NCBI GenBank assembly: GCA_017450605.1
Contig: JAFSTG010000091.1
Location: 1 to 40,397 of the forward strand
DNA: 40,397 nucleotides
Source: Paludibacteraceae bacterium
Lineage (GTDB): Bacteria; Bacteroidota; Bacteroidia; Bacteroidales; Paludibacteraceae
Direction of reading: 5' to 3'
The position numbers were made by a program, and so were the translations under genes. How positions within the stretch are numbered: position 1 is the stretch's first letter; every line of letters starts with the position of its first letter. Shown here piece by piece: positions 1-40,397 of this stretch. The notes beneath the pieces were generated by a model. That model was not told where the DNA came from. It searched no databases and saw nothing but the letters and a program-made list of their open reading frames with translations.

Positions 1-183
1 AAGCGAGTGGAAACACTTTTCTCACAGTTGGATGACCAATTTATGGTGTGTCGCAATTATGCTAAACAACAAGTAGGACTATTTGCTCGTATTATCAGCA
101 AAGTCAGCGCAATGACTGTCCTACAATATATAAACTTTATCAATAACAAACCGATTGGAAGAATCAAATATGCGCTGGTTTAA
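1..183 (+). CDS. IS982-type transposase, C-terminal end (cut by window edge)
   Basis: Frame 1 is open from the first base to TAA at 181-183 and gives about 60 residues. The run KRVETLFSQLDDQF, then CRNYAK and a segment ending RIISKVSAMTVLQYIN, is the usual C-terminal end of IS982-family DDE transposases, including the ETLFSQL stretch that carries the last catalytic Glu. Only the end of the gene is visible, so whether the copy is complete lies outside the window. The IS end probably falls just after the stop, near the CAACGGGTT at 191-199. The family call is from memory of the motif and is fairly sure. Confidence 0.75.
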   Translation, partial: KRVETLFSQLDDQFMVCRNYAKQQVGLFARIISKVSAMTVLQYINFINNKPIGRIKYALV

Positions 184-190
184 TTCCGCC

Positions 191-301
191 AACGGGTTGG
201 ATAAAAATAAGTTTATCCAATATGCTCTGACCCCTGTTACTATAGAGTGGGTTAACGGAGCAGATCTTGCCCCGGAATTTCTTTACGAACACGGAGAATA
301 A
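191..301 (+). pseudogene. DUF2442-like gene remnant
   Basis: Codons from 191 read NGLDKNKFIQYALTPVTIEW and then VNGADLAPEFLYEHGE before TAA at 299-301. The ending (N-G-A-D-x-A-P-E-x-L-Y-E) is characteristic of DUF2442 proteins, small antitoxin-like or regulatory partners of unknown role. No start codon or N-terminal part is present. The frame runs directly into the IS982-type end on its left, so the IS probably interrupted or deleted the gene. The match is short, so the call is moderate. Confidence 0.5.
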
Positions 302-340
302 AAAGCATGTACAACGCAAAGCAACATATCAAATCGCATG

Positions 341-472
341 ACGAAGCCACGATGCTTCGTAGCCTGTGTTTCCGCACAATCATATTGTGTGCCGTGTTGC
401 CTATGCGCAGATGAGAGTTGATAACATATTATCATACAGCATCCCCGTAGGCTCGCCCTGCGGGGATTTTTT
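341..472 (+). ncRNA. Hairpin-rich intergenic RNA candidate
   Basis: Between the DUF2442 remnant and the next gene the + strand can form ACGAAGC/GCTTCGT (341-347 with 354-360), GCACAAT paired with ATTGTG-T-GC (374-380 with 384-392, one bulge), a small TGATA/TATCA hairpin near 418-434, and an intrinsic terminator at 441-472. Several stems in series before a strong terminator suggest a small RNA or a leader. No consensus promoter is evident just upstream. It could also be only the read-through region and terminator of the upstream genes. Confidence 0.3.
441..472 (+). terminator. Intrinsic terminator
   Basis: ATCCCCG and CGGGGAT pair around a 13-base loop, and six T follow immediately. It closes whatever is transcribed rightward from the IS/DUF2442 side. 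Confidence 0.8.
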
Positions 473-494
473 GTCACAACTATTTATTAACCCG

Positions 495-518
495 TTCACA
501 CCTGATGCAATGTGAACA
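495..518. promoter_or_regulatory. Dyad upstream of the interrupted host gene
   Basis: GTTCACA and TGTGAAC form a perfect 7-bp inverted repeat separated by about 10 bases, ending 15 bases before the ATG at 533. Its position fits an operator for the split host gene. No protein is identified that would bind it. Confidence 0.35.
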
Positions 519-532
519 CAAAAAACAAAACA

Positions 533-752
533 ATGAAAAAGAACTACAAAATCTTAGAGCGCGACTTCCGTACGCTCGGCAACGGCTCGTGGCGTGACCA
601 TATAGTGGTTGACGACAAGAGCCTTATGGTACTGCTTCGCATCGAGCAGACGATGCGACAACTTGAGGCAATGGGCGACGATGAACAGCGAAGCCTGTGG
701 GTAGAGGTGAAGATGCCAAAGCGAGTACACGAGACACTCGAACCGTCTCCTG
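533..752 (+). pseudogene. Split host gene, N-terminal part
   Basis: ATG at 533 opens a frame starting MKKNYKILERDFRTLGNGSW, which runs to an accidental TAA at 755-757 just inside the prophage. A GTG at 512 is also in frame, but the ATG is preferred because it follows an A-rich leader. Residues 1-73 belong to the host; the rest of the gene resumes at 36849 on the far side of the prophage, in the same frame. The product is a Bacteroidales protein of unknown function, about 393 residues when joined. The gene is inactivated by the insertion unless the prophage leaves precisely. Confidence 0.8.
749..752. repeat. Target-site duplication, left copy (CCTG)
   Basis: CCTG here is repeated at 36845-36848, directly outside the other prophage end. 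Mu makes 5-bp duplications; the fifth base differs (TCCTG here, ACCTG there), so either the duplication is 4 bp or one base has mutated. Confidence 0.65.
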
Positions 753-760
753 TATAATCG

Positions 761-801
761 CCAAAAAGAAAAATACAATTTTCCAAAAAGAAAAGTACAT
801 T
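761..801. promoter_or_regulatory. Right-end transposase sites, two tandem copies
   Basis: CCAAAAAGAAAAATACAATT at 761-780 and CCAAAAAGAAAAGTACATT at 783-801 are tandem copies with a 22-bp period. The same motif occurs inverted at the other prophage end. By analogy with Mu attR they are the probable binding sites of the MuA-like transposase. Confidence 0.7.
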
Positions 802-881
802 TTTTCAGCGAAAATTTGAGCGGACGACTTTTCTGGTCGCCCGCTCTTTTTATCTCTTGTTTCTGTCCGCAAACTCTCCGT

Positions 882-934
882 TTTTGTCATTACATTTTAT
901 TGTTTTGTCATTACTTTTCCTTAATTTGTCATTG
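882..934. repeat. TTTTGTCATTAC direct repeats in the right end
   Basis: TTTTGTCATTAC lies at 882-893 and 903-914, and TTTGTCATTG at 925-934: three copies spaced 21-22 bases, two helical turns. More GTCATTG-like pieces follow up to about 985. The region 758-1043 has no gene. These may be further transposase or regulator sites; GTTTAAGCGG at about 1011-1020 also reappears inverted at about 36481 near the other end. Confidence 0.5.
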
Positions 935-1043
935 AATTTGCGAAAAATCCGCTTCCAATGACAACTATGTCATAGTTTGTGTCATTGCTGTTTCAACATT
1001 ATTTCAATGTTGTTTAAGCGGTGTTATAATGCTGTTTTAGGGT

Positions 1044-1721
1044 TCACACATTCAACACGAACTTGATGTCTTTTTCGCCGTTGAGGAGGCGGAAAGTGTT
1101 AAGCAGGTTCGTTTCGTATATGTGGACGTTGCCAAGGAACAATGTGATACTGTTTAATGGTATGCCGATTTCGCGTGCCATAAGATACAAGTGATAAATG
1201 TCTGAAGGCAAGCCGAGGCTCGCATCACTACTGCGTTGGTAGGCAGACACAATGAGCGAGCCTGTGGTTTGTCCGGTGTTCGGGTCTGTCGTGTTTTCTA
1301 TCTGAAACTGCACGAGGCTGAGGCAGGGTTGTTGGTTGGTCTGTGCGCCTGTTTCGCCGAGGAAGAGGACATAGTTCTTGCTTTCGCGCATCTCTTGTCT
1401 GATTTTCTCTACGAGTGCCGGGAACTTGCGGAAATAGGTGGGGTAACTGTTGATGAGTTGCTCTCCGCAATAATCCCACCATGTTATGCCTTCGGCTCGG
1501 TATTGTTCGGTGGCGGTTATGCCGGCTTCGAACATCTGCAGCTCGGTGCGGAGTTTCTTGCGTGCTATGCCGTGGGTCTCGAAGATGTCAAGCAGGTCGG
1601 CCGGTGTGAGGTGCAGCACCTGATTGGTGAGGTACTTGATTGAGCCTTTGCGGTTGGTCTGCGTTTGTCCGTTGTCAAGTATGTCGGCAAGGACTTGGTA
1701 GTATTTGTTGGTTGGTTTCAT
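1044..1721 (-). CDS. Thymidylate-synthase-like protein, predicted dCMP-type
   Basis: This 225-residue protein carries the thymidylate synthase core: PC-x4-QF with the nucleophile at Cys133, then YQRSSDASLGLPSDI (166-175 region), then GNVHIYE with His200 and Tyr202. In thymidylate synthase the LPFN Asn contacts uracil; here that position is Asp174, as in T4 dCMP hydroxymethylase. That predicts dCMP as the substrate, giving 5-hydroxymethyl- or 5-methyl-dCMP. The His after the catalytic Cys is Leu. The start at 1721 overlaps the methyltransferase stop (ATGA), so the two are translationally coupled; the longer frame upstream belongs to the other gene. It sits where Mu carries mom. Activity itself is inference. 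Confidence 0.75.
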   Translation of the reverse strand: MKPTNKYYQVLADILDNGQTQTNRKGSIKYLTNQVLHLTPADLLDIFETHGIARKKLRTELQMFEAGITATEQYRAEGITWWDYCGEQLINSYPTYFRKFPALVEKIRQEMRESKNYVLFLGETGAQTNQQPCLSLVQFQIENTTDPNTGQTTGSLIVSAYQRSSDASLGLPSDIYHLYLMAREIGIPLNSITLFLGNVHIYETNLLNTFRLLNGEKDIKFVLNV

Positions 1722-2569
1722 GCTGCGTTCCTCCTTTCTGTTGGTTGGTGTTTGTAGAGCATTATGTCGATAAAGCCTGCGGAATAGTTGAGGTTGGTGG
1801 CATAGTCGATGCGTGTTGCGCCTTTGAACGGGTTGCCGGTTTGGTATTCGTCGTCGAGCCATTCGCAGAGTTCCAAAATACTGCTTTTCTCCGATGTGAA
1901 ATAGAAGTAGTTGGTGTCGTGGAGTGTGTGCAGGACATCGAGGTAGTCGCGCAGTTTCCAATAGCCGGTGTAGGTGGTGGCTTGTGTGGATAGGTACGGC
2001 GGGTCAATGAGGAAACAAACGCCGTCTTGATTTTGATACTTGCGGAAAAGGCGGCGGTAGTCTTGGTGTACGATAGTCAGTCCGTCAAGGTAGCCGTCGG
2101 CAGTGTAGTCAGACTGGCGCAGGGTGTTGTAGAGGGTGTCTTTTTGCAGTTCTGCGAGTGAGGTGACATAGCGTCCTGAAAAGACGATTGAGGCGGAGAG
2201 GGTTACGTAGTCAAGATAGCCTCGTTGGTCGTATTCGGCAATCTTGCTGATGACCTGTGAGCGCACGGGTTCTTCTATGCGTTTGAGGTCGGGGTAACCT
2301 TTGAGGATTTCTCGTAGATCGCGCAGAAGTGCGTTGGTGGTGGGTATTGCCGCCAAGCGTTGGGAGTAGTTGTCGTAGTCGTTGTAGATGATGGTGGCAT
2401 CGGGTCGAACGGTGTGAGTGAAATGCGACAATAATCCGCTGCCTCCAAAGAGGTCAACGAAGGTGTGGCAGTCGCCAAATTCTTTGAGTAGTGCCGCCTT
2501 GAATTCTTTGTTCCAGCGGCGTTTCTGTCCCATAAATGGGAGCGGTGCTTGTGTGTAAGTCTTTGACAT
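1718..2569 (-). CDS. D12-class DNA adenine N6-methyltransferase
   Basis: The protein opens with a PLPFMGQKRRW segment (FxGxK motif), has the SAM-binding motif FVDLFGGSG near residue 40, and has the catalytic DPPYLS motif near residue 190. This order is that of D12-class (Dam-type) adenine methyltransferases. It would methylate phage or host DNA, protecting the phage from restriction. A start nine codons earlier, at 2596, is also possible. The gene is first in a two-gene leftward operon with the thymidylate-synthase-like protein, and no restriction enzyme is next to it, so it is an orphan methylase. Target site unknown. Confidence 0.88.
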   Translation of the reverse strand: MSKTYTQAPLPFMGQKRRWNKEFKAALLKEFGDCHTFVDLFGGSGLLSHFTHTVRPDATIIYNDYDNYSQRLAAIPTTNALLRDLREILKGYPDLKRIEEPVRSQVISKIAEYDQRGYLDYVTLSASIVFSGRYVTSLAELQKDTLYNTLRQSDYTADGYLDGLTIVHQDYRRLFRKYQNQDGVCFLIDPPYLSTQATTYTGYWKLRDYLDVLHTLHDTNYFYFTSEKSSILELCEWLDDEYQTGNPFKGATRIDYATNLNYSAGFIDIMLYKHQPTERRNAA

Positions 2570-2604
2570 AAGCGTTGAATTTTGTGAGTGAAACATTAAA
2601 TTTA

Positions 2605-2636
2605 TTTGGAGAATTGAGAAAAAAGCAGTACTTTTG
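2605..2636 (+). promoter_or_regulatory. Consensus promoter for the structured RNA
   Basis: TTTG (2605-2608) and TACTTTTG (2629-2636) with a 20-base spacer match the Bacteroidales housekeeping promoter. The predicted start is about 2643, which is exactly the first base of the closing stem of the RNA below. It points away from the methyltransferase gene. Confidence 0.75.
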
Positions 2637-2642
2637 CACCAT

Positions 2643-2805
2643 CTCTCTTACCACTTGCGGGGTTTTGCCGCAGGGTCATATAACATAATGAAGCGCATAC
2701 CCGCTTGCTGGGACTACTATGTCCTCGGTAGCGGGTATGCGCTTGCAAATGTGGTCAGATAGAAAGGTAAGAGAGTTTATCTGCCACAGCCGAGGGCATT
2801 TTTTT
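2643..2805 (+). ncRNA. Structured non-coding RNA, retron-like shape, no RT nearby
   Basis: A closing stem pairs CTCTCTTACC (2643-2652) with GGTAAGAGAG (2766-2775), 10 perfect base pairs. Inside are a small hairpin TGCGG/CCGCA (2656-2660 with 2668-2672) and a 15-bp perfect hairpin (2691-2705 with 2730-2744) whose loop can pair GGAC with GTCC. A T-tract follows at 2799-2805, after a weak TGCC/GGCA stem. No long reading frame lies on this strand. A closing stem, a short hairpin and a long hairpin in this order recall retron msr-msd RNA, but no reverse transcriptase gene is in the window, so the class is open. It stands alone between two genes read on the other strand. Confidence 0.65.
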
Positions 2806-2819
2806 GTTGCCCATCGGCT
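2788..2819. terminator. Hairpin at the RNA 3' end
   Basis: AGCCGA-GGGCA pairs with TGCCC-A-TCGGCT around a T-rich loop (2799-2805). The T-tract lies in the loop, so this is not a standard terminator; termination at the T-tract after a short upstream stem is the alternative. Confidence 0.35.
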
Positions 2820-2906
2820 TGCATATATGTCGGTCTGCAGTTCAGGTGGTCAAGAATGACCACTGCAAAAACGCTTCTTTTTTCTCAATCTCAGGTTTGT
2901 TATTCT

Positions 2907-2926
2907 ATCAGCCAAGATTGGCTGAT
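2907..2926. repeat. Phage palindrome 1
   Basis: ATCAGCCAAGATTGGCTGAT, a palindrome with a 9-bp arm, downstream of the recombinase gene. First member of the dispersed family described in the findings. Confidence 0.85.
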
Positions 2927-2937
2927 GCTTTCTTTTG

Positions 2938-2957
2938 GTCAGCCATGTATGGCTGAC
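2938..2957. repeat. Phage palindrome 2
   Basis: GTCAGCCATGTATGGCTGAC. It differs from palindrome 1 at the outer base and in the centre, and both changes keep the pairing. Only 11 bases separate the two. Confidence 0.85.
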
Positions 2958-2989
2958 GGCGGTCGCGGTTTGGCTCGGTTGCCAAAGGG

Positions 2990-4129
2990 TTATTTTTTGC
3001 GTCCTTTTTTGAGGTCGTTGGTTATTGCTTTTCGGTCAACTTCGCTGTAGATTTGTGTGGTTTGCAGTTTTTGATGTCCGAGTAGTTTTTGTATGGTTGT
3101 TATCTGTACTCCGTTTTGTGAGAGGAGTGTTGCAAAGGTGTGGCGCGAGGAGTGAAAGGTTATCTTGCTATCTATTTTGAGGCGGTCGAGTACCTGACGT
3201 AGTGTCTTGTTAACGGATGAGTTGGTTTGTAGCGCCTTTGTCAGACGTTCTATTTTGCCGTTGTATTTATCCACCAACTGAAGCATTTTGCCGTTGAATA
3301 GTTCCGCACATGGTATTTCAACGATGAAGCCTGTCTTGACCATTTTCTTTGTTAACCATCCGTCTTTGATATGTTCAGAACGGAGTGTTATTACATCAGA
3401 AAATCTTAAACCGGTGTAGCAACCTATAAGGAACGCATCTCGTACTTTATCCTCTATGCCTTTGAGTGTCATTTTCTCTAATCGGTGCAATTGCTCAATA
3501 GTAAGAAAGCCCTTCTTTGAAACCATCTGCTGTATGCGAAATCGGTCGAAAGGGTTGACTGGTATGATGTCGCGTTTTTTTGCTTCGTTGAGAATAGCAC
3601 GCAACAGACGCAAACGACTGATTCGGGTGTTGTGTGCTATCTCTGAATCGCGAAGCCATTTGTCGTAAGCAACGACAAACTGATAATCAACATCAGTGAT
3701 AAGCGTTCCCTTGCGGAACTTTTCAATGTTGTTAAAGAGCGTTTGGTAGTTTTGTTTTGTGAGGTTTTTACGCTCACTTTGTTCTACCACCTGTGTTCCG
3801 AAATCCGAGAGTTTTGCAGCCGGTGATATGTGCTGCCTAACGGCTTCTCTTAGCATTGGCAAATGGACATCTACACCTTTTTTAATGTATTCAAGTTCCA
3901 CTCGCTCGACCTCCTGTATCATCAGACATAGTGCGTAATTCAGGCTGTCGGCGTTTGGTGTTCCGGTAACGGAACCATTACTGAAATACTCCGGTTGTAC
4001 ATAAGTGTGAGTACTAAAATAAATGCGGCGTTTTTGCTGTGAGCACTCAATTTCTATTAGGCCTTCGCCTCGCTTATTGAGTCGCCTCGCTCGGTTAAAA
4101 ACTAACTTGTAACGAATTTTGTTGAGCAT
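2990..4129 (-). CDS. Tyrosine recombinase
   Basis: The 379-residue protein has a Bacteroidales-type N-terminal arm-binding region, a SAM-like core-binding domain (about 100-200) and a catalytic domain with Arg242 (TGLRFSD), His326-x-x-Arg329 (HSSRH), a GH before residue 355 and the nucleophile Tyr361 (TQIYSEV). All key residues are present, so it should be active. A MuA-type phage does not need such an enzyme to integrate. Its place beside the tail fibre fits a DNA invertase or a resolvase, as with the Bacteroides inversion recombinases, or cargo from another element. No inverted fibre copy is visible. Confidence 0.9.
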   Translation of the reverse strand: MLNKIRYKLVFNRARRLNKRGEGLIEIECSQQKRRIYFSTHTYVQPEYFSNGSVTGTPNADSLNYALCLMIQEVERVELEYIKKGVDVHLPMLREAVRQHISPAAKLSDFGTQVVEQSERKNLTKQNYQTLFNNIEKFRKGTLITDVDYQFVVAYDKWLRDSEIAHNTRISRLRLLRAILNEAKKRDIIPVNPFDRFRIQQMVSKKGFLTIEQLHRLEKMTLKGIEDKVRDAFLIGCYTGLRFSDVITLRSEHIKDGWLTKKMVKTGFIVEIPCAELFNGKMLQLVDKYNGKIERLTKALQTNSSVNKTLRQVLDRLKIDSKITFHSSRHTFATLLSQNGVQITTIQKLLGHQKLQTTQIYSEVDRKAITNDLKKGRKK

Positions 4130-4142
4130 AAGACATTAAAAT

Positions 4143-4196
4143 TTTATGGTTTTAACTAATGTTGTTTCCCCGAATAATATGAGGATTAGTTCGGGA
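4143..4196. repeat. Imperfect inverted repeat before the recombinase
   Basis: GTTGTTTCCCCGAA and TTCGGGAACAAC face each other around about 15 bases, upstream of the recombinase start at 4129. It could be an operator or a crossover site for the recombinase. Confidence 0.4.
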
Positions 4197-4287
4197 ACAA
4201 CTTATTATTTTACCTTAAACTTGTCCGTCTAATATGCTCATTTTTCTTGACATACAAAAATTTTACGTTACTTTTTTGTTTTTGGTA

Positions 4288-4326
4288 TTTGCTTATTGCT
4301 GCAAATGGATTGCAACAATAAGCAAA
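4288..4326. repeat. Perfect 11-bp inverted repeat
   Basis: TTTGCTTATTG and CAATAAGCAAA are perfect inverted arms around 17 bases that themselves hold TGCAA/TTGCAA. It lies between the recombinase and tail fibre genes. Arms of this size flank many tyrosine-recombinase sites, but a regulator site is equally possible. Confidence 0.5.
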
Positions 4327-4329
4327 CGC

Positions 4330-4378
4330 CACATTTATTTTAAGCCATTTTTAAGCCCATTTTTAAGCCCATTTTAAT
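4330..4378. repeat. Short tandem TTTTTAAGCCCA-type repeats
   Basis: Three near copies of a 12-base unit (TTTTAAGCCA, TTTTTAAGCCCA, TTTTTAAGCCCA) precede the end of the fibre gene at 4386. On the transcribed strand they lie just past the stop codon. Confidence 0.5.
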
Positions 4379-4385
4379 GGCATTT

Positions 4386-7124
4386 TTAGGCAGCCGGAAC
4401 GAGGTCGGCAGGGTTCCAAATTCGCAACTCACCATTGGTTGTCAAGCCTGCAATTTGGGTATAGTTTTTGTCTGTTGCGAAGTTGATAAGTAGGCGGTTT
4501 GTATCGGAATATCCGTGTGTTCCATTGAGTATTTGTGCGTGCTCAATACTTGTACCTGTGTCAGTGGTAGCTTTTTGCACATCAATATAATAGACATGCT
4601 CAAACAACGTGAGGTAATGAGTGTTAGCAGCGAATAAGTTCCAATAGCAGTAGTTCCCGAACTGATTACCCCAGCAACTGTTCCCGAACTGATTACCCCA
4701 GCAACTGTTCCCGAATGTGTTTTTTCTGAAATAGTTGCCTATCCTATTTTCTGTAAATGTTTTCCCTGTGAGGTTATAAGCAATATCATTTCCAAAATCG
4801 TTATATGCTGTAAGCCCGAAGAAGGTGTTTGCTCTGGCTTCTACACCAAACTTATTACCTCTTACATACAGGTTCGTTAGGTCATCTGCCGAAGAGAATT
4901 CACCTAAGAAAACACTATCATCCACTCGGAACATTCCTGCCTGTCCGGTAAGTATAGCTTCAGCATTATCAACATCAACAAAGCTTTTTGACTCGTTATC
5001 GAGCACAGTTGGAACGATGGCATTAACGCCGGGATATAGTTGGCTAACATCAAGTCCAAGCGAACTATCAGCAACCAACACCCCTCCTTGTAAAGCCGAA
5101 TAACGATAGAAAAACTTACTATCATTGAGGTCTATTTGATAGCCATACGGATATTCCATTTCCTCGTCATTAATGGCTACATACTTATCGGCAAAGGGAT
5201 AATTATCCTCATCATCGCCTGCGCTCAGTTGAGTTTCCACAATTTCAGAAGCCGCGAATGTGAATGGTGTCCCATCGATATTTACCGCAAAGTTATCGTT
5301 CTGGCTATCGTATTTAGCATAATAAGTATAAGCGTTGCTATCGCTAAGTCGAAGCAAAGTATAGCCTACAACAGCATCGTTTTCTAATTTTTGCGACTTC
5401 AACAAATAGTCAGTGCCATCAATGGTAACTGTGCGCTTTGTTGCTTTTAGTTTATACCTGCGGAATTGCAAGTTTTTGAAGTCAAACGGATGATCATTGT
5501 TCCACTCATCAATCATACGGAATACCACACCTTTCCCGTTTGCATTAGCCCAATCGAACATCATAGTATCGTTATCGAGCGAATACCATAACCGCCATGC
5601 TTCGAGTTTTGACTTTGCGAAGTAAGTATCACCTGTATGGTGCAAGGCTTTGACTTCTGCGGACAATTTATCAGAGCTAACAGCAACGAGCAGCAGGTCA
5701 TAAGCATGTCCAGCTGACTGGATGTCGGTTCTATTGGCGTTAACGGTCGTCAGGAAATCGGTCATTCGATATTGCTGTCCGGGAATGAGCTGACCATTAT
5801 TGCGAAGCTCTACAAGTTCAGCGTATGTCACCTGCTGAATACCCTTGAGGTAATCTGCAAATTTGTTCCATAGCTCTGCAATAGCTCCGACTATGGTTTT
5901 AGCTACTGTAACAAGCGAATTGTCCGTCTTATCTTGTTTGCCGGAGATGTCTTGGTGTTGAGTCAGATAATTGCCGGATGGTTGTTTACTATCAAGAGCA
6001 GCCTGCAAACCTGTTACATCGCTAATGGCGTGATTGTGATTAGCGGTTGCATATTCTGCTCCGTGGCTGTGGTTCAAATCCGCTTTGTTATCAAGAGCTG
6101 CTTTAATAACAGAATTCTTAACGGCATTATTTGACGTTGATGATAGCGAGTTGTCAAGCGTTTCCTGATATACAGGTGTGCGGACTGTCCAGCCTGACCA
6201 AGTAATAACCTGTTCGTCGTTGACGGTGCGGATGGTGCCGGTGCGTGTCCGGGTGTTGGCACTTGTGCCGTCGCGTTGGTCTTTGGTCAAGGTCTGGCTT
6301 ATCTTGCTTGAGTTGGCTGAGCATACGAAGCGATAGGTGGCTATCTGATTGCTTGTCTGAATAAGCACTACATCATACGAGCCGGTGCGAGTGTATTGTT
6401 TGAGCAGGTTGTCAAGGTTGGTGAATGAGCCGTTGCAATAGATTACACCATCGTCCTCGTTGTCTTCGATGAGTTCAAACTCGCCATCGCGATATTTGTA
6501 GAAATAGCCGGTGTCCTCGGTTATGTAGAGGGTGCTTTCTGACGGTTCCGCCACTTGTTCAAGCGCAGCGGCATCGGCTACATAGACCACTTCCTGAATA
6601 TCTGGTTCCGGGTCGGTCTGCGGTCGGTACTCGTCGATGAGTTCGACCACTCGGCTTTGGAAATTGTCGATGTCGGAGGCGGTGTGGGTGTGTCCGCTGT
6701 CTGATTTGTCATTGAGTGCTTCTCCAAGCCCTGTTATCTCTCCCATTTCGTGACGGTGGGTTTGGTCGGCTTTGTTGTCAAGAGCGTCCTGCAAGCCGTT
6801 GATGTCCGATGTGCTGTGGGTGTGGTTGTCGTCGGCTTTGTTGTCAAGTGCGGAAGCGATGGCAGCGTTCTGCACCGGATTGGCGGACGCGGGATCGATA
6901 GCGGCATCGACCTGCGTTGTGGGCAGGTTCTGAATGTCGGATGCATCGTGGGTGTGGTGGGCATCTGCCTTATCGTTGAGTGTTTGCGGGAGGGCGTGGA
7001 TGTCGGTTATTTCGATGCGGTCTTCGGATTTGTGCCAGAAGGAGTCGAAGGCTTCGGCGAACTGTGCGGCGAGGGGTTTCTTGCCGCGTGAGAACCATTG
7101 TTTGAGGGTTTGTCGTGGGGTCAT
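4386..7124 (-). CDS. Tail fibre protein, long (912 aa)
   Basis: The N-terminal 160 residues hold four repeats of the type NKADxxHTHxxSDIxxL, ending HTHTASDI, a fibre-shaft motif with metal-binding His pairs; further copies occur near 330-390. A central region of unknown fold follows. The last third has five-residue-like repeats (GNxFxxN), with GNSCWGNQF occurring twice in a row and GNYCYWNLF after it, typical of a beta-helix tip. It should bind the cell surface at the distal tail. The gene is the last of the leftward late operon. The receptor cannot be predicted. Confidence 0.8.
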   Translation of the reverse strand: MTPRQTLKQWFSRGKKPLAAQFAEAFDSFWHKSEDRIEITDIHALPQTLNDKADAHHTHDASDIQNLPTTQVDAAIDPASANPVQNAAIASALDNKADDNHTHSTSDINGLQDALDNKADQTHRHEMGEITGLGEALNDKSDSGHTHTASDIDNFQSRVVELIDEYRPQTDPEPDIQEVVYVADAAALEQVAEPSESTLYITEDTGYFYKYRDGEFELIEDNEDDGVIYCNGSFTNLDNLLKQYTRTGSYDVVLIQTSNQIATYRFVCSANSSKISQTLTKDQRDGTSANTRTRTGTIRTVNDEQVITWSGWTVRTPVYQETLDNSLSSTSNNAVKNSVIKAALDNKADLNHSHGAEYATANHNHAISDVTGLQAALDSKQPSGNYLTQHQDISGKQDKTDNSLVTVAKTIVGAIAELWNKFADYLKGIQQVTYAELVELRNNGQLIPGQQYRMTDFLTTVNANRTDIQSAGHAYDLLLVAVSSDKLSAEVKALHHTGDTYFAKSKLEAWRLWYSLDNDTMMFDWANANGKGVVFRMIDEWNNDHPFDFKNLQFRRYKLKATKRTVTIDGTDYLLKSQKLENDAVVGYTLLRLSDSNAYTYYAKYDSQNDNFAVNIDGTPFTFAASEIVETQLSAGDDEDNYPFADKYVAINDEEMEYPYGYQIDLNDSKFFYRYSALQGGVLVADSSLGLDVSQLYPGVNAIVPTVLDNESKSFVDVDNAEAILTGQAGMFRVDDSVFLGEFSSADDLTNLYVRGNKFGVEARANTFFGLTAYNDFGNDIAYNLTGKTFTENRIGNYFRKNTFGNSCWGNQFGNSCWGNQFGNYCYWNLFAANTHYLTLFEHVYYIDVQKATTDTGTSIEHAQILNGTHGYSDTNRLLINFATDKNYTQIAGLTTNGELRIWNPADLVPAA
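4655..4712. repeat. 30-bp tandem repeat in the fibre tip
   Basis: A 30-base unit that includes CAGCAACTGTTCCCGAACTG is repeated head to tail with almost no change, giving the doubled GNSCWGNQF peptide. Near-identical DNA means recent duplication, and copy number could vary by slippage. Confidence 0.75.
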
Positions 7125-7168
7125 AATGATTGGGATTTGACGATTTACGATTTACTATTTTTTTGTTT

Positions 7169-7188
7169 GCGAGCCAAGCATGGCTCGC
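7169..7188. repeat. Phage palindrome 3
   Basis: GCGAGCCAAGCATGGCTCGC lies between the two fibre genes. The outer arm (GCGAG/CTCGC) differs from the ATCAG/CTGAT form, with paired changes on both sides. Confidence 0.8.
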
Positions 7189-7206
7189 GGCTGAACGGGC
7201 TTTTTT

Positions 7207-7226
7207 ATCAGCCATGAATGGCTGAT
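7207..7226. repeat. Phage palindrome 4
   Basis: ATCAGCCATGAATGGCTGAT, followed by GCATTAACGCTAT, ends just before the stop of the next fibre gene. Palindrome 6 has almost the same tail. Confidence 0.85.
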
Positions 7227-7238
7227 GCATTAACGCTA

Positions 7239-8450
7239 TCAGATTACTTTGATGAGTTTGTAGAGGGCGTAGAAGGGCGGAAGTATGCTGAATGGCGTAC
7301 CGTTTCCTTTGTAGGTTTCGCTGACGGTGTGGGTGTGTTTGCCGTCGTAGTTGCTGGCTGTGGCGTGGGTCAATAAATATGTTTCATTCCCTGATTTGCC
7401 CTGTCCCGACTGCTCAATATAATTGCTTGCTGCTATATTAGCATCGCCTCCTCCGTTGGCTGGCCATGCTATACGGTGCTGGTGGTTAGAGCCGGTGTTA
7501 TTGACTGCGACATCGTGCTTGTGTCGTGGCATATTTGTTTCGGTTAGCGTTACTTTACCATTGGCATTGCCGCCGGTTTCCCATTTGTCGAAAGTATATC
7601 CGGCTTGGACGATGAAGCGGTCGGTGAGGTCGGGGACATCTATGCTGTTGGCTCTTGTTATTTGGATATAGTTGAATGAAACGACAATACCATTGACATT
7701 TTTTGACACTGTGCTGCTGTTAATACTAATTCCGGGGTATCGTGTTCTCCATTTGCCAATTTCAGTGTTGAGTTGCGAAGCTGTGAACTGGTTGGTGGTT
7801 CCGATGATGACTTTACCGCAAGGTACGAAGCCGTCCGGCACTTTGTCGAAGCATATATAGTCGGCGCAGTACCAATCTATCACACTGCATTTAGGCATGT
7901 GGTGCTTTGCATTGTCGGCGAGTGCGGCTTCGATGTTGGTTCGGGTCATGTAGTTGTTTAGTATGGTATTGACCGTACTTTGCAGTGATGACAAGTTGCT
8001 GTTGGTGGTGTTGAGGTTGGTCTGCACGGCACTGACGAGGGCTCGGATGGCGGTTCCGGTCATATAGGTGCCTTCGACGGCGGAGATGCGCTGCATAAGG
8101 CGGACGATGGTGTCAAGAGTGGTGAACTGACTGACAGGCGTGCCGCTGTTGGCATACTGGGCGAAACGGATTATGCGCACATCGGTGAAGGTCTGCGTGC
8201 CGGCTACGATGCTTTGCTTGGTCTCGATGATTTGGATATACTGCTTGGCTGTTCCTGCGAGGAGCGGTAGCAGTTCGCCGTTGATGACCACAAGTCCGTC
8301 GGCGGTGGTCGTGGCGGGTGTGATGATGACATTCGTGCCTGCTATTGACGCGAGGCGTGCGGTGAGCAGTATCTGCTGCTGGAAAAAGTCAAGGGCTTCG
8401 GTTGAGACCGGGAACTTGGCTTGTCCGTTGATGAAGAGTTGTTGGTTCAT
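7239..8450 (-). CDS. Tail fibre/collar-domain protein
   Basis: ATG at 8448-8450 gives a 403-residue protein beginning MNQQLFINGQAKFPVSTEAL; the frame continues upstream, but only over the neighbouring gene. Residues 150-210 look like a coiled shaft. From about 235 on it has the phage tail-collar pattern: a DGFVPCGK segment, PDLTDRFIVQAG, TGGNANGKVTLTETNMPRHKHD, and a C-terminal ILPPFYALYKLIKV, which is the usual end of such domains. It is a trimeric fibre or collar subunit near the baseplate. No diversity-generating reverse transcriptase accompanies it. Confidence 0.8.
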   Translation of the reverse strand: MNQQLFINGQAKFPVSTEALDFFQQQILLTARLASIAGTNVIITPATTTADGLVVINGELLPLLAGTAKQYIQIIETKQSIVAGTQTFTDVRIIRFAQYANSGTPVSQFTTLDTIVRLMQRISAVEGTYMTGTAIRALVSAVQTNLNTTNSNLSSLQSTVNTILNNYMTRTNIEAALADNAKHHMPKCSVIDWYCADYICFDKVPDGFVPCGKVIIGTTNQFTASQLNTEIGKWRTRYPGISINSSTVSKNVNGIVVSFNYIQITRANSIDVPDLTDRFIVQAGYTFDKWETGGNANGKVTLTETNMPRHKHDVAVNNTGSNHQHRIAWPANGGGDANIAASNYIEQSGQGKSGNETYLLTHATASNYDGKHTHTVSETYKGNGTPFSILPPFYALYKLIKVI

Positions 8451-8465
8451 ATTGCTTGGGGTTGG

Positions 8466-8483
8466 CTCGCCAAATATGGCGAG
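8466..8483. repeat. Phage palindrome 5
   Basis: CTCGCCAAATATGGCGAG, just upstream of the collar-domain start at 8450 and before the stop of the next gene. Confidence 0.75.
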
Positions 8484-8520
8484 GATTAAACATTTGCGGG
8501 TGGGGACGACCGCGTTCCAA

Positions 8521-9036
8521 TCATTTCTGTCGGTAGGTGGCGGTTCGGCTGACGAGGCGGTATTGCTCGACAATGCTGACCACTCGCGAGTCGGTGGGTT
8601 TGCCGTTGGTGAATGTGGTTGCAGACGCGGGGCAATAGACGACAAAGGTCTCGGTGGCGGCTGTGATGGCTGCTTCGTCACAGACCATCGTGTACGCGGG
8701 ACTGTCGGGCAGAAGCCACACGCGGTTGGTGTCCTGCAACCACTGCGTTTCGTCGTAGGCAAAGACAAAGTCGCCTTCCGCGTTGATGTCGCGTATCTCG
8801 AAACCGTTGCTGTAATCAAGTCCGAACGCCTTGTTAAGCGCATCCTTCAGATAACAGACCTGTCCGTTGTGTGCGAGGTTGAAGAGGTGGTCGTCGCGCT
8901 TGGTGCGGAAGGTCAGGTGCAGGGTTGTGAGCGGCTGCATCAGGACACGCACGAGGGCGGTGAAGACCGGTTTGCGCAGGAAGGTCGGAGTGAGCAGTAC
9001 GGCGAGTTTCTTATAGTCGATTTCAAATGGGGTCAT
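8521..9036 (-). CDS. Tail/baseplate protein, Mu gp48-position
   Basis: This 171-residue protein begins MTPFEIDYKKLAVLLTPTFL and has no signal or membrane segment. I do not recognise a domain with certainty. Its place between the baseplate J protein and the fibre genes is that of Mu gp48, the protein that links baseplate wedge and fibre. A region near 60-110 (YLKDALNKAFGLDYSNGFEI) is typical of Bacteroidales phage proteins in this slot. Function is inferred from order. Confidence 0.6.
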   Translation of the reverse strand: MTPFEIDYKKLAVLLTPTFLRKPVFTALVRVLMQPLTTLHLTFRTKRDDHLFNLAHNGQVCYLKDALNKAFGLDYSNGFEIRDINAEGDFVFAYDETQWLQDTNRVWLLPDSPAYTMVCDEAAITAATETFVVYCPASATTFTNGKPTDSRVVSIVEQYRLVSRTATYRQK

Positions 9037-9052
9037 GGTTGGTGGGGTTTAT

Positions 9053-9072
9053 ATTCGCCATGAATGGCGAAT
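9053..9072. repeat. Phage palindrome 6
   Basis: ATTCGCCATGAATGGCGAAT, followed by GCGTTAACGCTAT, between two baseplate genes. Core and tail match palindrome 4 while the arms covary. Confidence 0.85.
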
Positions 9073-9081
9073 GCGTTAACG

Positions 9082-9939
9082 CTATTGTTCGTATGGGCGG
9101 TAGTCAATGGTTATGTTGGCGGGTTCAAAGAGGTAGTAGCCGCTGTAAGGTATGGCTTTGACATCAACGGGGGTATAGTTCACGCCGTCAAACGATTCGG
9201 CGGCGGAGAGTATTTCGGGAATACGCACGCCTTCCACTTGCTGAAGCACATCGGTAAGAGCCGTGTTGCTGTACTCACCGTTGAACGGCAGGTTTTCGAT
9301 GTAACTTCGGATAGCGTCATCAACCGGGTGTTCGGCGGTGTGTATGTTCTGCCCTGTGCCGTCAAGCACCATCGGGTCGTAGTAGATTGCTATGGATAGT
9401 TGCAGACGGCAGGCGGCTTCGTTGATTATCTCGACGCGGACACCGGCATCTTTGACTTCGGCGATGTAGGCTTTCAGTCCGTTGAGTTGGTCGGTGGTGA
9501 GGGGCTGCTTGGTGCCGTTGTTGTCGGTGGCGACCTTGATGTAAATGGTCGTGGCGGCTTCGGTGGCGGCGGCGAAATGTACGACCTGCCGTTGCGCGAT
9601 GTCGTCGTCGGTCAGTCCCGTGTCGTCGTATTGGTCGGTGCCGTCGATGAGGGGCTGACCATTGCGGTACTGCTTGACCTTGCTGACATACCAGCGGAGG
9701 GTGTGCGGCTTGAGTTGCGCGATGGTGGTTTCCACTTCGGTGCGGTGTTCGTCAAAGAGGCGTTCGTGCGTCCAGAGGACGGCTGCCACGATATAAAGGA
9801 GTATGTTTTCGATACTGACCTTCGAGAAGGTCTTGTCGAAATCCGCTCCGGCGGTGAAACCGTAGTTGGCGGCGAGCGTGGTGTCCGCCATGAAGGCGGT
9901 GGTGAGTTCGGTTTTGATTTGTTGGATGGTGCGTGCCAT
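9082..9939 (-). CDS. Baseplate J-like protein (Mu gp47-like)
   Basis: The 285-residue protein has the baseplate J layout: an N-terminal helix region (ARTIQQIKTELTTAF), a middle segment with RNGQPLIDGTDQYD, and a C-terminal part with DDAIRSYIENLPFNGEYSNTAL and a VEGVRIPEIL segment. Such proteins form the baseplate wedge ring of contractile tails. It follows the spike gene with five bases between, as gp45 and gp47 do in Mu apart from gp46. Confident on order and motifs. Confidence 0.8.
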   Translation of the reverse strand: MARTIQQIKTELTTAFMADTTLAANYGFTAGADFDKTFSKVSIENILLYIVAAVLWTHERLFDEHRTEVETTIAQLKPHTLRWYVSKVKQYRNGQPLIDGTDQYDDTGLTDDDIAQRQVVHFAAATEAATTIYIKVATDNNGTKQPLTTDQLNGLKAYIAEVKDAGVRVEIINEAACRLQLSIAIYYDPMVLDGTGQNIHTAEHPVDDAIRSYIENLPFNGEYSNTALTDVLQQVEGVRIPEILSAAESFDGVNYTPVDVKAIPYSGYYLFEPANITIDYRPYEQ

Positions 9940-9944
9940 ATATC

Positions 9945-10514
9945 TTAGTGTTTTATGGTTGTATCTTCGTAATCGGATTTATTGAAATCACTCACATCGG
10001 ACGCAGTACTTGTTGTCGGTTTAGTAACCCAAGTTCCGGCAGGTGCTGTGGTTTCTACAGAATGAGTGTGGGTATTAAACTTGGTTTTGATGGTATTTAT
10101 CTCCTGTACCAGATTATTGAGTTTGTCGGTCAGTTCTTGTATCTTGACCAGTCCTCCAAGGTTGCCGCCGTTGATGGTAATCTTGCCGTCTTCGAGTTGG
10201 AGTGTGGTCTGTCCGATGGTGAGGTCGATAGTCTCAATCTCCGAATAGGCGATAACCACCAATTCTCGGAACTCGCCGCCAGACATATCGGCAACAAGCA
10301 CCTGCGAGTTCTGCTTGGGTGTGCAGACGAGTTGGTCTTGTTCGTTGTTGATGACAGCCCGCAGACGCACATCGCTCACCTCGAGGTCGCCGATGAGGAT
10401 GGTGCAAGTGCTGCCATCGGTCTGTTTGACCACGGCAGGGAAGATGGTTGCGCCACCAAGTTGCACTCCAGCGATGTCGCGAATGGCTTGTGCTATTTGT
10501 CCGTAAACATTCAT
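9945..10514 (-). CDS. Baseplate spike protein (Mu gp45-like)
   Basis: The 189-residue protein starts MNVYGQIAQAIRDIAGVQLG. It has an OB-like N-terminal half, then the alternating beta pattern TIGQTTLQLEDGKITINGG of a trimeric beta-helix, then a coil and the metal-binding-like THTHSVET. This is the arrangement of gpV/gp45 membrane-piercing spikes. Its stop overlaps the start region of its neighbour, showing tight operon packing. Confidence 0.7.
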   Translation of the reverse strand: MNVYGQIAQAIRDIAGVQLGGATIFPAVVKQTDGSTCTILIGDLEVSDVRLRAVINNEQDQLVCTPKQNSQVLVADMSGGEFRELVVIAYSEIETIDLTIGQTTLQLEDGKITINGGNLGGLVKIQELTDKLNNLVQEINTIKTKFNTHTHSVETTAPAGTWVTKPTTSTASDVSDFNKSDYEDTTIKH

Positions 10515-11473
10515 TATCCTATTTTTTTGCCTATGGTTATTCTTCTTACTCCGCCTGCCGACGAGAATGTTGTTTCGGTGGCGATGACATAATACTGACC
10601 TTGTTTGTCGGGGTAGTCTTGGTCATTGAGTTCAATGCGGTAGGCAGGTTCGCAATAGGGCACGAGCCAGCCTGTGAACGACCCCTCGAAGCCTGTATAG
10701 ACGATAGTGGCAAGTTCCTCTTGTGCGCGTCGGAGCAGTGAGGCTTGGTCGGTCACGCCATACACTTTTATTGAGCGTTTGTCACCGCCCTGCTTACCTG
10801 CCGTTACCGTTATTCGCTTGCCGTCCGGCTGTATGCCTTCCACTTCGATGAAGTAACGCCGTTCGTCAGCGCGTTTGTACTTGAGGTCGGACTTCTCTAT
10901 GTTCACGGCAAAATCGTATTTGACCGGCTGCGGATTGGTTATCTCGCTGTATTGCGGATGAATATGCAGTGTTGTGCCGCTGAAATAGATATTGGCTTTG
11001 GTTTCGTCCTGTATCTTCTTGAGTACATCATAGGCGGTGGCATCTTTGCAGACGAACTTATCGTAGGTGAAGTCGTAGTCGCATTTGACTGTGAACGAGC
11101 CGTTCACCTGCTGTACTATGCGCTGCATAAGGCTCTTGACGGTGATGTTTTTGTACTCTTTGTTGCTCACCTCACGGCGGAAAAGCCACAGCGCGTCCTC
11201 ACATTCGATGGTCAGACTGTTATCGTCCGTTTTAATGCTGTTTATATAGCCTTGAAACTCCGTTTGAAGGTTGCCGTTGTAGCCGAGTGATATGTCTATG
11301 GTGTCGCCCTCGTTTAGGTATTGCTCTATGTTGAGCGTGCGACCTAAATAAGTTGCCGGCACAACAATAGTTGCCGTGTCGCAGAGTGTCTCCACCGACT
11401 TGCGAACGGTGACACTTGTGAGCAATCCGAGACGGCTGCCGCCAATCAGTATTTCATAATCCATATTGAGCAT
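10514..11473 (-). CDS. Baseplate hub protein (Mu gp44 / gpD-like)
   Basis: Start at the ATG of MLNMDYEILIGG; a TTG three codons earlier and an ATG three codons later are alternatives. The 319-residue product has the late-control D pattern, with VTVRKSVETLCDTATIVVPA, then FQGYINSIKTDDNSLTIECED and a C-terminal AQEELATIVYTGFEGSFTGW. These proteins form the central hub that holds the spike. Adjacent to the spike gene, as in Mu. Confidence 0.7.
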   Translation of the reverse strand: MLNMDYEILIGGSRLGLLTSVTVRKSVETLCDTATIVVPATYLGRTLNIEQYLNEGDTIDISLGYNGNLQTEFQGYINSIKTDDNSLTIECEDALWLFRREVSNKEYKNITVKSLMQRIVQQVNGSFTVKCDYDFTYDKFVCKDATAYDVLKKIQDETKANIYFSGTTLHIHPQYSEITNPQPVKYDFAVNIEKSDLKYKRADERRYFIEVEGIQPDGKRITVTAGKQGGDKRSIKVYGVTDQASLLRRAQEELATIVYTGFEGSFTGWLVPYCEPAYRIELNDQDYPDKQGQYYVIATETTFSSAGGVRRITIGKKIG

Positions 11474-11497
11474 ATCACACAAAGAGTTTGTATTTAC

Positions 11498-12052
11498 CTA
11501 ACACAATAGTTGTTTTTCGTCGTAGTTGTCGCTGTAGGCTTTGATTGCGAACATCTGGTTCTGCATTCCGTGTGTGAATGGGAACGAGTAGTCTTCTATC
11601 ACTATACGGTCGATATTGAAGAGCGTGAATAGGTCAGAAAACACATAGAGCGGTTCGCGTGCCTCGCAGTAACCACGCAGTCGGCGTATGTCTTGTTCCG
11701 GCAGCCGGTACTCCTCATCAGCGATAAAGATGCCGCTTATGTTCACCTCATAATCATCCTGCGTCCATAGTTCCTTGACCGTTCCGCGCCGCTCGCCTTT
11801 CGTGCCGGCAACTTTCAGAACCTGCCGTTTGACGATGGTGTTTTTGCCGTTGATGGTGATGACCGGTTCTATGGGCAGTTCCCACCAGTTTGCCTCGTTC
11901 GCTCCGCGTATGAGCAACGGACAGGCACAAGGCACACCGAGCCTTGCCTGCGGTTCGGCTTGGTCAAGATTGTCCGCCATGGAGCGTACCACTTCGGGGT
12001 GGTTGAGCCAATACGGAGGTAGCGATATGGGTTGTGCGAAATCTATAAACAT
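11498..12052 (-). CDS. DUF6046-type tail protein (Mu gp43 position)
   Basis: The 184-residue protein resembles the DUF6046 proteins of Bacteroidales phages: LLIRGANEANWWELPIEPVI, then NGKNTIVKRQVLKV, then GTVKELWTQDDYEVNISG, then LRGYCEAREPLYVFSDLFTL. Proteins in this slot join the tail tube to the hub (DNA circularisation/LysM gp43 in Mu). No membrane segment. The family is recalled by pattern; its role is inferred from gene order. Confidence 0.65.
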   Translation of the reverse strand: MFIDFAQPISLPPYWLNHPEVVRSMADNLDQAEPQARLGVPCACPLLIRGANEANWWELPIEPVITINGKNTIVKRQVLKVAGTKGERRGTVKELWTQDDYEVNISGIFIADEEYRLPEQDIRRLRGYCEAREPLYVFSDLFTLFNIDRIVIEDYSFPFTHGMQNQMFAIKAYSDNYDEKQLLC

Positions 12053-12089
12053 AAAGCCATTTACGATTTACTCATTTACAATTTACTAT

Positions 12090-14015
12090 TTATGAAACGG
12101 AGGCTTGTGCCATATTGAGGGCTTGAAGCAATGCCTGTGCGATGTTGGTCTGTATCTCGTGGAGGTTCTCGGCGGTGGTGCCGTTGAAGTTCATATTTTC
12201 CACAAGCGATTTGAGGTTGATATGTATGTCGGTCTTTCGTGTGCCGCCTGTAGCCACGGCTTCGGCTGACTTGCCTGTTTCCCTACCTGCACCTCCGCCA
12301 CCTGTTTGTCCGCCTGCGTATGCAGTACTGCTACCGCTGACGGCTTGCCTGAGTTGTGCGTTAGTGCCGAGTGAGGCTTGAGCTTTGTCGGTTTTGTCCT
12401 TGCCTTTCCAGCCCATCTCAATTCCTGCGAGCGACTCTTTGGCTTTGAGCGCATTGTCAGCCACAGCTTTTGCGCCGTCGATGATTGCCTGTTGGCGTTT
12501 TTCCACATCGGCATTGATTTGTGCTATGGCGGCTTGGTTCTCCGCCGTGTCGCCTATGCCGCAAGCCTCTTTGAACTTGTACCAGCCGAGTTTGATTTTG
12601 TCAAGACCAATAAGGAAACCGTTGATGTAAGTCTCAAAGTAGAGTTTGACGGCATCCACAAAGGCATAGAACGAGTACTTCATAAATCCGCATACTCCGT
12701 CCCACAGACTGCCCCAGCCGGTTATATGGCTGCATACGGCAACAATAGCACCGATGAGCAGCGCAATACCTGCAATGATTAAACCTATCGGGTTGGCGGT
12801 CATAATAGCATTGAGAATAGCCTGTGCGCCTGACCATAGATTTGTAGCGGTGGTTGCTAATGCTTCTTTTGCGATGAGTATGTTGAGCCAGATGTCTTGC
12901 CATTTGAGGGCAGCTGTAACTATACCTATGGCGGCGGCAAGTCCGATAAAGAACGGTCGTGCGGCGCGGACGGCATTGCTCAATACGAGAAATGTGCCTA
13001 TCACACCTTGCAACACTATTCTCACCGGCACCCAGCCTATTTCGATAATAGCCCATGTGGCTCTGAAAGCCGCAAGCAGATTGTCGAGCACACCGCGAAT
13101 ATCATCAATACGGGCACTGAAATAGTCGTATAGTCGCTGAAAGGCAGCGTTCACCCTATCCACGATGGCTTGCACCTCTACTTGCTTACTCTCAAAGACA
13201 GTCATTATACGCTCTGCCACTCCGACCACTGTTTCAATAATCGGCGCAAGGGCGGACTGTATCTGTACATACAGCCGACCTATACGCTCCTGAATATCGC
13301 CTATGCGGTTGGCTGCTTGTTTGAGCCGTCCTTCGGGTGTGGCAGCAAGGGCAGCGTTCATTCCGCCTACGCTCTCAGAGATAACATCCGCAAGGGTTGC
13401 CACACGCTCCTCTTCAGTACCGAACTTCAGGATTTTCTCCTGTGCCTCGTCGAACTTATAACCATAACGCGACAATGCGCCCACCTGACCGTCCATAACC
13501 TTGCCCATCATCGTGGCGATGTTCACGGCGGCTTCTTGCGTGGCATTGTAGCCGTATTGTTGCGCCACCATATCATTCATCACCGGGATCAGTTTCTGCA
13601 GGCTCTCGGTCTTTTCAAGATAGGTGCCGAGTTCCTGCGCACCGGCAAGTTGTACTTCGTCGCCTACTATGCCAAGAGCCTGCTGTGCTGCTGTGAGGGC
13701 TTTGATACTCTCTATCTGGGCATCGCTCGCGTCCATGGTATTGCGCATGACCTGTGCAAGTTTGGTTTCGGCTTCCTGCTGCGCTTGATTGGCTTGAACC
13801 GAGGCTTCAAAGGCGGAAGTGATAGAGTTAATGGCAGAACCAGCTAACTGGAAAATGTTGTTAATACGTACAATGTTATCTCCGAATTTCGCAAATTTGC
13901 TTTGACACGCATCAATAGTAGAGCAGACTTTTTTAGTGCCTGCATCTAACTGGGCGATGCCTTTGTAGGCATTTCCGTTCAGATTGATTGTAAATTCTAC
14001 TTTATTTTGTGCCAT
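12090..14015 (-). CDS. Tail tape measure protein
   Basis: The 641-residue protein opens MAQNKVEFTINLNGNAYKGI, is helical and Ala/Gln-rich to about 290, and then has hydrophobic segments near 330-380 (VIGTFLVLSNAV, AAAIGIVTAAL) and 395-430 (NPIGLIIAGIALLIGAIVAV). The C-terminus is polar. Long coil plus central hydrophobic helices is the mark of tape measure proteins, which set tail length and help inject DNA. It lies just after the frameshifted chaperone genes, the usual place. Confidence 0.85.
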   Translation of the reverse strand: MAQNKVEFTINLNGNAYKGIAQLDAGTKKVCSTIDACQSKFAKFGDNIVRINNIFQLAGSAINSITSAFEASVQANQAQQEAETKLAQVMRNTMDASDAQIESIKALTAAQQALGIVGDEVQLAGAQELGTYLEKTESLQKLIPVMNDMVAQQYGYNATQEAAVNIATMMGKVMDGQVGALSRYGYKFDEAQEKILKFGTEEERVATLADVISESVGGMNAALAATPEGRLKQAANRIGDIQERIGRLYVQIQSALAPIIETVVGVAERIMTVFESKQVEVQAIVDRVNAAFQRLYDYFSARIDDIRGVLDNLLAAFRATWAIIEIGWVPVRIVLQGVIGTFLVLSNAVRAARPFFIGLAAAIGIVTAALKWQDIWLNILIAKEALATTATNLWSGAQAILNAIMTANPIGLIIAGIALLIGAIVAVCSHITGWGSLWDGVCGFMKYSFYAFVDAVKLYFETYINGFLIGLDKIKLGWYKFKEACGIGDTAENQAAIAQINADVEKRQQAIIDGAKAVADNALKAKESLAGIEMGWKGKDKTDKAQASLGTNAQLRQAVSGSSTAYAGGQTGGGGAGRETGKSAEAVATGGTRKTDIHINLKSLVENMNFNGTTAENLHEIQTNIAQALLQALNMAQASVS

Positions 14016-14019
14016 AATT

Positions 14020-14049
14020 TTTGATTTTCAGAAAATTGTTGTATCTTTG
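14020..14049 (+). promoter_or_regulatory. Promoter of the antisense cargo gene
   Basis: TTTG (14020-14023) and TATCTTTG (14042-14049) are 18 bases apart. Transcription would start at about 14056, at or inside the start codon at 14054, so the message would be leaderless. Confidence 0.7.
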
Positions 14050-14053
14050 CGGC

Positions 14054-14305
14054 ATGTTAGCATTGATAATTGCCATATTATGTATCGTATCAATCGTTTT
14101 CAGCTTGTGGTTGATTGGTTATGGTTTGCGCCGTATTGACGATTACAAGTGGATGACCAAGGACGATTATCAGCAACTCAATGAGAAAGCCAAGCGAATT
14201 GTCCGTCTTCGTAAGGCTAAAAGAGCCGAACGCAAGCGTCTGGAAAAAGAGCGACAGGACGAACCCTATCATTCAACTATCCCCTGTATGGATCACGGGT
14301 GCTAA
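14054..14305 (+). CDS. Small membrane protein, moron-like
   Basis: The 83-residue product starts MLALIIAILCIVSIVFSLWL, one membrane helix, and continues into a basic helix with KRIVRLRKAKRAERKRLEKE. It is read rightward inside the leftward tail operon and has its own promoter and terminator, the make-up of a moron (an independent gene carried by a prophage and expressed in the lysogen). Topology suggests a short N-terminal anchor with a cytoplasmic charged tail. Possible roles are superinfection exclusion or membrane alteration; no family is recognised. Confidence 0.7.
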   Translation: MLALIIAILCIVSIVFSLWLIGYGLRRIDDYKWMTKDDYQQLNEKAKRIVRLRKAKRAERKRLEKERQDEPYHSTIPCMDHGC

Positions 14306-14312
14306 TATACAA

Positions 14313-14342
14313 GGCAAGTGTTAAAAGGCATTTGCTTTTTTA
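14313..14342 (+). terminator. Terminator of the antisense cargo gene
   Basis: GCAAGTG and CATTTGC (one G-T pair) form a stem over TTAAAAGG, followed by TTTTTT. It overlaps the last codons of the opposing chaperone extension gene. Confidence 0.65.
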
Positions 14343-14473
14343 TTTGCCGCCTTGGCTTCATCTTCTCTAACCCATACCATTTCCTTTACTCTCATAGCCC
14401 ACTCTTGGTCAGTGAGGCTGTCGGGGTCAGCGATGTGCATATAGTATCGCAGTTGAGCATTCAACTTGCGCAT
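14321..14473 (-). CDS. Tail chaperone extension (frameshift product)
   Basis: A 50-residue frame, beginning MRKLNAQLRYYMHIADPDSL and ending ANKKANAF, follows the first chaperone gene in the -1 frame. The frame is open back through the end of that gene, so a -1 slip near GAAAAG at its last codons would give a longer fused protein with ALKAAEVADGDG before the Met. Two overlapping frames between tube and tape measure are the standard G/GT tail chaperone arrangement. Independent start at 14473 is also possible. Confidence 0.65.
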   Translation of the reverse strand: MRKLNAQLRYYMHIADPDSLTDQEWAMRVKEMVWVREDEAKAANKKANAF

Positions 14474-14502
14474 ACCATCGCCGTCTGCGACTTCGGCAGC
14501 CT

Positions 14503-14793
14503 TTAGAGCTTTTCCAATTCTGCCTCCTTGACTTCGATAATGTCTGCAATTTTGGCAGACGCAGAAAGGAAGAGTGTGTCGTTGGTGCGGATTTCCTCGT
14601 CACCGGCAAGCCAACAGGCATTCAGGATTGACTCGTTAAAACGTAGCGGATTGTCTTTGCCAGCCATTGATGCGTAGCCGAGTTCCTTGCGGTTGGGTTT
14701 GCGAAGCAGGCAGGATTTGCCGTCAACTGTTATCTTGAAGATTTCGCCGTGCTTTTGTTTGAGTTCGGCGATTTGTTCTTTTGTAAATTCCAT
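14503..14793 (-). CDS. Tail assembly chaperone (Mu gp41-like)
   Basis: ATG at 14793 gives 96 residues starting MEFTKEQIAELKQKHGEIFK, with DGKSCLLRKPNRKELGYASM in the middle, a pattern typical of tail chaperones of Mu-like and related phages. It would coat the tape measure protein while the tail is built. It lies between the tube gene and the tape measure gene. The last codons, GAA TTG GAA AAG CTC TAA, hold a possible slip site for the extension frame. Confidence 0.7.
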   Translation of the reverse strand: MEFTKEQIAELKQKHGEIFKITVDGKSCLLRKPNRKELGYASMAGKDNPLRFNESILNACWLAGDEEIRTNDTLFLSASAKIADIIEVKEAELEKL

Positions 14794-14819
14794 GATAGTC
14801 TTGTTTTGTGTGCGCTGCA

Positions 14820-14843
14820 CCTACCTTGAAACAAGGCAGGTAC
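14820..14843. terminator. Hairpin between tube and chaperone genes
   Basis: ACCT-A-CCTTG and CAAGG-C-AGGT pair around AAA with one mismatch. There is no T-tract, so it may reduce read-through or stabilise the tube message rather than end it. Confidence 0.4.
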
Positions 14844-14856
14844 AGAACACGGGTTG

Positions 14857-15291
14857 TTAAATGGTTTGATACTGTATGTCGGTGCAGATAAAAGGCAGGG
14901 TTATCTCCATATTCTTATCGCTTTGCGACATAGATTTTTCCTCTTCGGTGAACTGAATACCATAGAGGCGGTCGGTTATCATTGCATCGCCATGTAGAGG
15001 ATTGCCGTAGCAGACCACGGCATTGAGGTTCAAGCCGAGTACGCTGCTGCGTCCGGTTTGTTGGCGTGCGAGTAATTTGAGCGTTTCCAACTCCGATTGC
15101 AGCAATGTAACTTCGCCCTCGTAGGCTCGGTTGCCTTTCTGAATAGACAACGGCTGATTGCCTTTGCCGTAGAGTAGCTCTTTCTCTTGGCTCTCTTTGT
15201 ACTTAATTCCACGCAAACCTACAACATCGCGTCCTCCGAGAATGAGTGAGATGTCTGCCCACTCGTATTGTCGTCCGTTGATAATTGTCAT
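14857..15291 (-). CDS. Tail tube protein
   Basis: The 144-residue protein begins MTIINGRQYEWADISLILGG and has YGKGNQPLSIQKGNRAYEGE in the middle and a C-terminal part ending DKNMEITLPFICTDI. Size, sequence pattern and place directly after the sheath gene are those of the inner tube of contractile tails (gpM in Mu). Four bases separate it from the sheath gene, so both are made in step. Confidence 0.75.
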   Translation of the reverse strand: MTIINGRQYEWADISLILGGRDVVGLRGIKYKESQEKELLYGKGNQPLSIQKGNRAYEGEVTLLQSELETLKLLARQQTGRSSVLGLNLNAVVCYGNPLHGDAMITDRLYGIQFTEEEKSMSQSDKNMEITLPFICTDIQYQTI

Positions 15292-15294
15292 AGT

Positions 15295-16503
15295 TTAGTC
15301 CTCCGAGTTTATGGTTGTAAAACCGAGTTCAACATCAATGTACTTGCTATATCCGAAAGGCTTTACTTTCAGCTGCACGGCAATGCGTGAAGTTGAAGCA
15401 ATCTGCTGTTCGGGGTTGATGTAGCATTGTACACCCATATCAGCTGAGTCGTCAGGGTCGGCACCAAGTTCGCCCTGTGCGGTCATCTGATTTACAATGG
15501 CTGCTACCATTTCAGCCTCCCACGACTTAACCACAGACGGCACAAGATAGCCGTCGTTGGTGATTGGTATTTCGTCGTTGACATTCTCCAGCATCGTAAT
15601 ATAGGCAATGCGATATGCCTTGTCTATGGTACGACGACGGGCAATACTTCGGTAGTCGTCGCTGTCTCCGCAAGCGAGGCAGTCGTCAGTAAAGAAGTAG
15701 CCGCTTTTGCCGGTGAAGCAACGGAAGGTGATGAAACCTTTGTCGTGGAGAGTTTCCACATCGGCTACTGACGGATCTTCGTCATCAATATACACATGTG
15801 CAACAGATAGCGCACCGTCCTTGACACGACCGATATGCCTTTGCACCGGACACTCTGCAATACGACCGGCCAGCAGACCGACGGCAGCACCTTCTGATTC
15901 AGCTACAGTGTCGCCGATGAGCAAGCCCACACGGTTGAATGACATACTTGTCAAGTCCGGCAATGCGGTAAGGTTGGCTTTTTTATATCCACGAGCCGCG
16001 ATAATTACAAACAAAGGTGCGTATAGTTGCGTTGTTGCCCATTCGGCAAGTGCCTGTCCGTTGGTTGCGGCAAGTACAACATCATTGTCAAGACCATTGA
16101 CAAGCGTCACTTCGTAGTCGGATGCCGGTTGGTATGCCACTACAAGTGCGCGGATGCGACCATTGGCAACTTGTACGAGTTTACGTGCATAGGCGTTGGT
16201 GCGGTCGAGAGCATCTGACGGTTTAACTGTAGAAGGCAATGCCATAAGCCACAACTCCTGACCATCGCCTGCTTGGGTATAGAACTCCTTGACATGCTTG
16301 TAGAGGAAAGCGTTGTTGCCTTCTGTAACGCCAAGTGTAGTCAGGTCGTCGAATTTCTTGAGTATATAGGCGGTAGCGGTTTTGAGTTTGCCTTCACCGG
16401 CGACTTCGGTTCCTGTTACCACCATACCCACAACGCAATCAGCACTCGGACTTACCGAACCTAATGCTCCGTTTGTGAAGTCTATTTTTACTCTTGGAAA
16501 CAT
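15295..16503 (-). CDS. Tail sheath protein (DUF2586-like)
   Basis: The 402-residue protein opens MFPRVKIDFTNGALGSVSPS, a beginning seen in DUF2586 sheath proteins of Bacteroidales Mu-like phages. Further marks are YTQAGDGQELWLMALP near 100, IAGRIAEC-type VGLLAGRIAECPVQRHIG near 210, and the C-terminal KPFGYSKYIDVELGFT. It forms the contractile outer tube. It is followed at once by the tube gene. Confidence 0.8.
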   Translation of the reverse strand: MFPRVKIDFTNGALGSVSPSADCVVGMVVTGTEVAGEGKLKTATAYILKKFDDLTTLGVTEGNNAFLYKHVKEFYTQAGDGQELWLMALPSTVKPSDALDRTNAYARKLVQVANGRIRALVVAYQPASDYEVTLVNGLDNDVVLAATNGQALAEWATTQLYAPLFVIIAARGYKKANLTALPDLTSMSFNRVGLLIGDTVAESEGAAVGLLAGRIAECPVQRHIGRVKDGALSVAHVYIDDEDPSVADVETLHDKGFITFRCFTGKSGYFFTDDCLACGDSDDYRSIARRRTIDKAYRIAYITMLENVNDEIPITNDGYLVPSVVKSWEAEMVAAIVNQMTAQGELGADPDDSADMGVQCYINPEQQIASTSRIAVQLKVKPFGYSKYIDVELGFTTINSED

Positions 16504-16532
16504 AATCTTGTTGTTTTAGAGGTTGATATAAT

Positions 16533-16572
16533 AAGGGAGAGCGGAAAGCGGTCTGCCGTCCGCTCTTCCCGT
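16533..16572 (-). terminator. Hairpin after the capsid gene
   Basis: On the minus strand GGGAAGAGCGGA pairs with TCCGCTCTCCC with one bulged base, followed by TTATTATATC. It sits between capsid and sheath genes and could be a partial terminator or a 3' stabiliser that raises capsid mRNA relative to tail mRNA. Confidence 0.6.
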
Positions 16573-16597
16573 TTCGGATAGCTTTCACCTTATCCGT

Positions 16598-17653
16598 TTA
16601 GTTAGATGCCTTTGCGGTTACGATTGCTCCGATGGCTTCTTCTTTAAGCGGCAGGCAGATGAAGTAGTGACGCACATTGTAACGCCATTCTTGGTTCTGT
16701 GTGTCAGGTTCGTCAACGTAGGCTTTGGTTTCGCCGGTTGCTTTCATCGTACGTGGTGCATAGAAAGCAATAGAAGCGGTCGTGTCAGTGTTGGCAGCTG
16801 CCGTGCCGTATGCTACTTTCTTGTTGTTAGACGAGTTGTAACGCGGAACATCGACGAACTCATATATCTCGAAGCCGTATTGGTTAATCACCTTGCCTTT
16901 TTCAGTGTTATTGTAACGCTGAGCAAAGGTAGTGTCCTGAACGAGCAGGTCATTCACATGCTCCGGAGAGAGTACCAAAACGCGGTCGTGCGACGGCACT
17001 TTGAGCGCATCAAATTTCTCTTTGAGGTTGATGACATCCTGTACGGTCAAACGCTTGCGACCATTATATGCCGCACCTGTGGTTTCCAAAACCGGTGTGG
17101 CAGTGGAGTTTTGCGACGGTGCAAGTGCGTGCAAGGCGCGTGCGTACTTTTCTTGGTCAACGGCTTCGCGGTGGCGTTCAATAACTGTAGATTTCTTGTC
17201 ATAAGACAGGCCTCGTACTTCGTCATCAGTAACCTTGGTTGCCTTGGTCTGGTATTTGTCAAGACCTATCGCTTTGTTAGCGTCAGTGAGCGACTCAACA
17301 CCGATAGGATAAGTAGAATTGTTTACCAACACGGTCGGGTCACCTCCAAGGTCAACAAAATTAATAGTGTTGTTTTTTGCTACTGCCGAGTCGAAACTGC
17401 GGATTTTGTTTATCCAACCTATACTCTCGGCTGCGTTGCGGAAGGCTTTGATTGTTTCGCCTGTCCATATCTCTGTATAAAGACCGGCACGCAGTCCCTG
17501 AATACCGAACATCGGTGACACAGCTGCGACGGCATTCAACGCCACAGCTCCCACTACAGGGCTAAAGCCCGCCATTGCGGCGACTGTTCCGCCGCAGATT
17601 GCATTTGCCACTACGGCAAAAAGCATGATGAGGATTGTTTGAAATCGTTTCAT
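16598..17653 (-). CDS. Major capsid protein with hydrophobic N-terminus
   Basis: The 351-residue protein from about residue 60 on has the HK97-like capsid pattern of Bacteroidales Mu-like phages: YTEIWTGETIKAFRNAAESI, then SFDSAVAKNNTINFVDLGGD, then YDKKSTVIERHREAVDQEKY and a C-terminal EWRYNVRHYFICLPLKEEAI. The first 55 residues are odd: MKRFQTILIMLFAVVANAIC followed by GGTVAAMAGFSPVVGAVALN look like a signal peptide and membrane helix. This part is probably removed by the prohead protease. Neighbouring genes are protease/scaffold before and sheath after. Confidence 0.85.
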   Translation of the reverse strand: MKRFQTILIMLFAVVANAICGGTVAAMAGFSPVVGAVALNAVAAVSPMFGIQGLRAGLYTEIWTGETIKAFRNAAESIGWINKIRSFDSAVAKNNTINFVDLGGDPTVLVNNSTYPIGVESLTDANKAIGLDKYQTKATKVTDDEVRGLSYDKKSTVIERHREAVDQEKYARALHALAPSQNSTATPVLETTGAAYNGRKRLTVQDVINLKEKFDALKVPSHDRVLVLSPEHVNDLLVQDTTFAQRYNNTEKGKVINQYGFEIYEFVDVPRYNSSNNKKVAYGTAAANTDTTASIAFYAPRTMKATGETKAYVDEPDTQNQEWRYNVRHYFICLPLKEEAIGAIVTAKASN

Positions 17654-17680
17654 ATCAGAAAAAGTTTTTGAAGTTTGTAA

Positions 17681-18643
17681 TTAGTCGTTCATTTCCGGCA
17701 TGATGCCATATTCCTTTTGGTACAATGTTTTGTACTGTTCAGGCTGTTCCTTACGGAGTGCTTCGAGCTTGTCTGTAGGAACATCGCTCAGTGTTTTGTA
17801 CTCACCTGTTGCAGGTGTGTTAGTGGGGTGAATGAGGTTGCTCGGTTTTTGTGCCGGTGCTATCAGGTCAAGCGTATCTTTCAGCGATGCAAAACCAACC
17901 TTTTTGCCGAGTTCGACAAAATGGTCTTTCTTGTCTGCCGTGAACTTGCCTTCACTGATTGCACCATCCACAAGGGCAACGATTGCTTCATTCTGTCTTG
18001 TCTGTGCCTCTTGGCGTAGCCTTACGACTTCGGAGGCATCTTCGCGGAGTTGTGCTGCCTTCTGGAGCACTTCTTGCTCTGTGGCTGTTTCAGACATACC
18101 AAGAGCCAATGCAATCTGTTTTACGTCCATTTGAATAGATGTTAAAGGGTTTGTAATTGGTGTTAAAAATATCTCGCCCTTGCCTTGAGCAAGGTTGATG
18201 ATGTCATCGTGTTCGTTGTAGAGAACAATAGCATCGTCATTGGAACCAATATCAACGATACTGACCTCTATGAGTTTTGAGCGGCTGACGGTGGCATATT
18301 GCTGACCTTGCAGCAACACAGATGGGTCGCTGCTCTCCTCTATTACTTTAAGACCTGCACTGACCATTTTCAGAATACCGGCATCCCATTTCGCTTTGAC
18401 GCGGCGTGCGAACTCATCGCCTTCGTCAAAGACCGGCGTGCCTATCAGATTATCACCGTCAATGTGCAGGTTCTCGACACGACCGAGCGGCAGCACCTCA
18501 TCGGTTGTGCCACGCCACGGACGCGTGTGCATCCATAGCAATATTGGGTTGCGTTGGTATTGGGTGAGGTCGATACCTTCAGTCAAAACGCGGAACCCGT
18601 AACTGTTAAGGCTGCCGTTTGATATAACTACTTCTTTTGCCAT
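17681..18643 (-). CDS. Prohead protease and scaffold (Mu gpI/Z-like)
   Basis: The N-terminal half of this 320-residue protein is a prohead protease: NGSLNSYGFRVLTEGID, then NPILLWMHTR with the probable catalytic His near 39, then LIEVSIVDIGSND with the Ser near 128. From residue 172 (MDVKQIALALGMSE) it becomes a charged helical scaffold. Mu makes its scaffold Z from an internal start in gene I; the ATG at 18130 here is a candidate for the same. First gene of the leftward late operon. Confidence 0.75.
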   Translation of the reverse strand: MAKEVVISNGSLNSYGFRVLTEGIDLTQYQRNPILLWMHTRPWRGTTDEVLPLGRVENLHIDGDNLIGTPVFDEGDEFARRVKAKWDAGILKMVSAGLKVIEESSDPSVLLQGQQYATVSRSKLIEVSIVDIGSNDDAIVLYNEHDDIINLAQGKGEIFLTPITNPLTSIQMDVKQIALALGMSETATEQEVLQKAAQLREDASEVVRLRQEAQTRQNEAIVALVDGAISEGKFTADKKDHFVELGKKVGFASLKDTLDLIAPAQKPSNLIHPTNTPATGEYKTLSDVPTDKLEALRKEQPEQYKTLYQKEYGIMPEMND

Positions 18644-18675
18644 AGTGATTTGTTGTTAAGAACTGATTTCGAGGG

Positions 18676-18706
18676 CAAAATTAGTGAGTTATAGCAGGCT
18701 AACCAA
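18676..18706 (-). promoter_or_regulatory. Leftward late promoter
   Basis: On the minus strand TTGG (18706-18703) and TAATTTTG (18683-18676) are 19 bases apart. It would start transcription of the protease-capsid-tail operon about 25 bases before the ATG at 18643. Confidence 0.65.
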
Positions 18707-18708
18707 GA

Positions 18709-18752
18709 AAGTGTCCAACCGTTGGACTAATCAGTCCAAGCGTTGGACACTT
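18709..18752. promoter_or_regulatory. Tandem dyad operator between the late promoters
   Basis: Two 15-bp dyads, GTCCAACCGTTGGAC (18713-18727) and GTCCAAGCGTTGGAC (18734-18748), differ at one base and have centres 21 bp apart, two helical turns. The whole block is a larger inverted repeat (AAGTGTCCAAC with GTTGGACACTT). It lies upstream of the -33 box of both divergent promoters, the place for an activator of both late operons. Confidence 0.8.
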
Positions 18753-18754
18753 CT

Positions 18755-18785
18755 TTTGTATTGGGTTTGAAACGCAGTACTTTTG
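18755..18785 (+). promoter_or_regulatory. Rightward late promoter
   Basis: TTTG (18755-18758) and TACTTTTG (18778-18785) with a 19-base spacer match the Bacteroidales consensus exactly. It drives terminase through gp37-like genes, with a leader of about 80 bases that contains palindrome 7. Confidence 0.8.
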
Positions 18786-18835
18786 CACTGCAAAAGGGCG
18801 AAAGCACGCTCTTTTGGCGAAAGAATATTAACTGT

Positions 18836-18855
18836 ATTAGCCAAGATTGGCTAAT
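18836..18855. repeat. Phage palindrome 7
   Basis: ATTAGCCAAGATTGGCTAAT in the late leader, 17 bases before the terminase small subunit ATG. It could shape translation of the first gene. Confidence 0.85.
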
Positions 18856-18872
18856 ACTAAACAGACACAGAT

Positions 18873-19334
18873 ATGGCAAAAAAACAAGACATTCAACAAG
18901 AGCAACGCAAGGAACTCGCCTGCATGTACTATATGCAAGGTGTGAGTCAGAAAGATATTGCCGACAAGGTTGGTGTGAGCCGCAATACTATCTCGGCATG
19001 GGTGCGTGACGGTGGATGGGATACACGCCGCGCCGCCAAGACGGTAACGCGCTCGGAACTGGTCAAGAAAATGCTCACCGACCTTAACGACAAGTTAGAA
19101 TCAGGCAGTTGGACGGCTGACGAGATTATCAAGGTGGCTTCGGCTATTGAGAAACTCGACAAGCAGACTAACATCGTTACTATCATTGAGGTGTTCACGG
19201 CATTTAACAACTGGCTCGTGAGTCGTATGCAGGTGGATCCGGAACTGACACCGGAGGTGGTGAAGATAATCAACACCTATCAGGACAAGTTCATCAATGA
19301 GAAGCTCAACAATGTAACCATACCTATCGAGTAA
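18873..19334 (+). CDS. Terminase small subunit
   Basis: The 153-residue protein has an N-terminal helix-turn-helix (YYMQGVSQKDIADKVGVSRN, about 14-33), then helices and a C-terminal oligomerisation region. Small terminase subunits recognise the packaging start; in Mu-like phages the gene sits directly before the large subunit. Here its TAA and the next ATG overlap as TAATG, giving coupled translation. Confidence 0.75.
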   Translation: MAKKQDIQQEQRKELACMYYMQGVSQKDIADKVGVSRNTISAWVRDGGWDTRRAAKTVTRSELVKKMLTDLNDKLESGSWTADEIIKVASAIEKLDKQTNIVTIIEVFTAFNNWLVSRMQVDPELTPEVVKIINTYQDKFINEKLNNVTIPIE

Positions 19335-20878
19335 TGGCAACGAAAGCGGAAAGACAGGAGGCACTGCGCCGTTGGCGTGAGCATTGCGACAACATTCAGC
19401 GCATGACCATTGTGCCTGTGGAGAGCGAAGCGGAGCGGCTACGCCGCATTGAGCGTGCAAGGAGGGATTATGCTTTCTTTGTGTCGTGGTATTTTCCGCA
19501 TTACTGCACCGACAAAACGACCGGCAAGACTATCCCGTCCGCCAAGTTCCATATTGACGCGGCAAGGACTATACTCAAGAACCACGACCTGCGTGCCGTG
19601 TTCCAATGGGCGCGAGGTCATGCCAAGTCAACGCACATGGATGTGATGATTCCGATGTGGCTGCATTGTCAGAAGCAAAGGGAGATTAATGTGATGGTCA
19701 TTGTTGGTAAAAGTGAAGACAATGCTATCACTCTGCTTGGCGACATACAGGCGGAGTTGCAATACAACCAACGCTACATTTCTGACTTCGGCGAACAGTA
19801 CAATGCCGGCAACTGGCAGAACGGTCAGTTCGTTACTCAAGACGAGACGGCATTCTTTGCCCTTGGTCGCGGTCAGTCGCCTCGTGGTCTGCGCTATCGT
19901 GAGAACCGTCCGGACTATATCGTTATCGACGACCTTGATGACGATGAACTCTGCCAGAACGATAGTCGTGTCCGCAAAATGACAGACTGGGTTAAAGAGG
20001 CTTTGTTCGGCACATTAGGCGCACAAGGCGGTCGCTTTATTATGGTTGGCAACCTGATTAGCAAATGCTCGGTGTTGGCTGAAATTAGCAAAGCCGGCGG
20101 AGTGAAAGTGAGCAAGGTCAATGTATATCAGAAGGACGGCAAGCCGTCTTGGCCGGAGTTCTGGACGCCGGAGCGCATTGAGGCAAAGGCAGCTTTTCAG
20201 GGCTACAGGGCATTTCAGAAGGAGTATATGAATAATCCTCTGACGGAAGGTGCCGTGTTCCGCGCTGACTGGATAAGATGGAAGCCTGCGTTGCCGTTGA
20301 GAGAATACGCACAACTTGTGTGCTACACCGACCCCTCGTTCAAGCCGACCACAAAAAACGACTACAAAGCGAGCAAACTATGGGGCAAGACCAAAAGCGG
20401 CGAGCTGCATCTAATTGAGTGCTTCTGCCGTCAGACAACAGTGGTGGAGATGGTCAGGTGGCAGTATGACTTGTTTGAGCGTGTACGCGAACAGAATGCT
20501 GTTTGTCTGTTTTATATGGAGGCTAACTTCATGCAGGATATTATATTGGACGAGTTCCGGCGTGAAGGCGAGGTACGCGGCTATCAGCTGCCGCTTATTC
20601 CGGACAAACGCAAGAAGCCGGACAAATATCAACGAATAGAAGCGGTCAGTCCGCTCTGGGAACGAGGCTTTGTGTTCTACAACGAGCGTAAAAAATCCGA
20701 CCCCGATATGGTTGCCGGGTTGGAACAGACACTTGCTTTTGAAAAAGGTATGTCCGGACACGACGATAGCCCCGATGCCGACGAGGGAGCCATCTATAAA
20801 CTACAACAGGCGACAAGGCGCGATGCCTTCGAACCTATAATAAAAGAGTATCACCATTCAAGCAAATACACATGGTAA
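19334..20878 (+). CDS. Terminase large subunit (Mu gp28-like)
   Basis: The 514-residue motor protein has an ATPase domain with a Walker A-like FQWARGHAKSTH near 88-99, a Walker B YIVIDDLDDDE near 195-205, and a nuclease domain with CYTDPSFKPTTKNDYKAS near 330-347 and a late DDSPDADEG near 477-485. It packages DNA by the headful route into proheads through the portal. In a Mu-like phage the packaged DNA carries host flanks. Strong call by motifs and order. Confidence 0.9.
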   Translation: MATKAERQEALRRWREHCDNIQRMTIVPVESEAERLRRIERARRDYAFFVSWYFPHYCTDKTTGKTIPSAKFHIDAARTILKNHDLRAVFQWARGHAKSTHMDVMIPMWLHCQKQREINVMVIVGKSEDNAITLLGDIQAELQYNQRYISDFGEQYNAGNWQNGQFVTQDETAFFALGRGQSPRGLRYRENRPDYIVIDDLDDDELCQNDSRVRKMTDWVKEALFGTLGAQGGRFIMVGNLISKCSVLAEISKAGGVKVSKVNVYQKDGKPSWPEFWTPERIEAKAAFQGYRAFQKEYMNNPLTEGAVFRADWIRWKPALPLREYAQLVCYTDPSFKPTTKNDYKASKLWGKTKSGELHLIECFCRQTTVVEMVRWQYDLFERVREQNAVCLFYMEANFMQDIILDEFRREGEVRGYQLPLIPDKRKKPDKYQRIEAVSPLWERGFVFYNERKKSDPDMVAGLEQTLAFEKGMSGHDDSPDADEGAIYKLQQATRRDAFEPIIKEYHHSSKYTW

Positions 20879-21132
20879 AGTTTTTCAAAAATATGCTGCT
20901 GTACCTGCGTTTCAGAAACGCTGTCAGCCGCTGCGAGGATTTGAACGCACAGCCGCATAACGGCGGCGAGTATATAGTGGCGAATATCTGCGGCAAGCCG
21001 GCAATAGTGAACCGTCAAGGGTTTCGCGGTTTGCGCACCAAAGGTATGTTTCGACACGACCTCAAATGGTCGGATATATATGACAAGCGCATAACGCGCG
21101 AAGTGTTGAAACGCTGGTTAAACGGCAAATAA
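20872..21132 (+). CDS. Small late protein, unknown
   Basis: This 86-residue protein begins MVKFFKNMLLYLRFRNAVSR and continues with VSRCEDLNAQPHNGGEYIVA and a basic C-terminal part. Its ATG overlaps the terminase stop by seven bases. The pattern is that of short, basic, possibly nucleic-acid or head-associated proteins, but no family is recognised. Confidence 0.7.
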   Translation: MVKFFKNMLLYLRFRNAVSRCEDLNAQPHNGGEYIVANICGKPAIVNRQGFRGLRTKGMFRHDLKWSDIYDKRITREVLKRWLNGK

Positions 21133-21143
21133 ACGGTATTTAT

Positions 21144-21566
21144 ATGGCTTTTATAACTAAAGACGATTTTAAGGCGGTATGCGACCCTACGACACTCGAG
21201 GTCATCGACCAGACCGACAATGACAACCTCAATCGTGCCATCGGTTATGCGATGGAGGAAGTGGCATCGTATCTGCGCAGCCGCTATGATGTGAGTAAAT
21301 CCTTCAGTAAAGAGGGTGCGGAGCGCAATCCGCAACTTGTGATGATACTGTGCGATGTGGCTCTGTATCATTTAGTGGCATGGCTGCCCAAGCGTATCGG
21401 CTTTGAGATACGCGAGACGCGCTATAATAATGCCATATCGTGGCTAAAAGATGTGCAGTCCGGCAAGGCAACTCCAGACCTTGCCCCCCTCACGAACGAA
21501 ACCGGTGAAGACATCGGCAATCCGGTGCGATATGGTGGTTGGGACAAATCAAACTATGTGTGGTAA
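21144..21566 (+). CDS. Mu gp36-like protein (DUF1320)
   Basis: The 140-residue protein starts MAFITKDDFKAVCDPTTLEV and has an ALYHLVAWLPKRIGFEIRET segment, as in DUF1320 (Mu gp36) proteins. These are head-tail joining or neck components. In Mu it follows capsid; here it follows terminase, so gene order is rearranged. Confidence 0.7.
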   Translation: MAFITKDDFKAVCDPTTLEVIDQTDNDNLNRAIGYAMEEVASYLRSRYDVSKSFSKEGAERNPQLVMILCDVALYHLVAWLPKRIGFEIRETRYNNAISWLKDVQSGKATPDLAPLTNETGEDIGNPVRYGGWDKSNYVW

Positions 21567-21568
21567 CT

Positions 21569-21892
21569 ATGACAGGAATACAATGTAAATTATCAGACGA
21601 CCAACTCGGCTACGATTTTCTGCTTGATGTCAGATATGATAGTCATGGTTTGATAAAGCAGGGTCTGTGTTTAGGTGAAACTACTCCGCAGAACCAAGCC
21701 TTTCTGCTTGTCGCTCATAAAGGGGAGTTCAAAGAGAACCCAACTATTGGCGTAGGTATGGCAGATATTCTGAACGACCATGACTTTGCCTATTGGAAAC
21801 GACTAATCACCATCGAGTTTGAACGCGATGGTCAACATATAGACAAACTTGAGTTGAGCGCAAAAGGCTTGACTATAGAAGCGCATTATTGA
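21569..21892 (+). CDS. Baseplate wedge-like protein (gp46/W-type)
   Basis: ATG at 21569, two bases after the previous stop, gives 107 residues. The sequence LLVAHKGEFKENPTIGVGMA followed by DILND resembles the core of small baseplate wedge proteins of the gp25/W and Mu gp46 groups. That makes it a tail gene in an operon of head and lysis genes. The match is by pattern only, so it is moderate. Confidence 0.5.
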   Translation: MTGIQCKLSDDQLGYDFLLDVRYDSHGLIKQGLCLGETTPQNQAFLLVAHKGEFKENPTIGVGMADILNDHDFAYWKRLITIEFERDGQHIDKLELSAKGLTIEAHY

Positions 21893-21893
21893 T

Positions 21894-22307
21894 ATGAGAA
21901 CAATCCGCGAAATCATCATCCACTGCTCCGCCACACCCGAAGGGCGAGAGGTCAGCATCGAAGAGATACGCCGCTGGCACCGGCAGCGCAACTTTGCCGA
22001 CATCGGCTACCACTACATCATCCACCTTGACGGCACAGTCGAAACAGGCAGAGCCGAAACAGCCGTGGGCGCACACTGTCTGCACCACAACCAAAACTCC
22101 ATCGGCATCTGCTATATCGGCGGCACCGACCGACAAGGCAAACCCAAAGACACACGCACACCGGCACAGACTGCCGCCCTCGCCGAACTGATACACCGGC
22201 TCTGCGACCGCTACAACCTGCCGCTCACCGCCGTACACGGACACAACGAGTTCGCACAGAAAGCCTGCCCGTCATTCGATGTGCAGCAGTGGATTGCAAG
22301 CATATAA
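21894..22307 (+). CDS. N-acetylmuramoyl-L-alanine amidase (endolysin)
   Basis: The 137-residue protein is a single amidase-2 domain: REIIIHCSATPEG with the first zinc His, IGYHYIIHLDGTVETGR, HNQNSIGICYIGG, and VHGHNEFAQKACPSFD with the second His and the Cys ligand. It cuts the amide bond between muramic acid and the stem peptide. No signal peptide is present, so release needs a holin, which the next genes may supply. Confidence 0.9.
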   Translation: MRTIREIIIHCSATPEGREVSIEEIRRWHRQRNFADIGYHYIIHLDGTVETGRAETAVGAHCLHHNQNSIGICYIGGTDRQGKPKDTRTPAQTAALAELIHRLCDRYNLPLTAVHGHNEFAQKACPSFDVQQWIASI

Positions 22308-22330
22308 TAATACAAACAGGAGGAACCGCT

Positions 22331-22720
22331 ATGACCACAACAGAAATCATCAGTCTTATTCTCAATTTCCTGCTTGGCGGCGGACTGATAGCCGCCATAA
22401 CAGCCATTGCCACGCTCCGCAGTAGTGTCAAGGAAGCCGAAGCCCAAGCCGAACAGGCTCTCGCTGAAGCCAAGCGTATGCGTGCCGAAGCAACAGGCAC
22501 GGAACTCGTCAACGAGGAGAAAACATTGCAAATCTTCAAACAGTATATCTATGAACCCATACAGAAAGAAGCCATCAACCTGCGCCGGTCGGTCAACCGC
22601 CTTAACCGCGCCATTGAGAAAATATCCGATTGCCCTACTGCTGCTACTTGCCCTGTGCGCCGTGAGCTGCAAGACGCAAAAGACAACCCTGAAGCAGACC
22701 ACACAAACGCAGACCAATGA
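22331..22720 (+). CDS. Holin or inner-membrane lysis protein
   Basis: ATG at 22331 follows the strong site AGGAGG, and gives 129 residues. The first 30 (TEIISLILNFLLGGGLIAAI and so on) are one membrane helix; then comes a coiled coil (VKEAEAQAEQALAEAKRMRA) and a conserved-looking Cys pair near 102-108 (DCPTAATCPV). Position after the endolysin fits a holin or an inner-membrane spanin. Its 3' end overlaps the lipoprotein gene below in another frame. Confidence 0.65.
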   Translation: MTTTEIISLILNFLLGGGLIAAITAIATLRSSVKEAEAQAEQALAEAKRMRAEATGTELVNEEKTLQIFKQYIYEPIQKEAINLRRSVNRLNRAIEKISDCPTAATCPVRRELQDAKDNPEADHTNADQ

Positions 22721-23135
22721 GCAGACACAATCACGGACGGAAACCGACAGCACCGCCGCTCGCACTATCGACCTCAGGCAGGACGACCACACCGCCATCG
22801 CCGAAACACGAACCGAAGAAACGGAAACCACCGATTGGTCGGCTCCTGACTCGCTTGGCAGACAATATCCTGTCAGAACTTCGAGAACAACTACGACAAC
22901 TCGCCGAGGACAGCAGAACGATATTCAGACCACCGTCACCGATAACCGTACTGCCGCCACGCACACCGTCAGCGAAGAACAGACCGACACGCACCAACAG
23001 GAACAGACCAAGACCGACAGCAAGGTCAAGACTAAAACCACAACCCCCTCGTGGGTGATTTGGCTCATTCTCGGCATCATAGCCGCCGCAACCATTATCG
23101 TACTAATAGCACTCAAACACTACCACATAATATGA
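22614..23135 (+). CDS. Lipoprotein with C-terminal membrane helix, u-spanin-like
   Basis: From TTG at 22614 the product starts (M)RKYPIALLLLLALCAVSC, an excellent lipoprotein signal with Cys19. The middle is Thr/Gln/Glu/Asp-rich and unfolded looking. The end is SWVIWLILGIIAAATIIVLI plus ALKHYHII, a membrane helix. Outer-membrane lipid anchor plus C-terminal inner-membrane helix is the layout of unimolecular spanins such as T1 gp11, which fuse the two membranes in lysis. The first 107 bases lie inside the preceding gene. An ATG at 22551 is the other possible start. Confidence 0.7.
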   Translation: MRKYPIALLLLLALCAVSCKTQKTTLKQTTQTQTNEQTQSRTETDSTAARTIDLRQDDHTAIAETRTEETETTDWSAPDSLGRQYPVRTSRTTTTTRRGQQNDIQTTVTDNRTAATHTVSEEQTDTHQQEQTKTDSKVKTKTTTPSWVIWLILGIIAAATIIVLIALKHYHII

Positions 23136-23431
23136 CCACGGCAACAGTAACATCGCACCAATCGCTCTTTGATGTCGCAGTAGAACACTGCGGCACAATG
23201 GAGGACGCTATGCTCTTGGCGTTCCTGAACGGGCGGAGCCTGACCGATGACCTCACCAATGGCGAGCAACTGACCACCGATGAGCCGTCAGACGCTGCCA
23301 CCGTGCAGACCTTTGCCGTCAATCGCTACAAACCGGCTTCCGCCATTACACACGCCCAAATACTCGACATTCTGCAACAAGAGGAGGGCATAGAGTTCTG
23401 GGGCATAGAGTTCGACTTTATCGTTCAATAA
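23132..23431 (+). CDS. LysM-like small protein
   Basis: ATG at 23132 overlaps the previous stop (ATGA). The 99-residue product has SLFDVAVEHCGTMEDAMLLA and FLNGRSLTDDLTNGEQL, which follows the LysM pattern (residues about 10-45). Small LysM-like proteins in phages are tail protein X types or cell-wall-binding lysis helpers. The C-terminal half is not recognised. Confidence 0.55.
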   Translation: MTTATVTSHQSLFDVAVEHCGTMEDAMLLAFLNGRSLTDDLTNGEQLTTDEPSDAATVQTFAVNRYKPASAITHAQILDILQQEEGIEFWGIEFDFIVQ

Positions 23432-23443
23432 ACATAATCAACT

Positions 23444-24799
23444 ATGGCACTATTTGACAATTTCATAAACCTCTTTCAGCGTGGCGACGGCATGAGTCGT
23501 GAGATGCGTCGCCACCTGCGTTCTATTGACAAAGACAAGGCACGCAAGATGCTCATCAACCTCAACCTGCAAACCGAACGCCTTACCCGTCAGGATATTG
23601 CGGCATGGCGTGCAGCATGGCAGCGTGCGCTTGATGTTGAGAATCCGAACCGTAACCGCCTCTACGACATCTATACGGATGTGTGCTGTGACCTGCACCT
23701 CACCGGCTGTATCGGTCAGCGCAAAGGCTTCGTCACCCGTAAGGGCTTCAAGCTGATGGATAAGGACGGCAATGTAGATGATGAAGCTACGGCACTGTTT
23801 GAGACAGAGTGGTTCGACGACTTCGTTTCGGAGGTGCTCGATACGCGCTTCTGGGGAGCGTCGCTCATTGAGTTCGGCGCACCGGTGAGCGTATTAGGTC
23901 AGATGCGCTTTTCGTCTGTCTCACTCGTACCGCGCCGCCATGTGCGTCCCGAATACGGCGTTATCGTCCGCGACCGGAACGACAGTCCCGACCATGGTAT
24001 ATCCTACCGCGAAGGCTCAATGGCTGACTGGTGTATTGAGGTTGGCAAACCTCGCGACCTCGGACTTCTGCTTAAATGCTGTCCGCAAGCCTTGCCAAAG
24101 AAAAACATGCTTGCCTTCTGGGACGGCTTCGGCGAGATATTCGGTATGCCTATCCGTATCGCTCGCACCACATCTGCTGATGAGAAAGAGCGAAGTAAGT
24201 TGGAGAATATGCTTGAAAAGATGGGTGCTGCCTTCTTTGGTGTGTTCCCCGAAGGCACGGAGATTGAAATCAAAGAGACAACACGAGGCGATGCCTACAA
24301 TGTCTATGACAAGCGTATCGAGCGTGCCAACTCTGAACTATCCAAGGGCACACTCAATCAGACTATGACCATCGACTCCGGCTCTTCGCTCTCGCAGTCT
24401 GAAGTACACCTCGAAGTCTTTGAAGATGTGGTTGAGCAAGACCGCAAGTTCCTGCGCAATGTGGTGAACAACCGCCTCATTCCGTTTATGCTCAAACACG
24501 GCTTCCCTTTGGAAGGGCTGACCTTCGAGTGGGACGATACCGTTGAATATACGCCGGAACAAATCCGCCAAGTGGAGCAGATGCTTATACAGGGCGGCTA
24601 CGATATTGCCCCTGACTATTTCAAAGCAAAATACGACATCGACATCATCGGCAAGCGCGAACCCCTGCCGGAACCTGACCAACCTACGCCGGATGATGAC
24701 AAGACCGGGAGTGATGACGAACTTACTCCGGACGATAAGAAGCAACTCCGCCGTTTGGCGAATATCATAACAGGGGGAGACGGCAGTTTTTTCGACTGA
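23444..24799 (+). CDS. Portal protein (Mu gp29-like, DUF935)
   Basis: The 451-residue protein has the DUF935 pattern: LTRQDIAAWRAAWQRALDVE, then DVCCDLHLTGCIGQRKGFVT, then AFWDGFGEIFGMPIRIARTT, then GSSLSQSEVHLEVFEDVVEQ, with an acidic tail from about 405. It forms the ring through which DNA passes. Its last sense codons are AGT TTT TTC GAC before TGA; T TTT TTC is a canonical -1 slip heptamer, six bases before a strong hairpin. Confidence 0.9.
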   Translation: MALFDNFINLFQRGDGMSREMRRHLRSIDKDKARKMLINLNLQTERLTRQDIAAWRAAWQRALDVENPNRNRLYDIYTDVCCDLHLTGCIGQRKGFVTRKGFKLMDKDGNVDDEATALFETEWFDDFVSEVLDTRFWGASLIEFGAPVSVLGQMRFSSVSLVPRRHVRPEYGVIVRDRNDSPDHGISYREGSMADWCIEVGKPRDLGLLLKCCPQALPKKNMLAFWDGFGEIFGMPIRIARTTSADEKERSKLENMLEKMGAAFFGVFPEGTEIEIKETTRGDAYNVYDKRIERANSELSKGTLNQTMTIDSGSSLSQSEVHLEVFEDVVEQDRKFLRNVVNNRLIPFMLKHGFPLEGLTFEWDDTVEYTPEQIRQVEQMLIQGGYDIAPDYFKAKYDIDIIGKREPLPEPDQPTPDDDKTGSDDELTPDDKKQLRRLANIITGGDGSFFD

Positions 24800-24829
24800 C
24801 GGCACACCATAGCGGTTGTGGCTGTGCCG
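24787..24829 (+). promoter_or_regulatory. Candidate -1 frameshift signal
   Basis: Slip site T TTT TTC at 24787-24793, six-base spacer (24794-24799), then the stem CGGCACA-CCA (24800-24809) with TGG-C-TGTGCCG (24819-24829). A second hairpin GCAGGCG/CGCCTGC follows at about 24844-24860. A -1 slip joins the portal frame to the head-protein frame. Confidence 0.6.
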
Positions 24830-25920
24830 AATGTACCGGGTACGCAGGCGGCTCGCCTGCGGTCATCAAGTTAAGACTGCCAAACGACATAAGTTCTATC
24901 ACCTCTGCCGACCTTTACGACCATTACGGCTCCGACTTTCGCGGTCGTGTCAATTCCGTATTCACAGAGGACACCGACACAGGGCTTTCTGACCGCCTGC
25001 GGGCTAATGTGTCGCGTTTTGCCGCCTACAAAGCGGAATATGTAAGCGCAGCACTCAATCGCGCCTTAAACGACCCCGCAACGCCCGAAGCAGACCGCCC
25101 GAAATTGGCTCGTGCCGTACTGCGGACTTTCAACCGCTATCAGGACGCAGAACGCTCCACCGCCACAGCCCGTGCGCGTACAGCCAAACAGTTCGAGGAG
25201 TTCCTCCAGCCGGATAATGTGCGCCTGTTCCCGAACCTCAAATGGTTGCCTTCACGCTCTGCCGATCCGCGTGTTTCCCATACTGCTTTCTACAACCATA
25301 TCTGGGCAAAGGACGACCCGTTCTGGAACACCAACGCTCCGGGCACGGAGTGGAACTGCAAATGCGACATAGAGGAAACGGACGAACCCGCAACCGACAA
25401 CGCCGCCGTTCCGCAACCCACCGTCCCCCTCGGACTCGAAGGCAACCCCGCACAAACCGGCGAAATCTTCACCGACAATGCTTCGTACATCAGAACGGCG
25501 AGTCTGGCAATGCGTGAAAAGGTGCAGAACCTCGCACGCAAGATGACAATAAAGGATGGGCAGCAGTTGTATAGCAAAAAGGCAACGCAGATTGATGAAC
25601 AGGGAAATCCTATTGAGATTGTTTTTAACTCAAAAGGAGTGTCGCACTTTGCTAATGATATGTTGTCAGACCGAAAGGTATGGCTGAAAAAGGAACTAAC
25701 AACGCGACTTGATGAGGTATTACAGGGTGCAAAGTTAGTGGGCTATGAACTCAACACCAAATTAGATAAGAAACCTACCCATAGATACTATCTCTACTAC
25801 GAAACCAAACTCGCGGATGGGACACCTTTGTATATTTCGGTGTATCAAAATATGGTGGACGGTGAGTATAAATTTTATGCGGTCAGCAAGACATTAAGAG
25901 AAACGGCTACTCGTGTATAG
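24796..25920 (+). CDS. MuF-like head protein with C-terminal nuclease-like domain
   Basis: The frame is open from 24739 to 25920 but has no ATG, GTG or TTG before 25009, which would cut off the N-terminus. It must begin at CTG 24796 (CTGA overlap with the portal stop), giving 374 residues, or be made as a portal fusion by frameshift. The start (TAHHSGCGCAEC) has three close Cys. The middle, with DDPFWNTNAPGTEWNCKCDI, is the minor head protein F (gp30) pattern. The last 100 residues (GVSHFANDMLSDRKVWLKKE, then THRYYLYYETKLADG) resemble the PBECR nuclease domains found on such proteins, possibly an injected toxin. Confidence 0.75.
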   Translation: MTAHHSGCGCAECTGYAGGSPAVIKLRLPNDISSITSADLYDHYGSDFRGRVNSVFTEDTDTGLSDRLRANVSRFAAYKAEYVSAALNRALNDPATPEADRPKLARAVLRTFNRYQDAERSTATARARTAKQFEEFLQPDNVRLFPNLKWLPSRSADPRVSHTAFYNHIWAKDDPFWNTNAPGTEWNCKCDIEETDEPATDNAAVPQPTVPLGLEGNPAQTGEIFTDNASYIRTASLAMREKVQNLARKMTIKDGQQLYSKKATQIDEQGNPIEIVFNSKGVSHFANDMLSDRKVWLKKELTTRLDEVLQGAKLVGYELNTKLDKKPTHRYYLYYETKLADGTPLYISVYQNMVDGEYKFYAVSKTLRETATRV

Positions 25921-25969
25921 CCGCCCACAAACTATTGGACGTGTGCACGAATAGCCATTTATTTGCCTG

Positions 25970-26000
25970 CAAAGATACAACAATAATTCTAATTCACAAA
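25970..26000 (-). promoter_or_regulatory. Perfect leftward promoter, antisense to the head gene
   Basis: On the minus strand TTTG (26000-25997) and TATCTTTG (25977-25970) are 19 bases apart, a full consensus. Transcription would start near 25963 and run antisense into the nuclease-like domain. No gene is evident on that strand. Confidence 0.55.
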
Positions 26001-26099
26001 ATAAATCTGAAAATTATGAGCAAAAAAAGCGAAAAAAGGCATCTGCACATCACAAAAGACGATGTACATTGCTACAAATTATTCGCCGTTGAAACTCTG

Positions 26100-26408
26100 T
26101 TAAAAGACGAGCGAAAGGACTACACCGAGTATTGTAACAATCGCCGCCGCAAGGGAATCCCAGAAAGCAACCTCTCTGATGACTGCCCTGCGCCGAAGCC
26201 TTCTGTAACCTCCTTCGTGGAGGTGAACCCTACCTTTTTCGGTTGCATACATGCCATATTTGTTTTGCTGAAGCATGCCGTCAGCAATAAGTCTGTTAAT
26301 TCCTTCATCGCAATCAGGTAACTGTTCCTGAATATCTTTATACCTCATGGGGGTCTTGACAAACACCCCTAAAAGCAAATCCAATGCCTCTGCTTCGATT
26401 TTATACAT
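26100..26408 (-). CDS. Winged-helix protein with C-terminal membrane helix, moron-like
   Basis: ATG at 26408 gives 102 residues. Residues 1-65 (MYKIEAEALDLLLGVFVKTP, RYKDIQEQLPDCDEGINRLI, QQNKYGMYATEKGRVHLHEG) look like a winged helix; the end (FWDSLAAAIVTILGVVLSLV) is a membrane helix. It is read against the late operon from its own promoter, so it is probably lysogenic cargo. DNA-binding domain plus membrane tail suggests a membrane-tethered regulator. A + strand frame across this region is judged a shadow. Confidence 0.65.
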   Translation of the reverse strand: MYKIEAEALDLLLGVFVKTPMRYKDIQEQLPDCDEGINRLIADGMLQQNKYGMYATEKGRVHLHEGGYRRLRRRAVIREVAFWDSLAAAIVTILGVVLSLVF

Positions 26409-26434
26409 AATGATAACCATTTTATTTCAGCCCA

Positions 26435-26442
26435 CAAAATTA
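26435..26442 (-). promoter_or_regulatory. -7 box of the winged-helix gene
   Basis: Minus-strand TAATTTTG fits TAnnTTTG, about 27 bases before the ATG at 26408. No clear TTTG box lies 19 bases further up, so the promoter may be weak or regulated. Confidence 0.45.
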
Positions 26443-26450
26443 CTAAAAAT

Positions 26451-26918
26451 ATGACTATTCAGGAAATGAAAGACAAAATGGCACAGACCAAAATCGACAT
26501 TGAGCGTGCCATCAACGATGACCTGCCAAAGAAAGTCGGCAACCGTGTTGTGCGTATGACCAAAGAGAATTTCCAAGACGAGGGCTATTTCGGCAGGCGT
26601 TGGAAAGAGGTCAAACGCCGTCAGCCGCAACGCAAAGGTCACGGCAAACGCTACCATGGTTCTGATACGCGCCGCAAGATATTGACCGGGCGCACCGGCG
26701 ACTTGGGACGCAGCATCGAAGCCAAGCCGGAAAAAGCGAGCATTACCATATATAGCGACCTGCCATACAGCGCAGCGCATAACGAAGGTACTGCCACAGC
26801 CGGACGCGGACACCGCACCCGAATTCCGAAACGACAATTCTTGGGCGACCACCCCAAGGTGCAACAAGCCGCCAAAGAAATCATAGAAAAAGAAATCAGT
26901 AAAATCCTAAACAACTGA
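26451..26918 (+). CDS. Virion morphogenesis protein (Mu gpG-like)
   Basis: The 155-residue protein has RMTKENFQDEGYFGRRWKEV near 36-55, ILTGRTGDLGRSIEAKPEKA near 76-95 and YSAAHNEGTATAGRGHRTRI near 106-125, ending with IPKRQFLGDHPKV. These are the marks of phage virion morphogenesis proteins (gpG of Mu, tail completion S type). It works in head-tail joining. It resumes the late operon after the opposing cargo gene. Confidence 0.8.
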   Translation: MTIQEMKDKMAQTKIDIERAINDDLPKKVGNRVVRMTKENFQDEGYFGRRWKEVKRRQPQRKGHGKRYHGSDTRRKILTGRTGDLGRSIEAKPEKASITIYSDLPYSAAHNEGTATAGRGHRTRIPKRQFLGDHPKVQQAAKEIIEKEISKILNN

Positions 26919-27442
26919 GAGCCGTTATCTACAATGTAATAAAGGAGGCGTTACAGAGTCTTCAGCAGGACGGTGAAGCCGTCATCAAGCATATCGACCT
27001 ATTCAACCGGCAAGTGGAGTATGCCGAAGAGGAACAGCCTTTTCTCACACCGGCGATCTTCATTGAGTTCGCCGCTATCGATTGGAACAAACAACTGCAC
27101 GGCGTGCGCGATGCCATTGTTACCGTCCGGCTGCATGTCGTAACCGACACCCGCGTCGGCAAATGGCAGGATGTCGTACCGCGTCTGTGCCTGTGCGATG
27201 ACATCAACCGCTGTCTGCACGGTCTGCATGCCGTCATTCAGGGCGTGGGAGTGGAAACCATAGAAGGCAATTTCAGCGTATCGAGCAACACCGAAACGCG
27301 CCAACTCGATCGACCTTGCAGCGTGATGAACGACCTAACGCTCCTCCGTTCTACCACTGACCACGACTTCGGCGAACTGGCAGACAACATTGAGGAGTAC
27401 CAATGCTTCGTTACCGATGCCTCTGCTTACTGCCGTTTCTGA
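26915..27442 (+). CDS. Tail completion-like protein (Mu gp37 position), CTG start
   Basis: The frame opens after a stop near 26899 and has no ATG, GTG or TTG until 27014. CTG at 26915 overlaps the TGA of the previous gene (CTGA) and gives the natural-looking N-terminus (M)RAVIYNVIKEALQSLQQDG. The 175-residue product has FLTPAIFIEFAAIDWNKQLH and RVGKWQDVVPRLCLCDDINR. Its place after gpG suggests a head-tail or tail-terminator role. It is the last gene of the rightward operon, followed by a terminator. Confidence 0.65.
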   Translation: MRAVIYNVIKEALQSLQQDGEAVIKHIDLFNRQVEYAEEEQPFLTPAIFIEFAAIDWNKQLHGVRDAIVTVRLHVVTDTRVGKWQDVVPRLCLCDDINRCLHGLHAVIQGVGVETIEGNFSVSSNTETRQLDRPCSVMNDLTLLRSTTDHDFGELADNIEEYQCFVTDASAYCRF

Positions 27443-27446
27443 AAGC

Positions 27447-27466
27447 ATCAGCCAAGATTGGCTGAT
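27447..27466. repeat. Phage palindrome 8
   Basis: ATCAGCCAAGATTGGCTGAT, identical to palindrome 1, five bases after the stop of the last late gene and just before the terminator. Confidence 0.85.
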
Positions 27467-27473
27467 ACAATAC

Positions 27474-27513
27474 AAATAAAGCCCCACAGATGCGTTCTGT
27501 GGGGCTTTATTGT
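27474..27513. terminator. Strong bidirectional terminator between late and early operons
   Basis: AATAAAGCCCCACAGA pairs with TCTGTGGGGCTTTATT around five bases, a 16-bp stem flanked by A and T runs that can work in both directions. It separates the convergent rightward late and leftward early operons. Confidence 0.9.
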
Positions 27514-27564
27514 TGACGGTGGGTATTTCTTAGCCTGTTGAGAATTAAAGCCGTCTGTGGCGGT

Positions 27565-27810
27565 TTATTCGCCAAAATCAAGTGTCGGGTTCTGTCGTTT
27601 CTCTTCCGCCTCTTTTCGGTCAAGTTCGCGCAACTGACGCTCGTATGGCACCGTCAGATACTCATAGAAAGTACTCCGGGATATATGAAACTGGTCACGA
27701 ATATAGTTGTCGTAAATAAACTCGTTATTCACGCCACGCTTCGCTTCCCGAAGATATATCTCGCATACAGCCTTTATGCGGTTCAATAAGTATCTACGTG
27801 TATATGCCAT
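27565..27810 (-). CDS. Small helix-turn-helix-like protein, possible late activator
   Basis: ATG at 27810 gives 81 residues, MAYTRRYLLNRIKAVCEIYL with a later FIYDNYIRDQFHISRSTFYE, which looks like a helix-turn-helix, and a basic-acidic tail. It is the last gene of the leftward early/middle operon, the slot Mu uses for its late activator C. The tandem dyad between the late promoters needs a dimeric DNA-binding protein. The link is inference from position and fold only. Confidence 0.6.
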   Translation of the reverse strand: MAYTRRYLLNRIKAVCEIYLREAKRGVNNEFIYDNYIRDQFHISRSTFYEYLTVPYERQLRELDRKEAEEKRQNPTLDFGE

Positions 27811-27829
27811 ATCTGTCGTTGCAATTAGT

Positions 27830-28198
27830 TTACGGAAATTCCGGATAAATAGGTTTGCCGAAGAAGTGGTAGTGCACGCGCTCCCAATCAATGCCGTTGC
27901 TCCACAGCAGGCAGCGGTCGTCTATATACACATCGGCGTACACCTTGCGACTATTGCCGCCGTATTGCTCGATATTCTCGCGCAGGTTATCGTTCACTTG
28001 GTCAAACGGTATGCTGTGCCACAGCAGGAAATTCACAGCCTCCACAAGCAAATCGCCCGTGCGACATGTCCAGAGGATTATCTTATGCCCATCTTCATGC
28101 AGCCGTTGCAGGGTGTCTTTTGCGCCACTCTGCAACTCCCCGATTTGCGGATATTTATTCTCCACTATCGTACCGTCAAAATCTACTGCTATCGTCAT
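27830..28198 (-). CDS. HAD-like phosphatase
   Basis: The 122-residue protein starts MTIAVDFDGTIVENKYPQIG with the HAD motif Asp6-x-Asp8-Gly-Thr, has KIILWTCRTGDLL as motif II, and ends near VYADVYIDDRCL, the acidic motif. Similar short HAD proteins of Bacteroides (BT0820-like) lack a cap domain and have unknown substrates. A nucleotide phosphatase role would fit the pyrimidine enzyme at the right end, but nothing in the sequence proves it. Confidence 0.75.
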   Translation of the reverse strand: MTIAVDFDGTIVENKYPQIGELQSGAKDTLQRLHEDGHKIILWTCRTGDLLVEAVNFLLWHSIPFDQVNDNLRENIEQYGGNSRKVYADVYIDDRCLLWSNGIDWERVHYHFFGKPIYPEFP

Positions 28199-28199
28199 C

Positions 28200-28370
28200 T
28201 CAATAAGGCTCTATTGTTACCGTTCCTTTCGTTGTCTTTTTCACTCTGCCGCTACCGCTGCACACCGGGCAGACAGGTGTGATGCCGTCCTCGTCAGGAG
28301 GCAAATAACCTACGCCGTGGCAATCACGGCATAGGTCGATGCGGTTGTATTCAAATTGTCTGACTTTCAT
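28200..28370 (-). CDS. Small DnaJ-type zinc-ribbon protein
   Basis: ATG at 28370 gives 56 residues with CRDCHGVGYL and CPVCSGSGRV, two CxxCxGxG units as in the DnaJ zinc domain. They would bind one zinc ion. Two bases separate it from the HAD-like gene. Such small proteins are common in Bacteroidales prophages; the role is unknown. Confidence 0.65.
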   Translation of the reverse strand: MKVRQFEYNRIDLCRDCHGVGYLPPDEDGITPVCPVCSGSGRVKKTTKGTVTIEPY

Positions 28371-28527
28371 TGTCTCTTCGTTGTTTGGCAAGCCTGATAC
28401 GCGCCGGTATCACGGCTTGATATTGACATCTGTCGCAGCATTTGCCGCTCGCCATAACCGGTATGGGGTCGTGTCCGTGACCGTCAATGGTCTTGTGGCA
28501 AATGCAGCACCTCAAATTCTTACTCAT
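28351..28527 (-). CDS. Small zinc-finger protein
   Basis: ATG at 28527 gives 58 residues: MSKNLRCCICHKTIDGHGHD, then GKCCDRCQYQAVIPARI and a charged tail. Cys pairs CxxC and CxxC at 8-11 and 31-34 should bind zinc. It overlaps both neighbours by a few bases. The VIPARI ending is seen in many phage-borne finger proteins of no known function. Confidence 0.65.
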   Translation of the reverse strand: MSKNLRCCICHKTIDGHGHDPIPVMASGKCCDRCQYQAVIPARIRLAKQRRDNESQTI

Positions 28528-28792
28528 GGTCGCTGTTGTTTTCTGCCTCGTTCTGCGCACGCAGGTCGGCGTGTAGTCTGATGAGCGGTGCCAGTTCGTC
28601 ATTCATACGGATATGCAACTGCTCAATGTCCCCCTGCAGAAGGCTGTTTTCACTCTTGAGGTCGAACACCTGTTTTTCAAGTTCCAACCTGCGCACTTTG
28701 TTCTGGCGGATAACCTGCAACTTCTCCGCTACCAATGCCGAATAACGGCTTCTTGTCTCGCTGATTTGGACTTCCAACTGATACTGTGTCAT
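28520..28792 (-). CDS. Coiled-coil protein
   Basis: The 90-residue protein is almost wholly helical with heptads: SRYSALVAEKLQVIRQNKVR, then LELEKQVFDLKSENSLLQGD. No other domain is seen. It follows Gam directly and could help it or another early protein to dimerise. Function unknown. Confidence 0.65.
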   Translation of the reverse strand: MTQYQLEVQISETRSRYSALVAEKLQVIRQNKVRRLELEKQVFDLKSENSLLQGDIEQLHIRMNDELAPLIRLHADLRAQNEAENNSDHE

Positions 28793-28794
28793 AA

Positions 28795-29310
28795 CTATGC
28801 ATCCTCCTTTTTAGGTTCTACATAGAAAGTCTCGTCCTGCGCAACCGTGATGCCGCATTTCGACATCTTGTCGAACATGCCGTCCTCGTCCCTGTCGGCA
28901 AGCAGTTTGTCCTTTGCCACCTCTTCGCTCGTGCGTACATAACCGGGCAAAAACTCGCGCACCATCTGAAGCACGCTCGCCCATGTGAAGCCTTTCAGCG
29001 TCTTGAGTTTCGGAGTACCGGTGCGGAACCCGATAGTGCCGTGTGCCATGTCAAGACTCTTCTTCTTGGCGAACAACTCCGCCTGATTCTCTACCGCAAA
29101 CGCCTGAAGCACATCAAACGCCTGCTCGCGCTCTGCGTCCAACTGCGACAAACGGTCTGCCTGTTTCTCGCGGATACGGGCGCACTGCAACTCTATCTCC
29201 GCATTGATTTTTTGGATTTGCGCGTCCGCCTTCGCATAACTTGCGAACGCCTCGTTAGCCTGTTCCTGACTAATGCCCTGTATCAGGGTCTTCTTCTGTC
29301 TTGTTGCCAT
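28795..29310 (-). CDS. gam: Gam-like host-nuclease inhibitor
   Basis: The 171-residue protein has the Mu Gam pattern: a long helix (QIQKINAEIELQCARIREKQ), then LAKKKSLDM-type ELFAKKKSLDMAHGTIGFRT, then the small core LKTLKGFTWASVLQMVREFL and the C-terminal KCGITVAQDETFYVEPK. Gam binds DNA ends as a Ku-like dimer and blocks RecBCD-type exonuclease. Its early place matches Mu. Confidence 0.85.
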   Translation of the reverse strand: MATRQKKTLIQGISQEQANEAFASYAKADAQIQKINAEIELQCARIREKQADRLSQLDAEREQAFDVLQAFAVENQAELFAKKKSLDMAHGTIGFRTGTPKLKTLKGFTWASVLQMVREFLPGYVRTSEEVAKDKLLADRDEDGMFDKMSKCGITVAQDETFYVEPKKEDA

Positions 29311-29369
29311 AATCTTAAATGGTGTTTAATGGGTTATTAAATGTTGTTTATTTGGTGTTTTATGAATGT

Positions 29370-29389
29370 ATCAGCCAATCTTGGCTGAT
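29370..29389. repeat. Phage palindrome 9
   Basis: ATCAGCCAATCTTGGCTGAT. On the minus strand it encodes the last residues SAKIG and includes the TGA stop of the gp16-like gene. Confidence 0.85.
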
Positions 29390-29856
29390 GTATCTATATC
29401 CTCCTGTTCCGCCACTTCTGCCGCCGATTCCATAGCCTTGCGCTGACGGTTGAACTCGTAGGTTATCCCACGAAGCGTCGATAGCGGTATATCATAGAAA
29501 CGCTCCGTCTTAGCAGCGCGGCAGATAGTGTTCTGTATCTTATGCCACTCCATCAGTCCCCAGCCGTCTTGCTTGATATATCCCTTGCGAGCAAGATACT
29601 TACCTGTCGCCACCTTGCAACGCTGACGCTCCTTGTCTATCTCCGACCGAGGTTGCTGTTGCTTCTCATGCTCAAGTCCGCGCTTGCGGCACTCCGCATG
29701 AAGCCACTCATTAACCTCCGACAACTCTGCCACCGACAAGTCCTTGCTGCTCTCCACACCGTAGGCACTCAGTATGCCTTCCTTGCCGTTATCGTTCACA
29801 CCAAGCCGGTTAAGCAAAATGTGAAACTCACGTATCAATTCCTTCTGTCTATCCAT
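29371..29856 (-). CDS. Mu gp16-like protein (DUF1018)
   Basis: The 161-residue protein starts MDRQKELIREFHILLNRLGV and has VATGKYLARKGYIKQDGWGL near 85-105, the pattern of DUF1018 (Mu gp16). The role of these early proteins is unknown; a regulatory role has been proposed. The C-terminal SAKIG comes from palindrome 9, suggesting that the palindrome was added to the gene end. Confidence 0.75.
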   Translation of the reverse strand: MDRQKELIREFHILLNRLGVNDNGKEGILSAYGVESSKDLSVAELSEVNEWLHAECRKRGLEHEKQQQPRSEIDKERQRCKVATGKYLARKGYIKQDGWGLMEWHKIQNTICRAAKTERFYDIPLSTLRGITYEFNRQRKAMESAAEVAEQEDIDTSAKIG

Positions 29857-29905
29857 AGCCTTTTGTCTTTTGTCTTTGTTCTTTGCTCCTTCAGCGCAGC
29901 GGTCT

Positions 29906-30523
29906 TTATTCCACTATCCCGTAATACGCCTCCGCTCTCTCCTTCCATACATCGATATACGCTCCGCCACCGTACCTGCTCGTAGGAAACGCCCTAAAGC
30001 CCTCCACACGGAATATCACATTAGCATCGCGCCATATACGCTTTGCCACCTGACCTTCAGGCTGGTTGCCGTTCACATGGCTTATGTACACAAACAGCTT
30101 CTGCGGATAGCGTGCTTTCAGTTCCTTGTACTCCGAAAATTTCATATCAAGGAACTGCACCGAGTCAATAAACACCACATCCGGCGACTTATGTTTGTCA
30201 AGCCTATCCTTCAGTTCCTCTATGTCCTCCTTGTCAAGCAGTGTAAACCGAGTGCTCACATCAAGCATCTTATGCCGCTCCACCTGCATCTGCATCGTCA
30301 GACTTTTGCCCTCTTCCACGCTGTCGTATGCCACGCGGCGGAACTCCGTCAAGTATTTGGCAAGCATAAACGCAAAACTCGTCTTGCCGTTTTTAGGCGC
30401 ACCGTATATCACCCATGAGCCGGTCAGTTCAGGATTTCCAACCGCTTGCAACCACTGCCCCGAAAAGGGTAGCCTGTTGAACTTAGCGGTCAATATGTTA
30501 TTTACACTCAATGCGCGTTTCAT
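29906..30523 (-). CDS. RecA/DnaB-like P-loop ATPase
   Basis: The 205-residue protein has a Walker A GAPKNGKTS at 41-49 and a Walker B-like VVFIDSVQFLD near 116-126, then FVYISHVNGNQPEG, typical of RecA-fold ATPases. It follows MuB in the early operon. Bacteroidales Mu-like phages often have this second ATPase; it may help replication by transposition. Function beyond ATP binding is not evident. Confidence 0.75.
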   Translation of the reverse strand: MKRALSVNNILTAKFNRLPFSGQWLQAVGNPELTGSWVIYGAPKNGKTSFAFMLAKYLTEFRRVAYDSVEEGKSLTMQMQVERHKMLDVSTRFTLLDKEDIEELKDRLDKHKSPDVVFIDSVQFLDMKFSEYKELKARYPQKLFVYISHVNGNQPEGQVAKRIWRDANVIFRVEGFRAFPTSRYGGGAYIDVWKERAEAYYGIVE

Positions 30524-30536
30524 AATCCATAAAATG

Positions 30537-30558
30537 CATCAGCCAAGTTTGGCTGATG
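30537..30558. repeat. Phage palindrome 10
   Basis: A 22-base member with core GCCAAGTTTGGC and arms CATCA/TGATG. On the minus strand it supplies the SAKLG end and stop codon of the MuB-like gene, as palindrome 9 does for its gene. Confidence 0.85.
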
Positions 30559-31441
30559 TTGTAGCCTCCTTGCTCAACTCCTTGTATATGCGCCTCAGCG
30601 ACGGCATATTGTCCTCGCCCATCGTCCGCCGAAGCACCTGATTGATGTCAGTACCCGCAGCGCAGTTCGCCTTGATAATCATAGCGGCGCAAGTCAGAGT
30701 CATACGCTCGCGCTCCTGTGCCTCCATCGGGATGACAGTGCCATATTTGCGACCAAAACGGCTGAATATCTCCGTATAGCCCACCTTCTTGTTGTCTATC
30801 GAGCGTTGTATCTTTGCCTTCAGACCGTCCGCACCCATCATATAATAGCCGCAGCACATATCCGTAGCGTTCCACAAGGCTTTTATCTCCAAAAAGGCAT
30901 CGTACTGCAAGTCGCCTGCCTCGTCAAGAATAATCAATGGCATGGGCAGCACCTTGAGGTAATACACCAAATCCTCGTACACATTACTGTATGTGCCGGT
31001 GCTGCCCACACCGAACGACTTGGCTATTCGTCTAATCAAAGCAGTCTTCGTCTTAACCTGACTGCAATCAATATACACCGCATTCTGATGATTGCGGACA
31101 TAATACTGAGCCGTGTAGGTCTTGCCGATGTCGGCACGGTCGCACAAAAGCGCACTCATCGAATTCCTTTGGCACATCTCCAACTGAGCCGTGATAAACT
31201 GAAACACCAGCGTATTGGCGGTCTTCCACTCCGGACGACCAGTCAAGTTAACACCCAAATGCCTTGCAATACTAATCCATTTCTCATCGCTTAGCACACG
31301 CTCCAACTCGCCATTACGAATACGGCTGTACTGACCAGCGTTTATTCCTAAACTCATAGCGAACTTCGCGTCACTGCCTGCGAAATTCTGACGCGCTGCT
31401 TCCATCGAAGCAAGCACCTTCTGTTTCTGTTCTACTGTCAT
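30539..31441 (-). CDS. MuB-like transposition ATPase
   Basis: The 300-residue protein has an N-terminal helix-turn-helix (AMSLGINAGQYSRIRNGELE, 28-47) and an AAA core with ALLCDRADIGKTYTA (Walker A at about 100-108, lacking the first Gly) and LIILDEAGDLQ (Walker B, Asp173 and Glu174), as in MuB. MuB binds target DNA as filaments and activates MuA. Directly follows the transposase gene. The changed Walker A appears typical of this phage group, to my memory. Confidence 0.85.
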   Translation of the reverse strand: MTVEQKQKVLASMEAARQNFAGSDAKFAMSLGINAGQYSRIRNGELERVLSDEKWISIARHLGVNLTGRPEWKTANTLVFQFITAQLEMCQRNSMSALLCDRADIGKTYTAQYYVRNHQNAVYIDCSQVKTKTALIRRIAKSFGVGSTGTYSNVYEDLVYYLKVLPMPLIILDEAGDLQYDAFLEIKALWNATDMCCGYYMMGADGLKAKIQRSIDNKKVGYTEIFSRFGRKYGTVIPMEAQERERMTLTCAAMIIKANCAAGTDINQVLRRTMGEDNMPSLRRIYKELSKEATTSAKLG

Positions 31442-31464
31442 AATCTTGGTGTATTATTTGGTTA

Positions 31465-33483
31465 TTATAAGCTATTCAATGCCATCGCAGTATAGTCTGT
31501 GGAGTTAAACTCGTCCTCCTCATAGTTCCGTGGCTGCTCATGCTCTTCAATCACTATATCCATCGGCACCGACCTCACTGCCTCCGCCGTCATCGCAGAC
31601 GTCTTGCCTAACTCAGGCAACTCCTCTCGACGCGTCCTAATAAACTTATCAAACTTCGCAAGCCGCTTCTGCTGATGCAGCATGTTCCGCTCGTCCTCAG
31701 CCGTCCGCTCGGCGGCATTCTCATTATAGTCATAGCACCTGCGGTTATCGGCCTCGCCTATATATCTGCCGTCCTGATACAGATACACACGCTCTATCGA
31801 GCCTTCATCGTTAGGCAGCCAATATGCCGTTACCTTCGTGTTATTCGGTTGCAGACGCTTCAAACACTCGAAATCCTGCAACTCAAACTCCTCCTGCGCC
31901 ACCATGCAATAATCATTATTCCTGACACTCGTCTCCGTCACATTGCCTATAAACTGTAACAGATAAGACATATCTATCGGCTTCAAGTTCGGATTCACCA
32001 TCTTCATCAACACATCCCTGCGAGTCATACCGGGATAAGTCTTCTGCAATGGGTGCAACTCATTATTGTGTCGCTCAATGTCAGCAAGGTCGTCCATAAA
32101 CACCTGCTGCCACTCATACACCGGCTCCGTATAATCACCGTCCACCTTATTCCTGATAGCCCTGTATGCCTCGCTCTTCGCATACCAGCGACCTCGTGTG
32201 TGACCCATCGACTTTGCCGTACCCCACTTCAAACTGCGGATATTATGCTCCGCCCGCTTCTCAGTCGGACTCTGGCAGAACCGCACGAAACTGAACACAT
32301 CGTCAAGCCATGGGATATTGCTCATCAAGTGGTGCTCAACCTCCAACTCAGCCGGCATAGGCAGACCTAAACTCACCAACTCACAGAACATATTGCGGAA
32401 ACTTTCATACACCGTCCGTTCGTTCGGTTTGCCCACCACATAGGCAGGGCGGAAATAGTAACCGCTCACCACATCAACGGCGATGTACTTATACAGCCAG
32501 CCTTCCTTGCCGTTCTTGCCTATAATCTTGCGGCTCAATGCCACGTCGTCCATGCTTATCTTGCTAAGTGAGTACTCACCAAGTTTCCTATGGTGCTTCG
32601 GACGACGCGCGTTCTGATAATCAAAATGACCATTCCTATCGCTGTATATAGCCGTATTATCCACCACATCCTTCAAGTAGTTCCACACCGTGCTCTCACT
32701 CAACTCCTCAGCCTTACCTTTGTGCATAAAGTCCTGCGGACGATACACCTCACCCGTCTGCTTGTCGTACAGCTCCGTTGTGCCACTCATAAACTCACGG
32801 TACAACTCCAACACACGACTCGCAAAAGGCTTATCATTCATCCTGTACAACGCAACCAACAGGTTCTTCAGACTGCGACTCACCTTACGAGCATTATCAC
32901 TACCAATACCCTTATGTATCAACGAACCGTAACCCTCACTTAAAAACTGCTGAAAAGCCCTTTCAAGACTACGAGTATTAGTATAAGAACGAACCACACC
33001 ATAAGCCGAACCACCCTCATTCTCGCACTCACGCTGCCACCATACCAACATCTGTTTCAGCCACTCACCCTTCTGCAAACGCTTGCCCGCAGCAGCACGA
33101 ACCGACTGCTGCTTCTCCAAACCACTACGCATAGCCTCAAACAAACTCGCCTTCATCGTATATTCATTTATCTGACGAGCATCCAAACGACTACCATCCG
33201 CCTTCACATAACCGCTGAAAAACGCACGAGCAGAAGCCGACATAACTACCGAATAAATACCCGAACGCTCAGCATGAGCCTTACCTAACACAGCCTCTAT
33301 CGCACGCATACGCTCCGGACGCTTAATACTATCAAACCATATCAACGTGTTACCCTTAATACCACGACGCGCAATCTGCAAATAACCCGACTTACTGTCA
33401 TGATTAAACTGCGCATAAGTCAAACCGGCTGCCGTCCAGTCGTTCACGCTTATCGCCAAATTTCCGTCTATATACTGATACAT
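31465..33483 (-). CDS. MuA-like DDE transposase
   Basis: The 672-residue protein has an N-terminal DNA-binding part, an integrase core with SMDDVALSRKI (Asp312), IAVDVVSGYY, then PAELEVEHHL (Glu383) where the second Asp is expected, and SPTEKRAEHNIR (Glu412), and a C-terminal MuB-contact region. It cuts and joins the prophage ends to target DNA for integration and replication. The apparent D-E-E set differs from Mu (D-D-E) and needs an alignment. Length matches MuA (663). Strong call. Confidence 0.9.
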   Translation of the reverse strand: MYQYIDGNLAISVNDWTAAGLTYAQFNHDSKSGYLQIARRGIKGNTLIWFDSIKRPERMRAIEAVLGKAHAERSGIYSVVMSASARAFFSGYVKADGSRLDARQINEYTMKASLFEAMRSGLEKQQSVRAAAGKRLQKGEWLKQMLVWWQRECENEGGSAYGVVRSYTNTRSLERAFQQFLSEGYGSLIHKGIGSDNARKVSRSLKNLLVALYRMNDKPFASRVLELYREFMSGTTELYDKQTGEVYRPQDFMHKGKAEELSESTVWNYLKDVVDNTAIYSDRNGHFDYQNARRPKHHRKLGEYSLSKISMDDVALSRKIIGKNGKEGWLYKYIAVDVVSGYYFRPAYVVGKPNERTVYESFRNMFCELVSLGLPMPAELEVEHHLMSNIPWLDDVFSFVRFCQSPTEKRAEHNIRSLKWGTAKSMGHTRGRWYAKSEAYRAIRNKVDGDYTEPVYEWQQVFMDDLADIERHNNELHPLQKTYPGMTRRDVLMKMVNPNLKPIDMSYLLQFIGNVTETSVRNNDYCMVAQEEFELQDFECLKRLQPNNTKVTAYWLPNDEGSIERVYLYQDGRYIGEADNRRCYDYNENAAERTAEDERNMLHQQKRLAKFDKFIRTRREELPELGKTSAMTAEAVRSVPMDIVIEEHEQPRNYEEDEFNSTDYTAMALNSL

Positions 33484-33596
33484 AATTCTATGGTGTATTT
33501 CTTAGTCCCCTTGCCGGTATCGCTCCGGTCTAACCTCTGCAGTTCAAGGGGTGGCTACTCGCCGCGCTGTCAACTGCCGCTTTCGCCCTGAGTGTA

Positions 33597-33614
33597 GCAG
33601 CCAATCTTGGATGC
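33597..33614. repeat. Degenerate phage palindrome
   Basis: GCAGCCAATCTTGGATGC matches the family on the left arm and centre, with the right arm decayed. It is in the gap between the transposase and the next gene upstream. Confidence 0.6.
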
Positions 33615-33648
33615 TCAAAATAGGTGTGGTAGCCCTCCGTCCATTCCG

Positions 33649-33667
33649 CCCGAATTCTATTCGGGCT
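33649..33667. terminator. Hairpin at the end of a small early gene
   Basis: GCCCGAAT and ATTCGGGC pair around TCT, an 8-bp perfect stem over the stop codon of the next gene. No T-tract on the minus strand, so it may be an attenuator in front of the transposase gene. Confidence 0.5.
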
Positions 33668-33815
33668 TAGCCGGATCCGCCTTCCGCTCCTTGCGCTCCT
33701 TATCATCGCGCGAACGCCCGCGCAACTCAGCAACAGCCTTCCTAACCTCTGCCTCTGTCGCCTCAATCTCCATCGTGTCTCCTATACGGATAACACCCTT
33801 CTTTGTCTTTGCCAT
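33657..33815 (-). CDS. Small charged early protein
   Basis: ATG at 33815 opens a 52-residue frame, MAKTKKGVIRIGDTMEIEAT and then EAEVRKAVAELRGRSRDDKE, that ends with a Lys/Arg/Asp/Pro-rich tail. It is in line with its operon and has good spacing. Short charged helical proteins before the transposase are common in these phages. No function can be given. Confidence 0.65.
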   Translation of the reverse strand: MAKTKKGVIRIGDTMEIEATEAEVRKAVAELRGRSRDDKERKERKADPAKPE

Positions 33816-33857
33816 AATCATATCGTATTTAAGTTAAACCTATTCAACGACCGGCTT

Positions 33858-34118
33858 CTATGCCGCATCCTCCTGATTAAACACAGCCAACTGCGCCGTT
33901 GCCTCAGCCGTCTGCTCCTCGATGCGCATAAACTCCTGAACCGACAGCCCCACAAGGCTGAACTGACGCTTCACATCGCCGTTGACCAAAACCACACCGC
34001 ACTCGTGCTTCCAATCAACCACAATCTGAACCCTGCCGCCAAGCCACTTGCAGGTCATCGTACCCGCCGCTTGGTCATGAACACAATCAAATTCCATTTT
34101 TACACACTTTGTTTCCAT
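33858..34118 (-). CDS. Early protein, unknown
   Basis: The 86-residue protein begins METKCVKMEFDCVHDQAAGT, has a beta-rich first half (MTCKWLGGRVQIVVDWKHE) and a helical end (EFMRIEEQTAEATAQLAVF). No membrane segment and no recognised family. It lies in the early operon between small genes, with a gap of 22 bases to its neighbour. Confidence 0.65.
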   Translation of the reverse strand: METKCVKMEFDCVHDQAAGTMTCKWLGGRVQIVVDWKHECGVVLVNGDVKRQFSLVGLSVQEFMRIEEQTAEATAQLAVFNQEDAA

Positions 34119-34140
34119 TGTCTTATCGTTTTATTGGTTA

Positions 34141-34311
34141 TTACTTTTCTGTTTCGACTTCTTTTACCTCATAGTGTATCGGACTTATCGCACTCGCAAA
34201 TCCTCTAATACGCTCATTCAGACTTTTCCTTGAGGTGTAGTATCTGGTGAAATACATCTCTGTCTTTGAAATGCTATCAAAGGAATGATAATCCAAAATA
34301 TATATCTTCAT
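34141..34311 (-). CDS. Small early protein, unknown
   Basis: ATG at 34311 follows GGAGGGCGGAG, a good ribosome site, and gives 56 residues starting MKIYILDYHSFDSISKTEMY. An ATG 15 bases earlier is less likely. The frame has aromatic residues typical of small nucleic-acid or regulator proteins, but no family is known. Its leader overlaps the stop of the preceding gene. Confidence 0.65.
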   Translation of the reverse strand: MKIYILDYHSFDSISKTEMYFTRYYTSRKSLNERIRGFASAISPIHYEVKEVETEK

Positions 34312-34325
34312 TTCTCCGCCCTCCA

Positions 34326-34694
34326 TTACTTAAGAAAATCACCAAATCGCAAATCCTCTTCCCCTGTCTGCTCGATATACTCGCGCATATCGCGTATCTT
34401 TGCCTCAAGCCGGGCAATATGCTCCGTATATTGACGGCGCAAAGTCAGACGCTTTGCAATCTCAGCCGCATGCTTAACCATATCATTCACGTCCTGCTCG
34501 CAATGCAGGCACGCACGCATCAGACGCTCAGCGTTCTGGTGAGTCTCAGGGTCTATCAGCAGACCAATCTGAAAATCCACACTCTGATGATTAAAGCAAT
34601 CCTGAATATCTGCAATATCCTCGTTGCTTGTCGGAATAAAACCGCTTAACACAAAATTGCGGCACTCTTTTTCTGTCATCTGTTTCATATCCAT
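34326..34694 (-). CDS. Early protein with coiled coil
   Basis: The 122-residue protein starts MDMKQMTEKECRNFVLSGFI and has a C-terminal coil (LRRQYTEHIARLEAKIRDMR). It holds two Cys in the middle (ACLHCEQDV). Function is not recognised. It is the second gene of the leftward early operon. Confidence 0.65.
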   Translation of the reverse strand: MDMKQMTEKECRNFVLSGFIPTSNEDIADIQDCFNHQSVDFQIGLLIDPETHQNAERLMRACLHCEQDVNDMVKHAAEIAKRLTLRRQYTEHIARLEAKIRDMREYIEQTGEEDLRFGDFLK

Positions 34695-34740
34695 CGCCCG
34701 TAACCGTTAGCGCAGTATTAAAGTTGTTTATAATTGATGA

Positions 34741-34965
34741 TTATTGTTTTCTCACCCAAGTCTTACCATCCACCTGCTCCCAATGCACCGGTACCACCTC
34801 CGCACCACCATGCTCCAAAGCATAACTCCTAATCTCACGAGCCACATGCGTATCATCAGCACCGTCCAAAGCCCTGTTTATCGTCGGACGACTATAACCC
34901 AGCTCACGATGCATCAACATCTTCAAACCCGAAGGAACTAATATCTTTCTGCTTGCATTTTCCAT
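34741..34965 (-). CDS. Ner-like helix-turn-helix regulator
   Basis: ATG at 34965 gives 74 residues: MENASRKILVPSGLKMLMHR, then ELGYSRPTINRALDGADDTH, a helix-turn-helix near 20-45, and a C-terminal part ending DGKTWVRKQ. It is the first gene of the early operon, the place of Ner in Mu, which turns down both the early and repressor promoters. The fold is inferred from pattern. The frame continues upstream but the promoter lies there. Confidence 0.7.
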   Translation of the reverse strand: MENASRKILVPSGLKMLMHRELGYSRPTINRALDGADDTHVAREIRSYALEHGGAEVVPVHWEQVDGKTWVRKQ

Positions 34966-34981
34966 TTTCAAAACCAATTTC

Positions 34982-35012
34982 TTGTTTATCTCAATTATTT
35001 TTTGTACTTTTG
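34982..35012 (+). promoter_or_regulatory. Rightward repressor promoter
   Basis: TTG (34982-34984) and TACTTTTG (35005-35012), 20 bases apart. It would start at about 35019 and read through the early promoter into the repressor gene, with a leader of about 100 bases. Confidence 0.6.
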
Positions 35013-35040
35013 TCGCCACTTTACATTTGGAAATCCGCTG

Positions 35041-35071
35041 CAAAGATACGGATAATTTTCCGAACTACAAA
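35041..35071 (-). promoter_or_regulatory. Leftward early promoter with internal operator
   Basis: Minus-strand TTTG (35071-35068) and TATCTTTG (35048-35041), exactly 19 bases apart. The spacer holds CGGATAATTTTCCG (35049-35062), a CGGA-N6-TCCG dyad that a bound repressor would use to block RNA polymerase. Start near 35034, facing the repressor promoter. Confidence 0.8.
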
Positions 35072-35078
35072 ATAAAAT

Positions 35079-35092
35079 CGGAAAAAAATCCA
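35079..35092. promoter_or_regulatory. Second operator-like site
   Basis: CGGAAAAAAATCCA resembles CGGA-N6-TCCG with one mismatch. It lies between the early promoter and the repressor gene. A perfect copy, CGGAAAAAAATCCG, is inside the repressor gene at about 35366-35379. Confidence 0.5.
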
Positions 35093-35119
35093 ACTTTTTA
35101 TCAAAAAACTTGATTTTTT

Positions 35120-35878
35120 ATGAATACACAAGAGGTCTTAAGGACAATTTTAAGGGATTCAGGGCTTGATATTAGACAATTTTCCGAACGGATAGACTAC
35201 CCTGCAAGTAAGTTGTACGATATACAACGCGGTAAAACTATCAAGTTCAAAGATGACTTGATAAGTCGCATTCTTGCTGTGTTTCCAAAGTATAACCGTA
35301 TATGGTTATTGACAGGTGAAGGTGATAGATATGTACCTCAAAATGTACCAAACGGAAAACCTATCGGAAAAAAATCCGAAAAGCCAACGCCAAGCCGAGA
35401 CAGTGCCGAGACAGTGCCGACAACTACAAGTGCTCAAAATGAGCAACAACCTGCCAACTTGCCCCTTGCAGACGCCAAACTCATACCGCTCGTCACACCA
35501 ACAGCCGTCGCAGGCTTTGGTAACGACACCTTTGCCATACAAGAAGCCGACGTCAAAGAATACTACATCGTACCCAAGTTCCGCTATAACCGGGTGGACT
35601 TTATGATAGAAATCAGCGGATCCAGCATGTACCCTAAATATAACAGCGGAGATGTCGTTGCCTGCACCATACTCCACGACAGTTCCTTCATACAGTGGAA
35701 CAAATGCCACGTCATCGCCACACGCGAACAAGGACTACTTTGCAAACGCCTCATGCAAAGCGACACCGCCGACGCGCTGCGCCTCGTCAGTGACAACCCT
35801 AACTATCCACCCTTCGATGTTCCCAAATCCGAGATAACCGGCATCGCCCTCGTCATCGGTGTCATTCGCCTTGAGTAA
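35120..35878 (+). CDS. CI/LexA-type phage repressor (S24 peptidase)
   Basis: The 252-residue protein has an N-terminal helix-turn-helix domain (MNTQEVLRTILRDSGLDIRQ, then FSERIDYPASKLYDIQRGKT), a flexible Pro/Thr linker at about 80-115, and an S24 domain with Ser169 (GSSMYPKYNSGD) and Lys209 (LLCKRLM) as the catalytic pair. It should hold the lysogenic state and cleave itself after DNA damage. The expected A-G cleavage site is AVAG near 130-133. It differs from Mu c, which is not self-cleaving. Confidence 0.9.
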   Translation: MNTQEVLRTILRDSGLDIRQFSERIDYPASKLYDIQRGKTIKFKDDLISRILAVFPKYNRIWLLTGEGDRYVPQNVPNGKPIGKKSEKPTPSRDSAETVPTTTSAQNEQQPANLPLADAKLIPLVTPTAVAGFGNDTFAIQEADVKEYYIVPKFRYNRVDFMIEISGSSMYPKYNSGDVVACTILHDSSFIQWNKCHVIATREQGLLCKRLMQSDTADALRLVSDNPNYPPFDVPKSEITGIALVIGVIRLE

Positions 35879-35942
35879 CCATAGCGTCTTTGCCGAGCGC
35901 ATTTATGCGCGACCTCTATCTAACCCACCGCAACCGAACGCA

Positions 35943-35967
35943 GCAGCCAATCTTGGCTGCTTTTTTT
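35943..35967 (+). terminator. Repressor terminator built from a phage palindrome
   Basis: GCAGCCAATCTTGGCTGC followed by seven T is a standard intrinsic terminator about 65 bases after the repressor stop. It is a family member in which the arms are GCA/TGC, so the palindrome here acts as a terminator stem. Confidence 0.85.
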
Positions 35968-36250
35968 CGTCCAATACAGCACCTAATATATAGCCTCAGC
36001 CCCCACCTAAAACTCCACAAATACACAAAAAAGCGCGTTTTTTCAAGCCAAAAACGCGCAAATTACTATATTATAACCACTTACCACAAAAACACCCTGC
36101 AACAACAAGGAAATAAACCCCTGCCAATCGTGGAATAAAGGTAGGTTAATAACACAAAAAACGCCATTTTTGCCCGATTTTTTGGTAATACCCCCCTTTC
36201 AACCCCCTCATTTATGCCCTACTTTATGCCCTAACTCCGCCCTAACTCGT

Positions 36251-36269
36251 GTATTTTTCTTTTTTCAGG
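36251..36269. promoter_or_regulatory. Internal transposase-type site
   Basis: GTATTTTTCTTTTTTCAGG is the inverted form of the end motif (CCTGAAAAAAGAAAAATAC). It would be the third, internal site of the left genetic end, about 575 bases inside. Confidence 0.45.
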
Positions 36270-36750
36270 GCAAAAAAAACGCCCATCAGGATTTTTCTCC
36301 GACAGGCATATCCATATATAATATATAAGGAGTAAAACCACCCCGAAAAGTGGGGTGCTGCAGCCAATCTTGACGACTAAAATCAGCCCCGCAAACAACG
36401 ACCGCAACGGTCAATCTTGGCTTGTCAATGCCGCCTTTTCTCGCTCTATAAACCATGTCCGCAACAAAGTCCTATCAATACCGCTTAAACACGGCTTAAA
36501 TGTCGCTTAAACAGCGTTTTGCGGTTGGTCGTTGTGTCGCGTTGTTTGTCTGATGTGTGCGTATTGTTGCCATAGTTAGAACTCACCGAATCGCCAACCA
36601 TAACCACGCCAGCAGAGAGCCGTTCTGACGACCTGTAAAGCCCTGTACAAGCCGATGCCAAGTCCGTGCCAAGTAATGCACAAATAAGGCACAAAAAAAG
36701 GCGACCGAAGCCGCCGTTGTTGCACAGTCCAATCCAAGCAAATCCAAGCA

Positions 36751-36835
36751 AATTGTACTTTTCTTTTTGAACCCATATCTCCTAACTCCCTAATAATCAA
36801 ACCACCCACTCAAAGCAATTGTACTTTTCATTCTG
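36751..36835. promoter_or_regulatory. Left-end transposase sites, two copies
   Basis: AATTGTACTTTTCTTTTTGA (36751-36770) and CAATTGTACTTTTCATTCTG (36816-36835) are inverted copies of the motif at 761-801. The outer copy lies 9 bases from the proposed terminus, the same distance as on the other side. Confidence 0.7.
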
Positions 36836-36844
36836 ACCCCCATA

Positions 36845-36848
36845 CCTG
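36845..36848. repeat. Target-site duplication, right copy (CCTG)
   Basis: Matches 749-752. Removing the prophage and one copy joins TCT CCT G to CC GGC TTG ACC in frame. Confidence 0.65.
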
Positions 36849-37810
36849 CCGGCTTGACCCGCAACAAATGGTATCGCGTAACCACAGCGCAATACCGAGA
36901 GTGCCACTACTTGTATATCAGCGATGCTCAGTGGAACATGACCATTCTCCAAAGTGCCGATAATGCTTACACCAATCAGCGCAGTTGGCAGTATGACCTT
37001 GAGGCACCGCTTCTTAATCTTGAAAGGGTGATCAGCAAAATAGTAGCATCGGTCTTGGAGGATAAGAACCACTACAACGACTATGTGGCACACCATCTGC
37101 CATACCGCTACCGTCATGGCCGTATCCGCAGAGATACACTCTATGCCATCTATCCCGACAATAGACTGACGGACCGGGAACTGTATATGAACATCTTGAC
37201 CGAACTAAAAAACAACGCTCCTACCACCTTCGAAAAGATGACACTCAACACCTATATGCATGTCTGGCGTATGGCATACGAGGCATACGAGAAGTGCAAC
37301 GAATGGCTATTCAAAAACGAAGATGACTTTAGCAAACTCACTGATGCCGAGATATTCATGCGATATTCGAGCAAAGGACATGAGATTGAAGGTCTTGACT
37401 ACGATAGTGAAGACGACTTCATAGAATGGAAGCGAGCCAATAGCTCGTATCACAACCTCGATGTGGCATACGCTCGTATACACCTCTGGCCACACAAACG
37501 CGAGGTTGGCAAGTGGGAGTTGCATATCTCGTTTGGTGTTTACGGCTACTATGACGACGTGCTTTTCATCGTACATTCGCTTTATGAGCAAGGCGTGTAT
37601 CTCGTTGTCTCGGAGCATAATGAACTGATGGGCATCCTACGCGAAGATGACTATGTCGGCATCGTCCCGAATCCCGACAAGTATATGAACCGCGATGGTG
37701 TCACCAATCAAGTGATGTTGCCGTACCTTGGTGAAGAAGACTTCTCAACCGTTGAGACTCTCATCGCCCAAACCGACTGGCAACCAACAGCGGTAGTGCG
37801 CCCTAAGTGA
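36849..37810 (+). pseudogene. Split host gene, C-terminal part
   Basis: The frame from the right prophage junction reads GLTRNKWYRVTTAQYRECHY and on to a stop at 37808-37810, about 320 residues. The TTG at 36854 could serve as a start for this part but is more likely an internal Leu codon of the joined gene. The protein has helices near 45-150, an acidic stretch (NEDDFSKLTDAEIFMRYSSK) and a beta-rich end. I do not recognise a family; it resembles an uncharacterised Bacteroidales protein. It is followed by a terminator. Confidence 0.8.
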
Positions 37811-37828
37811 CACATTAACTAATTACAA

Positions 37829-37866
37829 AGCGAGCGTGCCAACCCTCTGGTACGCTCGTTTTTATT
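37829..37866 (+). terminator. Terminator of the split host gene
   Basis: CGAGCGTGCCA and TGGTACGCTCG pair (one G-T) around ACCCTC, followed by TTTTTATTT. Confidence 0.85.
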
Positions 37867-37908
37867 TCAGATTTTATAATCTATAACGTCACGTGTGACA
37901 CCATAGCA

Positions 37909-38517
37909 TCAACAGAAAAAGGTTTTATGTTTGCATTGTTGCTCCAATTCCAATAGTCTTTTCTTTTTCTCCTCTCCGTATGCGTAGCCGCCAATTTTGC
38001 CGTTTGCTGCTATGACGCGGTGGCAGGGGATGAGCAGTGCAATGGGATTGGCTCCGACGGCTTGTCCGACCGCCTGCGCTGACTTGCAACCGACCATCCT
38101 CGCTATCTCGCCGTAACTGACCGTCTCGCCATAAGGAATAGTTAACAGTGCCTGCCAAATGCGTCGCTGAAACATGGTGCCTTTAGGCTTGACGACAATC
38201 CGTGCGTCAGCCGTTACGTTTATAGTGGCGTTCTCCGTCTGATTGCCTATGGTGACATTCTCCGGTTGCTTGCCCATGGTGGCATTTTCCGTTCGCTTGC
38301 CGCTGAAATAATCGTCCAACCACCGGACGGTTGCTGCAATGACAGGTATCGGCGATGCTGCTTTGTTGCTCTCGACCTTTTCACCACCGGCTTCATCGTG
38401 CTCCATCTTACTGGCACTTGCCTTCACGTCAGCAAACCGAAGACCGGTCAGCACCTCTCCGTCGCTCTCTATGACTATAAGTCCCAAGGGCGAGTGATAT
38501 GTAACGGTAAACACCAT
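37909..38517 (-). CDS. ogt: O6-alkylguanine-DNA alkyltransferase with repeat insertion
   Basis: ATG at 38517 gives 202 residues. The N-terminal domain (MVFTVTYHSPLGLIVIESDG) and the C-terminal domain with FQRRIWQALLTIPYGETVSY, AVGQAVGANPIALLIPCHRV (PCHR acceptor Cys) and a GYAYGEEKKKRLLELE ending are complete. It moves alkyl groups from O6 of guanine to its own Cys. Between the domains is an inserted stretch with three 9-residue repeats (GKRTENATM, GKQPENVTI, GNQTENATI) that most homologues lack. Residues before 38517 in frame are probably not translated. Confidence 0.9.
   Translation of the reverse strand: MVFTVTYHSPLGLIVIESDGEVLTGLRFADVKASASKMEHDEAGGEKVESNKAASPIPVIAATVRWLDDYFSGKRTENATMGKQPENVTIGNQTENATINVTADARIVVKPKGTMFQRRIWQALLTIPYGETVSYGEIARMVGCKSAQAVGQAVGANPIALLIPCHRVIAANGKIGGYAYGEEKKKRLLELEQQCKHKTFFC
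38225..38305. repeat. Three 27-bp tandem repeats in ogt
   Basis: Units start at about 38225, 38252 and 38279 (GTGGCGTTCTCC, GTGACATTCTCC, GTGGCATTTTCC). They keep the reading frame and encode a hydrophilic linker, so copy number could change without damage to the enzyme. Confidence 0.75.
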
Positions 38518-38563
38518 CTTGGCAGATTTTAAGTGAATGATATGTATCTTCAAATAATCGTTG

Positions 38564-38571
38564 CAAAGTTA
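38564..38571 (-). promoter_or_regulatory. -7 box upstream of ogt
   Basis: Minus-strand TAACTTTG fits TAnnTTTG about 47 bases before the ATG. Behind it are repeats of AATTCTCAAAGTA (near 38601 and 38630), possibly a regulator site. No standard -33 box is at the right distance. Confidence 0.5.
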
Positions 38572-38801
38572 CAAAATATTCTCAATTTGTATAGGACAAA
38601 TTCTCAAAGTATCTATAGAAAATTCTCAAAGTAACACAATTAGTATTCCGCGTTCCCAATTTTATCCATTGCCGATTATTAAGGATTTCAACACTATATC
38701 TCATTAGTGTTCTGTCGGTCTATCGTCAGGTATCTGTCTCGTGTGTCTCTCGTAAACGGCAGGTAAGAGTAAAAAGGAAGAAAGAGAAATACGAAATATG
38801 G

Positions 38802-39800
38802 CTACTTCTTCTTGTATATATCTTCAATTATTAGAAATCCTACCCGCAAGCCGAAATGACCGGGATCGGAATAATTATTGTAGTCCTCTGTCAATTCGTT
38901 CTTTCCTGTATAATTATGCACACGAGACGAACCAAAAATTTCCTGCAACAGTCTCAGATCTTGTGGATTAACCTCCGGATTTGTGTAGCAATAGCCGGGT
39001 GAAAGAATGATATGATAGTCTGTCTCTTTCTCGTTCAATATAACTCGTATATGTCGTAGTTGTTTCTCAAATTGTTGAGTAATAACAGGCTTTGAGACAG
39101 GTACTTTGTACCCGGAATGTTCTATCGTTGAAAAGAAAGTCGTGCGCGTCATTTCCGTACAGAGTTTCAAACTGTCTTGTGCCGGTAATTCGGTGTAATT
39201 CAAAGCACAAGTATTATCCCAATCGTTTGTTATGGTGTCAGAACAACATGTTTCTTTCACATGGTGTAATCTATATTGAATACTCTTACGCCATAATGAC
39301 GGTTTTTGTATAAAGTTAAAGAATTGATAAACATTATATGTGAATTTTGTGTGCCCTGTGAACATGTAATGCTTCATGGACAAAGCTTCTTTAGGTAATT
39401 GGTTGCTACTAAATGTTCCCGGAATGTCGAACATTATTAACGCGTTGTTAATAGGAATATCATGCTCGTTAAGATAATTCATCTTCAACTCAATTCCAGT
39501 TAAACTCTCTCCCCATGCTTGAAATAAAAAAGGCTGAGCACCTTCGGGCAAATAGGTTTTCCATTGATACGTATTCATACCGCCACCGCGTGAACTGCTG
39601 AAAATGAAAGAATTGTAGTGATAAGTGGGATTGTTGCGAAGAAATAACTCTGTGGAAAGATATTCACGATTTGTTACATCCACATCATTTATATCAAAAG
39701 CATGGAGGCAACGAAACGGATCAGTCCATAAGTATATGGATACCAAAATCACTAATGGAATCGCAATGCCGATTGTTATTGTTATGATAAATCTTTTCAT
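38802..39800 (-). CDS. Membrane-anchored partner of an MBOAT acyltransferase
   Basis: The 332-residue protein has an N-terminal membrane helix (IITITIGIAIPLVILVSIYL) and an outer part with FIFSSSRGGGMNTYQWKTYL near 70-90, which looks like an SGNH-type Ser block, and a late GHF near the end (SDPGHFGLRVGF) that would hold the catalytic His. The gene lies five bases after the MBOAT gene, the usual pair for O-acetylation of a surface glycan or lipid, as with AlgI and AlgJ/X or DltB and DltD. The substrate is unknown. Confidence 0.65.
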   Translation of the reverse strand: MKRFIITITIGIAIPLVILVSIYLWTDPFRCLHAFDINDVDVTNREYLSTELFLRNNPTYHYNSFIFSSSRGGGMNTYQWKTYLPEGAQPFLFQAWGESLTGIELKMNYLNEHDIPINNALIMFDIPGTFSSNQLPKEALSMKHYMFTGHTKFTYNVYQFFNFIQKPSLWRKSIQYRLHHVKETCCSDTITNDWDNTCALNYTELPAQDSLKLCTEMTRTTFFSTIEHSGYKVPVSKPVITQQFEKQLRHIRVILNEKETDYHIILSPGYCYTNPEVNPQDLRLLQEIFGSSRVHNYTGKNELTEDYNNYSDPGHFGLRVGFLIIEDIYKKK

Positions 39801-39805
39801 GTTGA

Positions 39806-40397
39806 TTAGAATTGAAAATAGATAAATGATTGACTGTTTCCTGCAAATTCAAGCATACAGAGTACAAGTATATAAATAACGCCAATTCGTGCCCATTGTG
39901 GAACATGGGAAAGGCAAAAAGGATGTTCTTTGTCTCTGTCAAACCATTCTACAATAAGCATTATTGCAGTAAAGAAAAGTGTTCGTTTGAGACCACTAAT
40001 AATCATTGGAATGGAAAATAGTGATGTAGTTCCAAGTCCGCAAACATATTCCCATGCTTGTGTGATGGTTTCAGCTCGGAAAATAATCCAGCCTATTACC
40101 ACGAGTGCAAATGTGAAGATAATTTGTAAGCACTCTTTCCAATTCGGCAAGATGTGCCCTTCGGCTACTTGGTTGGTGTATTTGCGGTTCTTGCCAAGGA
40201 GGATGAGAGGGAGGAAGAGAAGTGAGTGGTATGCGCCCCAAGCAATAAAGGTCCAGTTCGCACCATGCCAGAAGCCGGACAAGAGGAAGATGACAAAGGT
40301 ATTACGGACTATAATCCATTTCTTGTAACGGTCGGGGTGCTTAATGTGCGCTGAGACTTCAGGACGGCTGCCGCCAAGCGGAATATAGACATAATAT
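39806..40397 (-). CDS. MBOAT O-acyltransferase, C-terminal part (cut by window edge)
   Basis: The frame is open to the window edge. It reads [11 protein letters not shown], then [20 protein letters not shown] with the conserved His, followed by several membrane helices ([50 protein letters not shown]). This is the classical MBOAT end, as in AlgI. It moves acyl groups across the inner membrane onto an extracellular sugar polymer. The N-terminal part lies outside the window. Confidence 0.9.

Follow-up and report, generated by a model that had tools for sequence, protein, structure and literature searches.

A thymidylate synthase-like, predicted cytosine-type enzyme beside an adenine methylase and a structured RNA at one end of a hankyphage-like prophage from Paludibacteraceae

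Why would a transposable phage carry a thymidylate synthase (TS)-like gene at the very end of its genome? The question is raised by a 40,397-nucleotide stretch of a Paludibacteraceae genome (contig JAFSTG010000091.1, hereafter the window), in which such a gene overlaps one for a D12-class adenine methylase. GenBank annotates the TS-like protein as thymidylate synthase. The parts of the literature covered by our search hold no description of its substrate or of the RNA encoded beside it, and the word thymidylate is absent from the main text of PMC12135933, PMC6199706 and PMC10367356. Our preferred reading, based on conserved residues and given a probability of about 0.6, is that the substrate of the enzyme is a cytosine nucleotide and its role the modification of phage DNA. 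The argument turns on the following features.

751..1043, no strand: left end of the prophage, with end repeats at 763-777 and 785-799; homology to the related loci L085 and L087 breaks off there
1044..1721, minus strand: TS-like gene, predicted cytosine-type C5 enzyme of 225 aa (ATG at 1721; Pfam Thymidylat_synt, E = 2.4e-17)
1718..2596, minus strand: D12-class DNA adenine methylase gene, 292 aa (PF02086, E = 3.3e-8; likelier start 2569; ATGA overlap with the TS-like gene at 1718-1721)
2676..2814, plus strand: structured non-coding RNA candidate (fold z-score, covariation, opposite-strand matches), divergent from the D12/TS-like module
36754..36777, no strand: right end of the prophage, less sure, with an inverted copy of the end repeat at 36754-36768 and TCTCC

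The window contains a 36-kb transposable prophage at 751-36777. A PHROGs scan finds MuA-, MuB- and Gam-like genes (phrog_310, phrog_296 and phrog_491) together with a terminase and a portal, and Pfam adds protease, capsid and tail genes. The features that define a hankyphage-like transposable phage are present, namely MuA/MuB-like transposition genes, Gam, terminal repeats and a target duplication, and the gene plan matches that of hankyphage p00 when the two are compared by eye. At the left boundary, two relatives inserted elsewhere cease to be homologous at 751 (L085) and 750 (L087). The first of these, from a rumen Paludibacteraceae MAG, encodes a TS-like protein 99% identical to that of the window and is its nearest named relative among the matches listed. 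The 5-bp direct repeat TCTCC flanks the element at 746-750 and 36778-36782, and the end repeat AAAAAGAAAARTACA has five matches with at most two mismatches, against 0.22 expected. The right end is less sure and rests on TCTCC and the end repeat at 36754-36768; a weaker copy (two mismatches) at 36820-36834 lies outside it. A preliminary description of this DNA had placed the module at the mom position of a Mu-like phage, and these boundaries, with the TS-like gene as the last prophage gene before the left end, bear that placement out.

Two observations on the surrounding genes can be added. Outside the prophage, the translation of 1-183 (plus strand) resembles, by eye, the C-terminal end of an insertion-sequence transposase. 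Within it, a tyrosine recombinase gene (2990-4129, minus strand) lies beside a tail-fibre-like gene (4386-7124, minus strand), at the place where hankyphage p00 has a retroelement, and may perhaps serve as another means of tail variation.

What does the active site of the TS-like protein suggest? Structure comparison shows that the protein has the TS fold. Residue conservation was counted over 127 distinct full-length sequences from the 163 best-scoring loci, which comprise the best 80 of 107 viral loci and the best 80 of 260 genome loci confirmed, two hankyphage records and the window itself. The nucleophile Cys133, the Arg-Ser block (Arg163 and Ser164), His200 and Tyr202, all named in the preliminary description, are kept in 127/127 sequences, as are Trp82, Leu134, Asp166 and Asp174, and Glu60 is kept in 126/127; invariance across 127 distinct sequences is neither chance nor a one-off mutation. 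Asp174 falls on the column of E. coli Asn177 and T4 gp42 Asp179 in a MAFFT alignment with T4 gp42 and host ThyA, and on the same column in profile comparisons with the TS and gp42 groups, so that its earlier assignment to the base-selecting position stands. Relative to TS, about four residues are absent shortly after it in both the MAFFT alignment and the profile comparison. Leu134, directly after the catalytic Cys, occupies the His147 position of TS, again as first described. Positions 177 and 147 are those that best separate TS homologues of cytosine-modified phage contigs from those of unmodified ones; Asp is mostly found at 177 in the modified contigs, for which the passage gives no residue at 147, and an Asn-to-Asp change at 177 lets TS make 5-methyl-dCMP (PMC8670742). 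Recognition of cytosine rather than uracil is the best reading of Asp at 177 and Leu at 147, in agreement with the initial proposal, and dCMP is the likely substrate.

An ordinary, if divergent, thymidylate synthase supplying dTMP for phage replication would be the simplest alternative. It is highly improbable given that Asn177 is replaced by Asp and His147 by Leu in all 127 sequences, and the host genomes speak against it as well. A complete or almost complete TS-like gene (E 1e-98 or better) is present in 10 of 150 genomes of the family, all of which have a second, weaker match of the host-ThyA kind (E 7e-10 to 9e-13); in the window's own genome this match is a clear ThyA. An eleventh genome holds a 45-residue TS-like fragment. 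The TS-like gene is probably not needed for thymidylate. In one genome the gene is split over two overlapping frames (G008:C35:25768-26408), and a second copy (C53) in the same genome is whole.

Beyond the base-selecting position, the protein combines features in an unusual way. The equivalents of the phosphate-site arginines R126 and R127, as placed by the TS profile comparison, are Lys115 and Asn116 in 127/127 sequences. Equally invariant is Gln130, three residues before Cys133, where TS has Leu and the T4 enzyme Asp; this position was counted back from the Cys, with the loop not anchored upstream, because MAFFT across TS groups misplaces the region of Tyr94 and Cys-3. There are two candidates for the E. 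coli TS (EcTS) residue Tyr94 (Tyr93 and Tyr96), and if it is Tyr96, the residue before it is Thr95. At the C-terminus, the motif KF.LNV is conserved in the family. The profile alignment with TS ends at residue 216, and in the predicted structure residue 225 is the last to be aligned, against EcTS 264 (aligned ranges only; the last block has a pLDDT of 79). The conserved end and the modelled position of residue 225 suggest a TS-like tail. Simple truncation at the C-terminus was considered and set aside, since the models put residue 225 at the TS C-terminus. The protein thus appears to mix several traits: its base recognition is of the cytosine type, its end is probably TS-like, the polar residue close to the water site is peculiar to it, and the phosphate site has changed.

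The preliminary description had likened the protein to T4 dCMP hydroxymethylase, and here the comparisons point elsewhere. In profile comparison (hhalign) the family scores 99.0% with TS and 98.97% with the KF-1 group, against 61% with the gp42 group, and in a tree of 68 rows it lies on the TS side, split from the gp42 side with support of 98/96. The protein of Edwardsiella phage KF-1 is its sister with weak support (92/59). Because of long branches (with warnings for PEi20 gp42, ct3Et533, Clock48 and LR756508) and the family's own stem of 5.27, its exact place in the tree is unsure. According to the relevant passage of PMC6400193, hydroxymethylases are marked by an acidic residue (Asp or Glu) at the third position before the Cys, and the T4 enzyme is without the C-terminal tail and has a Ser/Thr feature at Ser94, which corresponds in space to EcTS Val93. 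Identity as a T4-like dCMP hydroxymethylase is not supported, since sequence comparison allies the protein with TS and its Gln occupies the position at which hydroxymethylases carry Asp or Glu. No T4 gp42 chain is among the structure-comparison matches listed, which is not evidence of differing folds. The evidence on the product is split between 5-methyl-dCMP and 5-hydroxymethyl-dCMP, with a slight lean to the methyl form.

Could the protein have lost its activity? An inactive TS-derived protein that binds nucleotide or folate and works by sequestration or protein contact would be consistent with the Lys and Asn at the R126/R127 positions and with the long stem of the family in the tree. Its catalytic residues, however, are invariant in 127 distinct sequences, Glu60 with one exception, which leaves this explanation unlikely. 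The same Lys raises the case of a MilA/BcmA-like ribonucleotide enzyme that acts on CMP and whose product would go into RNA or a small molecule, not into DNA. In the passage of PMC5175136 concerned, Lys at R126' (133' in MilA/BcmA) and Ala at S167 are tied to ribonucleotide substrates, Lys being found in MilA/BcmA and Arg in the deoxy-specific enzymes compared; Lys115 fits this pattern, but Ser164 is the deoxy-type residue, and the A176S change in MilA shifts activity toward dCMP (PMC5175136). With its signature only half present (Lys115 but no Ala), MilA-like identity was discarded, and a ribonucleotide role is very unlikely.

If the enzyme does act on dCMP, as we prefer, how might a modified cytosine reach phage DNA? 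Cys133 would attack C6 while Asp174 holds N3 and the 4-amino group, and the one-carbon unit of methylene-tetrahydrofolate would pass to C5. Host kinases would then raise the modified dCMP to the triphosphate, some of which might enter phage DNA during replicative transposition. That a dCTPase or kinase is not obvious, as previously remarked, was confirmed by Pfam and/or PHROGs, which recognize no dCTPase, dCMP deaminase, nucleotide kinase or glycosyltransferase among 40 window proteins, including four to the right of the prophage. The T4 kinase gp1 is annotated as phosphorylating hmdCMP, not dCMP.

The site composition of the prophage bears on how complete any such replacement could be. Against a trinucleotide-based expectation, the prophage has 7 GGCC sites of 141 expected, 22 of 109 for ACGT, 39 of 122 for AGCT, 12 of 106 for GATC and 0 of 52 for CTAG. 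A host sample of 12 stretches (132 kb) also avoids these sites, with a weaker effect for four of the five (GGCC 0.19, ACGT 0.69, AGCT 0.48 and GATC 0.15 of expectation), with CTAG at 0 in both, and the prophage may simply follow its host in this respect. In 61 kb of T4, whose cytosines are replaced, the corresponding fractions are 1.08, 0.87, 0.96, 0.35 and 0.85 for CTAG. Fully changed cytosines should make such avoidance needless, so replacement in this prophage is probably partial, conditional or absent. The assumption of partial replacement made in the preliminary description agrees with this: strong avoidance of GGCC, ACGT and AGCT argues against complete cytosine replacement here, yet for the family the argument may not hold, as hankyphage p00, with the same gene pair, has little avoidance (GGCC 0.77, ACGT 0.77, AGCT 1.01, GATC 0.77, CTAG 0.04). 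The site that p00 mainly avoids is CTAG.

The second gene of the module encodes a D12-class methylase, as originally proposed, matching PF02086 with 34 bits against a cut-off of 22 and the type II methyltransferase model PDLC03268 with E = 7.8e-59. The DPPY and FGGSG motifs are conserved in at least 97% of 100 sequences. The Dam model TIGR00571 gives 29.4 bits against a cut-off of 114.85, and phmmer at E 0.01 finds no solved structure resembling the protein. The start at 2569 is an internal ATG of the reading frame that opens at 2596 and is the likelier one because many homologues align from about residue 10; it agrees with the start first given, and the ATGA overlap with the TS-like gene is read directly from the DNA.

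Is the pairing of the two genes functional? A D12 gene stands beside the TS-like gene in 132 of the 163 best-scoring loci, upstream in 56 and downstream in 76, and in 11 of the 56 upstream-order loci the two overlap by 4 bases. It is absent from the neighbourhood in the other 31, several of them near contig ends and others with different neighbours, and three further loci have a D12 gene behind the same RNA but no TS-like gene. The coupling named in the preliminary description is thus a frequent but not an obligatory one. Quick trees require a minimum of 8 switches in gene order for TS and 5 for D12, where 50 shuffles each give at least 29 and at least 27, and the pair appears or disappears 15 times or more. 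That the pairing is kept through repeated order changes suggests joint use, although exchange of cargo at a common site would give the same result. The link may then be one of shared address only, with the two genes as independent cargo of an insertion site at the phage end. TS-like genes without D12, D12 genes without TS and other genes near the site, such as a different DNA methyltransferase (L003) and an ATPase-like protein (L075), speak for this, against which stand the survival of the pair through at least 8 order switches and the 4-base overlaps. We regard a merely shared address as a serious possibility, somewhat short of an even chance; it concerns a question separate from that of the substrate, and its odds are not to be added to those of the other alternatives. 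The L003 methyltransferase (3230-3823; PHROG 799, E = 3.9e-57) lies directly after the TS-like gene, with no D12 gene there.

The module shares its address with an RNA. The stretch 2630-2860, before the D12 gene, folds with a z-score of -7.89, and none of 200 shuffles folds as well. Nine related sequences show double changes in 13 of 37 pairs, a value reached by none of 500 shuffles, and sliding the partners cuts pairing from 92.7% to at most 44.5%. A covariance model detects the RNA, opposite in strand to the TS-like gene, in 127 of the 163 best-scoring loci (67 of 83 sources in one set, 60 of 80 in the other), a count that includes the nine model sequences, admits E up to 0.01 and uses the whole p00 record (L307) in place of L083. 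The p00 match lies at L307:40540-40669 (minus strand). Sixteen further matches fall on the other strand of loci already matched, and in L077 the two strands score about equally. For 80 sources, selected among those matched, the spacing between the RNA and the first gene of the module measures 335-401 bases (62 sources), 52-114 bases (15 sources) or neither (three, at -188, 29 and 967).

The RNA is predicted to form a long hairpin whose stem varies in sequence and whose loop can pair with the 3' tail that precedes a U-run. On an alignment of 44 sequences made without structure, RNAalifold pairs the loop GCCCCCGG with CCGGGGGC before the U-run; it gives this pairing only, and no long stem, because the stem does not align. 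Five of the nine loop-tail pairs have double changes, and 96.7% are paired, compared with at most 62.9% when slid; the covariation score falls less on sliding, from 0.239 to 0.204 at -1. Part of the loop pairs within itself in the nine-sequence fold, and the loop-tail pairing would therefore be a pseudoknot or an alternative. When the stem is sought in each sequence separately, pairing is kept while the sequence varies (66 distinct arms in 80). The longest uninterrupted stem ranges from 10 to 24 with a median of 15, the longest run being the loop-tail pairing in at least two sequences, and all 80 have z below -2 against their own shuffles (20 each).

The 150 family genomes, searched under strict filters and with some contigs cut, contain 12 RNA matches in 9 genomes. 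Eight of the 12 adjoin a TS-like gene, and 8 of 12 TS-like places carry the RNA. Three of the remaining four face a D12 gene 52-58% identical to that of the window, with no TS in the stretch taken, and the fourth (L334, a short contig) is near an ATPase-like reading frame of PHROG 11143. No Rfam 15 family reaches its gathering cut-off anywhere in the window, and at E 5 the sole match in 2580-2990 is a miRNA model far under its own cut-off. The RNA is well supported as a real conserved structured RNA, and is perhaps a regulator of the module or something else.

How do enzyme, methylase and RNA fit together? The TS-like enzyme and the D12 methylase could together be a DNA-protection cargo that hankyphage-like transposable phages carry at their end and exchange. 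On this sequence-based reading, the site would be a cargo bay with the RNA at its head, perhaps as the constant element of a swappable site, and the TS-like enzyme as the cytosine-side cargo. Put jointly, the end of such phages would be a dedicated cargo site headed by a new RNA, with variable stem and conserved loop pairing its own 3' tail. Transcribed divergently from the cargo, this RNA would control or protect whichever genes are swapped in (D12 and TS-like genes with either one first, a second kind of methylase, an ATPase-like protein); for the window, the outcome would be nucleotide-level cytosine modification together with N6-methyladenine in a temperate transposing phage. The joint picture is tentative, and we think it rather more doubtful than probable.

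Several other genes occur at or near such sites. ATPase-like proteins of PHROG 11143, a family of unknown function, lie near the cargo site in L075 (6923-8026) and L334 (1-689), and the former, after the TS-like gene, has a weak GNAT match under the Pfam cut-off. In hankyphage jmh47_hp (L084, 5688-5930) an 80-aa protein of PHROG 17790, also of unknown function, is encoded between the RNA and the TS-like gene. Its Pfam matches are weak, to the same degree for the Mor activator family (E 0.0061) as for TIR_2 (E 0.0071), and it matches a late-activator PHROG at E 0.039. The 335-401-base spacing found in 62 of 80 loci would leave room for a reading frame of this kind.

Hankyphages are described as widespread in Bacteroides symbionts in the abstract of PMC12135933. 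The module occurs in phages of gut and rumen Bacteroidales, and the function implied by the 'thymidylate synthase' annotation of hankyphages is unsupported by the active site. Modification at the nucleotide level is known chiefly in lytic phages, which degrade dCTP as well. If a modified cytosine is made, a temperate transposing phage would be using this strategy, and the question would arise of how host and phage tolerate partial modification. As the enzyme breaks the published hydroxymethylase signature, it can be used to test which residues decide between methyl and hydroxymethyl products, and the RNA offers a handle for finding more protection cargo at phage ends.

Set against known enzymes, the TS-like protein differs from E. 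coli and other bacterial ThyA by Asn177 to Asp, His147 to Leu, Leu143 to Gln and R126-R127 to Lys-Asn, and is about 40 residues shorter. With T4 gp42 it shares the TS superfamily, the catalytic Cys, Asp at the base-selecting position and a non-His residue after the Cys, but gp42 has Asp at Cys-3, where the window protein has Gln, and is missing the TS C-terminus. Edwardsiella phage KF-1 gp25 has the LGLPSDI motif with Asp at 177, but still has the counterparts of His147 and Leu143 and is almost as long as TS; the gene of this close outside relative, which shares the PSDI motif, adjoins those for a nucleotide pyrophosphohydrolase and a dCMP deaminase. The CMP hydroxymethylase MilA/BcmA shares the Lys (Lys115) but has Ala176 in place of Ser164. 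Phage XP12 is the known dCMP methylase phage.

As a genomic arrangement, the module resembles com-mom of Mu, where DNA modification is likewise encoded at one end of a transposable phage. The Mom protein is of GNAT type and modifies adenine, whereas the window has a predicted nucleotide-level enzyme and a D12 methylase, with a structured RNA. Among the closest known systems are hankyphage p00 and its relatives (BK010646 and the jmh_hp phages), which have a TS-like protein of the same family (64% identity), an N6 methyltransferase partner, the same end of a transposable genome and the same RNA. They differ in gene order, with TS followed by methylase in p00 and methylase followed by TS in the window, and in tail variation, for which p00 has a retroelement where the window prophage has a tyrosine recombinase.
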